Below are positions 1 to 64,000 of a stretch of 64,000 bases of DNA, piece by piece; the first letter of the stretch is position 1; each line of letters starts with the position of its first letter. The position numbers and the translations under genes are program-made. Origin of the DNA: Erysipelotrichaceae bacterium (lineage in GTDB: Bacteria > Bacillota_I > Bacilli_A > Erysipelotrichales > Erysipelotrichaceae); contig JAFRLM010000021.1 in assembly GCA_017431225.1 (NCBI GenBank), positions 1 to 64,000 on the forward strand, read 5' to 3'. The notes beneath the pieces are model-generated. The model saw nothing but the letters and a program-made list of their open reading frames with translations, was not told the DNA's origin and did no database searches.

Positions 1-173
1 ATCTGAAAGAAAATATGGCTGCGGAACGAGTTCTTCTTGACCCGCACCAAGATAATAAAAGGGCTATAAGGGCATACGAGAAAGCCGGGTTTAAAATCAT
101 TAAATCACTTCCAAAACATGAGATGTTTGAGGGAGAAAAATTATATTGCTGGCTGATGGAATTAGCACTGTAG
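1..173 (+). CDS. GNAT-family acetyltransferase, C-terminal fragment (cut by window edge)
   Basis: An open frame with codons starting at base 3 runs to a TAG at 171-173. The 56 visible residues contain the end of a GNAT fold: a DPHQDNKRAIRAYEKAGF segment matches the conserved last part of the family, where the N-x-R-A-x-x-x-Y-E-K-x-G-F signature contacts acetyl-CoA. The closest look-alikes I know are aminoglycoside 6'-N-acetyltransferases, which end in the same way, but many GNAT enzymes do, so the substrate is open. The start is outside the window. A terminator follows at once, so this gene is not part of the SOS cassette downstream. Confidence 0.75.
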   Translation, partial: LKENMAAERVLLDPHQDNKRAIRAYEKAGFKIIKSLPKHEMFEGEKLYCWLMELAL

Positions 174-217
174 ATTCCCGTTTGTCGGGATGAAAAACAA
201 CCTCATATTATCGTATG

Positions 218-256
218 GAGAGGTCTTAGAGCATATGCTCCGAGGCCTCTCTTTTT
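218..256 (+). terminator. Rho-independent terminator after the GNAT gene
   Basis: GAGAGGTC (218-225) pairs with GGCCTCTC (244-251) with one wobble, followed by a run of five T. It separates the acetyltransferase from the SOS-controlled cassette. Confidence 0.8.
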
Positions 257-314
257 ACGTTGACGGCTGCAACCGTCAACATGTCTATCTGGAGCAGAAA
301 TTGCCGTATCTATC

Positions 315-343
315 TTGAATACCGAACATTTGTTTGCTATTAT
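315..343 (+). promoter_or_regulatory. SOS-box promoter of the LexA-like/polymerase cassette
   Basis: A -35 TTGAAT (315-320) and a -10 TATTAT (338-343) are 17 bases apart. Between them lies CGAACATTTGTTTG (323-336), which matches the Gram-positive LexA/DinR box CGAACRNRYGTTYG at 13 of 14 positions. A repressor bound there would block RNA polymerase, so the cassette should be DNA-damage inducible, either by the host LexA or by its own LexA-like first gene. Confidence 0.85.
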
Positions 344-394
344 AACGCCACAAGGCAGGAGCAAGCTGCTCCAGATAGAAACGAGGTGGCTTTC

Positions 395-1009
395 ATGCAG
401 CACAAAAACATGGATCTGATGAAACAGATCAATAACTATATCGGCGAATTTTACATCTCTCATGACAGGACGCCCTCTACGACAGAGATCGCTAGGAAGT
501 TTAACTTCTCCCGGAGCTCGGCCCAGAGATATCTGGTCGCCATGAACGACAAGGGGATGCTTTCCTACAACAACGGGAAGCTTACGGTCGATCAGATGAC
601 CAAGCTGAAGACTGACCGTACCAAGGCCCCGCTGGTTGGCTCTGTCCCCTGCGGTGAGCTGACCTATGAAGAGGAAAACGTGGAATGTGTAATGACACTG
701 CCCACGGAGATTTTCGGTTCTGGTCCCTTCTATCTTCTTCATGCATCCGGCGATTCCATGGAGGATGAAGGCATCGAGGACGGCGATCTCATCGTCGTCA
801 GAATCTGTGAGGAAGCCAGGAAAGGCGATCTTGTGATCGCTCTGGATGCGGAGAATCGGAACACGCTGAAGAAGTACGGCGGCATGAGCAGGAAAAACAA
901 AAAGGCCATGCTTCTCTACTGCAATAAGAGCGTATACGGAGATAAGGTCATCTATGTGGATCAACTGGTCTGCCAGGGCGTGGTCAGTCACGTAATCAAG
1001 ACGAAGTGA
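395..1009 (+). CDS. LexA-like repressor with S24 autopeptidase domain
   Basis: Predicted 204-aa DNA-binding repressor that inactivates itself by cleavage. Residues 1-65 form a LexA-type winged helix (TPSTTEIARKFNFSRSSAQRY recognition region). Residues 80-200 form a peptidase S24 domain with Ser121 in ASGDSM and a Lys at 159/160 in NTLKKYG as the catalytic pair. The cleavable bond would be Cys86-Gly87 in VGSVPCGEL; most LexA proteins have Ala-Gly. I chose the ATG at 395 because GAGGTGG lies before it; upstream in-frame codons overlap the promoter. It heads the cassette and sits behind an SOS box, so it probably regulates itself and the polymerase genes. It may be a second, element-borne LexA rather than the host one. 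Confidence 0.9.
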   Translation: MQHKNMDLMKQINNYIGEFYISHDRTPSTTEIARKFNFSRSSAQRYLVAMNDKGMLSYNNGKLTVDQMTKLKTDRTKAPLVGSVPCGELTYEEENVECVMTLPTEIFGSGPFYLLHASGDSMEDEGIEDGDLIVVRICEEARKGDLVIALDAENRNTLKKYGGMSRKNKKAMLLYCNKSVYGDKVIYVDQLVCQGVVSHVIKTK

Positions 1010-1041
1010 CTGAGCCAGCCAATCATAAGGAGGAACAAACA

Positions 1042-1263
1042 ATGGGACTGTATAATGCGTCATGCCCCTGTTGCGGGCATATGAATAAGAATCTCTATCT
1101 GGAAGAGACGGAAGGCGTCTTTGAATGTGAAGCCTGCGGGCAGGTAGTTCATATAAACAACTATTTTACAGACATCTCATCCGGGGACGAGATAAAGAAG
1201 CTGAAAGCGGCCATGACAGGTGTGATCTTCCCTGCCGGTGAACTAATAAAGAAGGCGGTTTAA
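1042..1263 (+). CDS. Small zinc-ribbon protein of the SOS cassette
   Basis: 73 aa. Two CxxC pairs (CPCCGHMN near residue 8 and CEACGQ near residue 31) form a likely zinc ribbon. The ATG at 1042 follows AAGGAGG at 1027-1033. Function unknown. The position directly after the LexA-like gene and two bases before the next ORF suggests translation in one operon with the polymerase. Confidence 0.7.
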   Translation: MGLYNASCPCCGHMNKNLYLEETEGVFECEACGQVVHINNYFTDISSGDEIKKLKAAMTGVIFPAGELIKKAV

Positions 1264-1264
1264 G

Positions 1265-1489
1265 GTGAATAGGATATATGTGAATGTGCGCTGTGATCAG
1301 CAAAGCGATGGGACAATGATTCCTAAAGAACTGATCTGGCCGGACGGAAGATCCTGGGAGATCAGAAAGACGCTGCACATGGCAGCGCCAGTAGGAAATG
1401 AATTTGAAGGAATTCGCTACACGGTAATTATCGGTAGTGCGGAAAGATATATCTATAAAGCTGGTCACGATTGGTACGTGATGGCTTGA
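1265..1489 (+). CDS. Small conserved protein of the SOS cassette, function unknown
   Basis: 74 aa starting at a GTG (1265) one base after the stop of the preceding gene. The sequence begins MNRIYVNV and ends in a WYVMA segment. Proteins with the same MNRIYVNV...W-D-G-R pattern are, to my knowledge, common beside Y-family polymerase and YolD genes in Clostridia-like elements. No catalytic motif is visible. It looks like a compact all-beta protein, which is inference. Confidence 0.6.
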   Translation: MNRIYVNVRCDQQSDGTMIPKELIWPDGRSWEIRKTLHMAAPVGNEFEGIRYTVIIGSAERYIYKAGHDWYVMA

Positions 1490-1507
1490 CAAGAGGAGGT
1501 GTTCAAG

Positions 1508-2251
1508 GTGAAGAAATTCACAACGAACGACGAGATCGAATCCCTCTGTGAAGCCATGATCAAAGACTTCTTTAAGAGCAGACACTACACCAATGTGCTC
1601 TGCGTCGACATTGAAGGCTTTGTCGAGGAATACCTGGGGATTCCTATCGTCTATGAGACCTTTGCCGAAGCAGATCCCGGGAGGATCGGGTTTCTGGCAG
1701 ATGGGAAACGGCCGTTATCGGTCCGAAGAGAAGGTATGACCCAGCAGGTGGTTTTCCCGCAGAGAACAGCGGTGATCGAACGATGTCTGCTGAGCCCCAA
1801 GGAAAGCGCCAGGAAGCGGTTTACCATCGCTCATGAAGGCGCACATGATGTCATCAACCGGCATATTCCCGCGCAGGCAAGTCCTGCAGCCGCATTCCAC
1901 AGCGAGTACGATCCTGAGATGACGTATTCCAGGGAGATGCTGAAGGAGATGCTGTCGGTCAATGAGAGCTTTACCAACAGAGCTGCCGCGTGCTTCCTGA
2001 TGCCGGGCTTTCTGGTTGAAAGAGCCCTGAAGCGCTACAACGGCTCAAAGAAGGTAATCATTTATGAAGGCGGCGTCCTTGCCCAGGATCAAAAGTTTCT
2101 GATCCAGAGGATGGCTGATGCCATGGGCGTATCCTACAGCGCCTTCCGGATCCGTCTGATGGAGCTGGATCAGTACGATGTCCGCCCTGTAGAGGAATAT
2201 CTGCATACGGGCCTTCGATATGGAGGTGAGCAGGATGCAGGGAGTTATTGA
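1508..2251 (+). CDS. ImmA/IrrE-type metallopeptidase
   Basis: 247 aa from the GTG at 1508. An earlier in-frame GTG at 1499 touches the AGGAGG ribosome site, so the later codon fits better. The zinc-protease motif HEGAH is at residues 109-113 (FTIAHEGAHDVINRH), typical of ImmA/IrrE (COG2856) enzymes. These cleave repressors in response to DNA damage or cell-cell signals, as ImmA does in ICEBs1. A family partner would be an XRE-like repressor; candidates here are the LexA-like protein or the XRE protein at 6204-6491. Its 3' end overlaps the next gene, so translation is coupled. Confidence 0.85.
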   Translation: MKKFTTNDEIESLCEAMIKDFFKSRHYTNVLCVDIEGFVEEYLGIPIVYETFAEADPGRIGFLADGKRPLSVRREGMTQQVVFPQRTAVIERCLLSPKESARKRFTIAHEGAHDVINRHIPAQASPAAAFHSEYDPEMTYSREMLKEMLSVNESFTNRAAACFLMPGFLVERALKRYNGSKKVIIYEGGVLAQDQKFLIQRMADAMGVSYSAFRIRLMELDQYDVRPVEEYLHTGLRYGGEQDAGSY

Positions 2252-2540
2252 ACGGCATGTAACAGCAGGACCGGAGCTTCAGGAGAAGCTTGACCAGTCC
2301 AGGAAGCTTGCTGAGCAGCAGACAGCCAGGGAGATCCGCTGTCCGAGCTGTGGTTTCTACCTTCTGGACGTTTACGGGCAGGGTCATTACCTGATCCGCG
2401 TCAAATGCCGGAAGTGCAAGTTCGACGAGACCATTGATACGGCACTGTTCCGGACGATGAAGCGGCACCGGAGGTACTGGCACCTGATAAACAGGAAGCG
2501 AAGGATGAGAGCATATGGAAAGGACTTACATTTGTATTGA
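2235..2540 (+). CDS. Zinc-ribbon protein (Com-like), function unknown
   Basis: 101 aa. The ATG at 2235 is served by GGAGGTGA at 2222-2229 and overlaps the ImmA gene by 17 bases. It also overlaps the polymerase gene by 26 bases. CPSCGFYL and CRKCKF pairs in the middle suggest a zinc ribbon like phage Com proteins. The tail is very basic (KRHRRYWHLINRKRRMRA), consistent with nucleic-acid binding. The tight overlap on both sides argues for coordinated production with the polymerase. Confidence 0.7.
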   Translation: MQGVIERHVTAGPELQEKLDQSRKLAEQQTAREIRCPSCGFYLLDVYGQGHYLIRVKCRKCKFDETIDTALFRTMKRHRRYWHLINRKRRMRAYGKDLHLY

Positions 2541-3912
2541 CCTGAAGTCCTACTACGCTTCCGTTGAATGTGTTCACCGTGGACTTGATCCGCTGAAGGC
2601 GAACCTGCTGGTGGCGGACGAGTCCCGGTCCGATCAGACGATCTGCCTGGCGGTTTCTCCATCGCTTAAGGCGATGGGTGTGCCGGGCAGACCGAGGCTC
2701 TTCGAAGCAAAGCAGAAGATCCGGGAGTATGAGGCGCTACATCATACGAGAGTGGAGTACATCATTGCTGTTCCAAGGATGGCAGAGTATGAACGGATCT
2801 CCGCGAAGATCTATTCCATCTATCTGAGGTATGTTGCCAAGGAAGACATCCACGTCTATTCCATCGATGAGTGCTTCATTGACGTGACGGGTTACCTTCA
2901 CGCCTACAGGAAAGACGCTGCAGCCTCCGGCACCAATCCGGCACATTTCATGGCAATCACCATGATCCGGGATGTCCTGAAGGAAACCGGCATCACTGCT
3001 ACTGTCGGGATCGGGACAAACCTGTATCTGGCGAAGGTCGCAATGGATATCGTGGCGAAGAAACGGCCGGCAGATAAGGATGGCGTGAGGATCGCGGAGC
3101 TCAACGAGGATTCCTACAAGTTCCTGCTCTGGGATCATAAGCCGCTGACGGACTTCTGGCAGATCGGTCCCGGAAAGGCCAGGCGGCTGCAGTCCGCTTC
3201 TATGTTCACCATGGGAGATATTGCCCAGAGAACGCAGTGGGACGAGGAGTACTTCTACAAAACCTTCGGCATCGACGGCGAGATCCTGATCGATCATGCC
3301 TGGGGCATCGAGCCCGTTACCATGCAGGACATTAAATCTTACAGAAGTGAAGGGCACAGCCTTTCAAACGGGCAGGTGCTTCCGAGACCCTATAAGTACC
3401 AGGAAGCAAAGCTGGTCTGTAAAGAGATGATCGAAGTCCTCTGTACGGACATGTTCTCAAAGAACCTGGTCACGAAATGCTGCAGCTGGTGGGTATCCTA
3501 TGATTATAAGAGCCTGGATGCATGCCCCTCTTACAATGGACCGCTGAGCATCGACTTCTACGGAAGGCTGCATCCCAAACACAGCAACGGAACGATCCGG
3601 CTTCAGACGCTGACCAACAACTTAAGTATCATCACAGAACCGCTGGTCAGACAGTTCGATGATAAAACAGATCACCGCCTTCTTTATCGCAGGCTGGGTG
3701 TCTGTGCAAACGATGTAACCGAAGACATGGGAGTTTTTCAGATGAACATGTTCGTGGATTATGAGGCTCTGGAAAGAGACCGCCGTCTGCAGGGTGCTAT
3801 GCTGGAGGTTCGGCGGAAATTCGGAGCTAACGCCATCTTTAAGGGTATGAACCTGATAGAAGGCGCAACGACTTTGGAGCGCAACCGGCAGATCGGAGGG
3901 CATAAGGCGTAA
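2515..3912 (+). CDS. Y-family DNA polymerase (UmuC/UvrX/DinB superfamily)
   Basis: 465-aa translesion polymerase predicted to copy past damaged template during the SOS response. Motif I DLKSYYASVEC has metal ligand Asp9. Motif III SIDECFIDVT supplies Asp118 and Glu119. A fingers/thumb helix-hairpin-helix region follows (FWQIGPGKARRLQ), then a little-finger domain. The SYYASVE pattern (Lys-Ser where DinB has Asn-Cys-Phe) places it nearer to Gram-positive UvrX/UmuC-like enzymes than to DinB. I see no clear beta-clamp motif at the C-terminus, but I could not search. It shares the SOS-box promoter upstream and is followed by its usual partner YolD. Confidence 0.92.
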   Translation: MERTYICIDLKSYYASVECVHRGLDPLKANLLVADESRSDQTICLAVSPSLKAMGVPGRPRLFEAKQKIREYEALHHTRVEYIIAVPRMAEYERISAKIYSIYLRYVAKEDIHVYSIDECFIDVTGYLHAYRKDAAASGTNPAHFMAITMIRDVLKETGITATVGIGTNLYLAKVAMDIVAKKRPADKDGVRIAELNEDSYKFLLWDHKPLTDFWQIGPGKARRLQSASMFTMGDIAQRTQWDEEYFYKTFGIDGEILIDHAWGIEPVTMQDIKSYRSEGHSLSNGQVLPRPYKYQEAKLVCKEMIEVLCTDMFSKNLVTKCCSWWVSYDYKSLDACPSYNGPLSIDFYGRLHPKHSNGTIRLQTLTNNLSIITEPLVRQFDDKTDHRLLYRRLGVCANDVTEDMGVFQMNMFVDYEALERDRRLQGAMLEVRRKFGANAIFKGMNLIEGATTLERNRQIGGHKA

Positions 3913-3920
3913 GTACTACT

Positions 3921-3941
3921 CTCCTGCCGGAACGCAGGAGG
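3921..3941 (+). promoter_or_regulatory. Hairpin covering the ribosome-binding site of the YolD-like gene
   Basis: CTCCTGC (3921-3927) pairs perfectly with GCAGGAG (3934-3940), and the second arm is most of the GCAGGAGG Shine-Dalgarno for the ATG at 3950. The structure should lower YolD translation until melted or until ribosomes from the polymerase ORF, which ends 9 bases upstream, disturb it. Confidence 0.55.
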
Positions 3942-3949
3942 TGTATACG

Positions 3950-4477
3950 ATGAGTGCAATAGGCGTAATGGCGATGCCGGCAGATTTCCGGTATCGGGAG
4001 GTTTTCCTCAAAGGAAAGCCCAGGCACGACCAATATGATCCCTTCAGGATCCGCCACCCGAGAATGAACCGGGGTCACCGGGCGAAGATCTTTGCCCCGT
4101 TCGATGCCCTGAAAGGCTTCAATGAAGCGGTCTCTGCCAAGGAGGTCCTGTATGAGAGCAGGATCGAACTTAGCCCTGAGGATGCTGCGGAGCTTGACAG
4201 AAGGCTCACTATCCTTCACAACCTGACCTTTAACAGCCGGATGGCCAGAGCCAACCGGGTTCAGGTATCAGTGATTTATTACCAGCCGTGCCTGGATCTG
4301 AATCATGATGATTATGGGCTGAGAGGCCAGTATCAAACCATCACCGGTATCTGCTGGAATGTAGACGCCGAGGTAAACCGGACGATTTTGATTGACAAGA
4401 TGAAGATTTCTCTGGACAATGTCCTGAGAATCGAAGGCCCTGAAGGTCTTTTTCAGGAAGACCGGGTGTTGATTTAA
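3950..4477 (+). CDS. YolD-like protein
   Basis: 175 aa. The signature HRAKIFAPFDALKGFNEAV (residues 43-61) is the conserved core of the YolD family, whose members lie next to Y-family polymerases in Bacillota and their phages. The role is not firmly known; it is thought to be a UmuD-like accessory. The ATG at 3950 is 8 bases from GCAGGAGG. This copy is longer than typical YolD (about 110 aa), with an extra C-terminal region after residue 100. Confidence 0.8.
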   Translation: MSAIGVMAMPADFRYREVFLKGKPRHDQYDPFRIRHPRMNRGHRAKIFAPFDALKGFNEAVSAKEVLYESRIELSPEDAAELDRRLTILHNLTFNSRMARANRVQVSVIYYQPCLDLNHDDYGLRGQYQTITGICWNVDAEVNRTILIDKMKISLDNVLRIEGPEGLFQEDRVLI

Positions 4478-4491
4478 GAAAGGAAACAGCC

Positions 4492-5127
4492 ATGGCATTT
4501 GATTTCAAGAAAGAATATAAAGAGTTCTACACGCCGAAGAACAAGCCGTCTATTGTAACGGTCCCGCCCATGAACTATATCGCAGTTCGAGGCCAGGGAG
4601 ATCCAAACACTGAGGACGGTGAATATAAGGCAGCGATCGGTATGTTATATGGGATCGCGTTTACCATCAAAATGAGCAAAATGGGTGACCACAGAATCGA
4701 TGGATATTTTGACTATGTGGTTCCTCCCTTGGAAGGCTTCTGGTGGCAGGAAGGCGTCATCGGTGTCGATTATTCACACAAAGAGGCGTTCAAGTGGATC
4801 TCTGTTATCCGGCTGCCGGACTTCGTGACGAAAGCCGACTTTGACTGGGCAGTAGAGGAAGCTACCCGAAAGAAGAAAGCTGATTTCTCAAAGGTTGAAT
4901 TCTTCCATTATGAAGAAGGCCTGTGTGTACAGTGCATGCACCTGGGACCCTATGATGATGAGCCCATGACTGTGGAGTTGATGCATAAGTACATGGAGGA
5001 GCAGGGTTACGAGCTGGATATCACAGCTGAACGTATGCATCATGAGATCTATCTTTCCGATGCCCGAAAAGTAGCGCCGGACAAGCTAAAGACAGTAATT
5101 CGTCATCCGATCCAGAGAAAGGTGTAA
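4492..5127 (+). CDS. GyrI-like small-molecule-binding domain protein
   Basis: 211 aa, stand-alone GyrI-like (SbmC/AraC effector-binding, COG4832-type) domain. It has the characteristic openings MNYIAVRGQGDPN and the repeat FHYEEGLCVQCMHLGPYDDE, in which the LGPYDDEP stretch is typical of the family. Members bind or hydrolyse small cationic or cyclic compounds and some protect gyrase. It starts 14 bases after YolD with GAAAGGAAAC as ribosome site and is probably in the same SOS transcript. The substrate cannot be told. Confidence 0.8.
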   Translation: MAFDFKKEYKEFYTPKNKPSIVTVPPMNYIAVRGQGDPNTEDGEYKAAIGMLYGIAFTIKMSKMGDHRIDGYFDYVVPPLEGFWWQEGVIGVDYSHKEAFKWISVIRLPDFVTKADFDWAVEEATRKKKADFSKVEFFHYEEGLCVQCMHLGPYDDEPMTVELMHKYMEEQGYELDITAERMHHEIYLSDARKVAPDKLKTVIRHPIQRKV

Positions 5128-5130
5128 ACT

Positions 5131-5445
5131 ATGGCAACGAGTAAAGAGTATCTGAGTTTTGTTTTGGATCAGCTTTCAAACCTACCTGAGATATCTTCCA
5201 GGGCAATGATGGGCGAGTATATTCTCTATTTTCGCGGGAAAGTCATCGGAGGAATCTATGATGATCGTCTCCTCCTGAAACCGACGAAAGTAGCTTCTGA
5301 GATTATACCGGATGCAGAGAGGGAAATCCCATATGAAGGAGCGAAAGAAATGCTCCTCGTTGATGTGGATGATAAGGAGTTGCTGAGGCGCTTGATCGAG
5401 GCTATGTATCCGGAACTTCCTGAGCCGGGAAAACGAAAGAGATAA
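5131..5445 (+). CDS. TfoX/Sxy N-terminal domain protein
   Basis: 104 aa. SSRAMMGEYILYFRGKVIGG and the following LLLKPT match the TfoX N-terminal fold. In Gammaproteobacteria TfoX/Sxy activates competence with CRP. Small one-domain versions in Bacillota have no proven role. It begins three bases after the GyrI-like gene and belongs to the same operon. Confidence 0.8.
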   Translation: MATSKEYLSFVLDQLSNLPEISSRAMMGEYILYFRGKVIGGIYDDRLLLKPTKVASEIIPDAEREIPYEGAKEMLLVDVDDKELLRRLIEAMYPELPEPGKRKR

Positions 5446-5449
5446 GACG

Positions 5450-5959
5450 ATGAGACTTTTTATAGCGATACAGCTGAATGAAGCGATGAGACAGCTGGCA
5501 ACGGCTGTGCAGGTTACATTTCGTCAGTTTGGGGTACGAGGTAATTACACACCAACAGAGAATCTTCACCTGACACTGGCCTTTATCGGAGAATACAGCG
5601 GCCCGGATGAAGTCCTGGATGCCTTGGAGAATATATCCTTCGCTCCTTTTACCATCACCATGGACAAGGTCGGAAGCTTTGATGAACTGTGGTGGACCGG
5701 ATTTGAAGAGAACGAGGAGCTGGAAGCCCTGGTCAGGAAGCTTCGAAGAGCTTTAGCCGATGCGGGGATCCCCTTTGATCGTAAGAAGTTCAAGCCTCAT
5801 GTGACGATCCTGCGGAAGCCGGATTACACCAAGGGAAGAATCTCACATATGAGTATCGAACCTGCAGGCATGGTGGTGGAACGTATTTCCCTGATGCAAT
5901 CCACCAGAGGAAAGAACGGTATGATTTATACCGAGCTGGGATCTGTTTCGGCACAGTAA
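5450..5959 (+). CDS. thpR: RNA 2',3'-cyclic phosphodiesterase (2H family)
   Basis: 169 aa. Two HxT motifs of the 2H phosphoesterase fold are present: HLTL at residues 40-43 and HVTI at 117-120. Length and motif spacing match ThpR (formerly LigT). The reaction would be opening of 2',3'-cyclic phosphates on RNA ends to 2'-phosphates. It is the last gene of the SOS cassette, four bases after the TfoX-like gene, and is followed by a terminator about 90 bases on. Why an RNA-end enzyme rides in a damage cassette is not evident. Confidence 0.85.
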   Translation: MRLFIAIQLNEAMRQLATAVQVTFRQFGVRGNYTPTENLHLTLAFIGEYSGPDEVLDALENISFAPFTITMDKVGSFDELWWTGFEENEELEALVRKLRRALADAGIPFDRKKFKPHVTILRKPDYTKGRISHMSIEPAGMVVERISLMQSTRGKNGMIYTELGSVSAQ

Positions 5960-6044
5960 AAGCCGAAATACAACTGAATATCACATAACGACTTTTAATC
6001 GCGCAAGCGGAGCAGCACCGGTCAACCGGACTGAGAAACTACCA

Positions 6045-6118
6045 AGCACCGTACGAAGCCGAATCAAGAGATGGGATAACCATATCCCTATCAAGATTCG
6101 ATTCGACGGTGCTTTTTC
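6045..6118 (+). terminator. Terminator of the SOS cassette
   Basis: AGCACCGT (6046-6053) pairs with ACGGTGCT (6106-6113), and inner arms CGAATC/GATTCG extend the stem. The T-rich TTTTTCTTTT follows. The long loop holds a smaller GGGATA/TATCCC hairpin. Confidence 0.7.
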
Positions 6119-6203
6119 TTTTGCTCTTATGCGCGAAATCACATGTTCGGCCGCTTCGTACAGCATTGGAGTCCTCTCCACTGCTCTGCGGAAAGGACAG
6201 AAC

Positions 6204-6491
6204 ATGTATTTTAACCAGGTGGAATTTGGAAAGAGACTTCAGGAATGCAGAAAGCTGCAGAAACTGACACAGGAAGAACTAGCGGCATTGATTGGTGTTG
6301 AAAAGCAGCATATCAGTCGAGTCGAACGGGGCGTTGCAGCCTGTTCTATTGACCTACTGCCAGCTTTGTCTGTCACGCTTCAGGTCAGCACGGACTACCT
6401 GCTAATGGGAAAGAGCATAGACAAGGAGCTTACCAGAACGCAGCTGCTGTCGGTAATCTCGCAGTTGACGTTAATCACCCAAGGGCTCTGA
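6204..6491 (+). CDS. XRE-family transcriptional regulator
   Basis: 95 aa with one helix-turn-helix (TQEELAALIGVEKQHISRVERG, residues about 24-45) and a short C-terminal tail. The ATG at 6204 follows GAAAGGAC. It is a plausible target of the ImmA-type protease, since ImmA and XRE repressors pair in mobile elements. ACATGTTC (6141-6148) and GAACATGT (6200-6207) are inverted half-sites flanking its leader and could be its operator; the second overlaps the start codon. Confidence 0.85.
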   Translation: MYFNQVEFGKRLQECRKLQKLTQEELAALIGVEKQHISRVERGVAACSIDLLPALSVTLQVSTDYLLMGKSIDKELTRTQLLSVISQLTLITQGL

Positions 6492-6499
6492 CATGAAAA

Positions 6500-6530
6500 G
6501 AATCCCCTGAAGCATTCGCTTAGGGGATTC
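6500..6530 (-). terminator. Terminator of the AAA ATPase gene
   Basis: GAATCCCCT (6500-6508) and AGGGGATTC (6522-6530) form a perfect stem extended by AAGC/GCTT. On the minus strand it is followed by CTTTTC. It lies between convergent genes and has little T-tract on the plus side. Confidence 0.65.
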
Positions 6531-6559
6531 AGTATGACATTCAAAGGCTTTTGGAATTT

Positions 6560-7843
6560 TTATGGCTTTAGAGATGTAATCGGGATAATAAACACCCCGG
6601 TCTCGGGATCTCTCATGACAGTATCCAGATGGCCAACGATTACGCACATGAATGCCGGCTTCTTTTCAACATTCTTCTGGAATTTGCTCAAGCTGGTGAC
6701 AGCGTCCTGAATGCTGCCGTCGCTTAGTTTGATTTCAAAAGCGGCATATTCTCCATCCTTAAATTCTACGATTGCGTCTACTTCATCTCCGGAGGAGTTG
6801 TCCCGGAAATGATAAAGGTGTCCCTCCAGATAATCGGCGTATATGCGGAGATCCCGCTCCACCAGTGCTTCAAACATAAGTCCAAAGGTCTCATGGTCAT
6901 TCAACAGCTTTGGGACCGTCAGATGGAGACAGGCACAGCTTAGGGAGGGGTCTGCCAGGTGCCTTTTCGCGGATTTTCCGATTCGTGATGAGGAGCGGTA
7001 ATGTACGCTGAATGCTTCCTGATTTGTGATTAGGAACAAGCTGTCAAGAACACCGGTATAGTCCGCAACGGTATCACGGCTTTCTATCAATTCATTACCG
7101 TTTTCATATTCTTCAATATCCCTGACCAGCGTCTTATCTCCGGCAACAGAGGATTCATGCCGCGCAAGGGCTCTAAGAAGCATACGCATCTTTTCCGGGC
7201 TTCTTTTTCTTGTCTGGCGTTCATGCATATCCTTTGTAACAATAGCCTCAATATAGCTTTCGGGAATGACGCCGATATCTTCATCGGCCATATCAATGTT
7301 CTCAGGCCATCCACCTCTGATGATCAGTCTGGCAAGTTCATCCAGTTCAACTTTTCTTACAAATCCTTCTTGAATTTGCCCGTGGAGCATTCCACTTAAC
7401 GAAGCCTCTCCTGATGAGTCACCGGATTCATACAGACTCATGGGATGCATGCGCAGTGGTGCAATTCGCCCGGTTCCAGTATGATATACCCTTTTTTCAC
7501 CACGTTTCTTCTTGAGCGAAGTTGACCCGGTAAGAATAAACTTTCCCTTTTCACGATCGCTGTCACATTCGTTTCTGACAGCATCCCAGATTTCAGGAAC
7601 AATCTGCCATTCGTCAATCAACTGAGGCCTTTCTTTGGTGAATATATATTTAGGATCGACGAGAGCATTGTTTCGGACACTTTTGTCTGTCACATAGGAA
7701 ACGCTGTTTGCATGGTTCAGGCTGGTCCAGGTTTTTCCGCACCATTTTGGCCCTTCTATAGAAATTGCACCGAAAATCCTTAAGTAGCGTGAGATTCGTT
7801 CGTCTATCAGCCGTGGCCTGTATCCTTCCTTCGTTAAGCTCAT
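6560..7843 (-). CDS. AAA-type ATPase with C-terminal DUF4143 domain
   Basis: About 427 aa. Walker A is GPKWCGKT at residues 31-38, and the Walker B region lies around QLIDEWQ. A sensor-like LTGSTS follows, then a C-terminal DUF4143 domain with a restriction-enzyme-like core (DEVDAIVEF...AFEIKLS, a PD-(D/E)XK-like D...ExK pattern). These orphan ATPases are frequent in anaerobes and their function is unsettled. I chose the ATG at 7843 because GGAGG is 8 bases upstream; the ATG at 7849 is too close. It is transcribed away from the RNA/MazF unit from its own strong promoter. Confidence 0.85.
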   Translation of the reverse strand: MSLTKEGYRPRLIDERISRYLRIFGAISIEGPKWCGKTWTSLNHANSVSYVTDKSVRNNALVDPKYIFTKERPQLIDEWQIVPEIWDAVRNECDSDREKGKFILTGSTSLKKKRGEKRVYHTGTGRIAPLRMHPMSLYESGDSSGEASLSGMLHGQIQEGFVRKVELDELARLIIRGGWPENIDMADEDIGVIPESYIEAIVTKDMHERQTRKRSPEKMRMLLRALARHESSVAGDKTLVRDIEEYENGNELIESRDTVADYTGVLDSLFLITNQEAFSVHYRSSSRIGKSAKRHLADPSLSCACLHLTVPKLLNDHETFGLMFEALVERDLRIYADYLEGHLYHFRDNSSGDEVDAIVEFKDGEYAAFEIKLSDGSIQDAVTSLSKFQKNVEKKPAFMCVIVGHLDTVMRDPETGVFIIPITSLKP

Positions 7844-7865
7844 GCTCATCACCTCCAGCGCATTT

Positions 7866-7894
7866 ATTGTACCATAGCATTGTGCTCTTTTCAA
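7866..7894 (-). promoter_or_regulatory. Promoter of the AAA ATPase gene
   Basis: On the minus strand TTGAAA (7894-7889) and TACAAT (7871-7866) are separated by 17 bases, a near-consensus sigma-A promoter. Confidence 0.8.
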
Positions 7895-7902
7895 GAAATT
7901 TA

Positions 7903-7934
7903 TTCCGCACATTTCCAATCTTTTGTTCCGCACA
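7903..7934. repeat. Two 9-bp direct repeats upstream of the ATPase promoter
   Basis: TTCCGCACA occurs at 7903-7911 and 7926-7934, 23 bp apart, just upstream of the -35 box. The spacing is about two helical turns, as for a dimeric regulator binding on one face. Confidence 0.5.
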
Positions 7935-7974
7935 ATTCAGAGGCTTTGTTCGTCTTATTTCAGACTACGGGAAA

Positions 7975-8460
7975 ATGGCCCTACGAGGGCTACCAAGTGG
8001 CCCTGCCAGGCCCACGGCAAACGTCGATTTCTTCTCTAAAATAGGACTCGTAACAACGGAGTTGTTACAGCAGAAAGCAATCAAAGCACCTTGACAACTG
8101 AATAGACATTCATCAGGTACGAACCTGTGATGAGGAGCCACATCAGCAGTGAACGCGAAGACGATCGAATGATCAGAGCGGCAGCTGGCCTGTAAGAGCC
8201 GGACAGTCCCCGGATTAAGGCGAAGATCCATCACAGCATAATGAGACTTCCGCCGCGAGGCGGCTCTGTGAGAACCACAGAGGGGTAAAACGGCCCATGG
8301 ATCCGGTAAGCTGCCGGACATCTGATGATTTCCCTGACAGGCAAAGAAGCCTGCGTTTCCGGGGGCGTCGAGGACAAATACGGAAAGATCATACACGATA
8401 TTATCGTCCGATACGGACGTTATTGGTGGAGTAGGCCGAGTGCCTGCTCCGTACATATTC
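7975..8460 (+). ncRNA. Candidate structured RNA before the DGQH/MazF-like genes
   Basis: No convincing gene, but a dense series of stems. GCCCT/AGGGC is at 7978-7990. GTAACAAC/GTTGTTAC is at 8050-8068. TCATCAGGT pairs with ACCTG+ATGA, with a two-base bulge, at 8110-8133. CTGGC pairs with GCCGG near 8184-8202. CCGCC-GCGA-GGCGG with a GNRA tetraloop is at 8250-8263, and CTCTGTG/CACAGAG directly abuts it at 8264-8282. GATCCAT (8225-8231) pairs with ATGGATC (8297-8303) and encloses those two hairpins. CAGGC/GCCTG is at 8338-8353, CGTCCG/CGGACG at 8405-8419, and a 9-bp GGAGTAGGC/GCCTGCTCC at 8428-8450. Pairs were read by eye. The boundaries and the promoter are not clear (a TTGACA is at 8091). It could be a long 5' leader or a free RNA. 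Confidence 0.6.
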
Positions 8461-8479
8461 AAACGAAGGAGGAAATGAC

Positions 8480-9265
8480 ATGACAGAAGATATCGTAAGA
8501 CCGTTTGAAGAGAAAATGGTCAGCAGCGCTCTTCTGGAGATTCCCCGCAATACATATCAGAGGAACCTGAATCCGGAGAGAGTGAAACGGATTTCTCATT
8601 CCTTTGATGAGCGGATCGCCAATGAGCCGAAGGTCAGTTTAAGAGACGGCCGTTACATCGTATTCGATGGCCAGCATGTGATCGCAGCCAGAGTGGACAA
8701 GAACAGCGGTGAGGAGCTTCCCATTCTCTGTAAGGTTTACTCCGGGCTCAGTGACCAGGAAGAAGCTTCGCTTTTCGCAAACCAGACCGGATTCGGTGGT
8801 CCGCCCAGCATCGGGATGAAGCTGAGAGCTTTGGTGTTTGCCGGAGATCCAGAAGCTGTGAACTTCCTGAAAGCGACTGAAGAGATCGGCCTCCGCATCG
8901 ACTACGGCCAGCACAAAGGAAGAAAGCGCGTCGCCTGTATTGCAGCAGCGCTGACAGAGTTCCGAAAGCTTGGCCCTGTTAAATACCAGGAAGCCATGAA
9001 AATGATACTGGAGGGCTGGGACGGAGATCCCGATTCTCTGAGGGCAGAAACAGTAACCGGCGTCTGCCGGTTCGTGGACCTCTACAGCGGAGAATACGAT
9101 CCGAAGCGGATGGTCAAGCGCCTCCGCACTGTGGATCCCTTGAAGATCTACCGCGACGGCAAAGCCATGGGAGACAATCTTCCTGGATATAAGAAGTATC
9201 TCTACCAAGTGCTTCTCATCTACAACGGAGCCAGCAAGAAAGCTGCGCTGCCGATGAAATTCTAA
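8480..9265 (+). CDS. DGQH-motif (ParB/Srx-like) protein
   Basis: 261 aa. The N-terminal third reads like the ParB/sulfiredoxin fold: an arginine-rich entry (YQRNLNPERVKRI), then GRYIVFDGQHVIAAR with DGQH at residues 63-66, then LSDQEEASLFANQTG. The DGQH pattern resembles the DGQHR domain known from DndB-like proteins, but the final Arg is Val here. The C-terminal half is helical, with no DNA-binding motif I can name. The ATG at 8480 follows CGAAGGAGG. The gene sits directly after the candidate structured RNA and 13 bases before a MazF-like RNase, where a toxin would normally have its antitoxin. Confidence 0.65.
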   Translation: MTEDIVRPFEEKMVSSALLEIPRNTYQRNLNPERVKRISHSFDERIANEPKVSLRDGRYIVFDGQHVIAARVDKNSGEELPILCKVYSGLSDQEEASLFANQTGFGGPPSIGMKLRALVFAGDPEAVNFLKATEEIGLRIDYGQHKGRKRVACIAAALTEFRKLGPVKYQEAMKMILEGWDGDPDSLRAETVTGVCRFVDLYSGEYDPKRMVKRLRTVDPLKIYRDGKAMGDNLPGYKKYLYQVLLIYNGASKKAALPMKF

Positions 9266-9278
9266 GGAGGCGGAACGG

Positions 9279-9692
9279 ATGCAATACAAAGATAAGCTCT
9301 ATCGCCAGCCTGGAACGGTGAAGAACTGGATCTGGAGACGCGGCGATATTTACCTGGCAAACCTGAATCCCTTTAAAGGCTGCGAGCAAGGGGGAACACG
9401 TCCGGTTTTGGTCCTCTCGAACGATATTGGCAATTTTTTCAGTCCGTTGATCACCATTGCTCCGATTACTTCCCATCTGAAGAAGCTGGACCTGCCGACT
9501 CACGTTCTTCTTAAGGACGTCAGAGGCTTGACGACAGATTCCGTCGTCTGCCTTGAACAGATTAAGGGAATCGACAAGCTGAGAGTTCTGAAATACCTCG
9601 GCAAGATTAGCAAAGAGCAGATGGAAGAAGTCGAGGAAGCAGCAATGGAGAGCCTGGGGATGCCTATTCCGGAGTGCGTAGATGCACCATAA
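9279..9692 (+). CDS. MazF/PemK-family endoribonuclease (toxin-like)
   Basis: 137 aa. WRRGDIYLANLNP (residues 19-31), then GGTRPVLVLSND (38-49) and a central PLITIAPITS strand are the hallmarks of the MazF/PemK beta-barrel. The Arg in RRGDIY and the TxPxTS-type strand line the active site in family members. An N-terminal extension of about 18 residues precedes the barrel. The ribosome site AAGGAGG overlaps the stop of the DGQH gene, so the two are co-translated. No MazE- or AbrB-like antitoxin is encoded nearby. Confidence 0.85.
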   Translation: MQYKDKLYRQPGTVKNWIWRRGDIYLANLNPFKGCEQGGTRPVLVLSNDIGNFFSPLITIAPITSHLKKLDLPTHVLLKDVRGLTTDSVVCLEQIKGIDKLRVLKYLGKISKEQMEEVEEAAMESLGMPIPECVDAP

Positions 9693-9718
9693 TATACCTT
9701 CCTTTCTTTCCTTTCTGA

Positions 9719-9745
9719 CAGGGGATGCAGAAACAGCATCCCCTG
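9719..9745 (+). other. Perfect 10-bp hairpin between the RNase and excisionase-like genes
   Basis: CAGGGGATGC (9719-9728) pairs with GCATCCCCTG (9736-9745) around a 7-base loop. There is no T-tract on either strand, so it is not a typical terminator. It may be an RNA stability or processing element at the end of the MazF-like mRNA. Confidence 0.5.
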
Positions 9746-9773
9746 AATACATAAACCGGAGGTGATAATCAAC

Positions 9774-10013
9774 ATGGAAAAACTTCTTACGAGAAAAGAG
9801 GCTGCAAGGCTGCTTGGTATCAGCATTGCTACTCTGGATCAGGCAAGAGCAAACGGACTGGTCTCCTTTGTCCAGTACTGCGAGAACGGCAGCGTGTATT
9901 TTACGGAGCTGAGTCTTCAGGAATACGTTGCCCGGTCGACTCACAAAGCAAAACCGAAAGAGATCAATACCGGAACCACCTTCAGAAGTCCGAGAAGTGC
10001 AGTCAGAAGGTGA
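9774..10013 (+). CDS. Excisionase-like helix-turn-helix protein
   Basis: 79 aa. LLTRKEAARLLGISIATLDQ (residues 4-23) is a MerR/Xis-type winged helix as in excisionase-family DNA-binding domains. The tail is basic. The ATG at 9774 follows GGAGGTGAT; an upstream GTG lies inside that site. Its place directly before the integrases supports a role in excision or in control of integration. Confidence 0.75.
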   Translation: MEKLLTRKEAARLLGISIATLDQARANGLVSFVQYCENGSVYFTELSLQEYVARSTHKAKPKEINTGTTFRSPRSAVRR

Positions 10014-10022
10014 CATCCTTGA
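10009..10022 (+). repeat. Leader repeat upstream of integrase 1
   Basis: GGTGACATCCTTGA recurs identically at 11374-11387 before integrase 2. The copy here overlaps the stop of the excisionase-like gene and forms a small CATCCT/AGGATG hairpin. The likely explanation is duplication of a leader-plus-integrase unit. Confidence 0.65.
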
Positions 10023-10084
10023 GAGGATGCAGATGAATCTGAGAGAATAATGGCACAACCGGGCAGACAAGGAGGTTACGAGAA

Positions 10085-11308
10085 ATGCCAAGAAAAAGAA
10101 TCCCGAATTTCACATTCAATTCTGTGACGATTAACGGGCATGAGTATTATAAAGCGTATGTCATGAATGCGGATCACAAGCTGGTTATCGTCTACGGAAA
10201 AACTCTGGAGGAACTTTGCCAGAAGTATGATGAGGCGGAGAATCGCACCGAAAATGATATGTTCAACAGGCGGTCTCCCACGGTGAAAGAATACTGTGAG
10301 AAGTGGCTCTTGATGCAGTCCGCAAATGTCAGAGCCACAACGCTGATCGACTATACATCCAAGGTGAACCGGCACATCATTAAGCCGCTTGGTCACATGA
10401 AAATGGCGGATGTCACAGCGGATGATATAAAGATGGCTCTTATCCCGGTCTCAAAGAAATCTGCATCAGTCTACAAATCCGTGAACATCATACTGAAGTG
10501 CATCTTCAATTCAGCGGAGGACAGCAAGATCATAACCTATAACCCCACGAGATTCCTCTCTGCCAAAGGCGGAGGAGTCCCGCAGAAGGATCGAGAGTCA
10601 CTGACAGACGAGCAGGCAGAACTCCTGCTGAATACGATTCGGGACCTGCCGCCCTATGTCTTCGTGATGCTCGGTTTGTATGCCGGGCTTCGCCGGGAAG
10701 AAATTCTGGCCTTGAAATGGGACTGTGTAGTGCTGGATACGAAAGCACCTTATGTAATGGTCAGACGTGCCTGGCATACGGAAAACAACCGGCCTGTTAT
10801 CCTGACTGAACTGAAGACAAGGGCTGCACGAAGGGATATTGCTATTCCTGACTGCCTGGCAGAATGCCTTAAAGAGGCAAGAGAAAAATCAACGTCAGAG
10901 TATGTTGTAGCGAATAAGGATGGCGGCCCTCTGACTTACACAGAATTCAGGAGCCTTTGGCGCTTTATCGTTGTAAGGACCGCAAAGCCAAGGATCGCAA
11001 AGAAAAAGGTGGGTGGAAAGTATGTGAAGTACATGCTGTATCCGAAGCTTGGAGAGATGGCCAGAAACAATGGAAAGGTTCAGTATGTTCTGGACTTTGA
11101 TGTGACGCCGCATCAGCTTCGGCATACTTATATCACCAACCTGATCGCTGCCGGAGTGGATCCCAAGACGGTGCAGTATCTTGCTGGCCACGAAAGCAGC
11201 AAGATCACCATGGACATCTATGCAAAGGTAAAGTACAACCGGCCCGAAGAAGTCGCAAAAGCACTGGATGGAGCCTTTGCTCTTTGGAATGCACAAGGCA
11301 ATCAGTAA
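10085..11308 (+). CDS. Tyrosine recombinase/integrase 1
   Basis: 407 aa, Tn916-like layout: an N-terminal arm-binding region (GHEYYKAYVMN...), a SAM-like core-binding domain (VKEYCEKWLLMQSANVRA), then the catalytic domain. Visible catalytic residues are the first Arg in AGLRREEI (near residue 200), His343 and Arg346 in HQLRH, His369 in LAGHE and Tyr379 in MDIYAK. All are intact, so it should be active in cutting and joining attachment sites. It starts 6 bases after AAGGAGG. It is closely similar to the next gene throughout the catalytic half. Confidence 0.92.
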   Translation: MPRKRIPNFTFNSVTINGHEYYKAYVMNADHKLVIVYGKTLEELCQKYDEAENRTENDMFNRRSPTVKEYCEKWLLMQSANVRATTLIDYTSKVNRHIIKPLGHMKMADVTADDIKMALIPVSKKSASVYKSVNIILKCIFNSAEDSKIITYNPTRFLSAKGGGVPQKDRESLTDEQAELLLNTIRDLPPYVFVMLGLYAGLRREEILALKWDCVVLDTKAPYVMVRRAWHTENNRPVILTELKTRAARRDIAIPDCLAECLKEAREKSTSEYVVANKDGGPLTYTEFRSLWRFIVVRTAKPRIAKKKVGGKYVKYMLYPKLGEMARNNGKVQYVLDFDVTPHQLRHTYITNLIAAGVDPKTVQYLAGHESSKITMDIYAKVKYNRPEEVAKALDGAFALWNAQGNQ

Positions 11309-11373
11309 AGCATAAACACCGAAAGATCAGGGGCGGGGGTCGTAAGATCCTCACCCTTTTTCCATACATAAGG

Positions 11374-11387
11374 GGTGACATCCTTGA
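11374..11387 (+). repeat. Leader repeat upstream of integrase 2
   Basis: Identical to the 14-base GGTGACATCCTTGA at 10009-10022. Both copies are followed by ATCTGAGA and then a GGAGG ribosome site. Confidence 0.65.
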
Positions 11388-11447
11388 AGGAACCCATTCT
11401 ATCTGAGACGATAGCATCGCCAAATCAAACCGAAGGAGGATATAATC

Positions 11448-12674
11448 ATGGCAAAAAAAGAAGAACAGCCCAGGATTCCGAACTGGTCTATCCATGTGAA
11501 GAAAGGAATCCCCTATTTCAGGATCCAAACTTATGATGCAGACGGAAAAAGATTTGACATCTACGGGAAGACCGAACAGGAAGTAAAGCAGAAGTATCTT
11601 CGAGCTCAGGAGGAGATCGAAGCAGCAAAATTCCGCAAGCTCAATCCTACGGTCAGAGAATACAGTGAGAAGTGGCTGGAGATGCATTCGGCGGTCATAC
11701 AGCCAAGCACATTGAAGGGCTATACCCTCGCAGTCAAGAATTACATAGTCAAGCCGCTTGGCGATATGTATATGTCGGATGTGACTGCAGATGATGTGAA
11801 GCTGGCTATGGTGGCAGTTTCGAAAAGATCAAGCGCCACATATAGCCTGGTCAACATGCTTTTCAAGAGCATCTTTTACTCTGCCCAGTACAGTAATCTG
11901 ATCCGGGATAATCCGACGGAAAAAATCAATGCGAAAGGCGGAATACCCAGGAAGGAGAAGGAAGCTTTGACTGACGCCCAGGCGAAGCTGCTTCTGGATA
12001 CGATCCGTGATCTGCCTCCCTACGTCTTTGTAATGATCGGACTGTATGCCGGATTGCGTCGTGAAGAAATATTAGGCCTTCAGTGGGACTGCGTCTTTCT
12101 GGACGTCCCGACGCCGTATATTGCTGTCCGCAGAGCCTGGCACACTGATCATAACCGTCCGGTTGTTACCAGAGAACTGAAGACTCCGGCAGCCAAGCGG
12201 GATATTCCTATTCCGCAGCCGCTGGTTGACTGCCTGAAAGAAGAAAAAGCAAAGTCGATTTCAGATTATGTCATTGCCGACAAAAATGGAGATCCGCTGT
12301 CCTACTCACAGTTCAACCGGATCTGGAACTATATCAGGGTTCGTGGAACCCAGGAAAGGACTCTCTACAAATACGTGAACGGACAGGCAATCCAGAAGAA
12401 GTTCAAGCCCGAGCTTGGGCAAAAGTGCGTGAACCGTGAAGAGATCGTCTATTGTCTGGATTTCAAAGTCACGCCTCATCAGCTGCGGCACACATATATT
12501 ACCAACCTGATCCACGCCGGTGTTGATCCCAAGACGGTCCAGTACCTGGCCGGTCATGAAAACAGCAAGGTGACTATGGACATCTACGCAAAGGCCAAGT
12601 ATAATAGGCCCGAAGAGCTTTCCGATGTCGTGAATGATGCCCTGATATCACAGACCGACAGCGATGAATGCTGA
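11448..12674 (+). CDS. Tyrosine recombinase/integrase 2 (paralog of integrase 1)
   Basis: 408 aa with the same domain order as integrase 1 and long identical stretches such as TIRDLPPYVFVM and LYAGLRREEIL. The catalytic set is complete: Arg in AGLRREEI, His344, Arg347, His370 and Tyr380. The N-terminal regions differ more (PNWSIHVKKGIPYFRIQTYD), so the two may recognise different arm sites. GAAGGAGG precedes the ATG at 11448. It is the last gene of the element, next to the putative attachment region. Confidence 0.92.
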   Translation: MAKKEEQPRIPNWSIHVKKGIPYFRIQTYDADGKRFDIYGKTEQEVKQKYLRAQEEIEAAKFRKLNPTVREYSEKWLEMHSAVIQPSTLKGYTLAVKNYIVKPLGDMYMSDVTADDVKLAMVAVSKRSSATYSLVNMLFKSIFYSAQYSNLIRDNPTEKINAKGGIPRKEKEALTDAQAKLLLDTIRDLPPYVFVMIGLYAGLRREEILGLQWDCVFLDVPTPYIAVRRAWHTDHNRPVVTRELKTPAAKRDIPIPQPLVDCLKEEKAKSISDYVIADKNGDPLSYSQFNRIWNYIRVRGTQERTLYKYVNGQAIQKKFKPELGQKCVNREEIVYCLDFKVTPHQLRHTYITNLIHAGVDPKTVQYLAGHENSKVTMDIYAKAKYNRPEELSDVVNDALISQTDSDEC

Positions 12675-12877
12675 TACGCTTCTCAGAATGAAGAGAAATG
12701 AAGGGTAAGTTCAAGTTCGGCCCGTTAGTTAATGACTGAGGGAACAAACTGAGGGAACCTCAAAAAGCAAGTAAATACAAGGGTTCCAGGTGACAAGTTG
12801 GCCGAGTACGGTCTCAAAAAAGCGAGAAGAGCTCCGCAGTTCTCCAAGCGTTAAGCGATTTTATCAATGCTGCAAAA
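12675..12877. other. Probable attachment-end region of the mobile element
   Basis: About 200 bases without a gene between the last integrase and the first chromosomal-type gene. The repeat pair at 12735-12758 is the only clear structure. I see no tRNA or protein-gene 3' end that would identify the target site. The other end of the element is probably left of the window. Confidence 0.4.
12735..12758 (+). repeat. Tandem ACTGAGGGAAC repeat, possible integrase arm sites
   Basis: ACTGAGGGAAC is present at 12735-12745 and 12748-12758, a 13-bp step. Closely spaced direct repeats beside an integrase gene are typical of arm-type (DR-2-like) sites bound by the integrase N-terminal domain. Confidence 0.5.
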
Positions 12878-12912
12878 AAACTCTGCATTCGTTTGCAGGG
12901 TTTTTCTTTTTC
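12878..12912 (+). terminator. Terminator at the right end of the mobile region
   Basis: CTCTGCA (12881-12887) pairs with TGCAGGG (12894-12900, one wobble), flanked by A-rich and T-rich runs. TTTTTCTTTTTC follows. Confidence 0.75.
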
Positions 12913-12936
12913 TCTGAAAGGGGGTCTTCCCGAAAT

Positions 12937-12966
12937 CGGTCAACGGACGTATGATGAAACTGACCG
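12937..12966. promoter_or_regulatory. Possible TetR operator
   Basis: CGGTCA (12937-12942) and TGACCG (12961-12966) are inverted half-sites just upstream of the TetR start. A TATAAT touches the start codon region. Evidence is weak because the half-sites are short. Confidence 0.3.
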
Positions 12967-12987
12967 AAGCGGTTAACGAGGCATATA

Positions 12988-13632
12988 ATGAATCCGAAAT
13001 TTTTCAACCTTCCGCAGGAAAAACAGCAGGCGATACTGAATGCCGGTTTTCACGTGTTTTCCCGGAGCAGTTATAAAAAGAGTCCCGTGAGCGAGATCGC
13101 TGAAGCTGCCGGTATCAGTAAAGCCCTCCTGTTTCATTATTTTCACAATAAAAAGGAGCTCTATCTTTTTCTCTGGGACACCTGTGCCAGGATCACGGTG
13201 GAAGAGATGACCCGCAGCGGCGCGTATGAACAGACGGATCTTTTCGGCAGTATGGATCACGGCATGCAGGCGAAGCTCCGTCTGATGCGGCAGTATCCGG
13301 ATATCGGCGTCTTTGCTGTGCGCGCCTTTTATGAAAAAGACCCGGAAGTCTCTATGGATATTCAGGCAAGCATGAGCCGGTATCTTGAAGCACATGCCGC
13401 CAAGAAGCTTCAGAAGATCGATCCGGAAGACTTTATTCCCGGGATCGATCTGCAGATGATGTATAAGGAAATGTACTGGGCATCGGAAGGGTGCCTGTGG
13501 GAATATATACAGCGCAGTTGCACCGATACAAATGCTATGGAAAAAGATTTCCGCGCTTTGCTGAATTTCTGGAAAAGCGTCTATCTGCGAAAAGAGAGGA
13601 AGGATCTGCAGGATGATCAGAAAAACGTTTGA
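12988..13632 (+). CDS. TetR/AcrR-family repressor
   Basis: 214 aa. The N-terminal helix-turn-helix reads ILNAGFHVFSRSSYKKSPVSEIAEAAGISKALLFHYFHNKKEL, which is the complete TetR signature (residues about 16-58). The C-terminal ligand domain is helical and not assignable to a ligand. It overlaps the hydrolase gene by 20 bases and should repress its own three-gene operon. The ribosome site is weak (ACGAGG about 9 bases before the ATG). Confidence 0.88.
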   Translation: MNPKFFNLPQEKQQAILNAGFHVFSRSSYKKSPVSEIAEAAGISKALLFHYFHNKKELYLFLWDTCARITVEEMTRSGAYEQTDLFGSMDHGMQAKLRLMRQYPDIGVFAVRAFYEKDPEVSMDIQASMSRYLEAHAAKKLQKIDPEDFIPGIDLQMMYKEMYWASEGCLWEYIQRSCTDTNAMEKDFRALLNFWKSVYLRKERKDLQDDQKNV

Positions 13633-14434
13633 AACGCCTCTGGGGACGATCTGTTACTGGACGAATGAGAACCGTACAGAGGAGAGCGCGCTGGTCTTTC
13701 TTCCCGGGCTCACCGCCGATCATCATCTGTTTGACAAACAGTTCGAGGCGTTTGAAAAAGAATTCCGTATCCTTACCTGGGACGCGCCCGGACATGCGGA
13801 ATCCAGACCTTTCAAGCTGGAGTTCTCGCTTATGGATAAAGCCGTCTGGCTTCATGGGATCCTGGAAACAGAAGGGATCAAACATCCTGTTCTGATCGGA
13901 CAGTCGATGGGCGGTTATGTCTCCCAGTGCTTCCTGGAAAAGTATCCCGGAGAAGCGGCAGGTTTCATCTCGATCGATTCCGCACCATTGAAAAGGCAGT
14001 ATGTGACGGCCGCTGAGATCTGGGCCTTAAAGAGGACGGAACCCATGTACAGAGCTTTCCCCTGGAAGTCTTTAAGAAAGCTGGGGATCGAAGGCTGCTC
14101 GAAAACCGAATACGGCAGAAAACTCATGGAGCAGTTCGTTGATTCGTATACGAAAGACGAGTACTGCAGACTGTCCGGTCACGGAATGAAACTGCTGGCA
14201 GAGGCCATGGAAGCAGATCTTCCCTATGCGATCGACTGTCCGGCTGTCCTGATCTGCGGGGAAAAGGACCAGGCCGGTTCCGCAAAAAGCTATAACCGCC
14301 GATGGGCGGAAAAAGAAGGTCTCCCGGTCTATTGGATCAAAGATGCCGGGCATAATGCCAATACGGATAAACCGGAAGAGGTCAATCAGATCATCCGCAA
14401 GTTTATCCGGAAACTGAAGGAGGATCCGCAATGA
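13613..14434 (+). CDS. Alpha/beta-fold hydrolase
   Basis: 273 aa. The nucleophile elbow GQSMGGY places Ser98, the oxyanion region is LPGLTADHH, an acid candidate lies in ICGEKDQAG, and the catalytic His is in KDAGHNANTDKP. This is an esterase, lactonase or similar enzyme; the substrate is unknown. It has no signal peptide, so it should be cytoplasmic. AGGAAGGATCTGCAGG precedes the ATG inside the TetR gene. The TetR regulator and the membrane methyltransferase that follow suggest a detoxification or lipid-related unit. Confidence 0.85.
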   Translation: MIRKTFETPLGTICYWTNENRTEESALVFLPGLTADHHLFDKQFEAFEKEFRILTWDAPGHAESRPFKLEFSLMDKAVWLHGILETEGIKHPVLIGQSMGGYVSQCFLEKYPGEAAGFISIDSAPLKRQYVTAAEIWALKRTEPMYRAFPWKSLRKLGIEGCSKTEYGRKLMEQFVDSYTKDEYCRLSGHGMKLLAEAMEADLPYAIDCPAVLICGEKDQAGSAKSYNRRWAEKEGLPVYWIKDAGHNANTDKPEEVNQIIRKFIRKLKEDPQ

Positions 14435-15102
14435 ACAAAGGTCTTTTCGTGAAAGCGATCACAAGATTTTCCACCGGTCTTCTGCTCGTCTGTCTTTTAC
14501 TGTTTCTGCCCGCCGGGACCTTCCGCTATCCGCAGGCGTGGCTGTTGATGGGCATTCTCTTCATCCCGATGTTTATCGCGGGACTCGTCATGCTGAAGAA
14601 GAATCCGGAACTCTTGAAGAAACGTCTGAATGTGAAGGAAAAGGAAACAGAACAGAAGGAAGTGATCCTTTTCAGCGGGATCATGTTTATCGCTGCTTTT
14701 GTTTCCGCGGGCTTGAGCTTCCGCTTCGGGTGGCTGATGCTTCCTTTCCCGGTCAGCATTTTCTTCGCAGTCGTTTTCCTGGCAGCCTACGCGCTTTACG
14801 CCGAGGTCCTCCGGGAAAACACCTACCTTTCCCGGACCATCGAAGTGCAGGAAGATCAGACAGTGATCGACACCGGCCTTTACGGGATCGTACGGCATCC
14901 CATGTACATGGCGACGGTCTTTCTGTTCCTGGCGATGCCGCTGGTGCTCGGGTCGGTGATCTCTTTTGTGATCATGCTTTCTTATATTCCGATCATCGTT
15001 AAGCGGATCCGCAACGAAGAAGAAGTCCTGACAAAAGATCTGCAGGGCTATGAGGAATACAAAAAGAAAGTGGAGTACCGGCTGATCCCGTTCATCTGGT
15101 AA
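14431..15102 (+). CDS. Isoprenylcysteine carboxyl methyltransferase-family membrane protein
   Basis: 223 aa with about five membrane segments. The C-terminal motif GLYGIVRHPMYMA and the closing E-E-V-L...GYEEYKKKV match the ICMT/PEMT family, where the R-H-P motif binds S-adenosylmethionine. Bacterial members methylate small or lipid substrates that are mostly unknown. The start overlaps the hydrolase stop by four bases (ATGA), so translation is coupled. Confidence 0.82.
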   Translation: MNKGLFVKAITRFSTGLLLVCLLLFLPAGTFRYPQAWLLMGILFIPMFIAGLVMLKKNPELLKKRLNVKEKETEQKEVILFSGIMFIAAFVSAGLSFRFGWLMLPFPVSIFFAVVFLAAYALYAEVLRENTYLSRTIEVQEDQTVIDTGLYGIVRHPMYMATVFLFLAMPLVLGSVISFVIMLSYIPIIVKRIRNEEEVLTKDLQGYEEYKKKVEYRLIPFIW

Positions 15103-15111
15103 GACAAAAGA

Positions 15112-15132
15112 AAACCTGCCGCCGGCAGGTTT
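15112..15132. terminator. Bidirectional terminator between convergent genes
   Basis: AAACCTGCC (15112-15120) and GGCAGGTTT (15124-15132) form a 9-bp stem with a 3-base loop, with A-rich DNA on the left and T-rich DNA on the right. It serves the ICMT-family operon and the minus-strand operon ending at 15138. Confidence 0.85.
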
Positions 15133-15137
15133 GTTTA

Positions 15138-15788
15138 TCAGTAGGTATTCTCGTAAGTGAAGATGTCCAGATTATCGAATTCGACATCTTCTTTTTCTTC
15201 GTAGGTGACACGGTGCTCGTTGAGCTCGGTGCCGACTTTTTCAACTTTCACGATCGAGCCGTTGAAATAACTCAGGACATTGAAGTTTCCGTAAAGGGTG
15301 AAAGTCTGACGGCCGAAATAGTTTCTCGCTGTTTCGACATCGACGACGAATTCGATCACGGAATCATCGACCAGGTGGTAGCAGCCGTTCACGGTGTCTT
15401 CGTCCGCTTTTTCTTCGACTTTGACCAGCGGCAGGACGACCCCTGTATCCAGCGTGAAGTAGTAGCGGTCACCGATCACACCGTAATAGGAACCCAGTGC
15501 CACACCGATAAACCCGTCCTCGTCCACAAGCAGTCCGCTGTCATCCAGAGCCATGTGCTGACGGATGTACCAGTACTGCGTGGAACTTGGCGAGGTGATC
15601 ATTTTCCAGTCCATATAGGATTTAACGGAGCTGTAGGAACAGACCCCGACTTCCTCGCTTTCATATTCCTTCTGATAATCGAATACGACGTTCGGATCGA
15701 AATCCTCCCATTCGCTGCTGTCGGCGAAACCGCACAGGCAGACGATCATCAGCAGAACGAAAAAGCATCTGCAGAATTTTTTGAGCAT
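15138..15788 (-). CDS. Secreted protein of unknown function
   Basis: 216 aa from the ATG at 15788. The N-terminus MLKKFCRCFFVLLMIVCLCG is a signal peptide with no clear lipobox. The mature part contains SVKSYMDWKMIT, FIGVALGSYYGVIGDRYYF and VIEFVVDVETA blocks that I recall from conserved, uncharacterised secreted proteins in Bacilli and Mollicutes-related groups. An in-frame GTG at 15803 is the alternative start. A TATAAT lies six bases before the ATG (15795-15800), so a separate leaderless transcript is likely, although the gene also follows the glycosylase closely. Confidence 0.7.
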   Translation of the reverse strand: MLKKFCRCFFVLLMIVCLCGFADSSEWEDFDPNVVFDYQKEYESEEVGVCSYSSVKSYMDWKMITSPSSTQYWYIRQHMALDDSGLLVDEDGFIGVALGSYYGVIGDRYYFTLDTGVVLPLVKVEEKADEDTVNGCYHLVDDSVIEFVVDVETARNYFGRQTFTLYGNFNVLSYFNGSIVKVEKVGTELNEHRVTYEEKEDVEFDNLDIFTYENTY

Positions 15789-15794
15789 ATTCGT

Positions 15795-15800
15795 ATTATA
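15795..15800 (-). promoter_or_regulatory. -10 box six bases from start: leaderless promoter candidate
   Basis: Minus-strand TATAAT, then six bases (ACGAAT), then the ATG at 15788. Transcription would begin at or next to the A of the start codon. There is no good Shine-Dalgarno. Confidence 0.55.
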
Positions 15801-16311
15801 CACCTTTTTCCTTTTTGAACGCCAGTTCCCAGGCGTCTTTCAGCTTTTCAAGCGTCCAGGCGGCGTTTGCCGGGGATGTGGAGGGGAGCTTTAAAACTTC
15901 GATCTTCAGATCTCCGTGGTATTTCATGAAGTATTTATATGACGCCGCGCCGTTGCAGCAGACCGTTCGGATCTCTGTTCCGGAAAGGATCCCGGGAATA
16001 TCCGCCGGCACGACATTGCGGATGTGCGCGTCGGAGGAGCCGAGGATCTCACAGCTCTCAATGCTGTCATACATGGCGATATGGTGCTTTTCGAGGATCT
16101 TCTTCTTTGTTTCGATATCTTCAAGGGCAGGAACTTCTTCCTCCAGCAAAGCCGCCAGCAGAGGCCAGAAACGGTTCTGCGGATGGCCGTAGAAAAACTG
16201 CTGCGCGCGTGAACGGACGGAAGGGAAGGAACCCAGGATCAGGATCTGTGAGTCCGGTCTTACGAAAGGTCCGAAGCCGTGGTCGATCTTCTGATATTCA
16301 CTGTTTTTCAT
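15796..16311 (-). CDS. DNA-deoxyinosine/uracil glycosylase family protein
   Basis: 171 aa. ILILGSFPSVRSR, FFYGHPQNRFWPLL and LKLPSTSPAN are the three blocks of the TIGR04274-type DNA-deoxyinosine glycosylase (uracil-DNA glycosylase superfamily), which removes deaminated bases in base-excision repair. The gene is complete. Its ATG overlaps the stop of the phosphatase gene by four bases, so the two form one operon. Confidence 0.85.
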   Translation of the reverse strand: MKNSEYQKIDHGFGPFVRPDSQILILGSFPSVRSRAQQFFYGHPQNRFWPLLAALLEEEVPALEDIETKKKILEKHHIAMYDSIESCEILGSSDAHIRNVVPADIPGILSGTEIRTVCCNGAASYKYFMKYHGDLKIEVLKLPSTSPANAAWTLEKLKDAWELAFKKEKGV

Positions 16312-16766
16312 TTCTGCTCCAGAAGATATTTAAGAAGAGCTGTGCAGCCTTCCCGGATCTGTTCATAAACACCTTGGAAATCACCGGTGTACCAGGGATC
16401 GTCGATCTCTTTGTTGTCGCCGCAGTATTCCCGCAGCATATGGATCTTATGACCGGGATCTTTCGGAAAATAGCGGTTCATGTGCCACAGATTCTCCCGG
16501 TCCATGATGATCAGAAGATCAAAATCGTCATAATCATTCAAAGTGATCTTTCTGGCGCGTTTTCCGCTGCAGTCGATACCGTGTGTCTCCAGCATACGCT
16601 TTGCCGGCGGATAAACAGGACGGCCGATCTCCTCGGAAGTCGTCGCCGCAGATTCGATAGCGAAAAGGTCCGCGACACTCTGTTCCCGGACCAGATCTTT
16701 CATGATGAATTCCGCCATCGGGCTTCGGCAGATGTTGCCATGGCAGATGAATAAGATCTTTTTCAT
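16308..16766 (-). CDS. Low-molecular-weight protein tyrosine phosphatase
   Basis: 152 aa. ILFICHGNICRSPMAEF carries the CX5R(S) loop with nucleophile Cys8 and Arg14. The general acid Asp is in EIDDPWYTG. Size and motifs are canonical, so phosphate release from phosphotyrosine (or phosphoarginine) is expected. The ATG at 16766 has AAAGGAC upstream; a longer open frame to 16916 lacks a start signal. Confidence 0.92.
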   Translation of the reverse strand: MKKILFICHGNICRSPMAEFIMKDLVREQSVADLFAIESAATTSEEIGRPVYPPAKRMLETHGIDCSGKRARKITLNDYDDFDLLIIMDRENLWHMNRYFPKDPGHKIHMLREYCGDNKEIDDPWYTGDFQGVYEQIREGCTALLKYLLEQK

Positions 16767-16837
16767 TCGTTTCGTCCTTTGCGTGAAGAATAGAAGATGT
16801 CCCTTAGCGCAGCACACCGCGCAAGGGAAGTCTACGG

Positions 16838-17155
16838 TCACTCTAATGCATTTTCCGCTTCCGCGCAAGCGATCTCGGCGATCAGATAGTCTTCGATCAT
16901 GAAACGGACGACACATTTCTGACCGTCTTCGATCTTATCATAGACTCTGCCGGCGGAATAAGTCCCCCTGGCGACGGTCTCAACGGAGTTGGCAACATAG
17001 CCGATCGCGCTGTTGTTTTTATTGAATACCCGGATCGCTTCATCGTCAAAGGCGTTCCCGGTATCTTTCTTTAAAGTGAGTTCCTGACCGACCTGCGCGA
17101 CCTGGGTCCGCACGCAGTCCGGCAAGTGATCGATCGTGATAAATATTGATTTCAT
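16838..17155 (-). CDS. HIRAN-domain protein
   Basis: 105 aa, essentially one HIRAN domain: LTLKKDTGNAFDDEAIRVFN, then AIGYVANS and a GTYSAGRVYD turn. HIRAN domains bind DNA 3' ends in HLTF; small bacterial versions are uncharacterised. Its own ribosome site is GGGAGGATAC before the ATG at 17155, and terminators lie upstream, so it should have its own promoter. Confidence 0.8.
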   Translation of the reverse strand: MKSIFITIDHLPDCVRTQVAQVGQELTLKKDTGNAFDDEAIRVFNKNNSAIGYVANSVETVARGTYSAGRVYDKIEDGQKCVVRFMIEDYLIAEIACAEAENALE

Positions 17156-17202
17156 ATGGGTATCCTCCCTGAGCCGCTTTTATGATAAAGACCGCTATGT
17201 GC

Positions 17203-17223
17203 AAAAAAACGCACCGGCGGTGC
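17203..17223 (-). terminator. Second terminator downstream of the phosphoesterase gene
   Basis: GCACC (17211-17215) pairs with GGTGC (17219-17223). On the minus strand a run of seven T follows. It lies about 20 bases beyond the first terminator at 17243-17264. Confidence 0.65.
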
Positions 17224-17242
17224 ATGAAATGACAGAGTGAAT

Positions 17243-17264
17243 AAAAAACCGGTCACTGACCGGT
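17243..17264 (-). terminator. Terminator containing the phosphoesterase stop codon
   Basis: On the minus strand ACCGGTC/GACCGGT (17264-17258 and 17254-17248) is followed by T-rich sequence. The TGA of the gene (17253-17255) lies inside the second arm, so translation ends within the hairpin. Confidence 0.75.
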
Positions 17265-17957
17265 CTCGTTATCCTTGTTTTTGGGCTCAAGGTAAGCGTA
17301 GTTATTGTAGAGCAGACTGTGCTTTTCGTCGAATTCGATCTCCTGGTGATGGTGACCGAAATACCAGTGATCAAAGTCGATGCTGTGATCGAGCTCCTCG
17401 AAATAATGACTGAGCGTATACCCGCGGGCTCTGCTGTACAGTGATTTCAGGATAGTCGTCGTTACTTCATGGGTCACGAGCAGATCGACCTTATTGCCGT
17501 GTGCCTGCAGATTCTCTTTTCCGTGCGCGTATTCTTCCTCGCTCGGAAGTTCCTGCGGCCACCAGCTGACACCCGGGGTGCGCAGCTCCTTGTCGACTGA
17601 ATAAGCGCCTCCGAAGGTGAATACGGAATACCCCTCGATGTCATAGATCTCTCCGCGCAACAGATGAATGATGTCCGGACGGATGAAATGGACTTTGCCT
17701 CCATGCCAGTCCTTCTTCTCGTAAGCATCCAGCGCATCGAAGTTCTCATGGTTTCCGTCAATGAACAGGATCGTGACCGGAAGGGCGGAAAGCTTGTCCA
17801 GTTCCGCGTCGTCCCGTTCGTCGCCATGCCAGACGTAGCCGAAATCCCCGGCGATCAGGATATAGTCCTTTTTTGTCAGTCCGGTGTAGTCAAAGACGTC
17901 GGGATCAAGACGGCGTCCGTCATATCTGTTGTGTGTATCTCCGGTAATGATCAGCAT
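17253..17957 (-). CDS. Metallophosphoesterase
   Basis: 234 aa. Calcineurin-like motifs occur in order: GDTHN, then GDFGYVW, then GNHENFD, then a late GHHHQE. A complete set of metal ligands is therefore present. The substrate is not predictable; small cytosolic members hydrolyse nucleotides or phosphoproteins. The ATG at 17957 starts MLIITGDTHN, the normal beginning of the fold, and has no ribosome site but a TATAAT six bases upstream. The longer in-frame extension to 17987 would put the -10 box inside the gene. Confidence 0.88.
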   Translation of the reverse strand: MLIITGDTHNRYDGRRLDPDVFDYTGLTKKDYILIAGDFGYVWHGDERDDAELDKLSALPVTILFIDGNHENFDALDAYEKKDWHGGKVHFIRPDIIHLLRGEIYDIEGYSVFTFGGAYSVDKELRTPGVSWWPQELPSEEEYAHGKENLQAHGNKVDLLVTHEVTTTILKSLYSRARGYTLSHYFEELDHSIDFDHWYFGHHHQEIEFDEKHSLLYNNYAYLEPKNKDNETGQ

Positions 17958-17963
17958 AGTCTT

Positions 17964-17969
17964 ATTATA
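17964..17969 (-). promoter_or_regulatory. -10 box six bases from start: leaderless promoter candidate
   Basis: Minus-strand TATAAT, six bases (AAGACT), then the phosphoesterase ATG. No -35 of quality is visible. Confidence 0.55.
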
Positions 17970-18003
17970 AATGTATTCTGGACACAATCGTAAGGAAAAA
18001 CCG

Positions 18004-18009
18004 TATAAT
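18004..18009 (+). promoter_or_regulatory. -10 box of the nucleotidyltransferase-like gene
   Basis: TATAAT, 20 bases before the ATG at 18030, with a GGAGGG ribosome site between them. A TGGACA 19 bases further upstream is the best -35. It is divergent from the phosphoesterase promoter. Confidence 0.5.
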
Positions 18010-18029
18010 AAAGAACGGAGGGTTATGAA

Positions 18030-18329
18030 ATGGATTACAAAGAATTAACTGTTGAAAAGATCGGTGAGATCGTTAAGCCGATCTTCCATAAGTACAATAT
18101 CAACAAAATGGGTGTCTTCGGTGCTTACGCGCTCGGCTTGCAGAGCGAGATCTCCAATGTTGACCTGTGGGTCGAAAGAGGCGATGTCACGAACTTCAAA
18201 GCTCTGATGGATATCGAAAAAGAACTCAAGGAAGCTCTTGGCCGCCCGGTCAATCTGCAGTTCGCAGATGCGGATCTCTCTCCTTACTATCTTGAGGACG
18301 TTACCCGTACCTTCGTTGAGATCAAGTAA
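18030..18329 (+). CDS. MNT-type nucleotidyltransferase-like protein, active site degenerate
   Basis: 99 aa with the fold of a minimal nucleotidyltransferase. The usual G-S-x-A-R-G...S-D-[IV]-D-L signature reads GAYALGLQSEISNVDLWVE: the Ser is Ala, the Arg is Leu and the first metal-binding Asp is Asn. The second Asp is kept. AMP transfer, as done by MntA antitoxins, therefore looks impaired. No HEPN partner gene is adjacent; the next gene is a permease. It may bind nucleotides or a protein partner instead. Confidence 0.7.
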   Translation: MDYKELTVEKIGEIVKPIFHKYNINKMGVFGAYALGLQSEISNVDLWVERGDVTNFKALMDIEKELKEALGRPVNLQFADADLSPYYLEDVTRTFVEIK

Positions 18330-18330
18330 G

Positions 18331-18358
18331 ACCGGTCAGCAAAGACCGGTTCTTTTTT
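18331..18358 (+). terminator. Terminator abutting the next start codon
   Basis: ACCGGTC (18331-18337) pairs with GACCGGT (18344-18350), then TCTTTTTT ending at 18358. The ATG of the permease begins at 18359, directly after the T-run. Confidence 0.8.
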
Positions 18359-19060
18359 ATGATCTATCTCGCCGGATTTCTCGCTTATTTTATTAAAGGA
18401 CTGTGCGGATTTGCGAATACGCTGGTTTTCCAGTCCGTTCTGCGGATCTCCGACACTTCCCTGAGCATGAATATCACGCCGCTCGAGTGTCTGCTGAGCT
18501 GGCCGTTCAATCTGCTGATGACCTGGCATAAGCGTGCCTATCTGAAACTCAAACGGGTCGCCGGTCTGATCGTTCTGGTCCTTGGCGGCGCTGTGATCGG
18601 CGTCTTTCTTTTGAAGAACCTGCACGGCGCCTGGCTGAACCGCCTGTTCGGGATCACGGTGATCGCGATCGCTCTGGATCTGCTGTTTTTAAAAAAGAAG
18701 AGCGATCCGGATTCACTGCTTCTGAAGATCATCGGATTCCTTTCCGGCATCTTATGCGGACTCTTCGGTGTCGGCGCTTTCCTTGCTGCCTATATGAACC
18801 GGGTCAGCGATTCCTCGGATGAATTCAAGGCGAACCTCAGTGCCGTATTCATCTTTGAAAACAGCTTCCGCCTGCTTCTTTATGCTTTGAACGGCATGCT
18901 CAGCACAGCGATCCTTAAGCAGGTCCTCTTCTGTCTGCCGGTATCCCTGCTGGGGCTTTATGCCGGGATCAAATGCAGTCAGTTCGTTTCCGAAAAGACC
19001 GCGAAGATCTTCGTTCTGATCGCGTTGCTCGTCAGCGGCCTTTATCTGTTGTTTGTTTAG
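18359..19060 (+). CDS. TauE/SafE-family permease
   Basis: 233 aa with seven or eight membrane helices. The two halves have the TauE/SafE pattern (FIKGLCGFANTLV near residue 11 and ILCGLFGVGAFLAAYMN near residue 132). The family exports sulfite, sulfoacetate or related anions; the substrate here is unknown. There is no ribosome site because the start directly follows a terminator T-tract. Translation may rely on read-through RNA or on a leaderless start. Confidence 0.82.
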   Translation: MIYLAGFLAYFIKGLCGFANTLVFQSVLRISDTSLSMNITPLECLLSWPFNLLMTWHKRAYLKLKRVAGLIVLVLGGAVIGVFLLKNLHGAWLNRLFGITVIAIALDLLFLKKKSDPDSLLLKIIGFLSGILCGLFGVGAFLAAYMNRVSDSSDEFKANLSAVFIFENSFRLLLYALNGMLSTAILKQVLFCLPVSLLGLYAGIKCSQFVSEKTAKIFVLIALLVSGLYLLFV

Positions 19061-19113
19061 CATTCTTCTTATGAACGATGGCAGCTGACCTGCTGTATAC
19101 AAAGAAACAAAAG

Positions 19114-19141
19114 AAAGGACCATTTCGGAGAATGGTCCTTT
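19114..19141. terminator. Bidirectional terminator between permease and DUF1576 genes
   Basis: AAAGGACCATT (19114-19124) and AATGGTCCTTT (19131-19141), extended by GAAACAAAAG and CTTTTGTTTC. The structure is symmetric and serves convergent genes. Confidence 0.85.
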
Positions 19142-19165
19142 TGTTTCTGCTTTGATCGTTTTGGT

Positions 19166-20434
19166 TTACTCTTTCGCGGCCGGTGTCTTCAGCCGGAAGA
19201 GATTCTTATACAGGGTATGCAGCATCAGCATGATATAGGCTACGAAGCCGGCCGCAAAACCGTTGTTGTAGAGGCAGAGGAAACCGTGCAGGAAGGATAT
19301 ATTGGGCGCTACGTTGACATGGATCAGACCAGTGATCATACCGAAGATCGGTCCGAAATCGCCGGCGATCGGAGCCATGCAGGCGGAATTCAAAGTCGTG
19401 GTCAGGATGCCTGTGCTTCCCAGATCGTATTTGAAGATAAAGGACCCGAGAACGATCCCCAGGATCGACCAGGGCATATTGGCCATATGCATACCGAAAG
19501 CGGCGAAACCCGAGATCGTCCAGATACAGGAGATGACGGGACCGTTGATCTGTCCGCCGACCAGGAATACATAAGCCGTTGCCATCAGTCCGCAGCCGCC
19601 CATATTGATCAGGGTGACCGGGAAGGAGGCAGTGGAGAAGAAGTCCACCGGAGCTTTGCCGGTCTGTTTAAGTAGTTCCTTCAGGCCTTTGAAGCTCTTT
19701 CCGTTCAGGAAGAAGCCTTCGATGATCATACTGAGATAGATCAGTCCGAAGAAGGTGCCGAGCAGAAGATTGTTGCCGCCGGTGACGGGAAGCGCGTTCT
19801 TGGCATAGGTGAAACCGAGGAAACGGAAAAGCGTCGCGATCAGCGTGCAGCAGATGCCTGCGGCGAAGCCCATATTGAAAAGGTTGTAGCCTTTATGGAT
19901 CGAGAAGGCATAGGACAGGATGTCCGCTGCCAGGAAGCCGAGCAGACAGCCTACCGCGAAAGCAGCCAGCAGACGCAGGAACACCGGTCCCTGGACTTTC
20001 AGGAAGATATAGCTTACAAAAGGCGCCATGCAGGTCGAGAACATCGATGTCACGACATGGTTCTTGAACGGTTCTTTCTTCACGCGGGAATAGAGGAACA
20101 CACCGCAGATCATCGGCAGGATATTCAGGATATTCTCGCCATAGAAAGAATAGCCGGCGACGATAAAGCTGCTGGCGAAGTGTTTGCCGGCAGCGCCGGT
20201 ATCAAAGATCTTAAGCAGCGTGACAACGAGCAGAAAACACAGACCGGCGTTCACGAAGCCCGGTCCGAGACCGAAGTGAAAAGCATCAAATGCCAGAGCA
20301 GAATCGGAGCTGATTATCCCAATTAAGCCTTCTTTCAATTGCGTGAGTGAGGGACAAAGAAAAACACCGAAGAGGATGAATGGACATGCGTAGACAAACA
20401 GATGCGCAAAAATGAAGCTATCTCCCTTTTTCAT
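19166..20434 (-). CDS. DUF1576 multi-pass membrane protein
   Basis: 422 aa with about ten to twelve hydrophobic segments and glycine-rich loops such as HFGLGPGFVNAG and NISFLHGFLCLYNNGFAAGF. It matches my memory of the DUF1576 family (about 420 aa, Bacillota and Fusobacteria), function unknown, possibly a transporter. The ATG at 20434 has a GATAAT six bases upstream and only AAAGG in between, which is too close for normal ribosome binding. It is monocistronic. Confidence 0.78.
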   Translation of the reverse strand: MKKGDSFIFAHLFVYACPFILFGVFLCPSLTQLKEGLIGIISSDSALAFDAFHFGLGPGFVNAGLCFLLVVTLLKIFDTGAAGKHFASSFIVAGYSFYGENILNILPMICGVFLYSRVKKEPFKNHVVTSMFSTCMAPFVSYIFLKVQGPVFLRLLAAFAVGCLLGFLAADILSYAFSIHKGYNLFNMGFAAGICCTLIATLFRFLGFTYAKNALPVTGGNNLLLGTFFGLIYLSMIIEGFFLNGKSFKGLKELLKQTGKAPVDFFSTASFPVTLINMGGCGLMATAYVFLVGGQINGPVISCIWTISGFAAFGMHMANMPWSILGIVLGSFIFKYDLGSTGILTTTLNSACMAPIAGDFGPIFGMITGLIHVNVAPNISFLHGFLCLYNNGFAAGFVAYIMLMLHTLYKNLFRLKTPAAKE

Positions 20435-20440
20435 GCCTTT

Positions 20441-20446
20441 ATTATC
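20441..20446 (-). promoter_or_regulatory. Extended -10 six bases from start: leaderless promoter candidate
   Basis: Minus-strand TGC-GATAAT, six bases (AAAGGC), then the DUF1576 ATG. Confidence 0.5.
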
Positions 20447-20512
20447 GCATATTCGGCTGATAAAAACCGATGATTTCGGGTAGAATGAAGTTGAAGAAAT
20501 GAGGGAAGCAAA

Positions 20513-21706
20513 ATGAAAAAACTGATCTTGCTTTTATTTACGCTGTGTCTTCTGATCAGCGGCTGCAGTCAGAAAGAAAAGACACCTGAAGAACTGCTGC
20601 AGGAAGCTTATGCCAAAGCCGAACAGCTTGATTCGATGACGATCACTGGTATGCTGGATCTGACTGTCAGCGCCGGCAGCGAGCTCGTCATTCCGATCGA
20701 TCTGCTCATGAAAGTTGAAAGAGGTGATAAGGCAGATCCGAAAGATGATCTTTCCTACACCGAGATCACCGCAGAGGTCTTTGGCCAGCTGAGCAACACC
20801 AAGACCTGGGTGAAGGATGGCGTTTCCTACGTGGAGACGGCTGACAGAAAATATATAGGTGATACCGCGGAGACACCGGAGCCGGCAGCCTTTGATGCCG
20901 GAAAGATGGCGAAAGCGATCGCAGAGAACGCGGAATCGATCACAGCGACTAAAAGCGGCGATTCCACAGTGATCACGGTCAAGCCAACAAAGAAGCTGAT
21001 CGCGGCGATACTTGAAGCCGGCTCGGCGGAGGAGATCTCCGGCGACCTTCTGAATAATGAGGTCCTGGAAAGCCTGACATTTGATGACATTCTCATCACG
21101 ATCGGCAAGGAGGGATATGTCGACAACATCCTGATCTCCGCTGCCGGCGAGGTAGAAGGGGTCAATATGAAGCTGTCGCTGGATCTGACCGTGTCTGACC
21201 GCAACGCGACGAAAGTTCCGGAATTCGATCCGGCAGAATTCACCGACGAACCTGAACCAGAACCGGAACCGACCGATGTTTCCGATGACAGCAAGATGCT
21301 GGAGGTCACCTTTGAGGAAGATGGCATCACCGCCGGCTTCGAAGCGGAAAAGGACAGCAATATCGCGATCGTATTTGACGAAGAAGAATCTTTCGTCGAT
21401 ATCTATGACGCGAAGTACGAAAACGAAAGAGCCCTTGGCCTCTTTATAGACGCCGAGATGACAGATGAACTCCTTGACGCCGTGCGCACCGGCAAAGACG
21501 GTTACGAACTGCGCGAAGAAGCAACAACGGCGATCGGACCCTACGTTATCGGCTATTCACCTCAGGAGACCGATATCTTCAATCCGGATACGATCTTCCT
21601 GGCCATGCGCTATGAAGGCTATGATCTCGGTTATGTGATGGTCGGTTTCGGCAGCGAGGAGGATTTCCTGGATCTTTTGGACAATCTCAGTTTCTATACC
21701 AAGTAA
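20513..21706 (+). CDS. Lipoprotein, DUF6612-like
   Basis: 397 aa. The signal peptide ends in lipobox LISGC (Cys19), so the protein is lipid-anchored outside the membrane. A region similar to DUF6612/LppX-like beta proteins follows (AKAEQLDSMTITGMLDLTVS...TWVKDGVSYVET). A proline-glutamate linker is near residue 245, and a second folded domain extends to the end. GAGGGAAG serves the ATG. A TAGAAT about 28 bases upstream is a likely -10. Probably followed in the same mRNA by the small gene at 21722. Confidence 0.75.
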   Translation: MKKLILLLFTLCLLISGCSQKEKTPEELLQEAYAKAEQLDSMTITGMLDLTVSAGSELVIPIDLLMKVERGDKADPKDDLSYTEITAEVFGQLSNTKTWVKDGVSYVETADRKYIGDTAETPEPAAFDAGKMAKAIAENAESITATKSGDSTVITVKPTKKLIAAILEAGSAEEISGDLLNNEVLESLTFDDILITIGKEGYVDNILISAAGEVEGVNMKLSLDLTVSDRNATKVPEFDPAEFTDEPEPEPEPTDVSDDSKMLEVTFEEDGITAGFEAEKDSNIAIVFDEEESFVDIYDAKYENERALGLFIDAEMTDELLDAVRTGKDGYELREEATTAIGPYVIGYSPQETDIFNPDTIFLAMRYEGYDLGYVMVGFGSEEDFLDLLDNLSFYTK

Positions 21707-21721
21707 TAAAGGAGACCGCTG

Positions 21722-22081
21722 ATGAACGAGAAAGAATGCGTACGACAGTTCCTTAAGGCATTTTCGGAATACAAGGATGAATATGACGATCATATCCTGC
21801 AGAACGGAAAACTGCACATCCATGTCTTTTTCGGAGAGATCAACAGTCTGTTTCTCCGCACCAAACTGGACGAACCGGAGAAAGCGAAAGCGTATTTCGA
21901 CTACGTGGAAAAAATGAACCGGGAAGGGGATGAAGCGGTACGGAAGATCGTCCGCCGCACGATCCTCGAACGCATCAAGGACGAACCGGAAGCCTGGGAG
22001 GTATTTACGAAGACTGCCTCCGCGGAATTCGTGCAGCAGGCGCAGGAGATCCTGGAAGAACTCGGAAAGTCCGCACAGTAA
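21722..22081 (+). CDS. Small protein of unknown function (DUF7674-like)
   Basis: 119 aa, charged and mainly helical, with no signal peptide. The block LHIHVFFGEINSLF resembles proteins sometimes grouped as DUF7674. It follows the lipoprotein gene by 15 bases with AAAGGAG and is followed by a terminator. No function can be inferred. Confidence 0.6.
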   Translation: MNEKECVRQFLKAFSEYKDEYDDHILQNGKLHIHVFFGEINSLFLRTKLDEPEKAKAYFDYVEKMNREGDEAVRKIVRRTILERIKDEPEAWEVFTKTASAEFVQQAQEILEELGKSAQ

Positions 22082-22102
22082 GATCGTTCTTTGAACAAAC
22101 GA

Positions 22103-22140
22103 AAACAGAAGCCATGCGCTGCATAGCTTCTGTTTTTTTT
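22103..22140. terminator. Bidirectional terminator
   Basis: AAACAGAAGC (22103-22112) pairs with GCTTCTGTTT (22126-22135), with an inner ATGC/GCAT hairpin, and a T-run follows. Mirror-image A-rich DNA also suits the minus-strand gene. Confidence 0.85.
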
Positions 22141-22158
22141 AGTATCCGGATCTTTTTC

Positions 22159-23490
22159 TTATTGCGTGAGTTCCTGATAGAGTTTCGTGATCTCACCGGC
22201 TTCTCTGCTGCCAAGCAGGAAATAGCCGTCTGCATTATGGATCAGCAGCCAGGGACCGTTCGTCGGATCCAGCATGACCTTGATCCGGTAATAGTCATCG
22301 GCTGTGAAATCACCTTTGAGCAGCTTGTTGGTCCCGGTGCCCCAGTAGCGGCTGAGACCTTTCGGAAGCTTTTCCAGCAGCTCGATGCTGTCGGCACTTT
22401 CAAGATCGATCTCATAGTCTGTCCAGCCGGCCTCGGCTTTGAGGACATTTCCCTCCGCCTTTAAGGAGATCGGCTGATAGCTCATCTGATCCAGCGCGAT
22501 CCCCAGGAAAGGCATTCCCAGAAGAAGAAGGATCGTGGCGACAATCATGAACTTTCCAAAACCGGAAGCCAGGTTTACCGTAGAGTTCAAACCGATACGG
22601 GAATTGATGATCGCGTTATGATCGTCGGGATTGTAATAGAGAAAGCCGCCAAGCCATTTGTCATCGTCATCAATATACGCGCCGGCACCGGAGGATTCCG
22701 TAAGTTTTTCCTGCATCTTGCGCATCCGCATTTCGATACGGAGCGCGAAGACACATACTGCGACCGTCAGTGCGGTCATAAGCACAATGAGCAGTGTGCC
22801 GTTCTGCCGACCGAAGAGGAAGATCAGACTGACCGCTGCCATCATCCAGGATATCAGCAGCCAGACTTTCCCCCAGTTATAACGGCGGATCCTTGTCAGA
22901 GCGATCGTCAGCTCTGTATTCTCATCGACCATCTCCGCTTTGTTGCGGTACAGATAGCGGTAACCGAACCAGAGGAGTATACAGCACACGGTGTTGATCA
23001 GATAGATCGGCCAGGAACTGCGGTCAAAAAGGAAGGGGAGAGCGCTGATGAGCACCGGCAGGGCAAAGAAGACAGGCGAGATCCAGCGTTCATTGCCGAT
23101 CGCGCGGGTATCCACATAGATCTTCCGGCTTTCCTTTTTCCAGCCTTTTTCAGCCTTGATGTCCATCAGCCGGCGGTGCGCTTTGATATAGGGAATGTAG
23201 GGCAGGAAGATACAGAGGTCGATCCAGATCATCCAGGCCGTCATCATCCAGCGGTCAAGCTGCGGCAGCAGACAGACCAGCAGACTTCCGCACAGAGCGA
23301 CAGTGATCAGGATCTCCGTCTTTTTGAATCTGTCGAGTACCGTGAGGACATCCGGATCCACGTGAGCTTCCTGCGGCAGGGTAACGCCAAGAACGATGTT
23401 CTTTTTAAAACGGGTCTCATTGATCAGCATCCAGCACATGAGGGGCGCGATCCAGATAGTTGAAAAGATAACAATCAGTTTCGTCGTCAT
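22159..23490 (-). CDS. Membrane protein with DUF5808 and bacterial PH-like end
   Basis: 443 aa. An N-terminal DUF1648/SdpI-like membrane region (about eight helices) leads into DDDDKWLGGFLYYNPDDHN, the DUF5808 signature. Two more helices and a C-terminal beta region follow, the latter reading like a bacterial PH domain (YEIDLESADSIELLEKLP). The start overlaps the stop of the GntR gene by four bases, so repressor and membrane protein are co-translated. SdpI-type relatives give immunity to membrane-acting toxins, but this is only an analogy. Confidence 0.75.
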   Translation of the reverse strand: MTTKLIVIFSTIWIAPLMCWMLINETRFKKNIVLGVTLPQEAHVDPDVLTVLDRFKKTEILITVALCGSLLVCLLPQLDRWMMTAWMIWIDLCIFLPYIPYIKAHRRLMDIKAEKGWKKESRKIYVDTRAIGNERWISPVFFALPVLISALPFLFDRSSWPIYLINTVCCILLWFGYRYLYRNKAEMVDENTELTIALTRIRRYNWGKVWLLISWMMAAVSLIFLFGRQNGTLLIVLMTALTVAVCVFALRIEMRMRKMQEKLTESSGAGAYIDDDDKWLGGFLYYNPDDHNAIINSRIGLNSTVNLASGFGKFMIVATILLLLGMPFLGIALDQMSYQPISLKAEGNVLKAEAGWTDYEIDLESADSIELLEKLPKGLSRYWGTGTNKLLKGDFTADDYYRIKVMLDPTNGPWLLIHNADGYFLLGSREAGEITKLYQELTQ

Positions 23491-23858
23491 TTGTTTCCGT
23501 CCTCCTCGTACAGCGTTTCACAGATCTGGAGGATCTCTTCTTTGGTAAGTCCGGCAAGACGGAGCTCGGAAAGATGGAGACGCAGCTGCTCCAGCGTAGC
23601 CGCGGGGATCTCGTTTCTTCCGGAGACAGCGACCTTCGCGCCGCTGCGGCGGTCCGTCGTGATATAACCTTCCTGTTTGAGGATCTGGTAAGCCTTGGAC
23701 ACCGTCATCATATTGATGCCGCTTTCTTCCGCCAGCGCCCGGATCGTGGGCAGCTGTTCACCCGGTTTCAGTTTGCCTTCGGCGATCCCGACGACGATCT
23801 GGTTGCGCAGCTGCTGGTAGATCGGCGCACTGCTGTTGAAATCAAAGTTCAGGATCAT
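23487..23858 (-). CDS. GntR-family regulator (YtrA type)
   Basis: 123 aa. The winged helix PIYQQLRNQIVVGIAEGKLKPGEQLPTIRALAEESG (residues 10-46) is complete. The short C-terminal tail with no ligand domain is typical of the YtrA subfamily, which controls membrane or transporter genes next to it. The ATG at 23858 has AAGGAGG eight bases upstream; an open extension to 23927 would cover the promoter. Confidence 0.88.
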   Translation of the reverse strand: MILNFDFNSSAPIYQQLRNQIVVGIAEGKLKPGEQLPTIRALAEESGINMMTVSKAYQILKQEGYITTDRRSGAKVAVSGRNEIPAATLEQLRLHLSELRLAGLTKEEILQICETLYEEDGNK

Positions 23859-23869
23859 AACATACCTCC

Positions 23870-23909
23870 TTGCATTAGAAATAGTAATGCAAATAATGCA
23901 AATTGTCAA
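23870..23909 (-). promoter_or_regulatory. GntR promoter with overlapping operator
   Basis: Minus-strand TTGACA (23909-23904), 17 bases, TACTAT (23886-23881). TTGCATTA (23870-23877) and TAATGCAA (23885-23892) form an inverted repeat over the -10, with an extra TAATGCAA at 23894-23901 in the spacer. Autorepression by the GntR protein is the natural reading. Confidence 0.75.
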
Positions 23910-23933
23910 TATCGCCGGTTTGGGCATAAAAAA

Positions 23934-23951
23934 ACTGTCTTTGCAGACAGT
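23934..23951. terminator. Terminator of the tRNA transcript
   Basis: ACTGTCT-TTGC-AGACAGT with A-run on the left and T-run on the right. It works for the minus-strand tRNA and is symmetric. Confidence 0.85.
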
Positions 23952-23961
23952 GATTTTTTAA

Positions 23962-24038
<77 letters not shown>

Positions 24039-24118
24039 ATGACTATTAACTAGTATACCTTCAAAGATGCGATTGGGCAAGAGAAAGTTTACTTTTTGTT
24101 AATAGTTTTTTAAGCTTG

Positions 24119-24937
24119 CTATTCAGCCGGTGTTTCCGCCGGTGCTTCGATCGGCGTGTAGTAATCCGGCTGGATGAGACCGCTGGGATAGATATCGACC
24201 TGGACATTGCCGATGGCGATCTCGGTCCCTTCCGGCAGATTGCAGTGATAGAACACCTGTGTGTCCCATTCCGGATCGGTGCCGATCATGTAGTAGTCGT
24301 ATATGCTTTCGTCTTCGTTCGTCAGATCGACATAGCCGTTGCCGCTGCTGTAGAAGATATCGTATACGCCTGCCGGGAAATCACGGCCGGCCTTGTAGTT
24401 GCCGCTGACGAGCGTATATCCTTCTTCCGCCCACGCTTCACGTCCGGCGAGCGGTGCGGTGGATGCGTCTGTCGACGTCAGCTTCAGGGTCACGCCATCG
24501 ATCTTCAGCGTATTCCCGTCATTCAGGATCATGCCGCGGAAGGCAGAGGAATAACTGTTGTCATAGGTCCCCATCGATTCGCTGATGCGGCCGAATTCGT
24601 AATTGTCGCTGGTGACATAGCCGTTGCCGCAGATGACTTCAAGGTCATAGGTTCCGCTCGGGATATCGACGCCGGCAGTATAGTAACCGCTCTGCAGATA
24701 GAGAGTGAGCGCTTCACCTTCGACCGGGACGGTCGGTTCGCTGGTAGTCTGCGCGCTCGGCTCATAGGATGGCGCCGGCTCCGGTTCATGTTTGGCGGTG
24801 ATCACGCTTACGGCGATAATGCCGGCGATGACCGCTACGATCAGGACAGCCATGATAACGATCATGGAAGCTTTTAAGCGTGTTTCTTTTTTCTGTTGTT
24901 CGCGATTCTTCTTCGCGAGTTCTGCTAAGTTTTTCAT
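24119..24937 (-). CDS. Membrane-anchored surface protein with two internal repeats
   Basis: 272 aa. A lysine-rich cytosolic start (KKNREQQKKETRLK) leads to one membrane helix (residues about 25-48), a Pro/Glu/Ser linker and an outside domain. Two similar units occur: LQSGYYTAGVDIPSGTYDLE with a GNGYV block, and LVSGNYKAGRDFPAGVYDIF with a second GNGYV block, roughly 100 residues apart. Such G-Y-x-A-G-x-D-x-P-x-G-x-Y units are known from uncharacterised secreted proteins of Bacillota. The start has no ribosome site; TAGAAT lies nine bases upstream. Confidence 0.75.
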   Translation of the reverse strand: MKNLAELAKKNREQQKKETRLKASMIVIMAVLIVAVIAGIIAVSVITAKHEPEPAPSYEPSAQTTSEPTVPVEGEALTLYLQSGYYTAGVDIPSGTYDLEVICGNGYVTSDNYEFGRISESMGTYDNSYSSAFRGMILNDGNTLKIDGVTLKLTSTDASTAPLAGREAWAEEGYTLVSGNYKAGRDFPAGVYDIFYSSGNGYVDLTNEDESIYDYYMIGTDPEWDTQVFYHCNLPEGTEIAIGNVQVDIYPSGLIQPDYYTPIEAPAETPAE

Positions 24938-24974
24938 TGTGTTACTATTCTAGCATAATTTCCCGTGCGGAAAG

Positions 24975-24980
24975 TATAAT
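24975..24980 (+). promoter_or_regulatory. -10 box six bases from start: leaderless promoter candidate
   Basis: TATAAT, six bases (TAGAAT), then the thermonuclease ATG at 24987; no Shine-Dalgarno. Confidence 0.55.
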
Positions 24981-24986
24981 TAGAAT

Positions 24987-25514
24987 ATGAATGCCCGGGA
25001 AACACGCAGACTGGTAAAACGGCAGTATAACGCGATCTTCTTTGCTTTTGTGATCATTTTCGCTCTGATTGCGCTGCATTTTTATCTGCGCCCGGAAGCC
25101 GGTCCGAAAGAGGGACTGTATAAGATCGACTATGTTTCCGACGGCGACACGCTCATCGTCAATATCGAGGGCGAAAAGAAATTTGTCCGGCTGATCGGGA
25201 TCGACTGTCCGGAATCGGTCCATCCCGATGAGACAAAGAACACCCCGGAAGGGAAACTGGCAGCCGAGCATACGCGCGAGCTTGCTGCGGGGCACAGCTG
25301 CTATCTTGAATACGATTCGGTCACGATCGACGACTACGGCAGGACGCTGGCCTATGTCTGGCTCGACGACGGGACTTTCCTGAATGAGCAGATCCTTGCT
25401 GACGGCTACGCGGAGCTTTTGACCATTCCGCCGAATGTCCGCTACAGCAGCCGTTTCCAGAAAGCGTATCATCAGGCCCGGGAAGAGGGAAAAGGATTAT
25501 TTCAAAAGAATTAG
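24987..25514 (+). CDS. Thermonuclease (staphylococcal nuclease family), membrane-anchored
   Basis: 175 aa. One N-terminal membrane helix (IFFAFVIIFALIALHFYL) anchors a nuclease domain outside the cell. Active-site blocks are present: DGDTL and VRLIGIDCPE hold the Arg and Asp, and DYGRTLAYVW the second Arg. It should degrade DNA and RNA with calcium. The stop codon overlaps the first CIRCE-like arm of the hsp20 control region. Confidence 0.88.
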   Translation: MNARETRRLVKRQYNAIFFAFVIIFALIALHFYLRPEAGPKEGLYKIDYVSDGDTLIVNIEGEKKFVRLIGIDCPESVHPDETKNTPEGKLAAEHTRELAAGHSCYLEYDSVTIDDYGRTLAYVWLDDGTFLNEQILADGYAELLTIPPNVRYSSRFQKAYHQAREEGKGLFQKN

Positions 25515-25586
25515 CACTCAACGCTTGACAGTGCCAGATAATGTGCTACACTATAGTTGTTAGCAGTCGAACAATGACAGTGCTAA
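25511..25586 (+). promoter_or_regulatory. hsp20 promoter with two CIRCE-like HrcA operators
   Basis: TTGACA (25525-25530), 16 bases, TACACT (25547-25552). Operator 2 is TTAGCAGTC-N9-CAGTGCTAA (25560-25586), 16 of 18 matches to the CIRCE consensus. Operator 1 is TTAGCACTC-N9-CAGTGCCAG (25511-25537), with a perfect left and a weaker right arm. One site covers the -35 and the other lies just after the transcription start. HrcA repression is strongly suggested. Confidence 0.85.
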
Positions 25587-25608
25587 AAGAAAGTTGAGGT
25601 AGTTTATT

Positions 25609-26034
25609 ATGAAATACGTTCCGAGCACATTAAACTTTTTCGATGATGCATTTGATGATATGTTCTTCTCACCGATGTTCCGTTACACTTCCCAGAATAA
25701 TCTGATGAAGACCGATGTCCGTGAAAAGGATGGACTTTATATCCTGGATGTCGAGCTCCCGGGCTACCAGAAGGAAGATATCAATCTGGAACTGAAGGAA
25801 GGCTATCTGACGATCTCTGCCAAGCAGAACACTTCCAATGAAGAAAAGGACACAAAAGGAAACGTGATCCGCAAGGAGCGTTATTCCGGTTCCTGCTCCA
25901 GAAGCTTCTATGTCGGTGAAGACGTTGAGCCGGAAGACATCAAGGCCGGATTCGAGAACGGTATCCTGAAAGTCACACTTCCGAGCAAGAAGGAAAAGAA
26001 AGTCGAACCGGTCAGACGCATCACGATCGAATGA
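25609..26034 (+). CDS. Hsp20/alpha-crystallin small heat-shock protein
   Basis: 141 aa. The alpha-crystallin domain runs from about residue 35 (KTDVREKDGLYILDVELPG) to 130, with the conserved FENGILKVTLPS near the end and a short I-x-I-like tail (RRITIE). It holds unfolding proteins in a refoldable state. Monocistronic, between CIRCE operators and a strong terminator. Confidence 0.95.
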   Translation: MKYVPSTLNFFDDAFDDMFFSPMFRYTSQNNLMKTDVREKDGLYILDVELPGYQKEDINLELKEGYLTISAKQNTSNEEKDTKGNVIRKERYSGSCSRSFYVGEDVEPEDIKAGFENGILKVTLPSKKEKKVEPVRRITIE

Positions 26035-26041
26035 TCAAATG

Positions 26042-26073
26042 AAATACAGTCATCCGCGGATGACTGTATTTTT
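26042..26073 (+). terminator. Terminator of hsp20
   Basis: Near-perfect palindrome AAATACAGTCATCC/GGATGACTGTATTT followed by TT. Confidence 0.85.
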
Positions 26074-26082
26074 ATCATTTGA

Positions 26083-26115
26083 AAGAAAACAGGCCATCCT
26101 CCGGGATGGTCTGTT
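26083..26115 (-). terminator. Terminator of the CofE-like gene
   Basis: Minus-strand AAACAGACCATCC-CGGA-GGATGGCCTGTTTTC, with one internal mismatch and T-rich sequence after it. Confidence 0.8.
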
Positions 26116-26120
26116 TGTTT

Positions 26121-27314
26121 TTAGTCTGTGTAGTTGTCGAAGTAACCCTGGATCAGGACGACTGGTGTGCCCTTGTCGCCGCTGCCGCTGGTCAGGTCGC
26201 AGAGCGAACCGATCAGGTCTGTCAGCTGACGCGGTGTCGTGCCTTCAGAAGCCATCTTGCCGACCAGGTTCTTTTCTTTTTCCTTGATGCGGTCGGAGAT
26301 CGCGTTGCGCAGTTCTTCGCCGGAAAGATCCTTGAAATCGTTATCTGCCAGGTATTTCAGTTTCAGTTCGTTCGGAGTGCCCTTGAGGCCTTCGGTGTAA
26401 GCCGGGGAAACGACCGGGTCAGCCAGTTCCCAGATCTTGCCCTGCGGATCCTTGAAAGCGCCGTCGCCGTAGATCATGACTTCGATGTTCTTGCCGGACA
26501 TTTCTGCCAGGATCTTAGCTGTTTCGGAGACGAATTTCTCGCCGTATTCCGGGAAGAGCTTGACGCTCTCTTCGGTAGCCTTGTTGGAGCCGAGCAGACC
26601 GTACTTGCTGTTGAAGCCGCTGCCGTCGACCGAAGTGGTCAGGATATCATCCATACCCAGAACGATCTCAGCGCCTGCTGCCTTCAGCAGTCTCTTGGAA
26701 CGGAAACGGGAGTGGATGTCACATGTTAAGACTCTCTTTGTATAGTTCAGGATGGCCTGCGGACGGTTCGCAAAGATGATCTCTGCTTCCGCGCCTTCCT
26801 TATTGATGATCTCTTCATAGTAGGAAACGTAATCCATTCCGGTGAACGGATGACGGTTCTCACCGAATAATTCGCGGTATTTTGCCAGATCGAGGACATC
26901 GGTATAAGGATCGATGCCTGCTTCGTCGAGCTGATCAAGGCTGACGAGCTGGTTGCCGACTTCGTCGCTCGGGTAGCTGAGCATCAGAACGATCTTTTTA
27001 GCACCTCTGGCGATGCCTTTCAGACACATAGCGAAGCGGTTGCGTGAGAGGATGGGGAAGATGACGCCGATCGTTTCTCCGCCAAGCTTTTCCTTGACAT
27101 CTTTGCCGATCGCATCGCAGGTCGCGTAGTTGCCCTGAGCTCTGGCAACGACGGATTCAGTGATCGCGACGACATCGCGGTCTCTCAGAACGAAGCCTTC
27201 ACTGTAGGCAGCGTCCATGACGGACTGAGCGACGATGGTCGGAAGATCATCTCCATTACGGATGATCGGGCAGCGGATTCCACGGGAAACAGTTCCAACT
27301 CTTCTTTCGAACAT
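26121..27314 (-). CDS. CofE-like (F420-0:L-glutamate ligase family) protein
   Basis: 397 aa. The N-terminal half carries the CofE/FbiB fold: RDRDVVAITESVVARAQGN and later RLLKAAGAEIVLGMDD. True CofE adds glutamate to F420-0. The family also occurs in Bacillota that have no known F420 pathway, and no other F420 gene is in this window. The protein is longer than CofE (about 250 aa) with an extra C-terminal region. The ATG at 27314 is preferred because GTGAGG is nine bases upstream; an ATG six bases earlier is too close. Confidence 0.7.
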   Translation of the reverse strand: MFERRVGTVSRGIRCPIIRNGDDLPTIVAQSVMDAAYSEGFVLRDRDVVAITESVVARAQGNYATCDAIGKDVKEKLGGETIGVIFPILSRNRFAMCLKGIARGAKKIVLMLSYPSDEVGNQLVSLDQLDEAGIDPYTDVLDLAKYRELFGENRHPFTGMDYVSYYEEIINKEGAEAEIIFANRPQAILNYTKRVLTCDIHSRFRSKRLLKAAGAEIVLGMDDILTTSVDGSGFNSKYGLLGSNKATEESVKLFPEYGEKFVSETAKILAEMSGKNIEVMIYGDGAFKDPQGKIWELADPVVSPAYTEGLKGTPNELKLKYLADNDFKDLSGEELRNAISDRIKEKEKNLVGKMASEGTTPRQLTDLIGSLCDLTSGSGDKGTPVVLIQGYFDNYTD

Positions 27315-27381
27315 AAACATGAACCTCACTTTTTTACCTTTTAATAATACACGATTTCCGCATTTCGACAAGAAAAGCTTG

Positions 27382-27387
27382 TATAAT
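27382..27387 (+). promoter_or_regulatory. -10 box six bases from start: leaderless promoter candidate
   Basis: TATAAT, six bases (AATTGC), then the rnmV ATG at 27394. No ribosome site. Confidence 0.55.
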
Positions 27388-27393
27388 AATTGC

Positions 27394-27918
27394 ATGTATT
27401 TACAGGAAGTCATCGTCGTCGAGGGAAAGAACGACACCCGCAGGCTGCAGATGTTTTTCGATGTGGATACGATCGAGACCGACGGCTACCGTCTCCGCCC
27501 GGAGGTGCTGGCACTGATCCGCGAGGTGAATGAGCGCCGCGGCGTGATCGTTTTCACCGATCCCGACACGCCCGGCGAGAATCTCCGCCGGCGTATCAAC
27601 GAAGCCGTTCCCGGAGCGAAGAATGCCTTTCTTTTAAAAAAGGATGCCCGCACCAAGCACAAAGTCGGTGTCGAGCACGCGTCAAAAGAAGTCTTAGAGG
27701 AAGCGCTCAGCCGTTTCCTGACATATACGGAAAAGAAGGAAGAGACCCTGAGTCTTGCGGATTTCCAGGATCTCGGACTTTGCGGAAGAGCGGATTCCGG
27801 CGCCAGAAGACAAAAAGTCGCCGCTGCCTTTCCGGTCGGAGAGGTCAATGCCAAGACCATGCGCCAGCGTCTGAATATCCTCGGGGTGAAAAAAGAGGAC
27901 ATTGAAAGGATCTTATGA
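27394..27918 (+). CDS. rnmV: Ribonuclease M5 (5S rRNA maturation)
   Basis: 174 aa. A Toprim domain occupies the first half: EVIVVEGKNDTRRL with the catalytic Glu, and VIVFTDPDTPGENLR with the DxD pair. It cuts the 5S rRNA precursor. The order rnmV-rsmA-ispE is the Bacillus order. The stop overlaps the rsmA start (ATGA). Confidence 0.9.
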   Translation: MYLQEVIVVEGKNDTRRLQMFFDVDTIETDGYRLRPEVLALIREVNERRGVIVFTDPDTPGENLRRRINEAVPGAKNAFLLKKDARTKHKVGVEHASKEVLEEALSRFLTYTEKKEETLSLADFQDLGLCGRADSGARRQKVAAAFPVGEVNAKTMRQRLNILGVKKEDIERIL

Positions 27919-28736
27919 ACAGAATCATTGCCACACCTTCCGCAGTGAAGGAACTGCTAGCCAAATATGATCTGCACGCCATGAAGCGTTTCGGGCAGAA
28001 TTTTCTGATCAATCCGGATATCGCCGAGAAGATCGCCGCGGCTGCCTGTGATCCCGACTGTCCGTGCATCGAGATCGGGCCCGGCCTCGGCTCGCTGACA
28101 CAGTTTCTGTGCGAGAAAGCGCCGGCCGTCTATACCTATGAGATCGACAAGAAACTCGTTCCTCTTCTGAATGAGGAACTGAAAGAATATGAAAATCTGC
28201 AGGTCGTCAATATCGACTTTATGGAACTCGATCTGGAGCAGGTCCCTTATAAAGATGAGGAAGTGACTTTCTGCAGCAACCTGCCGTATTACATCACGAC
28301 CGCGATCATCTCGAAGCTTCTCGAAAGCAGCCTGAAGATTCGCCGCATGGTGCTGATGATGCAGAAGGAAGTCGCGGAACGGATCGATGCCGGTACCGGG
28401 GATAAGGAATACGGCGCGGTCACCGTTCTGCTGAAGAAATACTATTCCATGAAACGGCTGACGAATCTGACGCCGGCCTCTTTCCTGCCGCGTCCGCAGA
28501 TCGATTCGACCGTCGTTGTGCTGACCCCGAAAGGCATCGCCAATGATCCGGGATTCAACGCGTTCGTCTACGAATGCTTCGCGCAGCGCCGCAAAACGCT
28601 CGCCAACAATCTGAAGAACCGCTGTGAGCCCGCTGTTCTCGCAGAAGCTCTTGCCTCCCTTTCTTTGAAAGAGGGAGTGCGTCCCCAGGAGCTGAGCGTT
28701 GCCCAGTATGAAGCTTTATACGAGGTGCTGAAATGA
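27915..28736 (+). CDS. rsmA: 16S rRNA dimethyladenosine transferase
   Basis: 273 aa. It begins with RFGQNFLIN, then the SAM-binding IEIGPGLGSLT and the catalytic CSNLPYYITT. These define RsmA/KsgA, which dimethylates A1518 and A1519 (E. coli numbering) of 16S rRNA. Overlaps rnmV and ispE by four bases each, so the three are one operon. Confidence 0.95.
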   Translation: MNRIIATPSAVKELLAKYDLHAMKRFGQNFLINPDIAEKIAAAACDPDCPCIEIGPGLGSLTQFLCEKAPAVYTYEIDKKLVPLLNEELKEYENLQVVNIDFMELDLEQVPYKDEEVTFCSNLPYYITTAIISKLLESSLKIRRMVLMMQKEVAERIDAGTGDKEYGAVTVLLKKYYSMKRLTNLTPASFLPRPQIDSTVVVLTPKGIANDPGFNAFVYECFAQRRKTLANNLKNRCEPAVLAEALASLSLKEGVRPQELSVAQYEALYEVLK

Positions 28737-29575
28737 TCGAGAAAGCGTATGCCAAGATCAATCTGGCGCTGGATGTGACAGCCTGCCGGGAAGACGGATA
28801 TCACGAGCTCGAGATGGTCAATCTGCCATTGAACTTTTTTGATACGCTCACGATCGAGGAAGCGGAGAAGACGAGTTATCACTGCAACCGTTCCTATATC
28901 TATTTCGATGAGAAGAACACTGTCGTTAAAGCGCTGAACCTTTTAAGGGAACGTTTCTGTATCGACAAGGAATTCACTGTGATCCTGCAGAAGCATATTC
29001 CGACCAGAGCCGGCCTCGGCGGCGGTTCAGCTGACGCGGCGGCAGTCTTCCGGGCATTACGGAAGATGTATTCGCTGCAGGCAAGTGAGGAGGAGTGGAT
29101 CTCACTGGCGACAAGAGTCGGTGCCGATGTTCCGTATTGTCTTTTCAACCGTCCGGCCATCGTCCGCGGGATCGGGGAGAAACTGGATTTCTTTGAACTG
29201 AAAAATACCTATACCTTCCTTCTGGTGAAACCCCGCCGGGGCGTCTCCACCAAGGAAGCTTTTGACCGCCTGGATATGGACCTCTGCGATCATACCGATG
29301 TTGCCGCCCTGGCGCAGGCACTGCGTGAAGGCGATGACCGCAAAGCTTTTCCGCTGATGAAGAACTCCCTGGAACGCAGTTCTTTTGAGATCGAACCGGC
29401 TGTCCGCAAGATCAAGACGCGCCTTTTAAAGGAAGGCTATGACCCGGTCATGATGAGTGGCAGCGGCGCGACAGTTTTCGCGATCTGCGAGAATAATGAG
29501 AAGACGCAGAAGACCATGGAACAGTTCCGCAAACATGGAAATTTCGTACGAATCTGCACAAACCTGACCATTTGA
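28733..29575 (+). CDS. ispE: 4-diphosphocytidyl-2-C-methyl-D-erythritol kinase
   Basis: 280 aa GHMP kinase. AYAKINLALDV starts the protein, the ATP loop PTRAGLGGGSADAAA is near residue 90, and MMSGSGATVFAI lies near the end. It phosphorylates CDP-ME in the MEP isoprenoid pathway; ispD of the same pathway lies at 37,723. Confidence 0.95.
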   Translation: MIEKAYAKINLALDVTACREDGYHELEMVNLPLNFFDTLTIEEAEKTSYHCNRSYIYFDEKNTVVKALNLLRERFCIDKEFTVILQKHIPTRAGLGGGSADAAAVFRALRKMYSLQASEEEWISLATRVGADVPYCLFNRPAIVRGIGEKLDFFELKNTYTFLLVKPRRGVSTKEAFDRLDMDLCDHTDVAALAQALREGDDRKAFPLMKNSLERSSFEIEPAVRKIKTRLLKEGYDPVMMSGSGATVFAICENNEKTQKTMEQFRKHGNFVRICTNLTI

Positions 29576-29628
29576 GAAACATAGTTCGCTATAAGCAAAA
29601 TCTATATACATAACAGGTAAAAAAATTG

Positions 29629-29634
29629 TAAAAT
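29629..29634 (+). promoter_or_regulatory. -10 box seven bases from start: leaderless promoter candidate
   Basis: TAAAAT, seven bases, then ATG at 29642. The GAGG in between is only three bases from the ATG. Confidence 0.45.
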
Positions 29635-29641
29635 GAGGTAC

Positions 29642-30757
29642 ATGGAAAAAAGTGCGATCCTTCTTGTCCGTAACAAAGATCTGATCTCCGAAGGAATTCT
29701 GGGAAAGAGTCTTTTTGAATACACAATGGATACTTTAAAAACGGCTTCGATTGAAACCGTTTATTATTGTGGAAATGACGTGCAGGATGAGCGTCTGACG
29801 TACGCTTCTTCCTATAAGCAGCTCTTTGATGAGCTTTCTCAAGAAGAAGGCCGCATCCTTCTGGTCGATATCGACTATCCTTTCCTGCGTCCGGAAACCC
29901 TTTCGGCCATGCTGGAGAGCGAAGGGAATCTCGTTCTGGCGGATTACGCGGACATCACCGATGTCTTCGCTCTGGATAAAGCAGACCTCAACTCGCTCGA
30001 GGAACTCTACTTTGATCAGATGCCTTTCGGCGATGATGCCGAAAAGATGCGTGTCAGCGATGCCCCAAGCCTTTCGATCGCGAAGGAATTCGAGAAAGAC
30101 CGCATCAACCGCAACTGGCAGGAAAAAGGCGTGCACTTTGAAGATCCGGACCGTGTCTATATCGGACATGACGTGGAACTCGGAAAAGGCGTCAGGCTCG
30201 GCATTGATGTTGCTGTTCTGGGAAAGAGCAGCGTCGGCGAAGGCAGTGAGATCGCTTCCTTCAGCCGTATTGAAAACAGCACGATCGGCAGTGACTGCCG
30301 GATCGGTCAGACTGTCATGAAGGATTCATCCCTCGGCGACCGTGTCCGGCTGGGCTCCTATACGGAGATCGGCAACGGATGCAGCTTCGCGGAGGATGTT
30401 ACAGTCGGAGGTTTTACCTCCTTACGAAATGTTTCCGTCGGGAAAAGCACAAGTATCGGGACCCACTGTTCCCTCAGCTTTACCCGGATCGGTGAGTGTG
30501 TCCGCATCGGCAACGGTGTGAGCGCGATCGATCCTGACGGCGGAGACGATGATCTGGTCGAAATTAAGGACTATGCTTATATCGGAAATAACGTTATACT
30601 GGTCGCGCCGGTAACTGTCGGCGAGATCGCTGCGGTCGCAGCCGGTACGACGCTGACCGAGAACGTGGAGGACGGTGATTCCGTTATCGGACGCACCCGT
30701 CAGCTTACCCGCAAAGGCATGGGCCTGGAATATATTGCAAAGGAGAGCAAGAGATGA
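29642..30757 (+). CDS. GlmU-like protein lacking the recognisable catalytic motifs
   Basis: 371 aa (GlmU is about 455). Position before prs and the overall layout match GlmU: an N-terminal Rossmann-like half and a C-terminal left-handed beta-helix of hexapeptide repeats (from about residue 170). The N-terminus reads ILLVRNKDLISEGILGK where the pyrophosphorylase loop LAAGxGTRM should be. The GAGTITCNYDG-type segment of the acetyltransferase is replaced by GNGVSAIDPDGGDDDL, while the following ILVAPVTVG...AAGTTLTE is kept. Either it uses an altered mechanism or it has become structural/regulatory. An ATG at 29633 is possible. Confidence 0.65.
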   Translation: MEKSAILLVRNKDLISEGILGKSLFEYTMDTLKTASIETVYYCGNDVQDERLTYASSYKQLFDELSQEEGRILLVDIDYPFLRPETLSAMLESEGNLVLADYADITDVFALDKADLNSLEELYFDQMPFGDDAEKMRVSDAPSLSIAKEFEKDRINRNWQEKGVHFEDPDRVYIGHDVELGKGVRLGIDVAVLGKSSVGEGSEIASFSRIENSTIGSDCRIGQTVMKDSSLGDRVRLGSYTEIGNGCSFAEDVTVGGFTSLRNVSVGKSTSIGTHCSLSFTRIGECVRIGNGVSAIDPDGGDDDLVEIKDYAYIGNNVILVAPVTVGEIAAVAAGTTLTENVEDGDSVIGRTRQLTRKGMGLEYIAKESKR

Positions 30758-31731
30758 AAGACACGACGACGATGGTATTTGGACTTACTGCTAACCTTGA
30801 CCTGGTCAATGAGATCTGTGAATATCTCAAGATCGAGCCGGGGAAGATCTCTGTCAGCCATTTTGCTGATGGAGAGATCCTTGTTGAACCGGAAGAGAGT
30901 GTCCGCGGAAAGCGCGTATACCTCGTCCAGTCGAGCTGCAAACCGACGACTGAGCATCTGATGGAGATCCTGATCGCTGTCGATGCCTTCCGCAGAGCGA
31001 GCGCCCGCGAGATCACATGCATCATGCCGTATTTCGGCTATGCCAGACAGGACCGTAAGGCCCGCCCGCGTCAGCCGATCACTTCCAAGCTTGTAGCCGA
31101 CCTGATCAGCACTGCCGGTGCTGACCGTGTCGTCATGTTCGACCTTCACGCTGCCCAGATCCAGGGCTTCTTCAACTGCCCGAGTGACAACCTGACCACG
31201 ATCCCGATGATGGGCGCCTACTTCAAGCGTCATCCCAAGATCAAGCTGGAGAATACCGTTGTCGTATCCCCGGACCATGGCGGAACGACCAGAGCCAGAA
31301 CGCTTGCCGAGATCCTCGAGGTCCCGCTCGCGATCGTTGATAAACGCCGTCCGCAGGCCAATGTCGCCATTGCCAATGATGTCATCGGTGATGTCGTCGG
31401 AAAAGACTGTATCGTCGTTGACGATATCTGCGATACCGGCGGATCGCTCGTCGCCAGCTGCGACATCCTGAAGGATAAGGGCGCGAAAGACATCTATGTC
31501 GCGATCGCTCATCCGGTCTTCTCCGGCAATGCCGCGGAAAAGATCCATAACTCCTGCATCAAGGAAATGGTCGTCAGCAACACCATCCCGCTGAGCGAGG
31601 AAGCAAAAAAATACAAGAAGATCAAAGTCGTCTCCGTCGGCAAGCTGCTGGCAGGTCTGATCGACGCGATCTCCAACAATACACCGGTCTCCGATATCTA
31701 CAACTTCCAGGACCATTCATTTGATTTCTAG
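30754..31731 (+). CDS. prs: Ribose-phosphate pyrophosphokinase
   Basis: 325 aa. The PRPP loop DDICDTGGSL (near residue 229) and the ATP-site blocks ASAREITCIMPYFGYARQDRK are present. It makes PRPP from ribose 5-phosphate and ATP, the entry substrate of the purine operon at 43-56 kb. AAGGAGAGCAAGAG precedes the ATG, which overlaps the upstream stop by four bases. Confidence 0.95.
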   Translation: MKDTTTMVFGLTANLDLVNEICEYLKIEPGKISVSHFADGEILVEPEESVRGKRVYLVQSSCKPTTEHLMEILIAVDAFRRASAREITCIMPYFGYARQDRKARPRQPITSKLVADLISTAGADRVVMFDLHAAQIQGFFNCPSDNLTTIPMMGAYFKRHPKIKLENTVVVSPDHGGTTRARTLAEILEVPLAIVDKRRPQANVAIANDVIGDVVGKDCIVVDDICDTGGSLVASCDILKDKGAKDIYVAIAHPVFSGNAAEKIHNSCIKEMVVSNTIPLSEEAKKYKKIKVVSVGKLLAGLIDAISNNTPVSDIYNFQDHSFDF

Positions 31732-31754
31732 GATGACACTTCGTCATCCTTTTT
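31730..31754 (+). terminator. Terminator fused to the prs stop codon
   Basis: AGGATGAC (31730-31737) pairs with GTCATCCT (31743-31750), then TTTT. The last two bases of the TAG are the first two bases of the stem. Confidence 0.85.
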
Positions 31755-31755
31755 C

Positions 31756-31761
31756 TATAAT
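31756..31761 (+). promoter_or_regulatory. -10 box six bases from start: leaderless promoter candidate
   Basis: TATAAT directly after the prs terminator T-run, six bases (CGAAGT), then the ATG at 31768. The -35 would have to lie in the terminator stem. Confidence 0.55.
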
Positions 31762-31767
31762 CGAAGT

Positions 31768-32589
31768 ATGAAACTTCGCACAGACGAAAAAGGGCTTTAT
31801 CTCTCCGGAACTCCCGAAGAGATAAAGGAAAAGACGGAGGCACTTCTTTCCGCGCGTTATAAAAATGCCGCTGTCGAAAAGGAAGGGGAAGTTTTTCTCC
31901 CTTTTCTGCATGAGTCCGTCCCGAAAAAGGAAAACGGCACGAAGATCCTCTATAAGGACCAGTTTTTAGCCGTTGCCTATAAACCGAAGGGACTGCTCGT
32001 ACACGATGACGGGAATGCTTCCGCCAATCTGCAGGATCAGGTAAGCGAAAAGCTCGGGATCAGCGCGCAGGCGCTGCACCGTCTGGACACCGATACCGAC
32101 GGGCCTGTTCTTTTCTCGCTTTCGCCGGTCTTTCAGGCCGCAGCTGACCGCATGGTCTTCGAACGGAAGATGCACCGCGAATATCTCGCCTTCGTTGAGG
32201 GAGAGGTAAAGCAGGAAAGCTTCACGGTCGACAAGCCGATCGGCAAGGACCGTCACCGCAATAATGTCTACCGGGTCTCCAAGAGCGGAAAAGAAGCCTG
32301 CACCCACTTTGAGCTTCTCGGAACAAACGGAAAACAGTCTGTGTTACGCTGTACTTTAGAGACCGGAAGGCGCCATCAGATCCGTGTGCACCTGTCTTCC
32401 GCAGGCCATCCGCTGATCGGCGATACGCTCTACGGAAAGAGCTCCCCGCTGCCCCTGGGGCTCAGCGCCGTAAAACTTTCCTTCCTGCATCCGGTCTTCG
32501 GCAAAGAGATCACTGTGACCTGTGATTTTGACGAAAGGTATCAGAAGATCTATCAGAGCTGCGTGAGGAAAAGACATGAAAAAAGATAA
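31768..32589 (+). CDS. RluA-family RNA pseudouridine synthase
   Basis: 273 aa. The catalytic motif HRLDTDTDG carries the nucleophilic Asp; VAYKPKGLLVH precedes it and GRRHQIRVHL...HPLIGDTLYG follows, all in family order. There is no S4 domain. The target uridine in rRNA or tRNA is not predictable. The stop overlaps the next gene. Confidence 0.92.
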   Translation: MKLRTDEKGLYLSGTPEEIKEKTEALLSARYKNAAVEKEGEVFLPFLHESVPKKENGTKILYKDQFLAVAYKPKGLLVHDDGNASANLQDQVSEKLGISAQALHRLDTDTDGPVLFSLSPVFQAAADRMVFERKMHREYLAFVEGEVKQESFTVDKPIGKDRHRNNVYRVSKSGKEACTHFELLGTNGKQSVLRCTLETGRRHQIRVHLSSAGHPLIGDTLYGKSSPLPLGLSAVKLSFLHPVFGKEITVTCDFDERYQKIYQSCVRKRHEKR

Positions 32590-33049
32590 GACGAACGCGA
32601 TGCGGGCGCTGGATAAGGCCGGCATCGCCTATGAGACATACTATTACGATCTGGGAAAGGAGCCTTTCAGCGGCGAAGCGGTCAGCGAACTGCTTGGCCT
32701 CAGCGAAAGCGAATGCTTTAAGACGCTGGCCTGCCGCCACGAGAGAGAACTCTTTTTACTGGTGATACCGGTCGACCGGACCCTGGATCTGAAGAAGGCG
32801 TCCGCCTTTCTGAAGGTCAAGAATCTGGAGATGGTCAAAGTCCGGGAACTGAAACAGACCGTTGGCTATGAGCGGGGCTCGGTCAGTCCGCTCGGCGTCA
32901 TCGTCCGCCACCGCACAGCTTTCGACAACTCGGCCCTGAACTACGAACACATCGAGATCAGCGGCGGAAAGCTCGGGATCGGTCTGAAGGTCAAAGGAAA
33001 AGAACTGATCGAATATCTGAACGCGGAGGTAGGGGATCTATGTCAGTAA
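32576..33049 (+). CDS. ybaK: Cys-tRNA(Pro)/Cys-tRNA(Cys) deacylase
   Basis: 157 aa YbaK-type editing protein. NAMRALDKAGIAYE, the conserved Lys in CFKTLAC, and RGSVSPLG are family landmarks. It hydrolyses cysteine wrongly attached to tRNA-Pro. It overlaps both neighbours (14 and 10 bases), so the RluA-YbaK-HAD genes form one operon. Confidence 0.9.
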   Translation: MKKDKTNAMRALDKAGIAYETYYYDLGKEPFSGEAVSELLGLSESECFKTLACRHERELFLLVIPVDRTLDLKKASAFLKVKNLEMVKVRELKQTVGYERGSVSPLGVIVRHRTAFDNSALNYEHIEISGGKLGIGLKVKGKELIEYLNAEVGDLCQ

Positions 33050-33774
33050 AAGCAGTCTTCTTCGATCTTGACGGCACACTGCTGCCGATGGACGAAACCA
33101 AATTCACAAAATTCTATTTCAGTGAGCTGGCGAAAGAGGTCAAGTGCTTCGGCATCGAACTGATGCCGCTCAGCGTATCGATCTGGAAAGGCGTCAAGGC
33201 CATGGTCAAAAATGACGGCACGATGACGAACTACGAATGCTTCTGGATCTCCTTCTTTGAGGATTTCCCGCAGCTGCTCTCCCGCAAGGAGGAAGTCATC
33301 GCCGCGATCGGTCATTTCTATGAGACGAGCTTCGCCAATTCGAAGATCGCCACCGGCGAGAACCCGCTGGCGGTAAAGACGATCCGTCTTCTGCAGGAGC
33401 AGGGGTATCCGCTGATCCTGGCGACGAATCCGATCTTCCCTTATACAGCAACTGCCACCCGCATGTCCTTCGTCGGTCTCAAGCCGGAGGATTTCAGGGA
33501 TGTCAGCGCCTACGAGAACTGCAGCTACGCCAAGCCGAACCCGCAGTATTATATGGACATGCTGGAGCGTAACGGTCTCAAGCCGGAAGAAGTGCTGATG
33601 ATCGGCAACGATTTCAATGAGGATGTCGTTCCCACCAGAGCCTTAGGCATGCGCAGCGTCCTCGTCAGCGAGTGCCTGCTCGGGGAACCGGACGATCAGG
33701 TCCGGGTCATGCCTTTCGCAGAGCTCTATGAAAAGATCCGCAACAGAGAACTGGAAGAACTCTATCAGAATTAG
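33040..33774 (+). CDS. HAD-superfamily phosphatase
   Basis: 244 aa. Motif I FFDLDGTL (Asp8 nucleophile), motif II ILATNP, Lys in YAKPNPQYY and motif IV MIGNDFNEDV are complete, with a helical cap between I and II. A small-molecule phosphatase; substrate unknown. Last gene of the operon starting at 31768. Confidence 0.88.
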   Translation: MSVKAVFFDLDGTLLPMDETKFTKFYFSELAKEVKCFGIELMPLSVSIWKGVKAMVKNDGTMTNYECFWISFFEDFPQLLSRKEEVIAAIGHFYETSFANSKIATGENPLAVKTIRLLQEQGYPLILATNPIFPYTATATRMSFVGLKPEDFRDVSAYENCSYAKPNPQYYMDMLERNGLKPEEVLMIGNDFNEDVVPTRALGMRSVLVSECLLGEPDDQVRVMPFAELYEKIRNRELEELYQN

Positions 33775-33816
33775 AAAACAAACGTTACATGCATATGATC
33801 GGGAGGTAGATGAGCC

Positions 33817-35250
33817 ATGTATGATGTAAAGGAAAAATCGCTGCGCACCTTGCAGAAGGATCTTGAAGCAGGGAATGTTACTTCGGAAGAACTCGTTTTC
33901 GCTTATCTGCAGCGGATCGCCGACTTTGACCAGTCGGGTCCGTCACTTCATTCGGTCCTCGAGATCAATCCCGACGCGATCGATATCGCCGCCGCCCTTG
34001 ACCGTGAACGGAAGCTGAAAGGCAGCCGGGGACCGCTGCACGGGATCCCGGTGCTCGTCAAGGACAATATCGCGACCGGTGACCGCATGCATACATCCGC
34101 CGGCGCCGAATCCTTAAAAGACAATTTCGCCGCCGATGACTCGGAAGTCATCCGCAAGCTGCGGGAAGCCGGCGCTGTCATCCTGGGCAAGACCAATCTT
34201 TCCGAATTCGCCCGTTTCATGGCGATGGAAGTCCCCAACGGCTATTCCGCCCGCGGCGGTCAGTGCAAAAGTCCTTACGGGGAAGACGTTGATCCGCTTG
34301 GTTCTTCGACCGGTTCCGGTATTGCCGCCAGCATGAGCTTTGCGGCCGTGACGGTCGGTACCGAAACATCCGGTTCGATCATCTCACCTTCAAGCGCCAA
34401 CAGCGTTGCCGGTCTAAAACCCACAGTCGGTCTGATCAGCCGCAGCGGCATCATTCCGATCAACTACCAGGATACAGCCGGTCCGATGGGCAGAAGCGTT
34501 GAGGATATCGCGATCCTTTTAGGCGAGATGTGCTCTGAGGATCCCGATGATCCGGCGACGCAGGCAAACGAAGGCCTTGTTTACAAAGACTACACGCAGT
34601 TCCTGAAGAAAGATGCTTTAAAGGGAAAGCGGATCGGCGTGAGCCGGGTCGCCCGCCCCTGGTATTCCAGGGAACAGCTCGCAGTCTTTGAGAAGAGCCT
34701 GAAATATCTTGAAAAAGCCGGCGCTGTCCTGGTGCAGGACTGCGATCTTCCGGAAGTCGTTCCGGCAGCCGGTTTCCTGACAGCGGCTGTCATGCATTTT
34801 GAATTCAAGCGCTATATGGATGCCTGGCTGGCGGATTACTGCACACTGCCGGACATCCGCACGCTGAACGATATCGTGAAATACAACCGCGAACACGCGG
34901 AAACCGCGATCAAATACGGCCAGGATATCCTGGAAGCCTGTGCCGAAACTTCGGGAAATCTGACCGAGAGCGATTATCTGCACGAGAAGGTGCGTGTGCT
35001 CCGTGAATCCCGTGCCGGCATCGACGCACTGCTGAAAGAGAAGAAACTTGACGCGGTCGTCTGCCCCGGTCCTTCAGCGATCGTTCCGACAGCCGGTTAT
35101 CCGATCCTTTCCGTTCCGGCGGGCATGGCAGAAGACGGACGCCCGATGGGTCTCTCCTTCGTCGGAGGCGCCTACAGCGAAGCGCAGCTTCTTGCCTACG
35201 GCTACGCTTTTGAACAGATCTCCGGTCTGCGTGTCATTCCCGAGTACTGA
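33817..35250 (+). CDS. Amidase-signature family enzyme
   Basis: 477 aa. The Ser-cisSer-Lys triad is visible: Lys in PVLVKDNIATGD, and the serine pair in the GSSTGSGIAASMSFA and GTETSGSIISPSSANS blocks. It resembles GatA, but no gatB or gatC is next to it and it contains insertions, so a general amidase is more likely. GGGAGGTAGATG serves the ATG. Confidence 0.85.
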   Translation: MYDVKEKSLRTLQKDLEAGNVTSEELVFAYLQRIADFDQSGPSLHSVLEINPDAIDIAAALDRERKLKGSRGPLHGIPVLVKDNIATGDRMHTSAGAESLKDNFAADDSEVIRKLREAGAVILGKTNLSEFARFMAMEVPNGYSARGGQCKSPYGEDVDPLGSSTGSGIAASMSFAAVTVGTETSGSIISPSSANSVAGLKPTVGLISRSGIIPINYQDTAGPMGRSVEDIAILLGEMCSEDPDDPATQANEGLVYKDYTQFLKKDALKGKRIGVSRVARPWYSREQLAVFEKSLKYLEKAGAVLVQDCDLPEVVPAAGFLTAAVMHFEFKRYMDAWLADYCTLPDIRTLNDIVKYNREHAETAIKYGQDILEACAETSGNLTESDYLHEKVRVLRESRAGIDALLKEKKLDAVVCPGPSAIVPTAGYPILSVPAGMAEDGRPMGLSFVGGAYSEAQLLAYGYAFEQISGLRVIPEY

Positions 35251-35281
35251 GAATACTTTAAATAAAAGAGATCCGATCCAT

Positions 35282-35309
35282 AAAAAAGGGGACCGTCCTA
35301 GCGGTCCCC
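35282..35309 (-). terminator. Terminator with stop codon in its loop
   Basis: GGGGACCG (35288-35295) pairs with CGGTCCCC (35302-35309). On the minus strand six T follow. The TAG of the gene (35298-35300) lies in the loop, so the last codons are the terminator stem. Confidence 0.8.
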
Positions 35310-35585
35310 GTAGGGGTCGATCCCTTTGTCTGCGTACCAGACCTCACGCCGCTGAGGTCTTTTCTTTCTGACCTCTTTGGGCTTTGCCGGCGGAAGCAGG
35401 CGCCGCAGCAGTCCGGCCTGGATGCCGGCGACGACTTCCTCACCCAGCTGCCGTGTTTCGGGATCGAGCAGCCAGCTCTGATCGCCGCGGCGGTACATCA
35501 TAGCGATGCGGTCGAGATCGCCGTCGCTCCAGACGATCTCAAGAGAGAGGCCGACAGGCCGTACGTTTTTGATCGTGATGAACAT
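35298..35585 (-). CDS. Small protein of unknown function
   Basis: 95 aa. The first half is a beta-like fold (MFITIKNVRPVGLSLEIVWSDG), the middle is helical and the end is very basic (KPKEVRKKRPQRREVWYADK). Codon structure and a perfect GGAGG support it as real. No family recognised. Its leader can hide the ribosome site (35590-35642), and its stop is inside a terminator. Confidence 0.65.
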   Translation of the reverse strand: MFITIKNVRPVGLSLEIVWSDGDLDRIAMMYRRGDQSWLLDPETRQLGEEVVAGIQAGLLRRLLPPAKPKEVRKKRPQRREVWYADKGIDPYGDR

Positions 35586-35589
35586 AAAA

Positions 35590-35678
35590 AAACCTCCTTA
35601 TGACAGACAAAAACATGTCTGACTGTCATTTCTTCGAGGTTTGCACCGTTATCTTACCATATCTGCAGGAAAACGCAA
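35590..35678 (-). promoter_or_regulatory. Promoter and leader hairpin that can hide the ribosome site
   Basis: Minus-strand TTGCGT (35678-35673), 16 bases, TAAGAT (35656-35651). In the leader, AAACCTC (35642-35636) is perfectly complementary to GAGGTTT (35596-35590), which contains part of the ribosome site. Between them ATGA...CAGACA/TGTCTG...TCAT folds into a hairpin. The whole is one long switchable stem. Confidence 0.5.
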
Positions 35679-35683
35679 GAGAA

Positions 35684-35705
35684 AAGGCATCCTGCGATGC
35701 CTTTG
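35684..35705 (-). terminator. Terminator of mscL
   Basis: Minus-strand AAAGGCATC-GCAG-GATGCCTTT then TCTC, seven bases after the stop. Confidence 0.8.
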
Positions 35706-35711
35706 GTTTCC

Positions 35712-36197
35712 TTACGCTTCTTTCGGAGCTTCCGGATTTTCTTCTTTCTTGCTGTTTCTTCTCTGTCCGCTGCGGTTGCCGCTGTTGCTGCGCTGTGCAG
35801 GACGGTTGTTGTTCTGCTTCTTGAGGAGATCACGGATCTCTTCGAGCAGGACGACATCATCCGGTTTGGCAGCCGGTTTTGCCGGTTCCGGTGCTTTCGG
35901 CTTCTTCAGCTTGTTGACAGTCTTGATGACGAAGAACAGGCAGAGCGCAACTGCCAGGAAGTTGATGATCGCCTGGATGAAAGCGCCGAATTTCAGAGAT
36001 GCAGTGCCGACAGTGACTACGAGATCATTGGTGAAATCATGACCGCCGATGATCATGCCGATGATCGGCATGAAGATATCATTGACCAGAGAACCGATGA
36101 TCGCCTGGAAGGCGCCGCCGATGATCACGGCGACAGCCAGATCGATGACGTTGCCGCGCATGATGAATTCCTTGAATTCCTTAACCATATTTTTCAT
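35712..36197 (-). CDS. mscL: Large-conductance mechanosensitive channel
   Basis: 161 aa. MRGNVIDLAVAVIIGGAFQ is the N-terminal helix plus TM1 with the channel gate; a second helix FLAVALCLFFVIKTVN follows. MscL releases solutes on osmotic downshock. The C-terminus (about 50 residues, rich in Asn, Arg, Gln, Pro) is longer than usual and looks disordered. The ATG at 36197 has GGAACGGAAA upstream. Confidence 0.93.
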   Translation of the reverse strand: MKNMVKEFKEFIMRGNVIDLAVAVIIGGAFQAIIGSLVNDIFMPIIGMIIGGHDFTNDLVVTVGTASLKFGAFIQAIINFLAVALCLFFVIKTVNKLKKPKAPEPAKPAAKPDDVVLLEEIRDLLKKQNNNRPAQRSNSGNRSGQRRNSKKEENPEAPKEA

Positions 36198-36285
36198 TAT
36201 TTCCGTTCCTTTCTGATATGCATTCATTCTATCACTTCTCTTTGAAAAAGCTGTAAAAACTTCTGCGCCTGAATGAAATTTAAAG

Positions 36286-36291
36286 TAGAAT
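36286..36291 (+). promoter_or_regulatory. -10 box seven bases from start: leaderless promoter candidate
   Basis: TAGAAT, seven bases, then ATG at 36299 (malQ). No ribosome site. Confidence 0.45.
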
Positions 36292-36298
36292 GAAATCA

Positions 36299-37726
36299 AT
36301 GAAAAGATCCGGTGTATTACTTCCTCTGGCATCCCTTCCCTCGCCGTACCTGATCGGTGACCTCGGCCCGGATGCCTACCGTTTCGGCAGACTTCTGAAA
36401 GCTGCCGGTTTTTCCTATTGGCAGATCCTGCCGCTGCAGCCCCTGGGCTACGGCAATTCGCCATACCAGTGCACGTCCTCCAAAGCGATCGAGGAGAGCT
36501 ATGTTTCCCCCGAGCTTTTAAAGAAGGAAGGGCTGATCGAGGAGCTTCCTAAAAAGACGCATGTCTCTTCTGTCCAATACGAAGAGGCGAAACAGCTCAA
36601 GCGCGCTCTGCTGAAAGAAGCCTACGCCAATTTTGATAAGAATAATGAAGAGTATCTGGCCTTCGCGAAAGAAGAATGGGTCAGGGAATACGCGGTCTTC
36701 GCCTGTTTCAAGGAACTGTTTGACCGTAAATGCTGGCTCGACTGGGAGGAACCGTACCGTTCCTATGCCCTGCACCGCGATCCCGCGCTTCCTGAAAAAC
36801 ATAAGGAGGCGATCGACTTTGAGATATTTATCCAGTTCATCCTGCGCAGACAGTTCGACGCGCTGAAAGACTATCTGCATTCGCTGAGGATCGAGCTGAT
36901 CGGCGACATGCCGTTTTATGTCGGCATCGATTCCGCGGATGTCTACTATGACCGTGACAGCTTCTGTCTCGATAAGGACGGCAATCCTATCTGGATCGCC
37001 GGTGTCCCGCCGGATTACTTCTCGGCGACCGGACAGCGCTGGGGCAATCCGATCTATAACTGGAGGAAGATGAAGGAAGACGGCTACAGTTTCTGGTTTG
37101 ACCGTCTGCAGAGCGCCGCGACGATGTACGATGTGATCCGCATCGACCATTTCCGCGCCTTTGATACCTACTGGCGCATCCCGGCAGAGGAGAAGACCGC
37201 TGTCGTCGGCAAATGGATCGTCAACGACGGCGACGATTTCTTCACGAAACTGTTTAAAAAGTATCCGAAAATGCGCATCATCGCCGAAGACCTCGGCGAT
37301 CTCCGCCCGGAAGTTCTGCAGCTGCGTGACCGCTACCGTCTGCCCGGCATGCGGGTGATCCAGTTCGATATCTTCTCACCCTTTAAAAAACACCAGGTGA
37401 CCTATCTCGGCACCCACGATAATGACGCAACGCTCTGCTGGTTTGCGGAGCTCGATCAGAAAACGCAGAAGAAGCTCCTGCGCCGTTTCCGCCGTGTTTA
37501 TCCGGGAATGGAGCTCAGCGATGCTTTCCTGGCTTACGCGCTTGACGCCAAAAGCGAGCTCGTGATCCTTTCCGCCAACGATATCCTCGGTGACACGCGC
37601 CGTATCAATACCCCGGGCACGACCGGTTCCCCGAACTGGGAGTACAAACTGACCTCTTTAAAGGGCATTAAGGACAAAGTTCCGTTCTTAAAGGAGCGCA
37701 ACGCGCTGCGAAAGGGGAAGGCATGA
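36299..37726 (+). CDS. malQ: 4-alpha-glucanotransferase
   Basis: 475 aa GH77 enzyme. LPSPYLIGDLGPDAYRF is the normal N-terminus. IRIDHFRAF holds the nucleophile Asp, IAEDLGDL the acid Glu, and LGTHDNDAT the third acid. It transfers glucan segments in maltodextrin and glycogen use. An in-frame ATG nine bases earlier would place the -10 box over the start, so I prefer 36299. ispD overlaps its stop. Confidence 0.93.
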   Translation: MKRSGVLLPLASLPSPYLIGDLGPDAYRFGRLLKAAGFSYWQILPLQPLGYGNSPYQCTSSKAIEESYVSPELLKKEGLIEELPKKTHVSSVQYEEAKQLKRALLKEAYANFDKNNEEYLAFAKEEWVREYAVFACFKELFDRKCWLDWEEPYRSYALHRDPALPEKHKEAIDFEIFIQFILRRQFDALKDYLHSLRIELIGDMPFYVGIDSADVYYDRDSFCLDKDGNPIWIAGVPPDYFSATGQRWGNPIYNWRKMKEDGYSFWFDRLQSAATMYDVIRIDHFRAFDTYWRIPAEEKTAVVGKWIVNDGDDFFTKLFKKYPKMRIIAEDLGDLRPEVLQLRDRYRLPGMRVIQFDIFSPFKKHQVTYLGTHDNDATLCWFAELDQKTQKKLLRRFRRVYPGMELSDAFLAYALDAKSELVILSANDILGDTRRINTPGTTGSPNWEYKLTSLKGIKDKVPFLKERNALRKGKA

Positions 37727-38346
37727 AATACGATGCGATCGTCGTCGCTTCCGGAAAAGGATCGCGGATGCGTCTGAACTTCAACAAGGTCTTTCTGAAC
37801 ATCGGCAACAAGACGATCCTCGAAAGAGCCTGCACATTGTTTCTCGAAGACAAGGACTGCCAGCGGGTCGTCGTGGTGACCCAGAAAGAAAACTTTGACA
37901 AAGTCGTCGCGCACGAAAAGATCCTGCTGACGGAAGGTGGGAAAGAGCGTAAGGATTCTGTCTGCAACGGACTTGCTCTGTGCAGGAGCCGCTATGTCCT
38001 GATCCATGACGGTGCCCGTCCGTTCCTTGAGAAAGCCGACCTGGAGAATCTGAAGAAGGAGCTGAAGACCTGCGATGCCGCGATCCTGGCGCATTACTGC
38101 ACCGAGACCGTGAAGCGGGTCGCCGGCGGGGTGATCACGGAGACCGTTGACCGCAGTGAACTGATGTTCGCGCAGACCCCGCAGGGATTCAGACGCAAGC
38201 TGCTCAAAGAGGCCTACGCCAGTCTCGGCGATCAGCAGAACTATACCGATGACGCTTCTGTGCTTGAAGCCTACGGCAGGGAAGTGCGTGTCGTGGCCGG
38301 TTCCCCGCGCAACCGCAAGATCACCTATATCGAAGATCTGCCATGA
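37723..38346 (+). CDS. ispD: 2-C-methyl-D-erythritol 4-phosphate cytidylyltransferase
   Basis: 207 aa. The nucleotide loop AIVVASGKGSRM, then GGKERKDSVCNGL, IHDGARPF and QTPQGFRR are IspD landmarks. It makes CDP-ME from MEP and CTP. It is a little short (usual length about 230 aa) but has all blocks. Pairing with malQ is unusual and only positional. Confidence 0.9.
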   Translation: MKYDAIVVASGKGSRMRLNFNKVFLNIGNKTILERACTLFLEDKDCQRVVVVTQKENFDKVVAHEKILLTEGGKERKDSVCNGLALCRSRYVLIHDGARPFLEKADLENLKKELKTCDAAILAHYCTETVKRVAGGVITETVDRSELMFAQTPQGFRRKLLKEAYASLGDQQNYTDDASVLEAYGREVRVVAGSPRNRKITYIEDLP

Positions 38347-38376
38347 GCTTCGCGGCATGTCCGCGGAGCTTTTTTG
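38346..38376 (+). terminator. Terminator of malQ-ispD
   Basis: AGCTTCGCGG (38346-38355) pairs with CCGCGGAGCT (38361-38370, one wobble), then T-run. The stop codon's last base starts the stem. Confidence 0.85.
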
Positions 38377-38390
38377 TGCCGAAAATCGGA

Positions 38391-38431
38391 AAATGTATAG
38401 TCTTCCCGTTTTTGTAAAAAACTATACATTT
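38391..38431 (+). promoter_or_regulatory. Inverted repeat upstream of the cold-shock gene
   Basis: AAATGTATAGT (38391-38401) and ACTATACATTT (38421-38431) are perfect 11-base arms with a 19-base centre. No T-run follows, so it is more likely a protein-binding site or a leader stem. A TTGCTA-16-TAATAT promoter candidate lies between it and the gene. Confidence 0.45.
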
Positions 38432-38491
38432 GATTAAATTAGTGTTGCTAAATTAGATTAGAATGGTAATATTTAATTTAAGGAGATAGGT

Positions 38492-38689
38492 ATGTTAGGA
38501 AAAGTTAAGCGTTTCAACAAAACCAAGGGTTATGGTTTTATTACCCTTGAAGATGGACGTGATGTTTTCTTCCATTACTCTGAACTGGTGATGGAAGGAT
38601 TTAAAACCGTAGATGAAGGCGCTACCGTCGAATTCGATCTCTTCGAAGGCGAAAAGGGCCTCCAGGCTCACAACATCAAAACGCTGTAG
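38492..38689 (+). CDS. csp: Cold-shock protein
   Basis: 65 aa, one cold-shock domain. KGYGFITLEDGRDVFFHYSEL contains both RNA-binding motifs, RNP1 in slightly altered form (GYGFIT) and RNP2 (VFFHY). It acts as an RNA chaperone. AAGGAGATAGG serves the ATG. Monocistronic. Confidence 0.93.
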   Translation: MLGKVKRFNKTKGYGFITLEDGRDVFFHYSELVMEGFKTVDEGATVEFDLFEGEKGLQAHNIKTL

Positions 38690-38710
38690 TTCAGGCGTTC
38701 ATCCACAGTA

Positions 38711-38742
38711 AAACGACCGGCCTTCAAATAGACCGGTCGTTT
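38711..38742 (+). terminator. Terminator of the cold-shock gene
   Basis: AAACGACCGG (38711-38720) pairs with CCGGTCGTTT (38733-38742). The stem reaches to within five bases of the secA -10. Confidence 0.85.
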
Positions 38743-38747
38743 TATGA

Positions 38748-38753
38748 TATAAT
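38748..38753 (+). promoter_or_regulatory. -10 box of secA
   Basis: TATAAT 28 bases before the secA ATG at 38781. The short leader contains an ATG-TAA (38761-38766) start-stop pair and then ACGGAGG. Confidence 0.55.
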
Positions 38754-38780
38754 TAAATGAATGTAACGGAGGTGGCCCCT

Positions 38781-41129
38781 ATGGGACTTTTAGATAAACT
38801 GTTCAACACGGATAAGAAGGACCTCGCGGAAGTAGAAAAAGCCGTTCGTCCGGTCGAATCCTTTGCGCAGAAGATGCATGACATGGAGGACGATGAGCTT
38901 CAGGGGATGACCCAGAAATTCCGTGACCGTCTGGCGGCCGGGGAAACACTGGATGACATCATGCCGGAAGCCTTTGCGGTCGCCCGTGAAGCAGCGAAGC
39001 GTGTCATCGGCGAATATCCGTATTTCTGCCAGCTGGAAGGCGCCTATGTCCTGCACCGCGGCGACATTGCGGAAATGAAGACCGGTGAAGGTAAGACCCT
39101 GACATCCGTCATGGCTGTCTACCTGAATGCCCTCAGCGGACACGGTGTCCATGTCATCACCGTCAACGAATACCTGGCCGAACGTGACAGCCAGTGGATG
39201 GGACAGATCCACCGTTTTCTTGGTCTGACCGTCGGTCTCAACAAGCACGCGATGACCCCGGCTGAGAAGCGCAAGGCCTATAACTGCGATATCACCTATA
39301 CGACCAACTCGGAAGTCGGTTTCGACTATCTGCGCGACAACATGGTCACCCGGGTCGAAGACCGCGTGCTGCGTGAGCTGAACTTCGCCCTCGTCGATGA
39401 AGTCGACTCCATCCTGATCGATGAATCGCGTACACCTTTGATCATTTCCGGCGGCGAGAGACAGACCGCCAACGAATATGTCCGCGCGGACCGTTTTGTC
39501 CGCCGTCTGAAAGAGGACGAGGACTATGTCATCGATATCAAGGGCAGAAACATCCAGCTGACGGAGCAGGGCGTTGCCAAGGGCGAGCAGTTCTTCAAGG
39601 TCGAGAACCTCTACGACACCAACAACACCGCGCTCGTCCACTACATCAGCCAGGCGCTGAAAGCCAACTACATCATGCACAAGGACGTTGAATACGTCGT
39701 TGAGAATAAAGAGGTCATCATCGTTGACCAGAACACCGGCCGTAAGATGCCGGGCCGTGAGTACTCCGATGGTCTGCATCAGGCGATCCAGGCCAAGGAG
39801 AATGTCCCGATCCGTCAGGAAACGACCACCCTGGCTACGATCACCTACCAGAACTTCTTCCGTCTCTACAACAAGCTCGCCGGTATGACCGGTACCGCCA
39901 AGACCGAGGAAGAGGAATTCCTGGATATCTACAACATGAAGGTCGTGGTCATCCCGACCAACCGTCCGGTCATCCGTGACGACCGTCCGGACCTTGTCTT
40001 CGGTACCAAGAAGGCAAAATACAAGGCTTTGATCAACGAGATCGTTGAACTGCATGCCAAGGGCCAGCCGGTCCTCGTCGGCACGATCTCGGTCGAGACT
40101 TCCGAACTCATCTCCAAGATGCTGAAGGAACGCAAGATCCGTCACGAAGTCCTGAACGCCAAGAACCATGCCCGTGAAGCGGAGATCATCTCCAAGGCGG
40201 GCCAGGTCGGCGCGCTGACCATCGCCACCAACATGGCCGGCCGTGGTACCGATATCAAGCTGACCCCCGAATCCAAGGAACTCGGCGGTCTGGCCGTTCT
40301 CGGTTCCGAGCGTCATGAGAGCCGCCGTATCGATAACCAGCTGCGCGGTCGTTCCGGCCGTCAGGGCGATCCGGGTTTCTCCCGCTTCTATGTCTCCCTC
40401 GAGGATGATCTGATGGTCCGTTTCGGAAGCGAACGGGTCCAGGGCCTCTTCAACCAGATGGGCGATGAGCCGATCGAAAACAAGATGGTCACCAAGTCGA
40501 TCTCCAGTGCCCAAAAACGTGTTGAAGGCGTCAACTTCGATATCCGTAAGACACTGCTTGACTACGACGATGTCCTGCGCCAGCAGCGCGAGACGATGTA
40601 TGAGCAGCGCAACTACATCCTGGAGAACGAGGATGTCCACGGCGTCGTCAAGACGATGTTCGATCGTGTCTTCGCGGACGATGTCCATCAGTATACCGTT
40701 GCCGACGGCCGCAAGGAGACCGTCGATGTCGAAGGTCTGCTCGAGCATCTGAAGGAATTCGGCGTCAACCTGCCTTACGATAAGGACGATTTCAACGGAC
40801 TCGCTCCGGAAGAGATCGCAAGTAAATGCTCCGAAAAAGCCTGGTCGATCTATGAACGCAAGATCGCGCCGGTCAAGGAACAGATCCTGCCGGCGGAAAA
40901 GACGATGGTCCTGCGGGTCATGGACCGTGCCTGGATCAACCATATCGATATCATGTCCAAATTAAGAGAAGGTATCCATCTGCGCTCCTATGCCCAGAAC
41001 AACCCGCTGCAGGCCTATGTCAGCGAGGGCTACGAGCTCTTTGAGGACATGATGAACACCATCAGCCGTGAAGTCGTGCTCTTCTGCAACAAAGTAAAAG
41101 TGATCATTAAGAAAGAGGAAAAGAACTAA
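38781..41129 (+). CDS. secA: Preprotein translocase ATPase SecA
   Basis: 782 aa. Motor domain with MKTGEGKTLTS (Walker A), LVDEVDSILIDESRTPLI (Walker B) and TNMAGRGTDIKL; the cross-linking and scaffold regions follow. It drives proteins through SecYEG. The C-terminal zinc-binding tail (CxCxSGxxx) is absent; the protein ends VKVIIKKEEKN. I chose the ATG at 38781 with ACGGAGG nine bases upstream; an in-frame ATG at 38757 is almost inside the promoter. The stop overlaps the prfB start. Confidence 0.95.
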   Translation: MGLLDKLFNTDKKDLAEVEKAVRPVESFAQKMHDMEDDELQGMTQKFRDRLAAGETLDDIMPEAFAVAREAAKRVIGEYPYFCQLEGAYVLHRGDIAEMKTGEGKTLTSVMAVYLNALSGHGVHVITVNEYLAERDSQWMGQIHRFLGLTVGLNKHAMTPAEKRKAYNCDITYTTNSEVGFDYLRDNMVTRVEDRVLRELNFALVDEVDSILIDESRTPLIISGGERQTANEYVRADRFVRRLKEDEDYVIDIKGRNIQLTEQGVAKGEQFFKVENLYDTNNTALVHYISQALKANYIMHKDVEYVVENKEVIIVDQNTGRKMPGREYSDGLHQAIQAKENVPIRQETTTLATITYQNFFRLYNKLAGMTGTAKTEEEEFLDIYNMKVVVIPTNRPVIRDDRPDLVFGTKKAKYKALINEIVELHAKGQPVLVGTISVETSELISKMLKERKIRHEVLNAKNHAREAEIISKAGQVGALTIATNMAGRGTDIKLTPESKELGGLAVLGSERHESRRIDNQLRGRSGRQGDPGFSRFYVSLEDDLMVRFGSERVQGLFNQMGDEPIENKMVTKSISSAQKRVEGVNFDIRKTLLDYDDVLRQQRETMYEQRNYILENEDVHGVVKTMFDRVFADDVHQYTVADGRKETVDVEGLLEHLKEFGVNLPYDKDDFNGLAPEEIASKCSEKAWSIYERKIAPVKEQILPAEKTMVLRVMDRAWINHIDIMSKLREGIHLRSYAQNNPLQAYVSEGYELFEDMMNTISREVVLFCNKVKVIIKKEEKN

Positions 41130-42227
41130 TGGAACTTTACGAAATCAAAGTCAGCCTGACCGCTTCTCTCAAGAAGTTAAAAGAGTTAGGCGACTCTCTT
41201 TGACCTTGCTGCCTTAAGTAAAAAGATCGATGAGCTCGGGGAAGCCCAGAACGATGAGAAGTTCTGGGAGGATCCCAAGAAGGCGCAGAGCGTGATCCGT
41301 GAATACAACACGCTGCGCAAGCTCAAAAGCGAATACGAAAACAACAGCGCCGCCCTCGAAGACCTCTATGCCTCTGTGGAGGCTCTGGGAAAGGATTACG
41401 ATCCTGAGCTCTATGCCCTGGTCGAAGAGGAATACGGCGAGGCGATCAAAAACTTCGAACAGTTTGAGATCGATGTCCTGCTGAGCGACCGCTACGACCA
41501 TGCCTCCGCCTATCTCGAGATCCATCCGGGTGCCGGCGGCACGGAAGCCCAGGACTGGGCGGAGATGCTGTACCGCATGTATCAGCGCTACGCTGAAAAG
41601 AACGGCTACACCTTCGAGGTCCAGGACTATGATCCGGGAGACGAAGCCGGCATGAAATCCTGCCGTGTCCTCATCAAGGGTGATCTGGCCTACGGCTATC
41701 TGAAGGGTGAGACCGGTGTCCACCGTCTGGTCCGTATCTCCCCGTTTGACGCCAACGCAAGACGTCATACGAGTTTCGCCAGCGTCGAGATCACGCCGGA
41801 GATCGAGAATGATACCGATATCGTGATCGAGGAAAAGGATATCGAAGTCGAGACCATGCGCTCTTCCGGCGCCGGCGGCCAGCACATCAACAAGACCGAC
41901 TCGGCCGTCCGTATCCACCACAAGCCGACCGGGATCGTCACCTTCTGTCAGAGTGAACGTTCCCAGCTCCAGAACAAGGAGCGGGCGATGGAGCTTCTCA
42001 AATCCAAGCTGCTTGCCCTGAAACTGGCGGAGCAGCAGGCGGAAAAGGATTCCCTGAAAGGGGAGCACAAGAAGATCGAATGGGGTTCCCAGATCCGTTC
42101 CTATGTCTTCTGTCCCTATACGCTCGTCAAGGACAACCGCACCGGCGTTGAAGAGGGCAACGTGACCAAGGTCATGGACGGCGATATCCAGCCCTTCCTG
42201 TTTGCCTATCTCAAGAGCCAGCTCTGA
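41129..42227 (+). CDS. prfB: Peptide chain release factor 2 with programmed +1 frameshift
   Basis: Encoded in two frames: 24 codons from the ATG at 41129 to CTT at 41198-41200, then TGA at 41201, with decoding resuming at GAC (41202). The shift site CTTTGAC (41198-41204) is the classical RF2 autoregulation site. The joined product is 365 aa. The specificity motif SPF (VRISPFDANARR) and catalytic GGQ (SSGAGGQHINKTDS) identify RF2, which reads UGA and UAA. Translation of the start codon overlaps the secA stop. Confidence 0.95.
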
Positions 42228-42250
42228 AAAACGTCATTTATATGCAGTGA

Positions 42251-42277
42251 AAGCCTTCCTCCGGGAAGGTTTTTTCT
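42251..42277 (+). terminator. Terminator of secA-prfB
   Basis: AAGCCTTCC (42251-42259) pairs with GGAAGGTTT (42264-42272), then T-run. Confidence 0.85.
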
Positions 42278-42352
42278 TTGGAAAAAACCGGAACATCTGT
42301 CAGAGGACGGAAAAGATGACAGTATATAAAGCAGATTGATTAAATAAAGAAT

Positions 42353-42378
42353 AAGCCGCGCTATTTGTGCGGCTTTGT
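42353..42378 (+). terminator. Leader hairpin/attenuator-like stem before the acidic secreted protein
   Basis: AAGCCGC (42353-42359) pairs with GCGGCTT (42369-42375), with TTTGT overlapping. It ends about 20 bases before the ATG at 42396 and could stop or slow transcription into that gene. Confidence 0.45.
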
Positions 42379-42395
42379 ATCAAGAGGTGACAACT

Positions 42396-42808
42396 ATGAG
42401 ATCCAAATTCCTGTCAATTTTTCTGGCAGCTTTACTGCTCTTCGGGAGTCTGCCGGCAGGCAGTATTCATGTATATGGCGACGAAAACACGCCCGCGACC
42501 CCGGGAACGGGCGAAGTGAGTGAAACACCGGATCCGGAGAAAGAGACTGCTGAGACAGCCGACATTGTGCAGGAAGATCAGCCTGCTTCGGAAAAACGGC
42601 GGAAAAAGAAGAAACCGGAAAGATGCCGGAAGAAACTGCTCAGGCAGAGACTGGTGAAACGGAAAGCGGCGAAGAAACAGCCGGCGAACCGGTCCTGCTG
42701 CAGGCAGCCGAAACGGCCGGATGTGCCGAATACCTCCGGAAGCGCACATTCCGAGTAAACAGGAGGCCCTCTTTGCAGGGTCTCTTTTTCGCTTCCGGAA
42801 GGGGGTAA
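42396..42808 (+). pseudogene. Secreted acidic protein with apparent frameshift
   Basis: The ATG at 42396 (after AAGAGGTGAC) starts a signal peptide (FLSIFLAALLLFGSLPAG) and an acidic Pro/Glu/Thr stretch. At the A5 run 42592-42596 the frame suddenly reads RRKKKKPERCRKK and continues very basic to a TAA at 42758. One base back, the -1 frame instead continues the acidic style (EETAQAETGETESGEE) to 42808. A missing A, or -1 slippage on the A-run, fits. After the 0-frame stop comes a terminator, so a second shift back is also possible. It may be the remnant of a larger surface protein. Confidence 0.6.
42762..42789 (+). terminator. Terminator after the acidic secreted protein
   Basis: GGAGGCCCT (42762-42770) pairs with AGGGTCTCT (42777-42785, wobbles), then TTTT. 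Confidence 0.7.
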
Positions 42809-42903
42809 AACAGCGTAAAAGAGCTGAAAGCGCTTCCTTCCGTATAGTCGTTTTTTTCACAAGAAAAATGTTGTCAGATTTCACAGAATTTCCCCAAATA
42901 AGA

Positions 42904-42934
42904 TTGACTATCGTTTCTTTAATTATGTTAAAAT
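42904..42934 (+). promoter_or_regulatory. Promoter of the purine operon
   Basis: TTGACT (42904-42909) and TAAAAT (42929-42934) with a 19-base spacer, the best pair just before the riboswitch. Confidence 0.5.
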
Positions 42935-42943
42935 GACTTGTAT

Positions 42944-43016
42944 CCCGTATACGGCTACTGGCGGCAGTGGAAATGACCACATGAAACCGTATATGATTGC
43001 CGACCGCCTGGGCAAC
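42944..43016 (+). ncRNA. ZTP (pfl) riboswitch
   Basis: Stem P1 is CGTATACGG (42946-42954) with CCGTATATG (42987-42995). The joining segment CTACTGGCGG and the inner stem GTGG/CCAC (42967-42970 and 42977-42980) match the first half of the pfl consensus. CCGCCTGGGCAA (43004-43015) is the almost invariant second half. The family senses ZTP/AICAR-phosphate, which builds up when 10-formyl-tetrahydrofolate is short, and turns genes on. It precedes a purine operon containing AICAR transformylase and fhs, exactly the genes that relieve this state. Confidence 0.88.
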
Positions 43017-43050
43017 TGAGATCCTGTTTTTACAGCACTTGGAGGTGTCT

Positions 43051-43542
43051 ATGAAAAAAGTCGCAATCGTTATGGGAAGCAAAAGTGATCTGAACATTGT
43101 CGAGAAGGGCATCAATGTCCTCAAAGAGTTCGGTGTTCCGTTTGAAGTACACGTATTATCCGCTCATCGCTGTCCGGAGGAAGTGAAGAATTTCGCTTGC
43201 ACGGCCAGAGAGAGCGGATTTTCTGTTTTGATCGCCGCAGCCGGGATGGCAGCTCATCTCGCCGGCGCGATCGCAGCCAATACGACACTTCCGGTCATCG
43301 GGATCCCGTGCCGCAGCAGCGGTTCGGACGGACTTGACGCACTGTATTCCACGGTGCAGATGCCTCCGGGAATCCCGGTCGCGACCGTCGCCATCGACGG
43401 CGCCAAGAATGCAGCGTATCTCGCGATGCAGATCCTTGCTCTATCCGATGAGGAACTGGCGGAAAAGCTGAAAGCAGCCAGAGCGAAGGAAAGAGAAAAA
43501 CTACTAGCAACAGATCAGGAAGTATTTCATCAGTATCAGTAA
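43051..43542 (+). CDS. purE: N5-carboxyaminoimidazole ribonucleotide mutase
   Basis: 163 aa. [17 protein letters not shown] and [10 protein letters not shown] carry the substrate-binding residues; [15 protein letters not shown] follows. In E. coli-type use it needs PurK, which is not in the window, while a class II PurE would act on AIR directly. The His in SAHR is kept. ATG at 43051 after TTGGAGGTG. First gene of the operon. Confidence 0.93.
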
Positions 43543-43557
43543 GAAGGAGGAGAGACG

Positions 43558-44238
43558 ATGAAACTTGTTTACACTGGAAAGACAAAAGATGTCTTCGCAC
43601 TTGAAAACGGTAACTATTATCTGAAATTCAAAGATGACTGCACCGGTAAAGACGGTGTCTTTGATCCGGGCATGAACGAAGTCGGTCTTACGATCGAAGG
43701 CGTTGGCGATATCAACCTGCGCATGACAGACTACTTCTTCAAACTGATCAACGAAGCAGGCATCCGCACACATTTCGTCGCGGCTGACTTCGAAAACACT
43801 GCGATGGAAGTACTTCCGGCAAAGGTCTTTGGTCATGGTCTCGAAGTTATCTGCCGTAAAAAGGCTGTCGGCAGCTTCATCCGCCGCTATGGTGAATATA
43901 TCGAATCCGGTTCCGATCTCCCGTCCTATGTCGAAATGACCTTCAAGAACGATGAGAAGGGCGACCCGCTCGTAACCAAGGACGGTCTTGAAGTTCTCGG
44001 CATCATGACTCCCGAACAGTACGACACCATCAAGGAAATGACACAGCAGATCACCGAGATCGTTGCTGCGGAAATGGAAAAGAGAGGCATGGTCCTTTAC
44101 GATATCAAATTCGAATACGGTTATGACGAGGAAGGCAAAGTCATGCTGATCGACGAGATCGCATCCGGCAACATGCGCGTATATAAGAACGGCGAATACA
44201 TCCAGCCGCTTGATCTGGCGGAGCTCTTCTTTAAGTAA
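43558..44238 (+). CDS. purC: SAICAR synthetase
   Basis: 226 aa. [23 protein letters not shown] starts the ATP-site, [15 protein letters not shown] and [13 protein letters not shown] follow. It joins aspartate to CAIR. AAGGAGG precedes the ATG at 43558. Stop overlaps purF. Confidence 0.93.
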
Positions 44239-45662
44239 TGGGTGGATTCTTCGGTGCGGTATCACGGCGCGATGTCGTGATCGATACATTTTTCGGTGTT
44301 GACTACCATACGCATTTAGGCACGAACACTGCCGGTATGGTCGTTTTTGATGCCGAAACCGGTTTTCAGCGCCAGATCCACAACATCCAGAACACTCCGT
44401 TCCGCACCCGTTTCGAAGATGATCTGCGTGATTTTCACGGAAACGCGGCGATCGGCTGCATCTCCGACGCGACACCCCAGCCGCTTCTCGTACGTTCCCA
44501 GCTCGGGACCTATGCGATCGCGACAGTCGGCCGTATCAATAATGAAAAGGAACTCGTCCGTGACTTTTTCAACAATCACGGACAGCAGTTCCTGGTCATG
44601 GGCAACGGCGAGATCAACCAGACGGAACTCGTTGCCGGCCTGATCAACCAGAAAACAACCCTTTTAGCAGGCATCAAACATGCGCAGAAGGTGATCAAGG
44701 GTTCGATGACGATCATGATCCTGACTTCCAAGGGAGAGATCATCACCGCCCGCGACTACTACGGCCGTCTGCCGGTCCTGCTTGGCAGGAACCGCGACGG
44801 CTACTGCGTCTCTTTTGAGTCGTTTGCCTATCAGAAACTCGGATACCGTGATGCCTATGAGCTCGGTCCCGGCGAGATCGTCAAGGTCAATCCGAACGGC
44901 TTCAAGGTCATGTCCCCGCGCAAGAAGAAGATGCGCATCTGCTCCTTCTTATGGGTCTATTACGGTTATCCCAACTCCAACTACGAAGGAAAGAATGTCG
45001 AAGTCATGCGCTACCGCAACGGTGAGCTCATGGCCGCGAAGGAGATGAAGGACGGTACTATGCCGAATGTCGACTATGTGGCCGGCGTTCCGGATTCCGG
45101 TGTTCCCCACGCGATCGGCTACGCCAACGAGGCAGCCGCCGAATTCGCCCGTCCCTTCATCAAATACACTCCGACCTGGCCGCGCTCCTTCATGCCCGGA
45201 AACCAGAAGCTGCGCAATCAGGTAGCCAAAATGAAGCAGATCCCGATCCCGGAACTCATCAAGGATAAGAAACTGCTGTTTGTCGATGACTCGATCGTCC
45301 GCGGAACACAGCTGCGGGAGACGGTCGATTTCCTCTACAGCGCGGGAGCGAAGGAAGTCCATATGCGTTCCGCCTGTCCGCCGTTCATGTTTCCGTGCCC
45401 CTATCTGAATTTCTCCAGAGCGACATCGGAAATGGAACTGATCACCCGCCGCACGATCCAGGAGATCGAGGGCGATGAAGGTCAGAAACACATCGATGAA
45501 TACGCGGACGCGTCCACGGAAAGAGGCCAGTGCCTGCTGAAAACGATCTGTGAACAGCTCGGTTTCTCAAGCCTCGGCTATCAGAATATCGATGATCTCT
45601 GCAAGGCCATCGGCATTGAGAGAGATCAGTTATGCACCTATTGCTGGACAGGGAAGGAGTAA
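44238..45662 (+). CDS. purF: Amidophosphoribosyltransferase-like PurF lacking the N-terminal Cys
   Basis: 474 aa. The PRPP loop LLFVDDSIVRGTQ is intact. Cysteines at RICSFLW, MFPCPYL and CTYCWTG correspond to the four iron-sulfur ligands of the Bacillus enzyme. The N-terminus is [13 protein letters not shown], where glutamine-using PurF has Cys-Gly-[VI]-F-G after a cleaved propeptide, so the glutaminase nucleophile is absent. It may use ammonia or have a glutaminase partner. Similar MGGFFG proteins exist in Clostridia as far as I recall. The start overlaps the purC stop. Confidence 0.8.
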   Translation: MGGFFGAVSRRDVVIDTFFGVDYHTHLGTNTAGMVVFDAETGFQRQIHNIQNTPFRTRFEDDLRDFHGNAAIGCISDATPQPLLVRSQLGTYAIATVGRINNEKELVRDFFNNHGQQFLVMGNGEINQTELVAGLINQKTTLLAGIKHAQKVIKGSMTIMILTSKGEIITARDYYGRLPVLLGRNRDGYCVSFESFAYQKLGYRDAYELGPGEIVKVNPNGFKVMSPRKKKMRICSFLWVYYGYPNSNYEGKNVEVMRYRNGELMAAKEMKDGTMPNVDYVAGVPDSGVPHAIGYANEAAAEFARPFIKYTPTWPRSFMPGNQKLRNQVAKMKQIPIPELIKDKKLLFVDDSIVRGTQLRETVDFLYSAGAKEVHMRSACPPFMFPCPYLNFSRATSEMELITRRTIQEIEGDEGQKHIDEYADASTERGQCLLKTICEQLGFSSLGYQNIDDLCKAIGIERDQLCTYCWTGKE

Positions 45663-45670
45663 TTGAAATT

Positions 45671-46708
45671 ATGACCAAGTCACATTCAGAAGCCTACGCT
45701 TCCGCCGGCGTGGATATCACCGCCGGCTACAAAGCCGTACAGTTAATGAAGGAACATATCGCCAAAACGAATATTCCCGGCGTGCTCTCTGATATCGGTG
45801 GCTTCGGTGGTCTTTTTGCGCCTGATCTGAAAAATATCGAAGAGCCGGTCTTCGTGTCCGGAACGGATGGTGTCGGTACCAAGATCCGCATCGCCCAGCT
45901 GCTCGATCGTCATGATACGATCGGGCAGGACTGCGTGGCGATGTGTGTGAACGACATCGTCTGTTCGGGTGCGCGGCCGCTTTTCTTTTTGGATTACATC
46001 GCGATCGGCAAGAATGACCCCGAAAAAGTCGCGGATATCGTCAAAGGCGTCGCCGAAGGCTGTGTGCTTTCCGGCTGTGCGCTGATCGGCGGCGAGACCG
46101 CTGAACACCCCGGTGTCATGAAAGAAGATGACTATGACCTGGCCGGATTCAGCGTCGGTATGGTAGACCGCAGGAACATCATCGACAAAGCCCGGGTAAA
46201 GGCCGGAGACAAAGTGATCGCGCTGCCTTCAAGCGGCGTGCACTCCAACGGCTTCTCGCTCGTGCGCAAAGTCTTCGATATTGAAAACGCCGACCTCAAT
46301 GCCTATGAGGAAGAACTCGGCGAAAGTCTCGGTGAAGCTCTGTTAAGACCGACGAGGATCTACGTCAAGGCAGTCAATGCCCTGGCGGAACAGATCTGTA
46401 TTCATGGTCTCAGTCACATCACCGGCGGCGGATTCTATGAGAATATGCCGCGCTGCCTGGATGAAGGGCAGAGTGTGAAGATCGACCGCTCCGCATTAAA
46501 GATCCCGAAGATCTTCGGACTGATCCAGAAACGCGGAAACATCTCTGACCACGATATGTTCAACACCTTCAACATGGGTGTCGGCATGATCGTGATCGTT
46601 GCCCCGGAGGACACAGAGAAGGCTCTGCAGATCCTGAAGGAGCAGGGTGAAGACGCGTATCTCGCAGGCGAAGTCGTCGAAAGCGGGGAAGGAGTGATCC
46701 TGCAATGA
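45671..46708 (+). CDS. purM: Phosphoribosylformylglycinamidine cyclo-ligase
   Basis: 345 aa. YASAGVDITAGYKAVQLMK opens the fold; VSGTDGVGTKIRIA, IGGETAEHPG and THITGGGF-like SHITGGGFYENMPR are the ATP and substrate blocks. It makes AIR from FGAM. The ATG at 45671 has AAGGAG upstream; an earlier in-frame ATG lies inside purF. Confidence 0.95.
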   Translation: MTKSHSEAYASAGVDITAGYKAVQLMKEHIAKTNIPGVLSDIGGFGGLFAPDLKNIEEPVFVSGTDGVGTKIRIAQLLDRHDTIGQDCVAMCVNDIVCSGARPLFFLDYIAIGKNDPEKVADIVKGVAEGCVLSGCALIGGETAEHPGVMKEDDYDLAGFSVGMVDRRNIIDKARVKAGDKVIALPSSGVHSNGFSLVRKVFDIENADLNAYEEELGESLGEALLRPTRIYVKAVNALAEQICIHGLSHITGGGFYENMPRCLDEGQSVKIDRSALKIPKIFGLIQKRGNISDHDMFNTFNMGVGMIVIVAPEDTEKALQILKEQGEDAYLAGEVVESGEGVILQ

Positions 46709-47313
46709 GGAAAGCCCGTATCGCCGTTCTCGTATCGGGCGGCGGCACCAACCTGCAGGCGCTTCTTGAAGCGGAGAAAGCCGGCGGCAACCCGGACGGG
46801 GAGATCGTTCTTGTCGTTGCCTCCAAGCCCGGTGTCTACGCTTTAGAGCGGGCGAAAAATTTTAATAAGAAACATACCGTCGTCTCCAAGAAGGAACTCG
46901 GAAGCCAGGAACTCTTTGAAAAGAAACTGGTCTCGGTCCTGGAAGAGGAGGAGATCGACCTGATCGTACTGGCCGGTTTCCTGACGATCCTCTCGGAGGA
47001 TTTCGTCCGTCGCTATGATAAACGCATCCTGAATGTCCATCCGTCTCTGATCCCCAGCTTCTGCGGGGAAGGGATGTACGGACTCAAGGTCCACGAAGCC
47101 GCACTGGCCCGCGGAGTCAAAGTCTCCGGCGCGACCGTGCATTATGTCAATGAGATCCCGGACGGCGGTGAGATCCTTCTGCAGAAGGCCGTAGAGGTCA
47201 GAGAGGGAGACACACCGGAAGTCCTGCAGCGCCGGATCATGGAGGAAGCGGAATGGAAACTTCTGCCGCAGGCCGTAGCCATGGTCTCTACCAAGATCGC
47301 AAAGGAGAAATAA
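46705..47313 (+). CDS. purN: Phosphoribosylglycinamide formyltransferase (folate-dependent)
   Basis: 202 aa. IAVLVSGGGTNLQALL binds GAR, and the catalytic Asn-x-His is in LNVHPSLIPSF, followed by GATVHYVNEIPDGG. It uses 10-formyl-tetrahydrofolate. Overlaps purM by four bases. Confidence 0.95.
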   Translation: MRKARIAVLVSGGGTNLQALLEAEKAGGNPDGEIVLVVASKPGVYALERAKNFNKKHTVVSKKELGSQELFEKKLVSVLEEEEIDLIVLAGFLTILSEDFVRRYDKRILNVHPSLIPSFCGEGMYGLKVHEAALARGVKVSGATVHYVNEIPDGGEILLQKAVEVREGDTPEVLQRRIMEEAEWKLLPQAVAMVSTKIAKEK

Positions 47314-47314
47314 A

Positions 47315-48025
47315 ATGAGCTATAAAGTCGATTCCTTAAGAGAACTTCTCATCAACAATACCTATCCCGGACGCGGCATCGCCCTGGGCAACAGCCCGGA
47401 CGGCAAATATGCGGTCGCGGTCTACTTCATCATGGGCCGCAGCGTCAACTCCCGCAACCGTATCTTCAAGGTCGAGGAAGACGGTATCTCCACCGAAGCC
47501 TACGATCCGTCCAAGCTCGTCGATCCGAGCCTGATCATCTACCATCCGGTAAGAGAATATGAAGACCATCTGATCGTCACCAACGGCAACCAGACCGACA
47601 CGGTCCGTGACGGCTACAGGGAAGGAAAGTCCTTTGCGGAAGCTCTGCGCAGCAGAGAATTCGAACCGGACGCTCCGAACTGGACCCCGCGTATCTCGGG
47701 CGTTCTCGAGAAAGACGGCAGCTACCAGATGTCGATCCTCAAATCGGTCGACGAAGACGGCAGCGCCTGTGTCCGCTACACCTATGAATACCCGGCTGTG
47801 AACGGCTTAGGCCATTTCATCCACACCTATGTCGGCGACGGCAACCCGATCCCGTCCTTCGAGGGAGAACCGGAACGCGTCTTCATGGGTGACGCGATCG
47901 AACCCTTTGCCAGGGATGTCTGGGAAAGCCTGAACCCCGACAACAAAGTCTCCCTGTATGTCTGTTTCATCAATAAGGAGACCGGCGAAAAAGAAGTAAG
48001 GATCTTCAATAAGAACGAGGAGTAA
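47315..48025 (+). CDS. IMP cyclohydrolase (stand-alone, IMP_cyclohyd family)
   Basis: 236 aa. NNTYPGRGIALGNSPDGKYAV, YFIMGRSVNSRNR and TNGNQTDTV match the archaeal-type PurO/IMP_cyclohyd (PF07826) fold, unrelated to the cyclohydrolase part of PurH. It would close FAICAR to IMP. It starts one base after purN and precedes the separate transformylase, which is where the bifunctional PurH gene would be. Confidence 0.85.
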   Translation: MSYKVDSLRELLINNTYPGRGIALGNSPDGKYAVAVYFIMGRSVNSRNRIFKVEEDGISTEAYDPSKLVDPSLIIYHPVREYEDHLIVTNGNQTDTVRDGYREGKSFAEALRSREFEPDAPNWTPRISGVLEKDGSYQMSILKSVDEDGSACVRYTYEYPAVNGLGHFIHTYVGDGNPIPSFEGEPERVFMGDAIEPFARDVWESLNPDNKVSLYVCFINKETGEKEVRIFNKNEE

Positions 48026-48032
48026 GAGAGAA

Positions 48033-49211
48033 ATGAACGAACTGGAACTTAAATACGGCTGCAACCCGAATCAGAAACCTTCCAAGATCATGATGAAAGA
48101 TGGCAGTGATCTGCCGATCAAAGTCCTCAACGGCAAACCGGGCTACATCAACTTCCTGGATGCCTTCAACTCCTGGCAGCTCGTCAAGGAACTCAAGGAA
48201 GCGACCGGCAAAGTCTGCGCCGCCAGCTTCAAGCACGTATCCCCGGCCGGCAGCGCTCTCGCAAGACCGCTGACCGACATTGAAAAGAAGATCTACTGGG
48301 TCGATGATGACGCCGAGATCTCCGAAGTCGCTTCCGCCTATATCCGCGCCAGAGGCACAGACCGTCTGTCCTCCTATGGCGACTGGGTCGCGCTGAGCGA
48401 TACCTGCGACGCTTCCTTAGCCAACTATCTGAAGGCGGAAGTCTCTGACGGCATCATCGCTCCGGCGTATACCGAAGAAGCGCTCGCCATCCTGCGTACC
48501 AAGAAGAAGGGCAACTACAACGTCGTTCAGATCGATCCCGACTATGTCTGCGCGGAAGAGGAATGCAAGGATGTCTTCGGCATCACCTTCGTTCAGGGCC
48601 ACAACAACTTCAAGATCGACCGCGCCCTCTTAAGCAACATCGTCACCGAAAACAAGGAACTGACTGATGAAGCCGCGGACGATATGATCCTTTCTCTGAT
48701 CACGCTGAAATACACCCAGTCCAACTCCGTCTGCTACGTCAAGGACGGTCAGGCGATCGGTGTCGGCGCCGGCCAGCAGAGCCGTATCCACTGCACCCGC
48801 TTAGCCGGCAATAAGGCGGATATCTGGTATCTCCGCCAGCATCCGAAAGTACTCGGTCTCTCTTTCCGCGATGACTTAAAGCGCGCTGAAAGAGACAACA
48901 CCATCGATGTCTACGTTTCCGAGGAATACGAAGATGTCACTGCTGAAGGCAACTGGCAGAAATACTTCACGGTCAAGCCGGAAGTCCTGACCCGTGAGGA
49001 AAAGAAAGAATGGATCGCGACCCAGAGCGGTATCACCGTCGGTTCCGATGCCTTCTTCCCGTTCGGCGACAACATCGAAAGAGCCCGCAAGTCCGGTGCC
49101 AAGTACATCGTTGAACCGGGCGGATCCATCCGTGACGACAACGTCATCGAAACAGCCAATAAATACAATATGGTCATGTCCTTCACCGGCATGCGCCTGT
49201 TCCATCATTAA
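48033..49211 (+). CDS. AICAR transformylase (stand-alone PurH C-terminal type)
   Basis: 392 aa. The catalytic Lys-His is in ASFKHVSPAGSAL, substrate loops in GAGQQSRIHCTRLAG, and the late VGSDAFFPFGDNIERA is diagnostic. The MGS-like IMP cyclohydrolase domain of normal PurH (N-terminal 200 aa) is missing and its job is taken by the gene just upstream. It formylates AICAR with 10-formyl-tetrahydrofolate. Confidence 0.9.
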   Translation: MNELELKYGCNPNQKPSKIMMKDGSDLPIKVLNGKPGYINFLDAFNSWQLVKELKEATGKVCAASFKHVSPAGSALARPLTDIEKKIYWVDDDAEISEVASAYIRARGTDRLSSYGDWVALSDTCDASLANYLKAEVSDGIIAPAYTEEALAILRTKKKGNYNVVQIDPDYVCAEEECKDVFGITFVQGHNNFKIDRALLSNIVTENKELTDEAADDMILSLITLKYTQSNSVCYVKDGQAIGVGAGQQSRIHCTRLAGNKADIWYLRQHPKVLGLSFRDDLKRAERDNTIDVYVSEEYEDVTAEGNWQKYFTVKPEVLTREEKKEWIATQSGITVGSDAFFPFGDNIERARKSGAKYIVEPGGSIRDDNVIETANKYNMVMSFTGMRLFHH

Positions 49212-49244
49212 TATACAGATCCGACAAGAGAAAGGAGCAGCTCC

Positions 49245-50513
49245 ATGAAACTGCTTGTGATCGGTGGCGGCGGACGTGAACACGCCATCATAAAAAAACT
49301 GAAAGAGAATCCGCAGACCGAAAAGATCTGGTGCTGTCCGGGCAACGGCGGCATCGCCAATGACGCGGAATGTGTCGCGATCTCGGCAACGGATATCGAA
49401 AAGCAGATCGCCTTCGCGAAAGAGAAGGAGATCGATTATGTGGTCGTCACCCCTGACGATCCGCTGGCTCTGGGAGCTGTAGATGCCTTTACGGCAGCCG
49501 GTTTTCCCTGTTTCGGGCCGGAAAAGAAAGCGGCTATCATCGAGGCCAGCAAGGTCTTCGCCAAGGAACTGATGGCGAAATACGCGATCCCGACCGCGGC
49601 TTACGCAAGTTTTGACAATGTTGAGGAAGCGGAAAAGTATCTCGACAGCCAGAAGATGCCGATCGTCATCAAGGCGGACGGCCTGGCTTTGGGAAAGGGC
49701 GTCATCATCGCCCAGTCCCTTGAAGAAGCGAAGGAAGCTGTCAGAGAGATGATGCTGGAGAATAAGTTCGGCAGCGCCGGCAGCCGTGTCGTCATCGAGG
49801 AATTCCTCACCGGACCGGAAGTCTCCGTCCTCTGTTTCACCGACGGCAAGACCCTGGTGCCGATGGTCTCCTCGATGGACCACAAGCGCGCGCACGACAA
49901 TGATGAAGGTCTCAACACCGGCGGCATGGGCGCGATCGCACCCAATCCCTGCTATACCGAAGCGATCGCGAAAGAGGCATATGAAACGATCTTCATGCCG
50001 ACCTTAAAGGCGATGGAGGCCGAGGGCAGGACCTTCAAAGGCTGTCTTTACTTCAGCCTCATGCTGACAGAAGACGGACCGAAAGTCATCGAATACAATT
50101 CCCGTTTCGGAGATCCGGAGACCCAGGCGGTCTTACCGCTTCTGGAAAGCGATCTTTTAACGATCTTCCAGGCCTGCACCAACGGCACTCTTGATCAGCA
50201 GGAAGTCGTCTTTAAAAAGGATTCCTCCTGCTGTCTCGTGATCGCCTCCAAAGGCTATCCGGAACATTATGAAAAAGGCTTCCCGGTCGAGATGAGCGAG
50301 GAAGCGCTGAAACACTGTGATTTCGCGGGCGTCAAACTGCAGGACGGGAAACTCGTCTCTTCCGGCGGAAGAGTCCTCGGCATCACATGCACAGCGCCGA
50401 CCCTGAAAGAAGCGATCGCGAAGAGTTATGCTCTGGCAAAAGAAGTCAAGTTCGAGAACGGCTTCTGCCGCGGCGATATCGGTCAGCGGGCTTTAAAAGC
50501 CCTGGAGGCATAA
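49245..50513 (+). CDS. purD: Phosphoribosylamine-glycine ligase
   Basis: 422 aa ATP-grasp ligase. VIGGGGREHAI opens it, then KADGLALGKGVI, the NTGGMGAIAP loop and EYNSRFGDPETQAVLP. It makes GAR. GAAAGGAGC precedes the ATG at 49245. Confidence 0.95.
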   Translation: MKLLVIGGGGREHAIIKKLKENPQTEKIWCCPGNGGIANDAECVAISATDIEKQIAFAKEKEIDYVVVTPDDPLALGAVDAFTAAGFPCFGPEKKAAIIEASKVFAKELMAKYAIPTAAYASFDNVEEAEKYLDSQKMPIVIKADGLALGKGVIIAQSLEEAKEAVREMMLENKFGSAGSRVVIEEFLTGPEVSVLCFTDGKTLVPMVSSMDHKRAHDNDEGLNTGGMGAIAPNPCYTEAIAKEAYETIFMPTLKAMEAEGRTFKGCLYFSLMLTEDGPKVIEYNSRFGDPETQAVLPLLESDLLTIFQACTNGTLDQQEVVFKKDSSCCLVIASKGYPEHYEKGFPVEMSEEALKHCDFAGVKLQDGKLVSSGGRVLGITCTAPTLKEAIAKSYALAKEVKFENGFCRGDIGQRALKALEA

Positions 50514-53500
50514 ATGGTCAGCCGCGTCTACGTTGAGAAGAAAGCCGGCTACGCGCCGGAAGCAGCTGCCTTAAAAAAAGAATGCCGTTCCTTCTTAGGC
50601 ATCGAAGGGGTGGAGGATGTCCGCATCCTGCACCGTTACGATGTTGAAGGACTCGCACCGGAGCTGTTTGAAGAGGCCAAGACCAAGGTCTTCAGCGAAC
50701 CGCAGATCGACGTCATCTACGACAAACTCGAAGGTTTTAACGAAGACTGCCGTTTCGCGGTCGAGGCCCTGCCCGGTCAGTTCGACCAGCGTGCCGATTC
50801 CGCGGCCCAGTGTATCGAGCTGCTGACCCAGGAAAAGCGTCCGACCGTCCGCTATGCCAAGATCATCCTGCTCTACGGCAAGGTAGCGCCGGAAGATCTC
50901 GAACGCATCAAACACTATATGATCAACCCGGTCGAGAGCCGCGAAGCGTCTTTCGCATTACCGGAAACACTAAAAGAAGAGATCGCGGAACCCGCGGATG
51001 TCAAAGTCCTGGACGGTTTCCGCGCATTAAAGGAAGAAGAGCTGAAAGGCTTCCGTGAAGAGTACGGCCTGGCCATGGGCGAGGATGACCTGCTGTTCTT
51101 ACAGGCTTACTGCCGTGAGATCGGCCGTGATCCGACGATGACCGAACTGCGCATCGTCGATACCTACTGGTCTGACCACTGCCGTCATACGACCTTCTCG
51201 ACTGTTCTCGAAAACATCGAGATCGAAGACCCGGAAGTCAAAGCTTCCTATGACCGTTACCAGAAACTGCGCGAGGAAGTCTACGGCGCCGATACCAAGC
51301 GTCCGGTCACGCTGATGGACCTGGCGACGATCGGTGCCAAGACCCTGAAGAAGCGCGGTCTCTGCCCGGAGATCGATGAATCGGAAGAGATCAATGCCTG
51401 TTCCATCCATATCGAACCGGAGATCGACGGCAAGAAGGAAGACTGGCTCCTCATGTTCAAGAATGAGACCCACAACCACCCGACCGAGATCGAACCCTTC
51501 GGCGGTGCGGCGACCTGTATCGGCGGCTGTATCCGTGACCCGCTGTCCGGACGTGTCTATGTCCATCAGGCGATGCGCTACACCGGCGGCGGCGATCCGC
51601 GGGCGAAGATGAAAGATACCCTGGAGGGAAAACTGCCGCAGCGTAAGCTTGCCCAGACAGCTGCTGCCGGTTACTCCTCCTACGGCAACCAGATCGGTCT
51701 GGCGACCGGACTGGTCTCCGAAGTCTACCATGAAGGCTATATCGCCAAGCGCCTGGAATGCGGCGCGGTCGTCGGCGCGGCTCCGGCCGAAAACGTCGTC
51801 CGTGAACGTCCGCAGGCAGGCGATGTCATCCTGCTTTTAGGCGGACGCACCGGACGCGACGGTATCGGCGGCGCGACCGGCTCCTCCAAGACCCATAACC
51901 TGAAATCCCTGCAGACGATGGCCAGTGAAGTCCAGAAGGGCAATGCCCCCGAAGAACGCAAGATCCAGCGCCTGTTCCGCAAAGGCGAAGTCACCCGCAT
52001 GATCAAACGCTGCAATGACTTCGGCGCCGGCGGCGTCAGTGTCGCCATCGGCGAACTGGCGGAAGGCCTGAAGATCGATCTGGACCAGGTCCGGAAGAAA
52101 TATGATGGTCTCGACGGCACCGAACTGGCGATCTCCGAATCCCAGGAAAGAATGGCTGTCGTTCTCGCCAAAGAGGATGTTGACCGTTTCATCAAGGAAG
52201 CGGAAAAGGAAAACCTCGAAGCTTACCGAGTCGCTGAAGTCACCGAAGAACCGAAGCTGATCATGACCTGGCGCGGCAAGACCGTCGCCGAGATCGACCG
52301 CTCCTTCCTCGATACCAACGGCGCCCGCAAGAAGACCTCTGTCGCTGTCCCGGTGAAGGACCGCGAAGGGATCTGTGAGCTTCCCTACAACAACTTAAAA
52401 GAAATGGCGTCCAGTCTCAAATGCGCTTCGAGACGCGGACTGATCGACCGTTTTGACTCCACGGTCGGTGCCTATAACGTACTGATGCCGACCGGCGGCA
52501 GATACCGCAGGACCGTTGAACGCAAGATGGTCTCGCTGATCCCGGTCGACCCCGGAAAGCACAGCAGCCAGGCTTCGATCATGGCCTGGGGCGCGGATCC
52601 CGACCAGATGGTGAAGGATCCCTACACCGGCGCCTACAACGCGGTCTACAACTCGATCGCCAAACTGACAGCCGGCGGCGCCGATCCCGAAAAGATCTAT
52701 CTGACCTTCCAGGAATTCTTCGAGCGTCTGCGTGAGGAACCCCAGCGCTGGGGCAAACCGTTTGAAGCTTTGCTGGGCGCTCTCGATGCCCAGATCGAAT
52801 GCGGTGCCGCGGCGATCGGCGGCAAGGACTCGATGTCCGGCAGCTTCCTCGACAAGGATGTTCCGCCGACCCTGATCTCCTTCGCGATCGCTCCGATCGA
52901 CGCCGGACAGGTGATCTCCTCCGACTTCAAGAAGGCCGGACACAAGGTCGTCCTGATCAACAGCGATGAACGCAAAGAGATGTTCGGTCTCTATCAGGCA
53001 TTCGCGAAAGAGACCGCCGCAGGAAAAGTCTACGCGGCAGCAACGGCCGAATACGGTATCGGCGAAGCGCTGATGAATATGGGCTTCGGCAACCGCATCG
53101 GTTTCAAGGCAGAGAAAGCCTTCAATGCCTACACTGCTTTACCGGCAGCTCTGATCGCCGAAGTCGATGAGGATTTCACTTTAGGCGAAACGCTCGGCTA
53201 TACGAGCGAAGAAGAAGCGATCGTTCTCGAAAACGAAGCGATCACCCTGAAGGAAGCGGAAGAGCTCAACGACGCTGTTCTTGAAAAAGTTTATCCGACT
53301 AAGGCGGAATGCCCGGATAAAGAGATCTGTACGATCACTTCCGATAAGAAACAGGCGGCTTTCCTGAAACCGGAATTCCGCTGCGCGAGACCGAAAGCAC
53401 TGATCCCGGTCTTCCCGGGCACCAACTGTGAATACGATACCGCCAATGCCCTGATCGAAGCAGGCGCGGATGCCGAGATCTTCGTCGTCCGCAACCACAG

Positions 53501-54185
53501 CTCCGAAGAGGTCCGCGAAAGCGCGGAGAACTTCGCCTTCAAGATCCGGGAAGCGCAGATGATCGTCATCCCGGGCGGCTTCTCGGGCGGCGACGAACCG
53601 GACGGTTCCGCGAAATTCATCACAGCCTTCTTCCGCAACCCGGCGATCAAGGAAGAACTCGGTGTCTTCCTCGACCAGAAGGGCGGACTGATGCTGGGCA
53701 TCTGCAACGGCTTCCAGGCGCTGATCAAACTGGGACTTGTCCCCTATGGAAAGATCGTTGAACCGAGCAGCGCTGCTCCGACCCTCTCCTACAACACGAT
53801 CGGACGTCATCAGTCCCAGATCGTCGCGACGAGAGTCAGCTCCAAGCTGTCGCCCTGGCTCGCGGAAGCGGAACTCGGCGGTATCTACCAGGTCCCGATC
53901 AGCCATGGTGAAGGACGCTTCATCATCGAGCCCGAACTGGCAAAGCAGCTGATCGCCAACGGTCAGGTCGCTACCCAGTATGTCGATCTGGAAGGCAACG
54001 CCACCTACGACAGCAATTTCAACCCCAACGGTTCCTACCTCGCGATCGAAGGCATCACTTCCCCCGACGGCAGGATCTTAGGAAAGATGGGTCACTCGGA
54101 ACGTATCCGTCCGGGACTCTATAAAAACATCCTCGGTGAGACAGACATGAAGCTCTTTGTCTCAGCGGTCAAATATTTTAAGTAA
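50514..54185 (+). CDS. purL: Phosphoribosylformylglycinamidine synthase, large fused form
   Basis: 1223 aa with synthetase and glutaminase in one chain. The synthetase has VDTYWSDHCRHTTF, KNETHNHPTEIEPFGGAATC and repeated AIR-synthase halves. The C-terminal class-I glutaminase has PVFPGTNCEYDTA and the nucleophile Cys in LGICNGFQ, with a late His in ISHGEGRF. It makes FGAM without separate PurQ/PurS. The start directly follows the purD stop, so translation is coupled. Confidence 0.95.
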   Translation: MVSRVYVEKKAGYAPEAAALKKECRSFLGIEGVEDVRILHRYDVEGLAPELFEEAKTKVFSEPQIDVIYDKLEGFNEDCRFAVEALPGQFDQRADSAAQCIELLTQEKRPTVRYAKIILLYGKVAPEDLERIKHYMINPVESREASFALPETLKEEIAEPADVKVLDGFRALKEEELKGFREEYGLAMGEDDLLFLQAYCREIGRDPTMTELRIVDTYWSDHCRHTTFSTVLENIEIEDPEVKASYDRYQKLREEVYGADTKRPVTLMDLATIGAKTLKKRGLCPEIDESEEINACSIHIEPEIDGKKEDWLLMFKNETHNHPTEIEPFGGAATCIGGCIRDPLSGRVYVHQAMRYTGGGDPRAKMKDTLEGKLPQRKLAQTAAAGYSSYGNQIGLATGLVSEVYHEGYIAKRLECGAVVGAAPAENVVRERPQAGDVILLLGGRTGRDGIGGATGSSKTHNLKSLQTMASEVQKGNAPEERKIQRLFRKGEVTRMIKRCNDFGAGGVSVAIGELAEGLKIDLDQVRKKYDGLDGTELAISESQERMAVVLAKEDVDRFIKEAEKENLEAYRVAEVTEEPKLIMTWRGKTVAEIDRSFLDTNGARKKTSVAVPVKDREGICELPYNNLKEMASSLKCASRRGLIDRFDSTVGAYNVLMPTGGRYRRTVERKMVSLIPVDPGKHSSQASIMAWGADPDQMVKDPYTGAYNAVYNSIAKLTAGGADPEKIYLTFQEFFERLREEPQRWGKPFEALLGALDAQIECGAAAIGGKDSMSGSFLDKDVPPTLISFAIAPIDAGQVISSDFKKAGHKVVLINSDERKEMFGLYQAFAKETAAGKVYAAATAEYGIGEALMNMGFGNRIGFKAEKAFNAYTALPAALIAEVDEDFTLGETLGYTSEEEAIVLENEAITLKEAEELNDAVLEKVYPTKAECPDKEICTITSDKKQAAFLKPEFRCARPKALIPVFPGTNCEYDTANALIEAGADAEIFVVRNHSSEEVRESAENFAFKIREAQMIVIPGGFSGGDEPDGSAKFITAFFRNPAIKEELGVFLDQKGGLMLGICNGFQALIKLGLVPYGKIVEPSSAAPTLSYNTIGRHQSQIVATRVSSKLSPWLAEAELGGIYQVPISHGEGRFIIEPELAKQLIANGQVATQYVDLEGNATYDSNFNPNGSYLAIEGITSPDGRILGKMGHSERIRPGLYKNILGETDMKLFVSAVKYFK

Positions 54186-54200
54186 AGGAGAAATATCGAC

Positions 54201-55871
54201 ATGAAAAAGAAATATCTGACAGATATCGAGATCGCACAGGCTTGTAAGAAAAGACATATCTCGGAAGTCGCGGAGGAACTCGGACTGAAGGAAGAGGATA
54301 TTGAGTACTACGGTCCGTACAAGGCAAAGCTGACAAAGCAGCCGAAAAGCCGCAAGAAGGCGAAACTGATCCTGGTCACCGCAATCAACCCGACACCGGC
54401 CGGTGAAGGCAAGACCACGACCACCATCGGTCTCGCGGACAGCCTCCGTGCCTTAGGCAAGAAGACAGTTGTCGCCTTAAGAGAACCGTCCCTGGGTCCG
54501 GTCTTCGGTATCAAGGGCGGCGCTGCCGGCGGCGGTTATGCCCAGGTCGTCCCGATGGAGGATATCAACCTGCACTTTACCGGTGACTTCCATGCCATCG
54601 GCGCAGCCAACAACCTCTTAGCCGCGATGCTTGACAACCATATCCAGCAGGGCAACGCCTTACGCATCGACGTCCGCCGTATCGTCTGGAAACGCTGTGT
54701 CGATATGAACGACCGTCAGCTGCGTTTCGTTGTCGATGGTCTCGGCGGAAAGGCAAACGGTGTTCCGCGTGAAGACGGCTTTGATATCACGGTCGCTTCC
54801 GAGATCATGGCGGTTCTCTGCCTCTCCAACGACATCGTTGACCTCAAGGAAAGACTGGCCCGCATCGTTGTCGCTTACAATGTTGACGGTGAACCGGTCA
54901 CAGCCGCTGATCTGAAGGCGCAGGGCGCGATGGCTGCACTTCTGAAGGATGCGATCAAGCCGAACCTCGTACAGACGCTTGAAGGCACACCAACCTTCGT
55001 TCATGGCGGTCCTTTCGCCAATATCGCTCACGGCTGCAACTCCGTCATCGCTACCAAGGCTGCGATGGCTTTAGGTGATTACGCCGTTACTGAGGCAGGC
55101 TTCGGTGCTGACCTCGGTGCCGAGAAGTTCCTCGACATCAAGTGCCGTTATGCCGGTCTCAAACCGAACGCGGTCGTTGTCGTCGCGACTGTCCGCGCGC
55201 TGAAATACAACGGCGGTGTTCCGAAAGCGGAACTGGGCGCTGAGAATCTTGAAGCTCTCGAAAGAGGTCTGCCGAACCTGCTCCGTCATATCTCCAACAT
55301 CAAGAATGTCTACAAGCTTCCGTGTGTCGTCGCGATCAATGCCTTCGTGACCGACACCAAGGCAGAACTCAAGCTGATCGAAGACAAGTGTAAGGAAATG
55401 GGCATCAACGTTGCCCTGAGTGAAGTCTGGGAGAAGGGCTCCAAGGGCGGCAAGGCGCTGGCTGAGGAGGTCATCCGTCTCTGCGACGAAAAGAACGACT
55501 TCACATTCTCCTACGACGAGAAGGATCCGATCGAAGTCAAACTGAATGACATCGCGACCAAGATCTACCATGCTGACGGCGTTGATTATCTGCCGGCTGC
55601 CAAGAAGCAGATCGCGGAGCTGACGAAGCTCGGTTACGGTGAACTGCCGATCTGTGTCGCCAAGACGCAGTACTCCTTCTCCGATAACGCTGCTTTACTC
55701 GGCGCGCCGGAGAACTTCCGCATCACGGTCCGCAACATCAAGGTCTCTGCCGGTGCCGGCTTCTTAGTTGCCCTCACAGGCGACATCATGACGATGCCGG
55801 GTCTGCCGAAATCCCCGGCAGCCGAACGTATCGACATCGATGCCAACGGCGTGATCAGCGGTCTGTTCTAG
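54201..55871 (+). CDS. fhs: Formate-tetrahydrofolate ligase
   Basis: 556 aa. The P-loop [18 protein letters not shown], then [20 protein letters not shown] and the late [20 protein letters not shown] are family signatures. It makes 10-formyl-tetrahydrofolate from formate, feeding PurN and the AICAR transformylase. Presence in the ZTP-controlled operon closes a regulatory loop. AAAGGAG precedes the ATG. Confidence 0.96.
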
Positions 55872-55892
55872 GAAACAGAACAAAGAGAATAA

Positions 55893-55923
55893 AAAGAGTC
55901 AGATCTGTGATCTGACTCTTTTG
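55893..55923. terminator. Terminator of the purine operon
   Basis: AAAGAGTCAGATC (55893-55905) pairs with GATCTGACTCTTT (55909-55921). Symmetric, so it also ends the minus-strand ogt transcript. Confidence 0.9.
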
Positions 55924-55927
55924 TTGC

Positions 55928-56383
55928 TTATTTGTATCGCTGTTCCAGCTCGAGCAGGGCAAGCTTGAGATCCTCGTCCCCGGCATAGCCGCCCAGTTTC
56001 CCGTCGGCTTTGATCACCCGGTGACAGGGAAGGATGAACATCAGTTTGTTGATGTGCACGGCATTGCCGACAGCCCGGTGGGCTTTCGGACGTCCTGCCA
56101 TCTTCGCGACTTCCTGATAAGAACGCGTTTCCCCGTAGGGGATCTCTTTCAAGGCATTCAGGACCTTTTTCTGGAAATCTGTTCCTTCGACCCGGTACTT
56201 CAGATCAAAGCTTTTTCTCTGGCCGTGAAAATACTCCTGCAGCTGCGCGAATACGCGGTCGCTTGCCGGACTCGGACAGGAAGAAGGATCCTCTTCATAG
56301 ACCCGGCGGATCTCGGTCAGGGTATCGCCTTCGCAGGTGATCCTTAACCAGCCGAAGAAAGTCTTATAGACAGCGGAATTCAT
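55928..56383 (-). CDS. ogt: Methylated-DNA-protein-cysteine methyltransferase
   Basis: 151 aa. FILPCHRVI contains the methyl-acceptor Cys, and VLNALKEIPYGETRSYQEVAKMAGRP the DNA-binding helix. It repairs O6-methylguanine in a suicide reaction. The start overlaps the ArsR stop by four bases; an odd pairing of metal sensor and alkyl-damage repair. Confidence 0.93.
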   Translation of the reverse strand: MNSAVYKTFFGWLRITCEGDTLTEIRRVYEEDPSSCPSPASDRVFAQLQEYFHGQRKSFDLKYRVEGTDFQKKVLNALKEIPYGETRSYQEVAKMAGRPKAHRAVGNAVHINKLMFILPCHRVIKADGKLGGYAGDEDLKLALLELEQRYK

Positions 56384-56724
56384 TCCTTGACGTGCTCAAG
56401 AGCGACATTCAGCACGGAGAGCACATGGTCATCGTCGAGCGAATAATAGACTGTCTTGCCGGTCTTGCGGGCTTTGACGAGTTTGGCGTTGCGCAGCTCC
56501 CGCAGCTGATGGGAGACCGCGGAACGGTTCATACTGATGACATTGCAGAGATCAGAGACGGACAGCTCGCCGGTCGCGAGCGTCATCAAAAGACGCAGCC
56601 TCGTCGGATCACCCATGACCTTGTAGAAGTTGGAGAGATCCTCGATCAGCTGATCCTCCGGCATGCGTTCCAGAGCCTGCTTTACGGCTTCCGGATTATC
56701 GCTTTCGTATAAGAATTCATCCAT
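56380..56724 (-). CDS. ArsR/SmtB-family metal-sensing repressor
   Basis: 114 aa. The winged helix covers MGDPTRLRLLMTLATGELSVSDLCNVISMNRSAVSHQLRELRNAKLV. The DNA-binding core is complete; the CadC-type Cys pair (ELCVCDL) is replaced by ELSVSDL, so alpha-3 metal binding by cysteine is lost. The Asp/His set at the C-terminal helix (DDDHVLSVLNVALEHVKE) suggests an alpha-5 zinc site as in CzrA. Divergent from the HMA/P-type ATPase genes it most likely controls. Confidence 0.88.
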   Translation of the reverse strand: MDEFLYESDNPEAVKQALERMPEDQLIEDLSNFYKVMGDPTRLRLLMTLATGELSVSDLCNVISMNRSAVSHQLRELRNAKLVKARKTGKTVYYSLDDDHVLSVLNVALEHVKE

Positions 56725-56730
56725 GTTTCT

Positions 56731-56736
56731 ATTTTA
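56731..56736 (-). promoter_or_regulatory. -10 box six bases from start: leaderless promoter candidate
   Basis: Minus-strand TAAAAT, six bases (AGAAAC), then the ArsR ATG at 56724. Confidence 0.5.
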
Positions 56737-56759
56737 ATCGTTTTTTCTTCATTCAACAA

Positions 56760-56821
56760 TTGACATACTCCGCAGAAGTGCTATACTTTAGGTATGAATA
56801 GTTGAACAAGTATTCAATTAT
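56760..56821 (+). promoter_or_regulatory. Promoter and ArsR operator of the metal efflux genes
   Basis: TTGACA (56760-56765), 16 bases, TATACT (56782-56787). ATAGTTGAACAAGTATTCAATTAT (56798-56821) style dyad: the arms are ATAnTTGAA and TTCAAnTAT around six bases, the typical SmtB/CzrA site, placed at the transcription start. Confidence 0.8.
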
Positions 56822-56834
56822 AAGAGGTAAAAGT

Positions 56835-57053
56835 ATGAAGAAGAGTTTCAAGATCGAAGTCGACTGCGCGAACTGCGCGGCCAAAGTGGAAAATATCATC
56901 AAAGAGATCGAAGGCGTAGAGGACGCGACTGTCAGTTTCATGACCCAGAAACTGTCGATCAAGGCACCGGAGGAAAAGATGGCCGGCATCATCGAAGAGG
57001 CCGTCAAGCGTGTTGCCAAAGCGGACCCGGACACCGTCATCTACGTAAAATAA
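56835..57053 (+). CDS. Heavy-metal-associated (HMA) domain protein
   Basis: 72 aa, one HMA ferredoxin-like domain. VDCANCAAKVENII carries the CxxC metal site and the family CAAKVE stretch, nearest to the N-terminal domain of CadA/ZntA. It starts after GAGGTAAAAG. Two bases separate it from the pump, which lacks this domain. Confidence 0.88.
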   Translation: MKKSFKIEVDCANCAAKVENIIKEIEGVEDATVSFMTQKLSIKAPEEKMAGIIEEAVKRVAKADPDTVIYVK

Positions 57054-57054
57054 A

Positions 57055-58908
57055 ATGACGAAAAAGCAGAAAAAGATGCTGACGCGGATCGTCTGCGCCG
57101 CTCTTTTATACGCGCTGGCTCTGCTTCTGCCGGTGCCTGAGCCCGTCAGGCTCGCTTTATTTGTCACTGCCTATCTGATCGTTGCCTGGAATGTGCTCTA
57201 CAAAGCGGTCCGCAATATCGGCAACGGCCAGGTCTTCGATGAAAACTTTTTAATGGCGGTCGCTTCCTTAGGCGCGTTTGCCCTGGGTGAACACTCCGAA
57301 GCGGTCGCGGTCATGTTGTTTTATCAGGTCGGTGAATGGTTCCAGGACTATGCGGTCAACCGTTCCCGCAAGTCTGTCTCCTCACTGATGGACCTGCGTC
57401 CCGACTATGCCAATATTGAGACCGGAGACGGTCTTGAACAGGTCGATCCCGAAGAGATCGAAGAGGGAACTGTGATCGTCGTCAAACCGGGCGAAAGAGT
57501 CCCGCTCGACGGTGTCGTTATCTCCGGAACTTCGCGTCTCGATACTTCGGCCCTGACCGGGGAATCCGTCCCCCGTCAGATCAAAGAAGGGGATGAGGTC
57601 ATCTCCGGCTGTATCAACGAAAGCGGTCTGCTCCGGGTGAAGGTCACGAAGGAATTCGAGAATTCGACCGTTGCCCGCATCCTCGATCTTGTCGAGAATT
57701 CCGCGGAAAAGAAGAGCCGTTCCGAAGCCTTCATCACCAAATTCGCCAAATACTATACGCCGGTCGTGGTCTTCAGCGCTCTGGCGCTGGCGATCCTGCC
57801 GCCGCTTTTCACCGGTATCGGTCAGCTCGAAGTCTGGAAGCAGTGGATCTACCGGGCTCTGACCTTCCTTGTCATCTCCTGTCCCTGCGCCCTGGTATTA
57901 TCAGTCCCGCTTTCTTTCTTCGGCGGGATCGGCGGTGCCAGCCGCAAGGGCATCCTGATCAAGGGCGGCAACTATCTCGAAGCGCTCTGCCAGGTCAAAG
58001 TCCTGGCGATGGACAAGACCGGAACTCTGACAAAAGGCACCTTCGAGGTGCAGAAGACAGTCCCGGAAGAAGGCTTTAGCGCAGAAGAGGTGCTGGCGTA
58101 TGCCGCCTCTGCCGAGAACTATTCTGATCACCCGATCGCGGTTTCCTTAAAGGAAGCTGCCGGGGAAGCAAAGCTCGAGGCGAAGGATGTTGAAGAGACT
58201 GCCGGTCACGGCGTCAAAGCGAGCGTGAACGGCCATGAAGTCCTGGTCGGGAACCGCAAGCTTCTTGAAAAATACGGGATCGCCTGCAAAGATGCGGAGA
58301 ATGATCTCGGGACCGTCGTCTATGTCGCTTTCGACGGCCGTTATGCCGGTCACATCCTGATCGCCGATACGATCAAGGAAGAAGCGAAAGAGGCCGTCGC
58401 TGCTTTAAAAAGAGAAGGGATCCGGGAGACTGTCCTGCTTTCCGGTGACAATAAGCGCACCGCGGAAGCGGTATGCAGAGAGCTCGGGGTCGATGCCTGC
58501 GAGGCGGAACTGCTGCCGGCAGACAAGGTCAGCGCTCTGGAGAAACGGATGTCCGGTCTGAAGGAGACTGAAAAGCTCGCCTTCGTCGGAGACGGCATCA
58601 ATGACGCGCCGGTGCTGATGCGTTCCGATGTCGGTATCGCGATGGGTGCTCTGGGTTCTGATGCCGCGATCGAAGCGGCGGATATCGTGCTGATGGATGA
58701 CAAGGTGACGAAGATCGCAGAAGCGATCCGGATCGCCCGCAAGACCAGCCGCATCGTTTATGAGAACATCTGGTTCGCGATCGGGATCAAGGTCCTGGTG
58801 CTGCTTTTATCGGCATTCGGTCTGACCAATATGTGGTGGGCGGTCTTCGCCGATGTCGGTGTTGCCTTCCTCTGTGTTCTGAACGCGATGCGCTGTCTGA
58901 ATGCGTAA
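57055..58908 (+). CDS. Cd2+/Zn2+-type P1B-ATPase without N-terminal metal domain
   Basis: 617 aa. SCPCALVLSVPLS holds the CPC transmembrane metal site, MDKTGTLTKG the phosphorylated Asp, and FVGDGINDAPVLMRSDVG the hinge. A DxxD-type Lys/Asp set at the last helices fits the Zn/Cd/Pb group (ZntA-like). It exports metal from the cytosol. The missing metal domain is supplied by the preceding small gene. Controlled by the ArsR operator upstream. Confidence 0.9.
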   Translation: MTKKQKKMLTRIVCAALLYALALLLPVPEPVRLALFVTAYLIVAWNVLYKAVRNIGNGQVFDENFLMAVASLGAFALGEHSEAVAVMLFYQVGEWFQDYAVNRSRKSVSSLMDLRPDYANIETGDGLEQVDPEEIEEGTVIVVKPGERVPLDGVVISGTSRLDTSALTGESVPRQIKEGDEVISGCINESGLLRVKVTKEFENSTVARILDLVENSAEKKSRSEAFITKFAKYYTPVVVFSALALAILPPLFTGIGQLEVWKQWIYRALTFLVISCPCALVLSVPLSFFGGIGGASRKGILIKGGNYLEALCQVKVLAMDKTGTLTKGTFEVQKTVPEEGFSAEEVLAYAASAENYSDHPIAVSLKEAAGEAKLEAKDVEETAGHGVKASVNGHEVLVGNRKLLEKYGIACKDAENDLGTVVYVAFDGRYAGHILIADTIKEEAKEAVAALKREGIRETVLLSGDNKRTAEAVCRELGVDACEAELLPADKVSALEKRMSGLKETEKLAFVGDGINDAPVLMRSDVGIAMGALGSDAAIEAADIVLMDDKVTKIAEAIRIARKTSRIVYENIWFAIGIKVLVLLLSAFGLTNMWWAVFADVGVAFLCVLNAMRCLNA

Positions 58909-58937
58909 ATATGGAACTTTCAGCTCAGTTATGCCAT

Positions 58938-58968
58938 AATACCCCTGTAAAGAACGGGGGTATTTTTT
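58938..58968 (+). terminator. Terminator-like hairpin abutting the next start codon
   Basis: AATACCCC (58938-58945) pairs with GGGGTATT (58957-58964), then T to 58968. The ATG at 58969 follows with no gap. It ends the pump operon and also lies in the leader of the TSCPD gene. Confidence 0.7.
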
Positions 58969-59223
58969 ATGAAACATGTTGAGTATCGTCCCAAAGGCGT
59001 CTGTTCCGTCAAAGTGGAATTCGATATCGAAGACGGCAAGATCTACAACACGAGATTCGAACGCGGCTGCAACGGCAACCTGAAGGCCATCGGCAGACTC
59101 GTTGAGGGCAGAGATGCCGCGGAAGTCGCAGCGATCTTAAAAGGAAACGACTGCATGAACAGAGGCACATCCTGTGCCGATCAGTTCTCCAAAGCGATCG
59201 AGGAAGCTCTGGCAGCGGAATAA
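58969..59223 (+). CDS. TSCPD-domain protein (TIGR03905-like)
   Basis: 84 aa. RFERGCNGNLKAIGRLVEGR and the terminal CMNRGTSCADQFSKAIEEAL match the TSCPD domain found at the C-terminus of some ribonucleotide reductases and as small free proteins. Four Cys-type positions could bind a metal. Function of the free form unknown. No ribosome site. Confidence 0.82.
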   Translation: MKHVEYRPKGVCSVKVEFDIEDGKIYNTRFERGCNGNLKAIGRLVEGRDAAEVAAILKGNDCMNRGTSCADQFSKAIEEALAAE

Positions 59224-59261
59224 AGACCGTTGCTTTTTACTGAAAGGAAGAGGAAGCGTAT

Positions 59262-60128
59262 ATGAGACTTACAGACAGGATCTTCGGCGGGATCAAAATG
59301 AGCTGGGGCAAAGTGATCGCGCTGGCAGTTGGCTGCGCGCTGCTGACGACTGTCTTTCTTCTGTTTCCGGTCTTCAAAGGAACTTCTTTTGAACGGATGG
59401 GCGTGTATCTCGAGGCCTGGTTCCTGCCGGCCGTACTGATCATGGCCAACACGGATTCGCCGAAGGATTCCGCTCTGAAGGTCTTCGTCTTCTTTCTCAT
59501 CAGCCAGCCGCTGATCTATCTTTTCCAGGTTCCTTTCACGGAACTGGGCTGGAGCATCTTCCGTTATTACGGATACTGGTTCCTGTGGACACTGGCGACA
59601 CTGCCGCTGGCCTATTTCGGCTGGCATATCCGCCGCCGTGACTGGCGGAGCGTTCTGATCTTCGCTCCGGTCCTGGCATTTCTCGGCTACACCGCCGCGG
59701 ATTGCGCTCTGACCTGCTCGCGGGAATTTCCGCGCTTACTGATCGCTGCGCTTTTCTGCATCGCTCAGATCCTGCTCTATGTCTGCGCCTTTTTCCCGAA
59801 GGGGCTGCAGAAACTGGCAGGCATCACATTTCCTGCAACTGCAGCCGTTGTCTTCCTGCTGCTGACACCTTCGCTCGATCTGACTGTCAGCAGGCAGCTT
59901 CCGGAAGGACACGTTTATTCCTCGGAAGCAGTCTTGAAGAGCGATGACAGCGAAGCGGTGAATATACAGCTGGCAGGCGAGAAAACCGTGTATATCCATG
60001 TTAGTGAATACGGGACGTACGGATTCACCGTGGAGGACAACGGAAAGACCGACCGTTATCAGCTGGAAGTCTATCAGCGCGAGGACGGCTATCCGGAGAT
60101 CGCGATCACTTATCTGGGAGAAAAATAA
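59262..60128 (+). CDS. Membrane protein of unknown function
   Basis: 288 aa. Six hydrophobic segments to about residue 205, then an outside C-terminal domain of about 80 residues (VNIQLAGEKTVYIHVSEYGTYGF). AAAGGAAGAGGAAG serves the ATG at 59262. The opening MRLTDRIFGGIKMSW is shared with uncharacterised proteins from related Bacillota as I remember them. No function assigned. Confidence 0.7.
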   Translation: MRLTDRIFGGIKMSWGKVIALAVGCALLTTVFLLFPVFKGTSFERMGVYLEAWFLPAVLIMANTDSPKDSALKVFVFFLISQPLIYLFQVPFTELGWSIFRYYGYWFLWTLATLPLAYFGWHIRRRDWRSVLIFAPVLAFLGYTAADCALTCSREFPRLLIAALFCIAQILLYVCAFFPKGLQKLAGITFPATAAVVFLLLTPSLDLTVSRQLPEGHVYSSEAVLKSDDSEAVNIQLAGEKTVYIHVSEYGTYGFTVEDNGKTDRYQLEVYQREDGYPEIAITYLGEK

Positions 60129-60129
60129 G

Positions 60130-60156
60130 AAAACGCAGGGAGCTCCTGCGTTTTGC
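60130..60156 (+). terminator. Terminator of the TSCPD/membrane-protein operon
   Basis: AAAACGCAGG (60130-60139) pairs with CCTGCGTTTT (60145-60154). Confidence 0.85.
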
Positions 60157-60159
60157 GTA

Positions 60160-60570
60160 AATAAAAAGGATCTATTGACCCCACAACTATTATTATACTA
60201 TGAAAAAATTATAAATAACAGACTTGTATATAAAAACGGGTTTGTTAATATGAGGGTGAAGAAAGGGCGGTTGTACAATTCAATCGAAAGGTACAGACCA
60301 ATGGGCAAGTTACAATAGAAAAAGTCCTTATTTGAAAAAACAGATAAAGACGCCCAGAATCACGATCGGAAACCCGGAGAAATTGTTAGAAAAAAGTCTG
60401 CTGATAATAATTTAGAGACCGGGAAAGTATTTCCAAACGTAGAACAAGCATGAAAAGAAAAATGGGTTAAGATCGGGATTCCATTCTTCATCACAGTTGC
60501 CGGCTGACAGATTCGGAATATCGGATACGAGCTGATGAACAACAAATCAAGTCTGTAGTACGGTAACGGA
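60160..60570 (+). other. AT-rich gene-poor patch, decayed ORF or RNA gene
   Basis: About 410 bases clearly richer in A and T than all neighbours. A TTGACC (60174-60179) followed by a TACTAT gives a possible promoter, and the terminator at 60571 would end its transcript. Short coding-like pieces occur in shifting frames: MRVKKGRLYNSIERYRPMG, then a KSADNNLETGKVFPNVEQ piece after a stop in the same frame, and KWVKIGIPFFITVAG in another. No complete gene. No T-box or SAM riboswitch motif was found before metG. Confidence 0.4.
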
Positions 60571-60610
60571 AGAGATCGTTCCTAACGCGCGAAGGAGCGA
60601 TCTTTTCTTT
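60571..60610 (+). terminator. Strong terminator upstream of metG
   Basis: GATCGTTCCT (60574-60583) pairs with AGGAGCGATC (60593-60602, one wobble), then TTTTCTTTT. It has no annotated gene upstream closer than 440 bases, so it either ends an RNA from the AT-rich patch or acts as an attenuator of metG. Confidence 0.75.
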
Positions 60611-60706
60611 TGCCCGGAAAACCATTCCGGGGCTTGCACTGTCTTTCTTTACAATAGCGAAAATGATACAATTAGCGCGTAACGAAAGAGTTAACGAGGT
60701 TTTATT

Positions 60707-62668
60707 ATGAGCGAGAAAAAACCCTATTACATTACCACTGCGATCGCGTATGCCTCCGGCAAACCGCACATCGGCAACACCTATGAGATCATTCTGGCGG
60801 ACGCCATTGCCCGCTATAAACGTTTCCAGGGGTATGATGTCCGTTTTCAGACCGGCACCGATGAACACGGTCAGAAGATCGAGGAAAAAGCTGTCGCAGC
60901 CGGCATGACCCCGAAAGAATATGTTGACAAGACGGTCGCCGAGATCAAGCGCATCTTTGATCTGATGAACACTTCCTATGACCGCTTCCAGAGAACAACG
61001 GATCCTTACCACGAGAAGCAGGTCCAGAAGATGTTCAAGAAGATGTACGACAAGGGCGATATCTATAAATCCCAGTACGAAGGCTGGTACTGCACACCGG
61101 ATGAGTCTTTCTGGACCGATTCCCAGGTCAAGAAACTCGAAGACGGCACCGTCGTCTGCCCGGACTGCGGCCGTCCGGTCCGCAAGGCCAAAGAGGAAGC
61201 TTACTTCTTCCGTATGTCCAAATACGCTGACCGTCTGATGAAGCACATCGAGGAACATCCGGAATTCATTCAGCCGGTCTCCCGTAAGAACGAGATGGTC
61301 AATAACTTCCTGAAGCCGGGTCTGCAGGATCTCTGCGTTTCCCGAACAAGCTTCAAGTGGGGCATCCCGGTCGACTTCGACCCGAACCATGTCGTCTATG
61401 TCTGGCTCGACGCCTTAACGAACTACATCACCGGTCTTGAATACGACGCGGACGGAAATCACGGCGAGCTCTATCACAAATACTGGCCGGCCGATCTGCA
61501 TCTGATCGGTAAGGATATCATCCGTTTCCATACCTTATACTGGCCGATCTTCCTGATGTCTCTGGGCGAACCGCTGCCGAAACAGGTCTTCGGTCATCCG
61601 TGGCTCTTACAGGCGGACGGCAAGATGTCCAAATCCAAGGGCAATGTCATCTATGCCGATGACCTCGTCGACCTCTATGGTGTCGACGCGGTTCGTTTCT
61701 TCGTCATCCATGAGATGCCGTTCGATAACGACGGTGTCATCTCCTGGGAGCTGATGGTCGAACGCTACAATACGATGCTGGCGAATATCCTGGGCAACCT
61801 CGTCAAGCGTACGATCTCCATGACCAACAAGTATTTCAAGGGTGTTGTCACCGACGCCGGCGTGACCGGGGAAGTCGACGAAGACCTGAAGAATACAGTC
61901 CTTGAAGCAGTGAAGACCTGCTCCGCCAAGATGGATGAGCTGCGTGTCGCAGATGCCCTCGACGCGGTATTCACGATCTTCCGCCGCTGCAACAAATACA
62001 TCGATGAGACCGAACCGTGGATCCTGGCCAAGGACGAGGCAAAGGCTGACCGCTTACGCACCGTCATGTACAACCTGACCGAAGCGATCACGATCGGCGC
62101 TTCGCTGCTCGAAAGCTTTATGCCGGAAACATCCGCAGCGATCCTCAAACAGCTGAATACAACAAAACGTCCGCTGGAGGAGATGGACCGTTTCGGACTC
62201 TATCCTTCCGGAAACACCGTTACCGACGCTCCGGAGACCCTCTTCGAAAGAAAGGATCTAGAAGCGGTATTAAAGCAGATGGAAGAGAAAAAGGAAGAAG
62301 AAGCTGCTCCGGCACAGCCCGCGATCGAACATCTGCCGGAGATCAACTATGAGGATTTCGCCAAGCTCGAACTGCGTGTCGGTACTGTCTTGAGCTGTGA
62401 GGCGCATCCGAAAGCAGACAAGCTGCTCGTCTTCAAGCTCGACTTCGGCGGCGAGGAACGCACCATCGTTTCCGGTCTCGCGAAGTTCTACAAGCCGGAA
62501 GACCTGATCGGAAAGAACGTCTGCGCTTTCCTGAATCTGGCGCCGCGCAAGCTGCGCGGGATCGAATCCCAGGGCATGATCCTGACTGCTTCCCGCTTCA
62601 ATGAAAAGGGCGAGGAAGAGGTCGAAGTCCTGACTTCACCGCTGCCGGCAGGATCTCTGATCAGCTGA
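60707..62668 (+). CDS. metG: Methionyl-tRNA synthetase
   Basis: 653 aa. The HIGH-type GKPHIGNTYE and KMSKSKGN loops are intact. A CPDCGRP zinc knuckle with the earlier WYCTPDE Cys lies in the connective region. The C-terminal domain (from about residue 550: YEDFAKLELRVGTVLSCE) is the EMAP-II/Trbp111 tRNA-binding fold. It charges tRNA-Met. The ribosome site is weak (ACGAGG 10 bases upstream). The stop overlaps dtd. Confidence 0.96.
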   Translation: MSEKKPYYITTAIAYASGKPHIGNTYEIILADAIARYKRFQGYDVRFQTGTDEHGQKIEEKAVAAGMTPKEYVDKTVAEIKRIFDLMNTSYDRFQRTTDPYHEKQVQKMFKKMYDKGDIYKSQYEGWYCTPDESFWTDSQVKKLEDGTVVCPDCGRPVRKAKEEAYFFRMSKYADRLMKHIEEHPEFIQPVSRKNEMVNNFLKPGLQDLCVSRTSFKWGIPVDFDPNHVVYVWLDALTNYITGLEYDADGNHGELYHKYWPADLHLIGKDIIRFHTLYWPIFLMSLGEPLPKQVFGHPWLLQADGKMSKSKGNVIYADDLVDLYGVDAVRFFVIHEMPFDNDGVISWELMVERYNTMLANILGNLVKRTISMTNKYFKGVVTDAGVTGEVDEDLKNTVLEAVKTCSAKMDELRVADALDAVFTIFRRCNKYIDETEPWILAKDEAKADRLRTVMYNLTEAITIGASLLESFMPETSAAILKQLNTTKRPLEEMDRFGLYPSGNTVTDAPETLFERKDLEAVLKQMEEKKEEEAAPAQPAIEHLPEINYEDFAKLELRVGTVLSCEAHPKADKLLVFKLDFGGEERTIVSGLAKFYKPEDLIGKNVCAFLNLAPRKLRGIESQGMILTASRFNEKGEEEVEVLTSPLPAGSLIS

Positions 62669-63108
62669 TGAGACTGACGGTCCAGCGCGTCAGCGAAGCC
62701 TCCTGCACCGTTGACGGGAAACAGATCTCCGAGATCGGACCGGGCTATATGCTGCTGGTCGGATTCTCCGTCGACGACAACGAGGCGATCGCGAAAAAAA
62801 TGGCGCAGAAAGTAGCAAAACTGCGCGTCTTCTCCGATGAAGAGGGGAAGATGAATCTGGATATCCATGCGGTGAACGGCGAGATCCTCTCGATCTCCCA
62901 GTTCACGCTTTACGGGGATGCCCGCAAGGGCAACCGCCCCAGCTTCGTCCGGGCTCTCGGCGGTCCGGAAGCCATTAAGCTCTACGATTATTTCAATCAG
63001 TGCCTGCGGGAAGAAGGCCTGCAGGTCAAGACCGGCATTTTCGGCGCCGATATGAAGATCGCGCTCGTCAATGACGGTCCGGTCACGATCTGGCTGGAAG
63101 GAGAGTAA
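62668..63108 (+). CDS. dtd: D-aminoacyl-tRNA deacylase
   Basis: 146 aa. RLTVQRVSEASCTVDG starts it, SQFTLYGDARKGNRPSF and the late NDGPVTIWLE (cis Gly-Pro of the active site) are Dtd signatures. It removes D-amino acids from tRNA. Coupled to metG by a TGATG overlap. Confidence 0.95.
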   Translation: MRLTVQRVSEASCTVDGKQISEIGPGYMLLVGFSVDDNEAIAKKMAQKVAKLRVFSDEEGKMNLDIHAVNGEILSISQFTLYGDARKGNRPSFVRALGGPEAIKLYDYFNQCLREEGLQVKTGIFGADMKIALVNDGPVTIWLEGE

Positions 63109-63109
63109 T

Positions 63110-63955
63110 ATGCATGTTGTTTATGGTTCAGAACTGTCACTTCGTCTGAAAGGCGAACTGAAGGAAAAACTGTTCGGCCCGGAATTCAAACGGAAACCGA
63201 AACTGGCGATCGTTTTAGCCGGCGACAATCCGGCGTCGCTTTCCTATGTCAAGGGAAAGGGTAAAGCCTGTGAGGAAGTCGGAATGGACTTCCTGCTGCA
63301 GAAGTATCCGGAAGATGTCCGTGAAGAAGAGCTGCTGCAGGCAGTCTGTGATCTGAATCATGACGACAGTATCGACGGCATCATCGTCCAGCTGCCGCTG
63401 CCGCAGGGTCTGAATGAAAAGAAGATCCTGGACGCGGTCGATCCTTCCAAGGATGTGGACGGTCTGCATCCGGTCAATACCGGAAAACTGTTCCTGGGAG
63501 AGAAGGACGGATTTGTTCCCTGCACCGCCCAGGGCGTCGTTGCCCTGCTGAAAGAGATGGGCGAGGAGCTCTGCGGAAAGAACGCAGTCATCATCGGCCG
63601 CAGCAAGCTCGTCGGCATGCCGCTTACCAAACTGCTGCTGAACGAGAACTGCACGGTCACCGTCTGTCATTCCCGCACGAAGGACCTGGCGGAGATCGCC
63701 TCCAAAGCGGATATCCTGGTCGTCGCGATCGGAAAACCGCGCTTCATTACAGCGGACTACATCAAGGAGGGCGCCTGTGTCGTGGATGTCGGTGTGAACC
63801 GGGTCGACGGCAAGCTCTGCGGAGATGTGGATTTCGAGAATGTCAAAGAAAAATGCCGCGCGATCACACCGGTCCCGAAAGGTGTCGGACCGATGACGAT
63901 CACGATGCTGCTGGAGAATACGGCGAAAGCCTATCTGATGAGGAATGCTGAATGA
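63110..63955 (+). CDS. folD: Methylenetetrahydrofolate dehydrogenase/cyclohydrolase
   Basis: 281 aa. GDNPASLSYVKGKGKACEEVG holds the catalytic Lys, DGIIVQLPLP the substrate loop, and IIGRSKLVGMPL with GVGPMTITMLL the NADP half. It makes 10-formyl-tetrahydrofolate from 5,10-methylene-THF, so it also supports the purine operon. The ATG at 63110 has GGAGAG just upstream; the longer frame starts inside dtd. Confidence 0.95.
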   Translation: MHVVYGSELSLRLKGELKEKLFGPEFKRKPKLAIVLAGDNPASLSYVKGKGKACEEVGMDFLLQKYPEDVREEELLQAVCDLNHDDSIDGIIVQLPLPQGLNEKKILDAVDPSKDVDGLHPVNTGKLFLGEKDGFVPCTAQGVVALLKEMGEELCGKNAVIIGRSKLVGMPLTKLLLNENCTVTVCHSRTKDLAEIASKADILVVAIGKPRFITADYIKEGACVVDVGVNRVDGKLCGDVDFENVKEKCRAITPVPKGVGPMTITMLLENTAKAYLMRNAE

Positions 63956-64000
63956 TCGAGAATTACGGACTTGACGATATCGTCGAAATGAAGAAGGAAC
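63952..64000 (+). CDS. DUF951-like small protein, first 16 codons (cut by window edge)
   Basis: The ATG overlaps the folD stop. The visible residues MIENYGLDDIVEMKKE match the conserved start of DUF951 proteins (about 65 aa, zinc-ribbon-like, often near rpsF/ychF in Bacillota). Only the start is visible. Confidence 0.65.
   Translation, partial: MIENYGLDDIVEMKKE

Follow-up and report, generated by a model that had tools for sequence, protein, structure and literature searches.

A leader RNA of about 240 nt in an Erysipelotrichaceae genome probably belongs with canT of Tn916. Sequence comparison and analogy with that published homologue lead us to regard it, with fairly high confidence, as a canT-like processive antiterminator leader that heads an excision/integration module, with a boxA probably assisting. 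The leader lies on the forward strand of the window, i.e. the whole 64,000-nt stretch analysed (GenBank assembly GCA_017431225.1, contig JAFRLM010000021.1, positions 1 to 64,000). Its family, boxA, conserved fold, strand and place before an xis-like gene and int were established here by sequence; antitermination activity has been demonstrated for canT, whereas the window copy is known from sequence, its own activity being proposed from the Tn916 homologue.

Loci and helix tests

The loci considered are the matches listed by the searches (at most 30 per search), with stricter filters in searches over more than 40 genomes. Genome loci number 48, namely L001 (the window's own) to L030 and L059 to L076; L068 and L076, short loci at contig edges, have no core position, which leaves 46. 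There are 28 viral loci, three of which (L039, L046, L057) are too short upstream, so that 25 were counted; L041 and L050, likely chance pattern matches, were kept in the viral count.

For the comparison of leaders, the 60 loci with a boxA of at least 12/15 matches, boxA thus being the entry condition, were reduced with an identity cutoff of 85% to 36 non-redundant sequences, one of them from the window. To assess a helix, one strand from each sequence was paired first with the other strand of that same sequence (own) and then with the corresponding strands of every other sequence (swapped). The test of P0 and of the closing helix described below used 34 of the 36 sequences and later helix tests up to 36, with the core ends of L044 and L051 set by hand in the later ones; according to the alignment, the scan position of the L067 boxA is probably too far upstream.

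The pemK motif as the core of a longer leader

Three Rfam matches in the window exceed their cutoffs: a tRNA, a ZTP riboswitch and the pemK RNA motif. The last extends over the whole model above the curated gathering cutoff, and shares with Rfam pemK the AUAAUG start, three hairpins and the AUG-R end. The motif reportedly stems from the 2017 work of Weinberg et al. Its entry (RF02913) is of type Cis-reg and, as displayed, gives no further function. Searches detected the family in 16 of 60 related genomes and, across the phylum, in 29 of 392 sampled genomes; none of 14 control genomes gave a match. The window copy is an ordinary, further member of a known RNA family. The Rfam model covers 61 positions only, and the boxA, P0, P1, P1b and P5 of the window fall outside it. 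From the alignment, the pemK motif is the 3' core of a leader of about 240 nt that is predicted to comprise boxA, a domain closed by P0, P1, the pemK hairpins and P5. The features of this region are as follows.

8050-8068, + strand: hairpin just upstream of boxA, 8-bp stem GTAACAAC/GTTGTTAC
8089-8103, + strand: boxA-like site CCTTGACAACTGAAT, exact match to CYTTGAMAACTGAAT
8110-8118, + strand: 5' strand of P0, which closes the domain; pairs with 8320-8328
8125-8132, + strand: 5' strand of P1, CTGTGATG; pairs with 8229-8236, about 35 nt after the boxA start
8152-8162, + strand: internal block AACGCGAAGAC, consensus TACGCCATGAC; invariant or nearly invariant alignment columns
8175-8181, + strand: internal block AGAGCGG, consensus GAGCGA; invariant or nearly invariant columns
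8229-8236, + strand: 3' strand of P1, CATCACAG; ends 1 nt before the pemK core
8238-8300, + strand: pemK RNA motif (RF02913), beginning AUAAUGAGAC; 50.7 bits, cutoff 34.8, model positions 1-61 of 61
8302-8318, + strand: P5 hairpin TCCGGTA/TGCCGGA
8320-8328, + strand: 3' strand of P0, directly after P5
8405-8419, + strand: weak terminator-like hairpin that precedes the first gene downstream of the RNA; -7.3 kcal/mol, with a short T tail

The ZMP/ZTP riboswitch lies far from this leader, at 42944-43020 (54.8 bits).

Another Rfam family, dinG RNA (RF03082), has in common with the window RNA the string AAUGA.ACUUCCGC and the hairpins that follow. The window scored 26.0 bits against a dinG cutoff of 46.9; the 60 relatives gave no dinG match, in a search that returned no signal anywhere and thus does not show absence. 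The 26-bit core match suggests that the pemK and dinG families may be related.

A first-pass annotation of this region had described, at 8225-8303, a three-way junction made of two abutting hairpins, the first with a GNRA loop, within a closing helix. The pairings are present in the sequence: CCGCC-GCGA-GGCGG at 8250-8263 and CTCTGTG-AGAAC-CACAGAG at 8264-8282 touch at 8263/8264, and GATCCAT (8225-8231) is complementary to ATGGATC (8297-8303). The proposed comparison with dinucleotide shuffles also came out in its favour, the 79 nt folding at -32.3 kcal/mol against -19.13 (sd 2.72) for 200 shuffles, none of which was as good (z -4.84). The junction has to be redrawn, as a third hairpin (8283-8286/8293-8296) makes it four-way if the closing helix is counted. 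The three hairpins are those of the Rfam pemK model, and the closing helix is outside it. The GCGA loop is likewise real in the window and not a feature of the family, in which the first-hairpin loop ranges from a few to more than 40 nt.

The closing helix does not recur among the relatives. With the window included (34 sequences), own strands formed 3.82 bp and swapped strands 3.47 (p = 0.0145); without it (35 other sequences), the values were 3.63 and 3.43 (p = 0.10), and in the 34 sequences tested the full 7 bp was reached in the window only. It also clashes with the conserved P1 and P5, with which it shares 8229-8231 and 8302-8303. A closed 79-nt junction acting as the functional unit by itself would be in keeping with the good fold and with a pair probability of 0.5-0.76 for the helix in its 232-nt context; given the missing conservation and the clash, it was rejected and seems to us very improbable. 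The 232-nt domain folds at -80.1 kcal/mol with the closing helix and at -80.0 in the conserved fold without it, so that energy alone could not tell the two apart. The closing helix is private to the window sequence, and the alignment puts the conserved closure in P0 plus P1, the strands of P0 being predicted 107 nt upstream and 17 nt downstream of it.

P0 gave 9.68 bp with own and 5.80 bp with swapped partners, reaching at least 6 bp in all 34 sequences, and none of 20,000 permutations was as good (p 5e-5); a control region farther downstream gave 5.74 and 5.52 bp. For P1, whose 3' strand was sought in the 9 nt that precede the core, the values were 7.64 and 5.44 bp (n = 36; 0/20,000 permutations as good, p 5e-5), with two control regions free of signal, and for P5 they were 5.53 and 4.75 bp (n = 36, p 1e-4). 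The same test supported P1a, P1b and P2; P3 was weak (p 0.0065) and P4 unsupported (p 0.21), these two perhaps gaining little owing to little variation. Single-sequence and automated folding returned less: RNAalifold on a sequence-only MAFFT alignment gave six pairs only, the predicted pair probability of P1 in the window is only 0.06-0.07, and P1b has only 4 bp there.

The pairs of P0 also reveal which strand folds. They include 21 G.U against one A.C, compared with 289 against 354 among swapped partners (Fisher p 9e-7, in a test whose swapped pairs are not independent), an excess that identifies the + strand as the folding strand. Energy is of little help, since the complement of the 232-nt domain folds about as well (z -2.16, 5/200 shuffles as good) as the domain (z -2.31, 3/200), and the strand is therefore settled by the comparative data. 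The Rfam match, the conserved and compensated helices and the strand-specific G.U pairs bear out the earlier description of a folded RNA domain and speak against inverted operator sites; operator sites or hairpins in DNA were rejected on the G.U strand bias.

A boxA-like site shared with the rRNA operons of a relative

Comparison of the flanks of relatives revealed a constant motif, CYTTGAMAACTGAAT, about 140-220 nt upstream of the core. Among the matches listed, at least 12 of its 15 positions are matched in 42 of the 46 genome loci. As controls, 1.9% of shuffled flanks and 5 of 966 segments from elsewhere in these genome loci reach that level. For the viral loci listed, the count is 15 of 25. 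The consensus was derived from some of the loci later counted, and the comparison with 23S genes is therefore more independent. In the complete genome of a relative of the same family (G009), all eight exact sites precede either a 23S gene or a pemK match: each of the three 23S rRNA genes has one at a distance of 132 nt, within the 16S-23S spacer, and five lie 139-145 nt upstream of pemK matches, the other five of its ten pemK matches having no exact site. Across five genomes scanned, 14 exact sites occurred in four (ten before pemK, three before 23S and one at a contig end). Since the same site precedes the host's 23S genes, we take the motif before pemK to be the host rRNA boxA; the search for 23S genes found none in the assembly that contains the window.

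The contig-end site belongs to the window's own genome. It lies on the minus strand within bases 1-40 of another contig, where a second exact boxA leads into ATCATTCATCAG, identical to the window's 5' strand of P0, just before the contig stops. This locus, with no rRNA match in its first 2500 bases, probably represents another copy of the leader in truncated form.

In E. coli, boxA is established as the binding site of NusB-S10, according to the available text of PMC10931766, and by analogy NusB/S10 would probably bind the window boxA as well. The likeness with rrn and lambda nut lies in the same 15-nt boxA-type site, present in the 16S-23S spacer of the relative. We know of no pemK fold in rrn or nut. 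A stem of at least six Watson-Crick pairs occurs upstream of boxA in 24 of 36 sequences, against 30% of shuffles; the hairpin at 8050-8068 is presumably placed like boxB of rRNA leaders, a weak likeness.

Two strong pemK loci, L005 (67.5 bits) and L062 (61.4 bits), keep the upstream blocks and have no recognisable boxA. In two compact variants, L040 (2529-2554, - strand) and L075, the whole P1 domain is missing and boxA is retained, at most 40 nt from the pemK core.

Correspondence with canT of Tn916

One related leader (L008) runs into a Tn916-type excisionase gene and shares 95.6% identity over 401 nt with ten plasmid records, some of which carry the annotation of a Tn916 excisionase. A pemK match of 55.0 bits was found in the Tn916-type region of two plasmids, L077 (1703-1803) and L078. 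In L077, the stop of an orf8 homologue is at 1420 and the xis start at 1881. We read these genes as the orf8 and xis of the canT paper, a reading with which the sequence agrees in that the 83-codon orf5 is in place and ATA stands at +283. The same stretch contains, at 254-483, a match to the Rfam cis-regulator SQ2397 (229.8 bits), which adjoins an HTH regulator gene and precedes a sigma-factor gene.

According to the main text of PMC11658703 (Wirachman and Grossman 2024), canT is a cis-acting, orientation-specific processive antiterminator located between +126 and +577 after the orf8 stop, which needs no other Tn916 gene to act on terminators, whether of Tn916 or foreign, and is required for conjugation; canT mutants excise normally and do not express the genes past the terminator. 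A 162-bp deletion (+229 to +390) is inactive, and a 3-nt substitution, ATA to TGC, starts at +283; in the 452-bp reporter, each of these alleles retains less than 5% of wild-type activity (PMC11658703). The substitution was designed for a tyrosine codon of the putative orf5 on the other strand (PMC11658703), so that its site was not chosen with the motif in mind.

On the coordinates given in that text, the active 452-bp fragment maps to L077 1546-1997, the deletion (1649-1810) removes the whole pemK match (+283 to +383), and the substitution (1703-1705) replaces the ATA that forms the first three nucleotides of the match, which are invariant or nearly invariant in the alignment. The Tn916 RNA carries the remaining elements between +124 and +408: boxA at +124 to +138, P0 (12 bp) at +142 to +408, P1 (9 bp), P1b and P5. 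The leader thus coincides with canT. The words pemK, Rfam, boxA and NusB are absent from the main text of PMC11658703.

The window RNA and L077 went through one alignment and the same helix tests, and have the pemK match, boxA, P0, P1 and P5 in common, in the same order. Since the window leader had no blastn match at E 0.01 among plasmids or phages, the likeness between the window and canT is one of motif and fold. A second leader known for processive antitermination, conAn of pLS20 (the ConAn1 protein and conAn2 RNA), would resemble the window RNA in its function at the head of an operon, in that case for conjugation, as far as the available text describes it. At an E-value limit of 1, the stretch 1900-4700 of pLS20 matches neither pemK nor any other Rfam family, so that by this test conAn is a different RNA.

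How much boxA contributes may be asked of canT itself. The active 452-bp fragment, which begins at +126, starts 2 nt inside the 15-nt boxA match on the published coordinates, and the need for an intact boxA is thus unproven. Antitermination could accordingly depend on the fold alone, as in put or EAR RNA, with boxA ancestral or incidental, a variant of the canT-like reading and not exclusive of it. Besides the truncated boxA of the active fragment, the existence of L005 and L062 and the direct contact with RNA polymerase suspected by Wirachman and Grossman (PMC11658703) are in its favour. Against it are the retention of boxA in 42 of the 46 genome loci among the matches listed and its persistence near the core in L040 and L075 despite the loss of the P1 domain. 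We consider fold-only antitermination possible and lean against it. Other published fragments complicate the picture: the substitution changed activity little when placed in a 400-bp canT fragment, a 291-nt fragment with the affected region in it had no activity, and the authors state that canT activity is hard to infer from predicted structures (PMC11658703).

The canT data also bear on a DNA-level role, such as a single-strand origin or an accessory site for integration or a recombinase, with the hairpins forming in DNA. Such a role would fit the frequent neighbourhood of recombination genes and the comparable folding of the complement. The G.U bias of P0 is confined to one strand, and canT acts in cis and depends on its orientation, its mutants excising normally yet failing in expression past the terminator (PMC11658703), which leaves this explanation hardly probable at all.

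The element and the genes behind the leader

The genes that follow the leader in the window, and the right end of the element, are listed below.

8480-9265, + strand: DUF6551 (ParB-like fold) gene; PF20188 E 3.7e-99, phrog_1033 ParB-like partition protein 4.2e-9
9279-9692, + strand: PemK/MazF-type toxin gene; PF02452 E 2.8e-30
9762-10013, + strand: HTH_17 excisionase-like gene; PF12728 24.4 bits, narrowly below its cutoff of 27
10085-11308, + strand: tyrosine integrase 1; PF00589 2.8e-22
11448-12674, + strand: tyrosine integrase 2; PF00589 9.4e-22
12805-12854, + strand: right junction, within the 3' end of rpsI; from 12805-12807 onward the sequence matches the chromosomes of two relatives in the same genus

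The excisionase-like gene matches phrog_66 (excisionase/transcriptional regulator, 3.3e-6), but also phrog_57 (terminase small subunit, 2.8e-6). Phage fusions of DUF6551 bound CTP or ATP, according to the available text of PMC12704722. The two integrases (10085-12674) are tandem and related, with repeats of 71-81% identity spaced by 1366-1369 nt. The target gene encodes 30S ribosomal protein S9, as identified in the relative L083, and the S9 tail has this one copy only in the assembly (at most three mismatches). The element is most likely inserted in rpsI with its right end at 12.7-12.8 kb; as the second junction is missing, its left end would lie off the contig, and the element in the window may be incomplete. 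The stretch 1499-5956 encodes an IrrE-like peptidase, an impB/mucB-type (UmuC-like) polymerase, and GyrI-like, TfoX-N and LigT-type proteins, possibly cargo of the element. In the 480 nt that precede boxA, no sequence resembling a sigma-70 promoter was listed.

The window RNA (8089-8328) thus has the same place as canT, before xis-int at the right end of the element. The window element differs from Tn916 in having DUF6551 and pemK between the RNA and the xis-like gene, and in its two integrases. A sigma-factor gene, present in the Tn916-type L077, was not found among the scanned upstream genes of the window element.

The name of the family and its Cis-reg type in Rfam invite the view that the RNA simply regulates the pemK toxin gene in cis, either as a riboswitch-like leader or as the RNA target of the toxin. 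In the window, pemK is the second gene downstream. The first gene 3' of the RNA was examined in 69 of the 75 loci with a core position, six having no gene; with a crude ribosome-site rule for the choice of gene, and near-identical copies not thinned, DUF6870 came first in 14, Tn916-Xis in 11, PemK in nine and a serine recombinase in nine, the remaining first genes being found once each or a few times. Most loci thus have other first genes than pemK, and the Tn916 homologue antiterminates in a reporter without any other Tn916 gene (PMC11658703). Toxin-specific regulation was rejected as the general function on the first-gene counts, and we hold it to be unlikely. With the toxin a minority partner, the common thread among the loci is the excision/integration module.

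A terminator-like hairpin follows the core at 25-255 nt in 11 of 36 loci against 1.35 expected, such hairpins being equally frequent on the reverse strand (10/36). Five loci whose first gene is pemK (L006, L007, L010, L013, L026) have one ahead of the toxin gene, where a terminator would keep the toxin off except for polymerases that carry the RNA.

Proposed mechanism and significance

Under the canT-like reading, transcription would start upstream of 8089 on the + strand, so that boxA would emerge first and the P0 domain would fold next. The folded RNA would stay with the polymerase that made it and modify it, boxA probably recruiting host NusB/S10 to the polymerase in the manner of rRNA operons, and the P0/P1/pemK fold supplying the element-specific contact. 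The modified polymerase could then pass terminators, leading to expression of DUF6551-pemK-xis-int, and after excision it may read across the circle junction into the other end of the element.

A wider generalisation, which we put forward tentatively and rate just short of an even chance, is that all true pemK RNAs are boxA-led processive antiterminators through which mobile elements of Bacillota borrow the antitermination factors of the host rRNA operon. The arrangement would be nut-like, with a structured RNA in place of the phage N protein, and terminators would gate genes for toxin, partition, excision and transfer.

The pemK RNA was so far found as a catalogued motif without a mechanism, and the link with canT would supply a function, proposed from the published homologue. 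In turn, it would give canT a conserved structure with defined helices and explain why a 3-nt change kills it, as the change strikes the start of the pemK motif. No published link between pemK and canT was found, in a search outside which most subscription literature lies, so that the connection may have been noticed earlier. That pemK would be the core of canT, with a boxA in front, is in our view the valuable result, and through it the coupling of gene expression to excision in such elements becomes directly testable.
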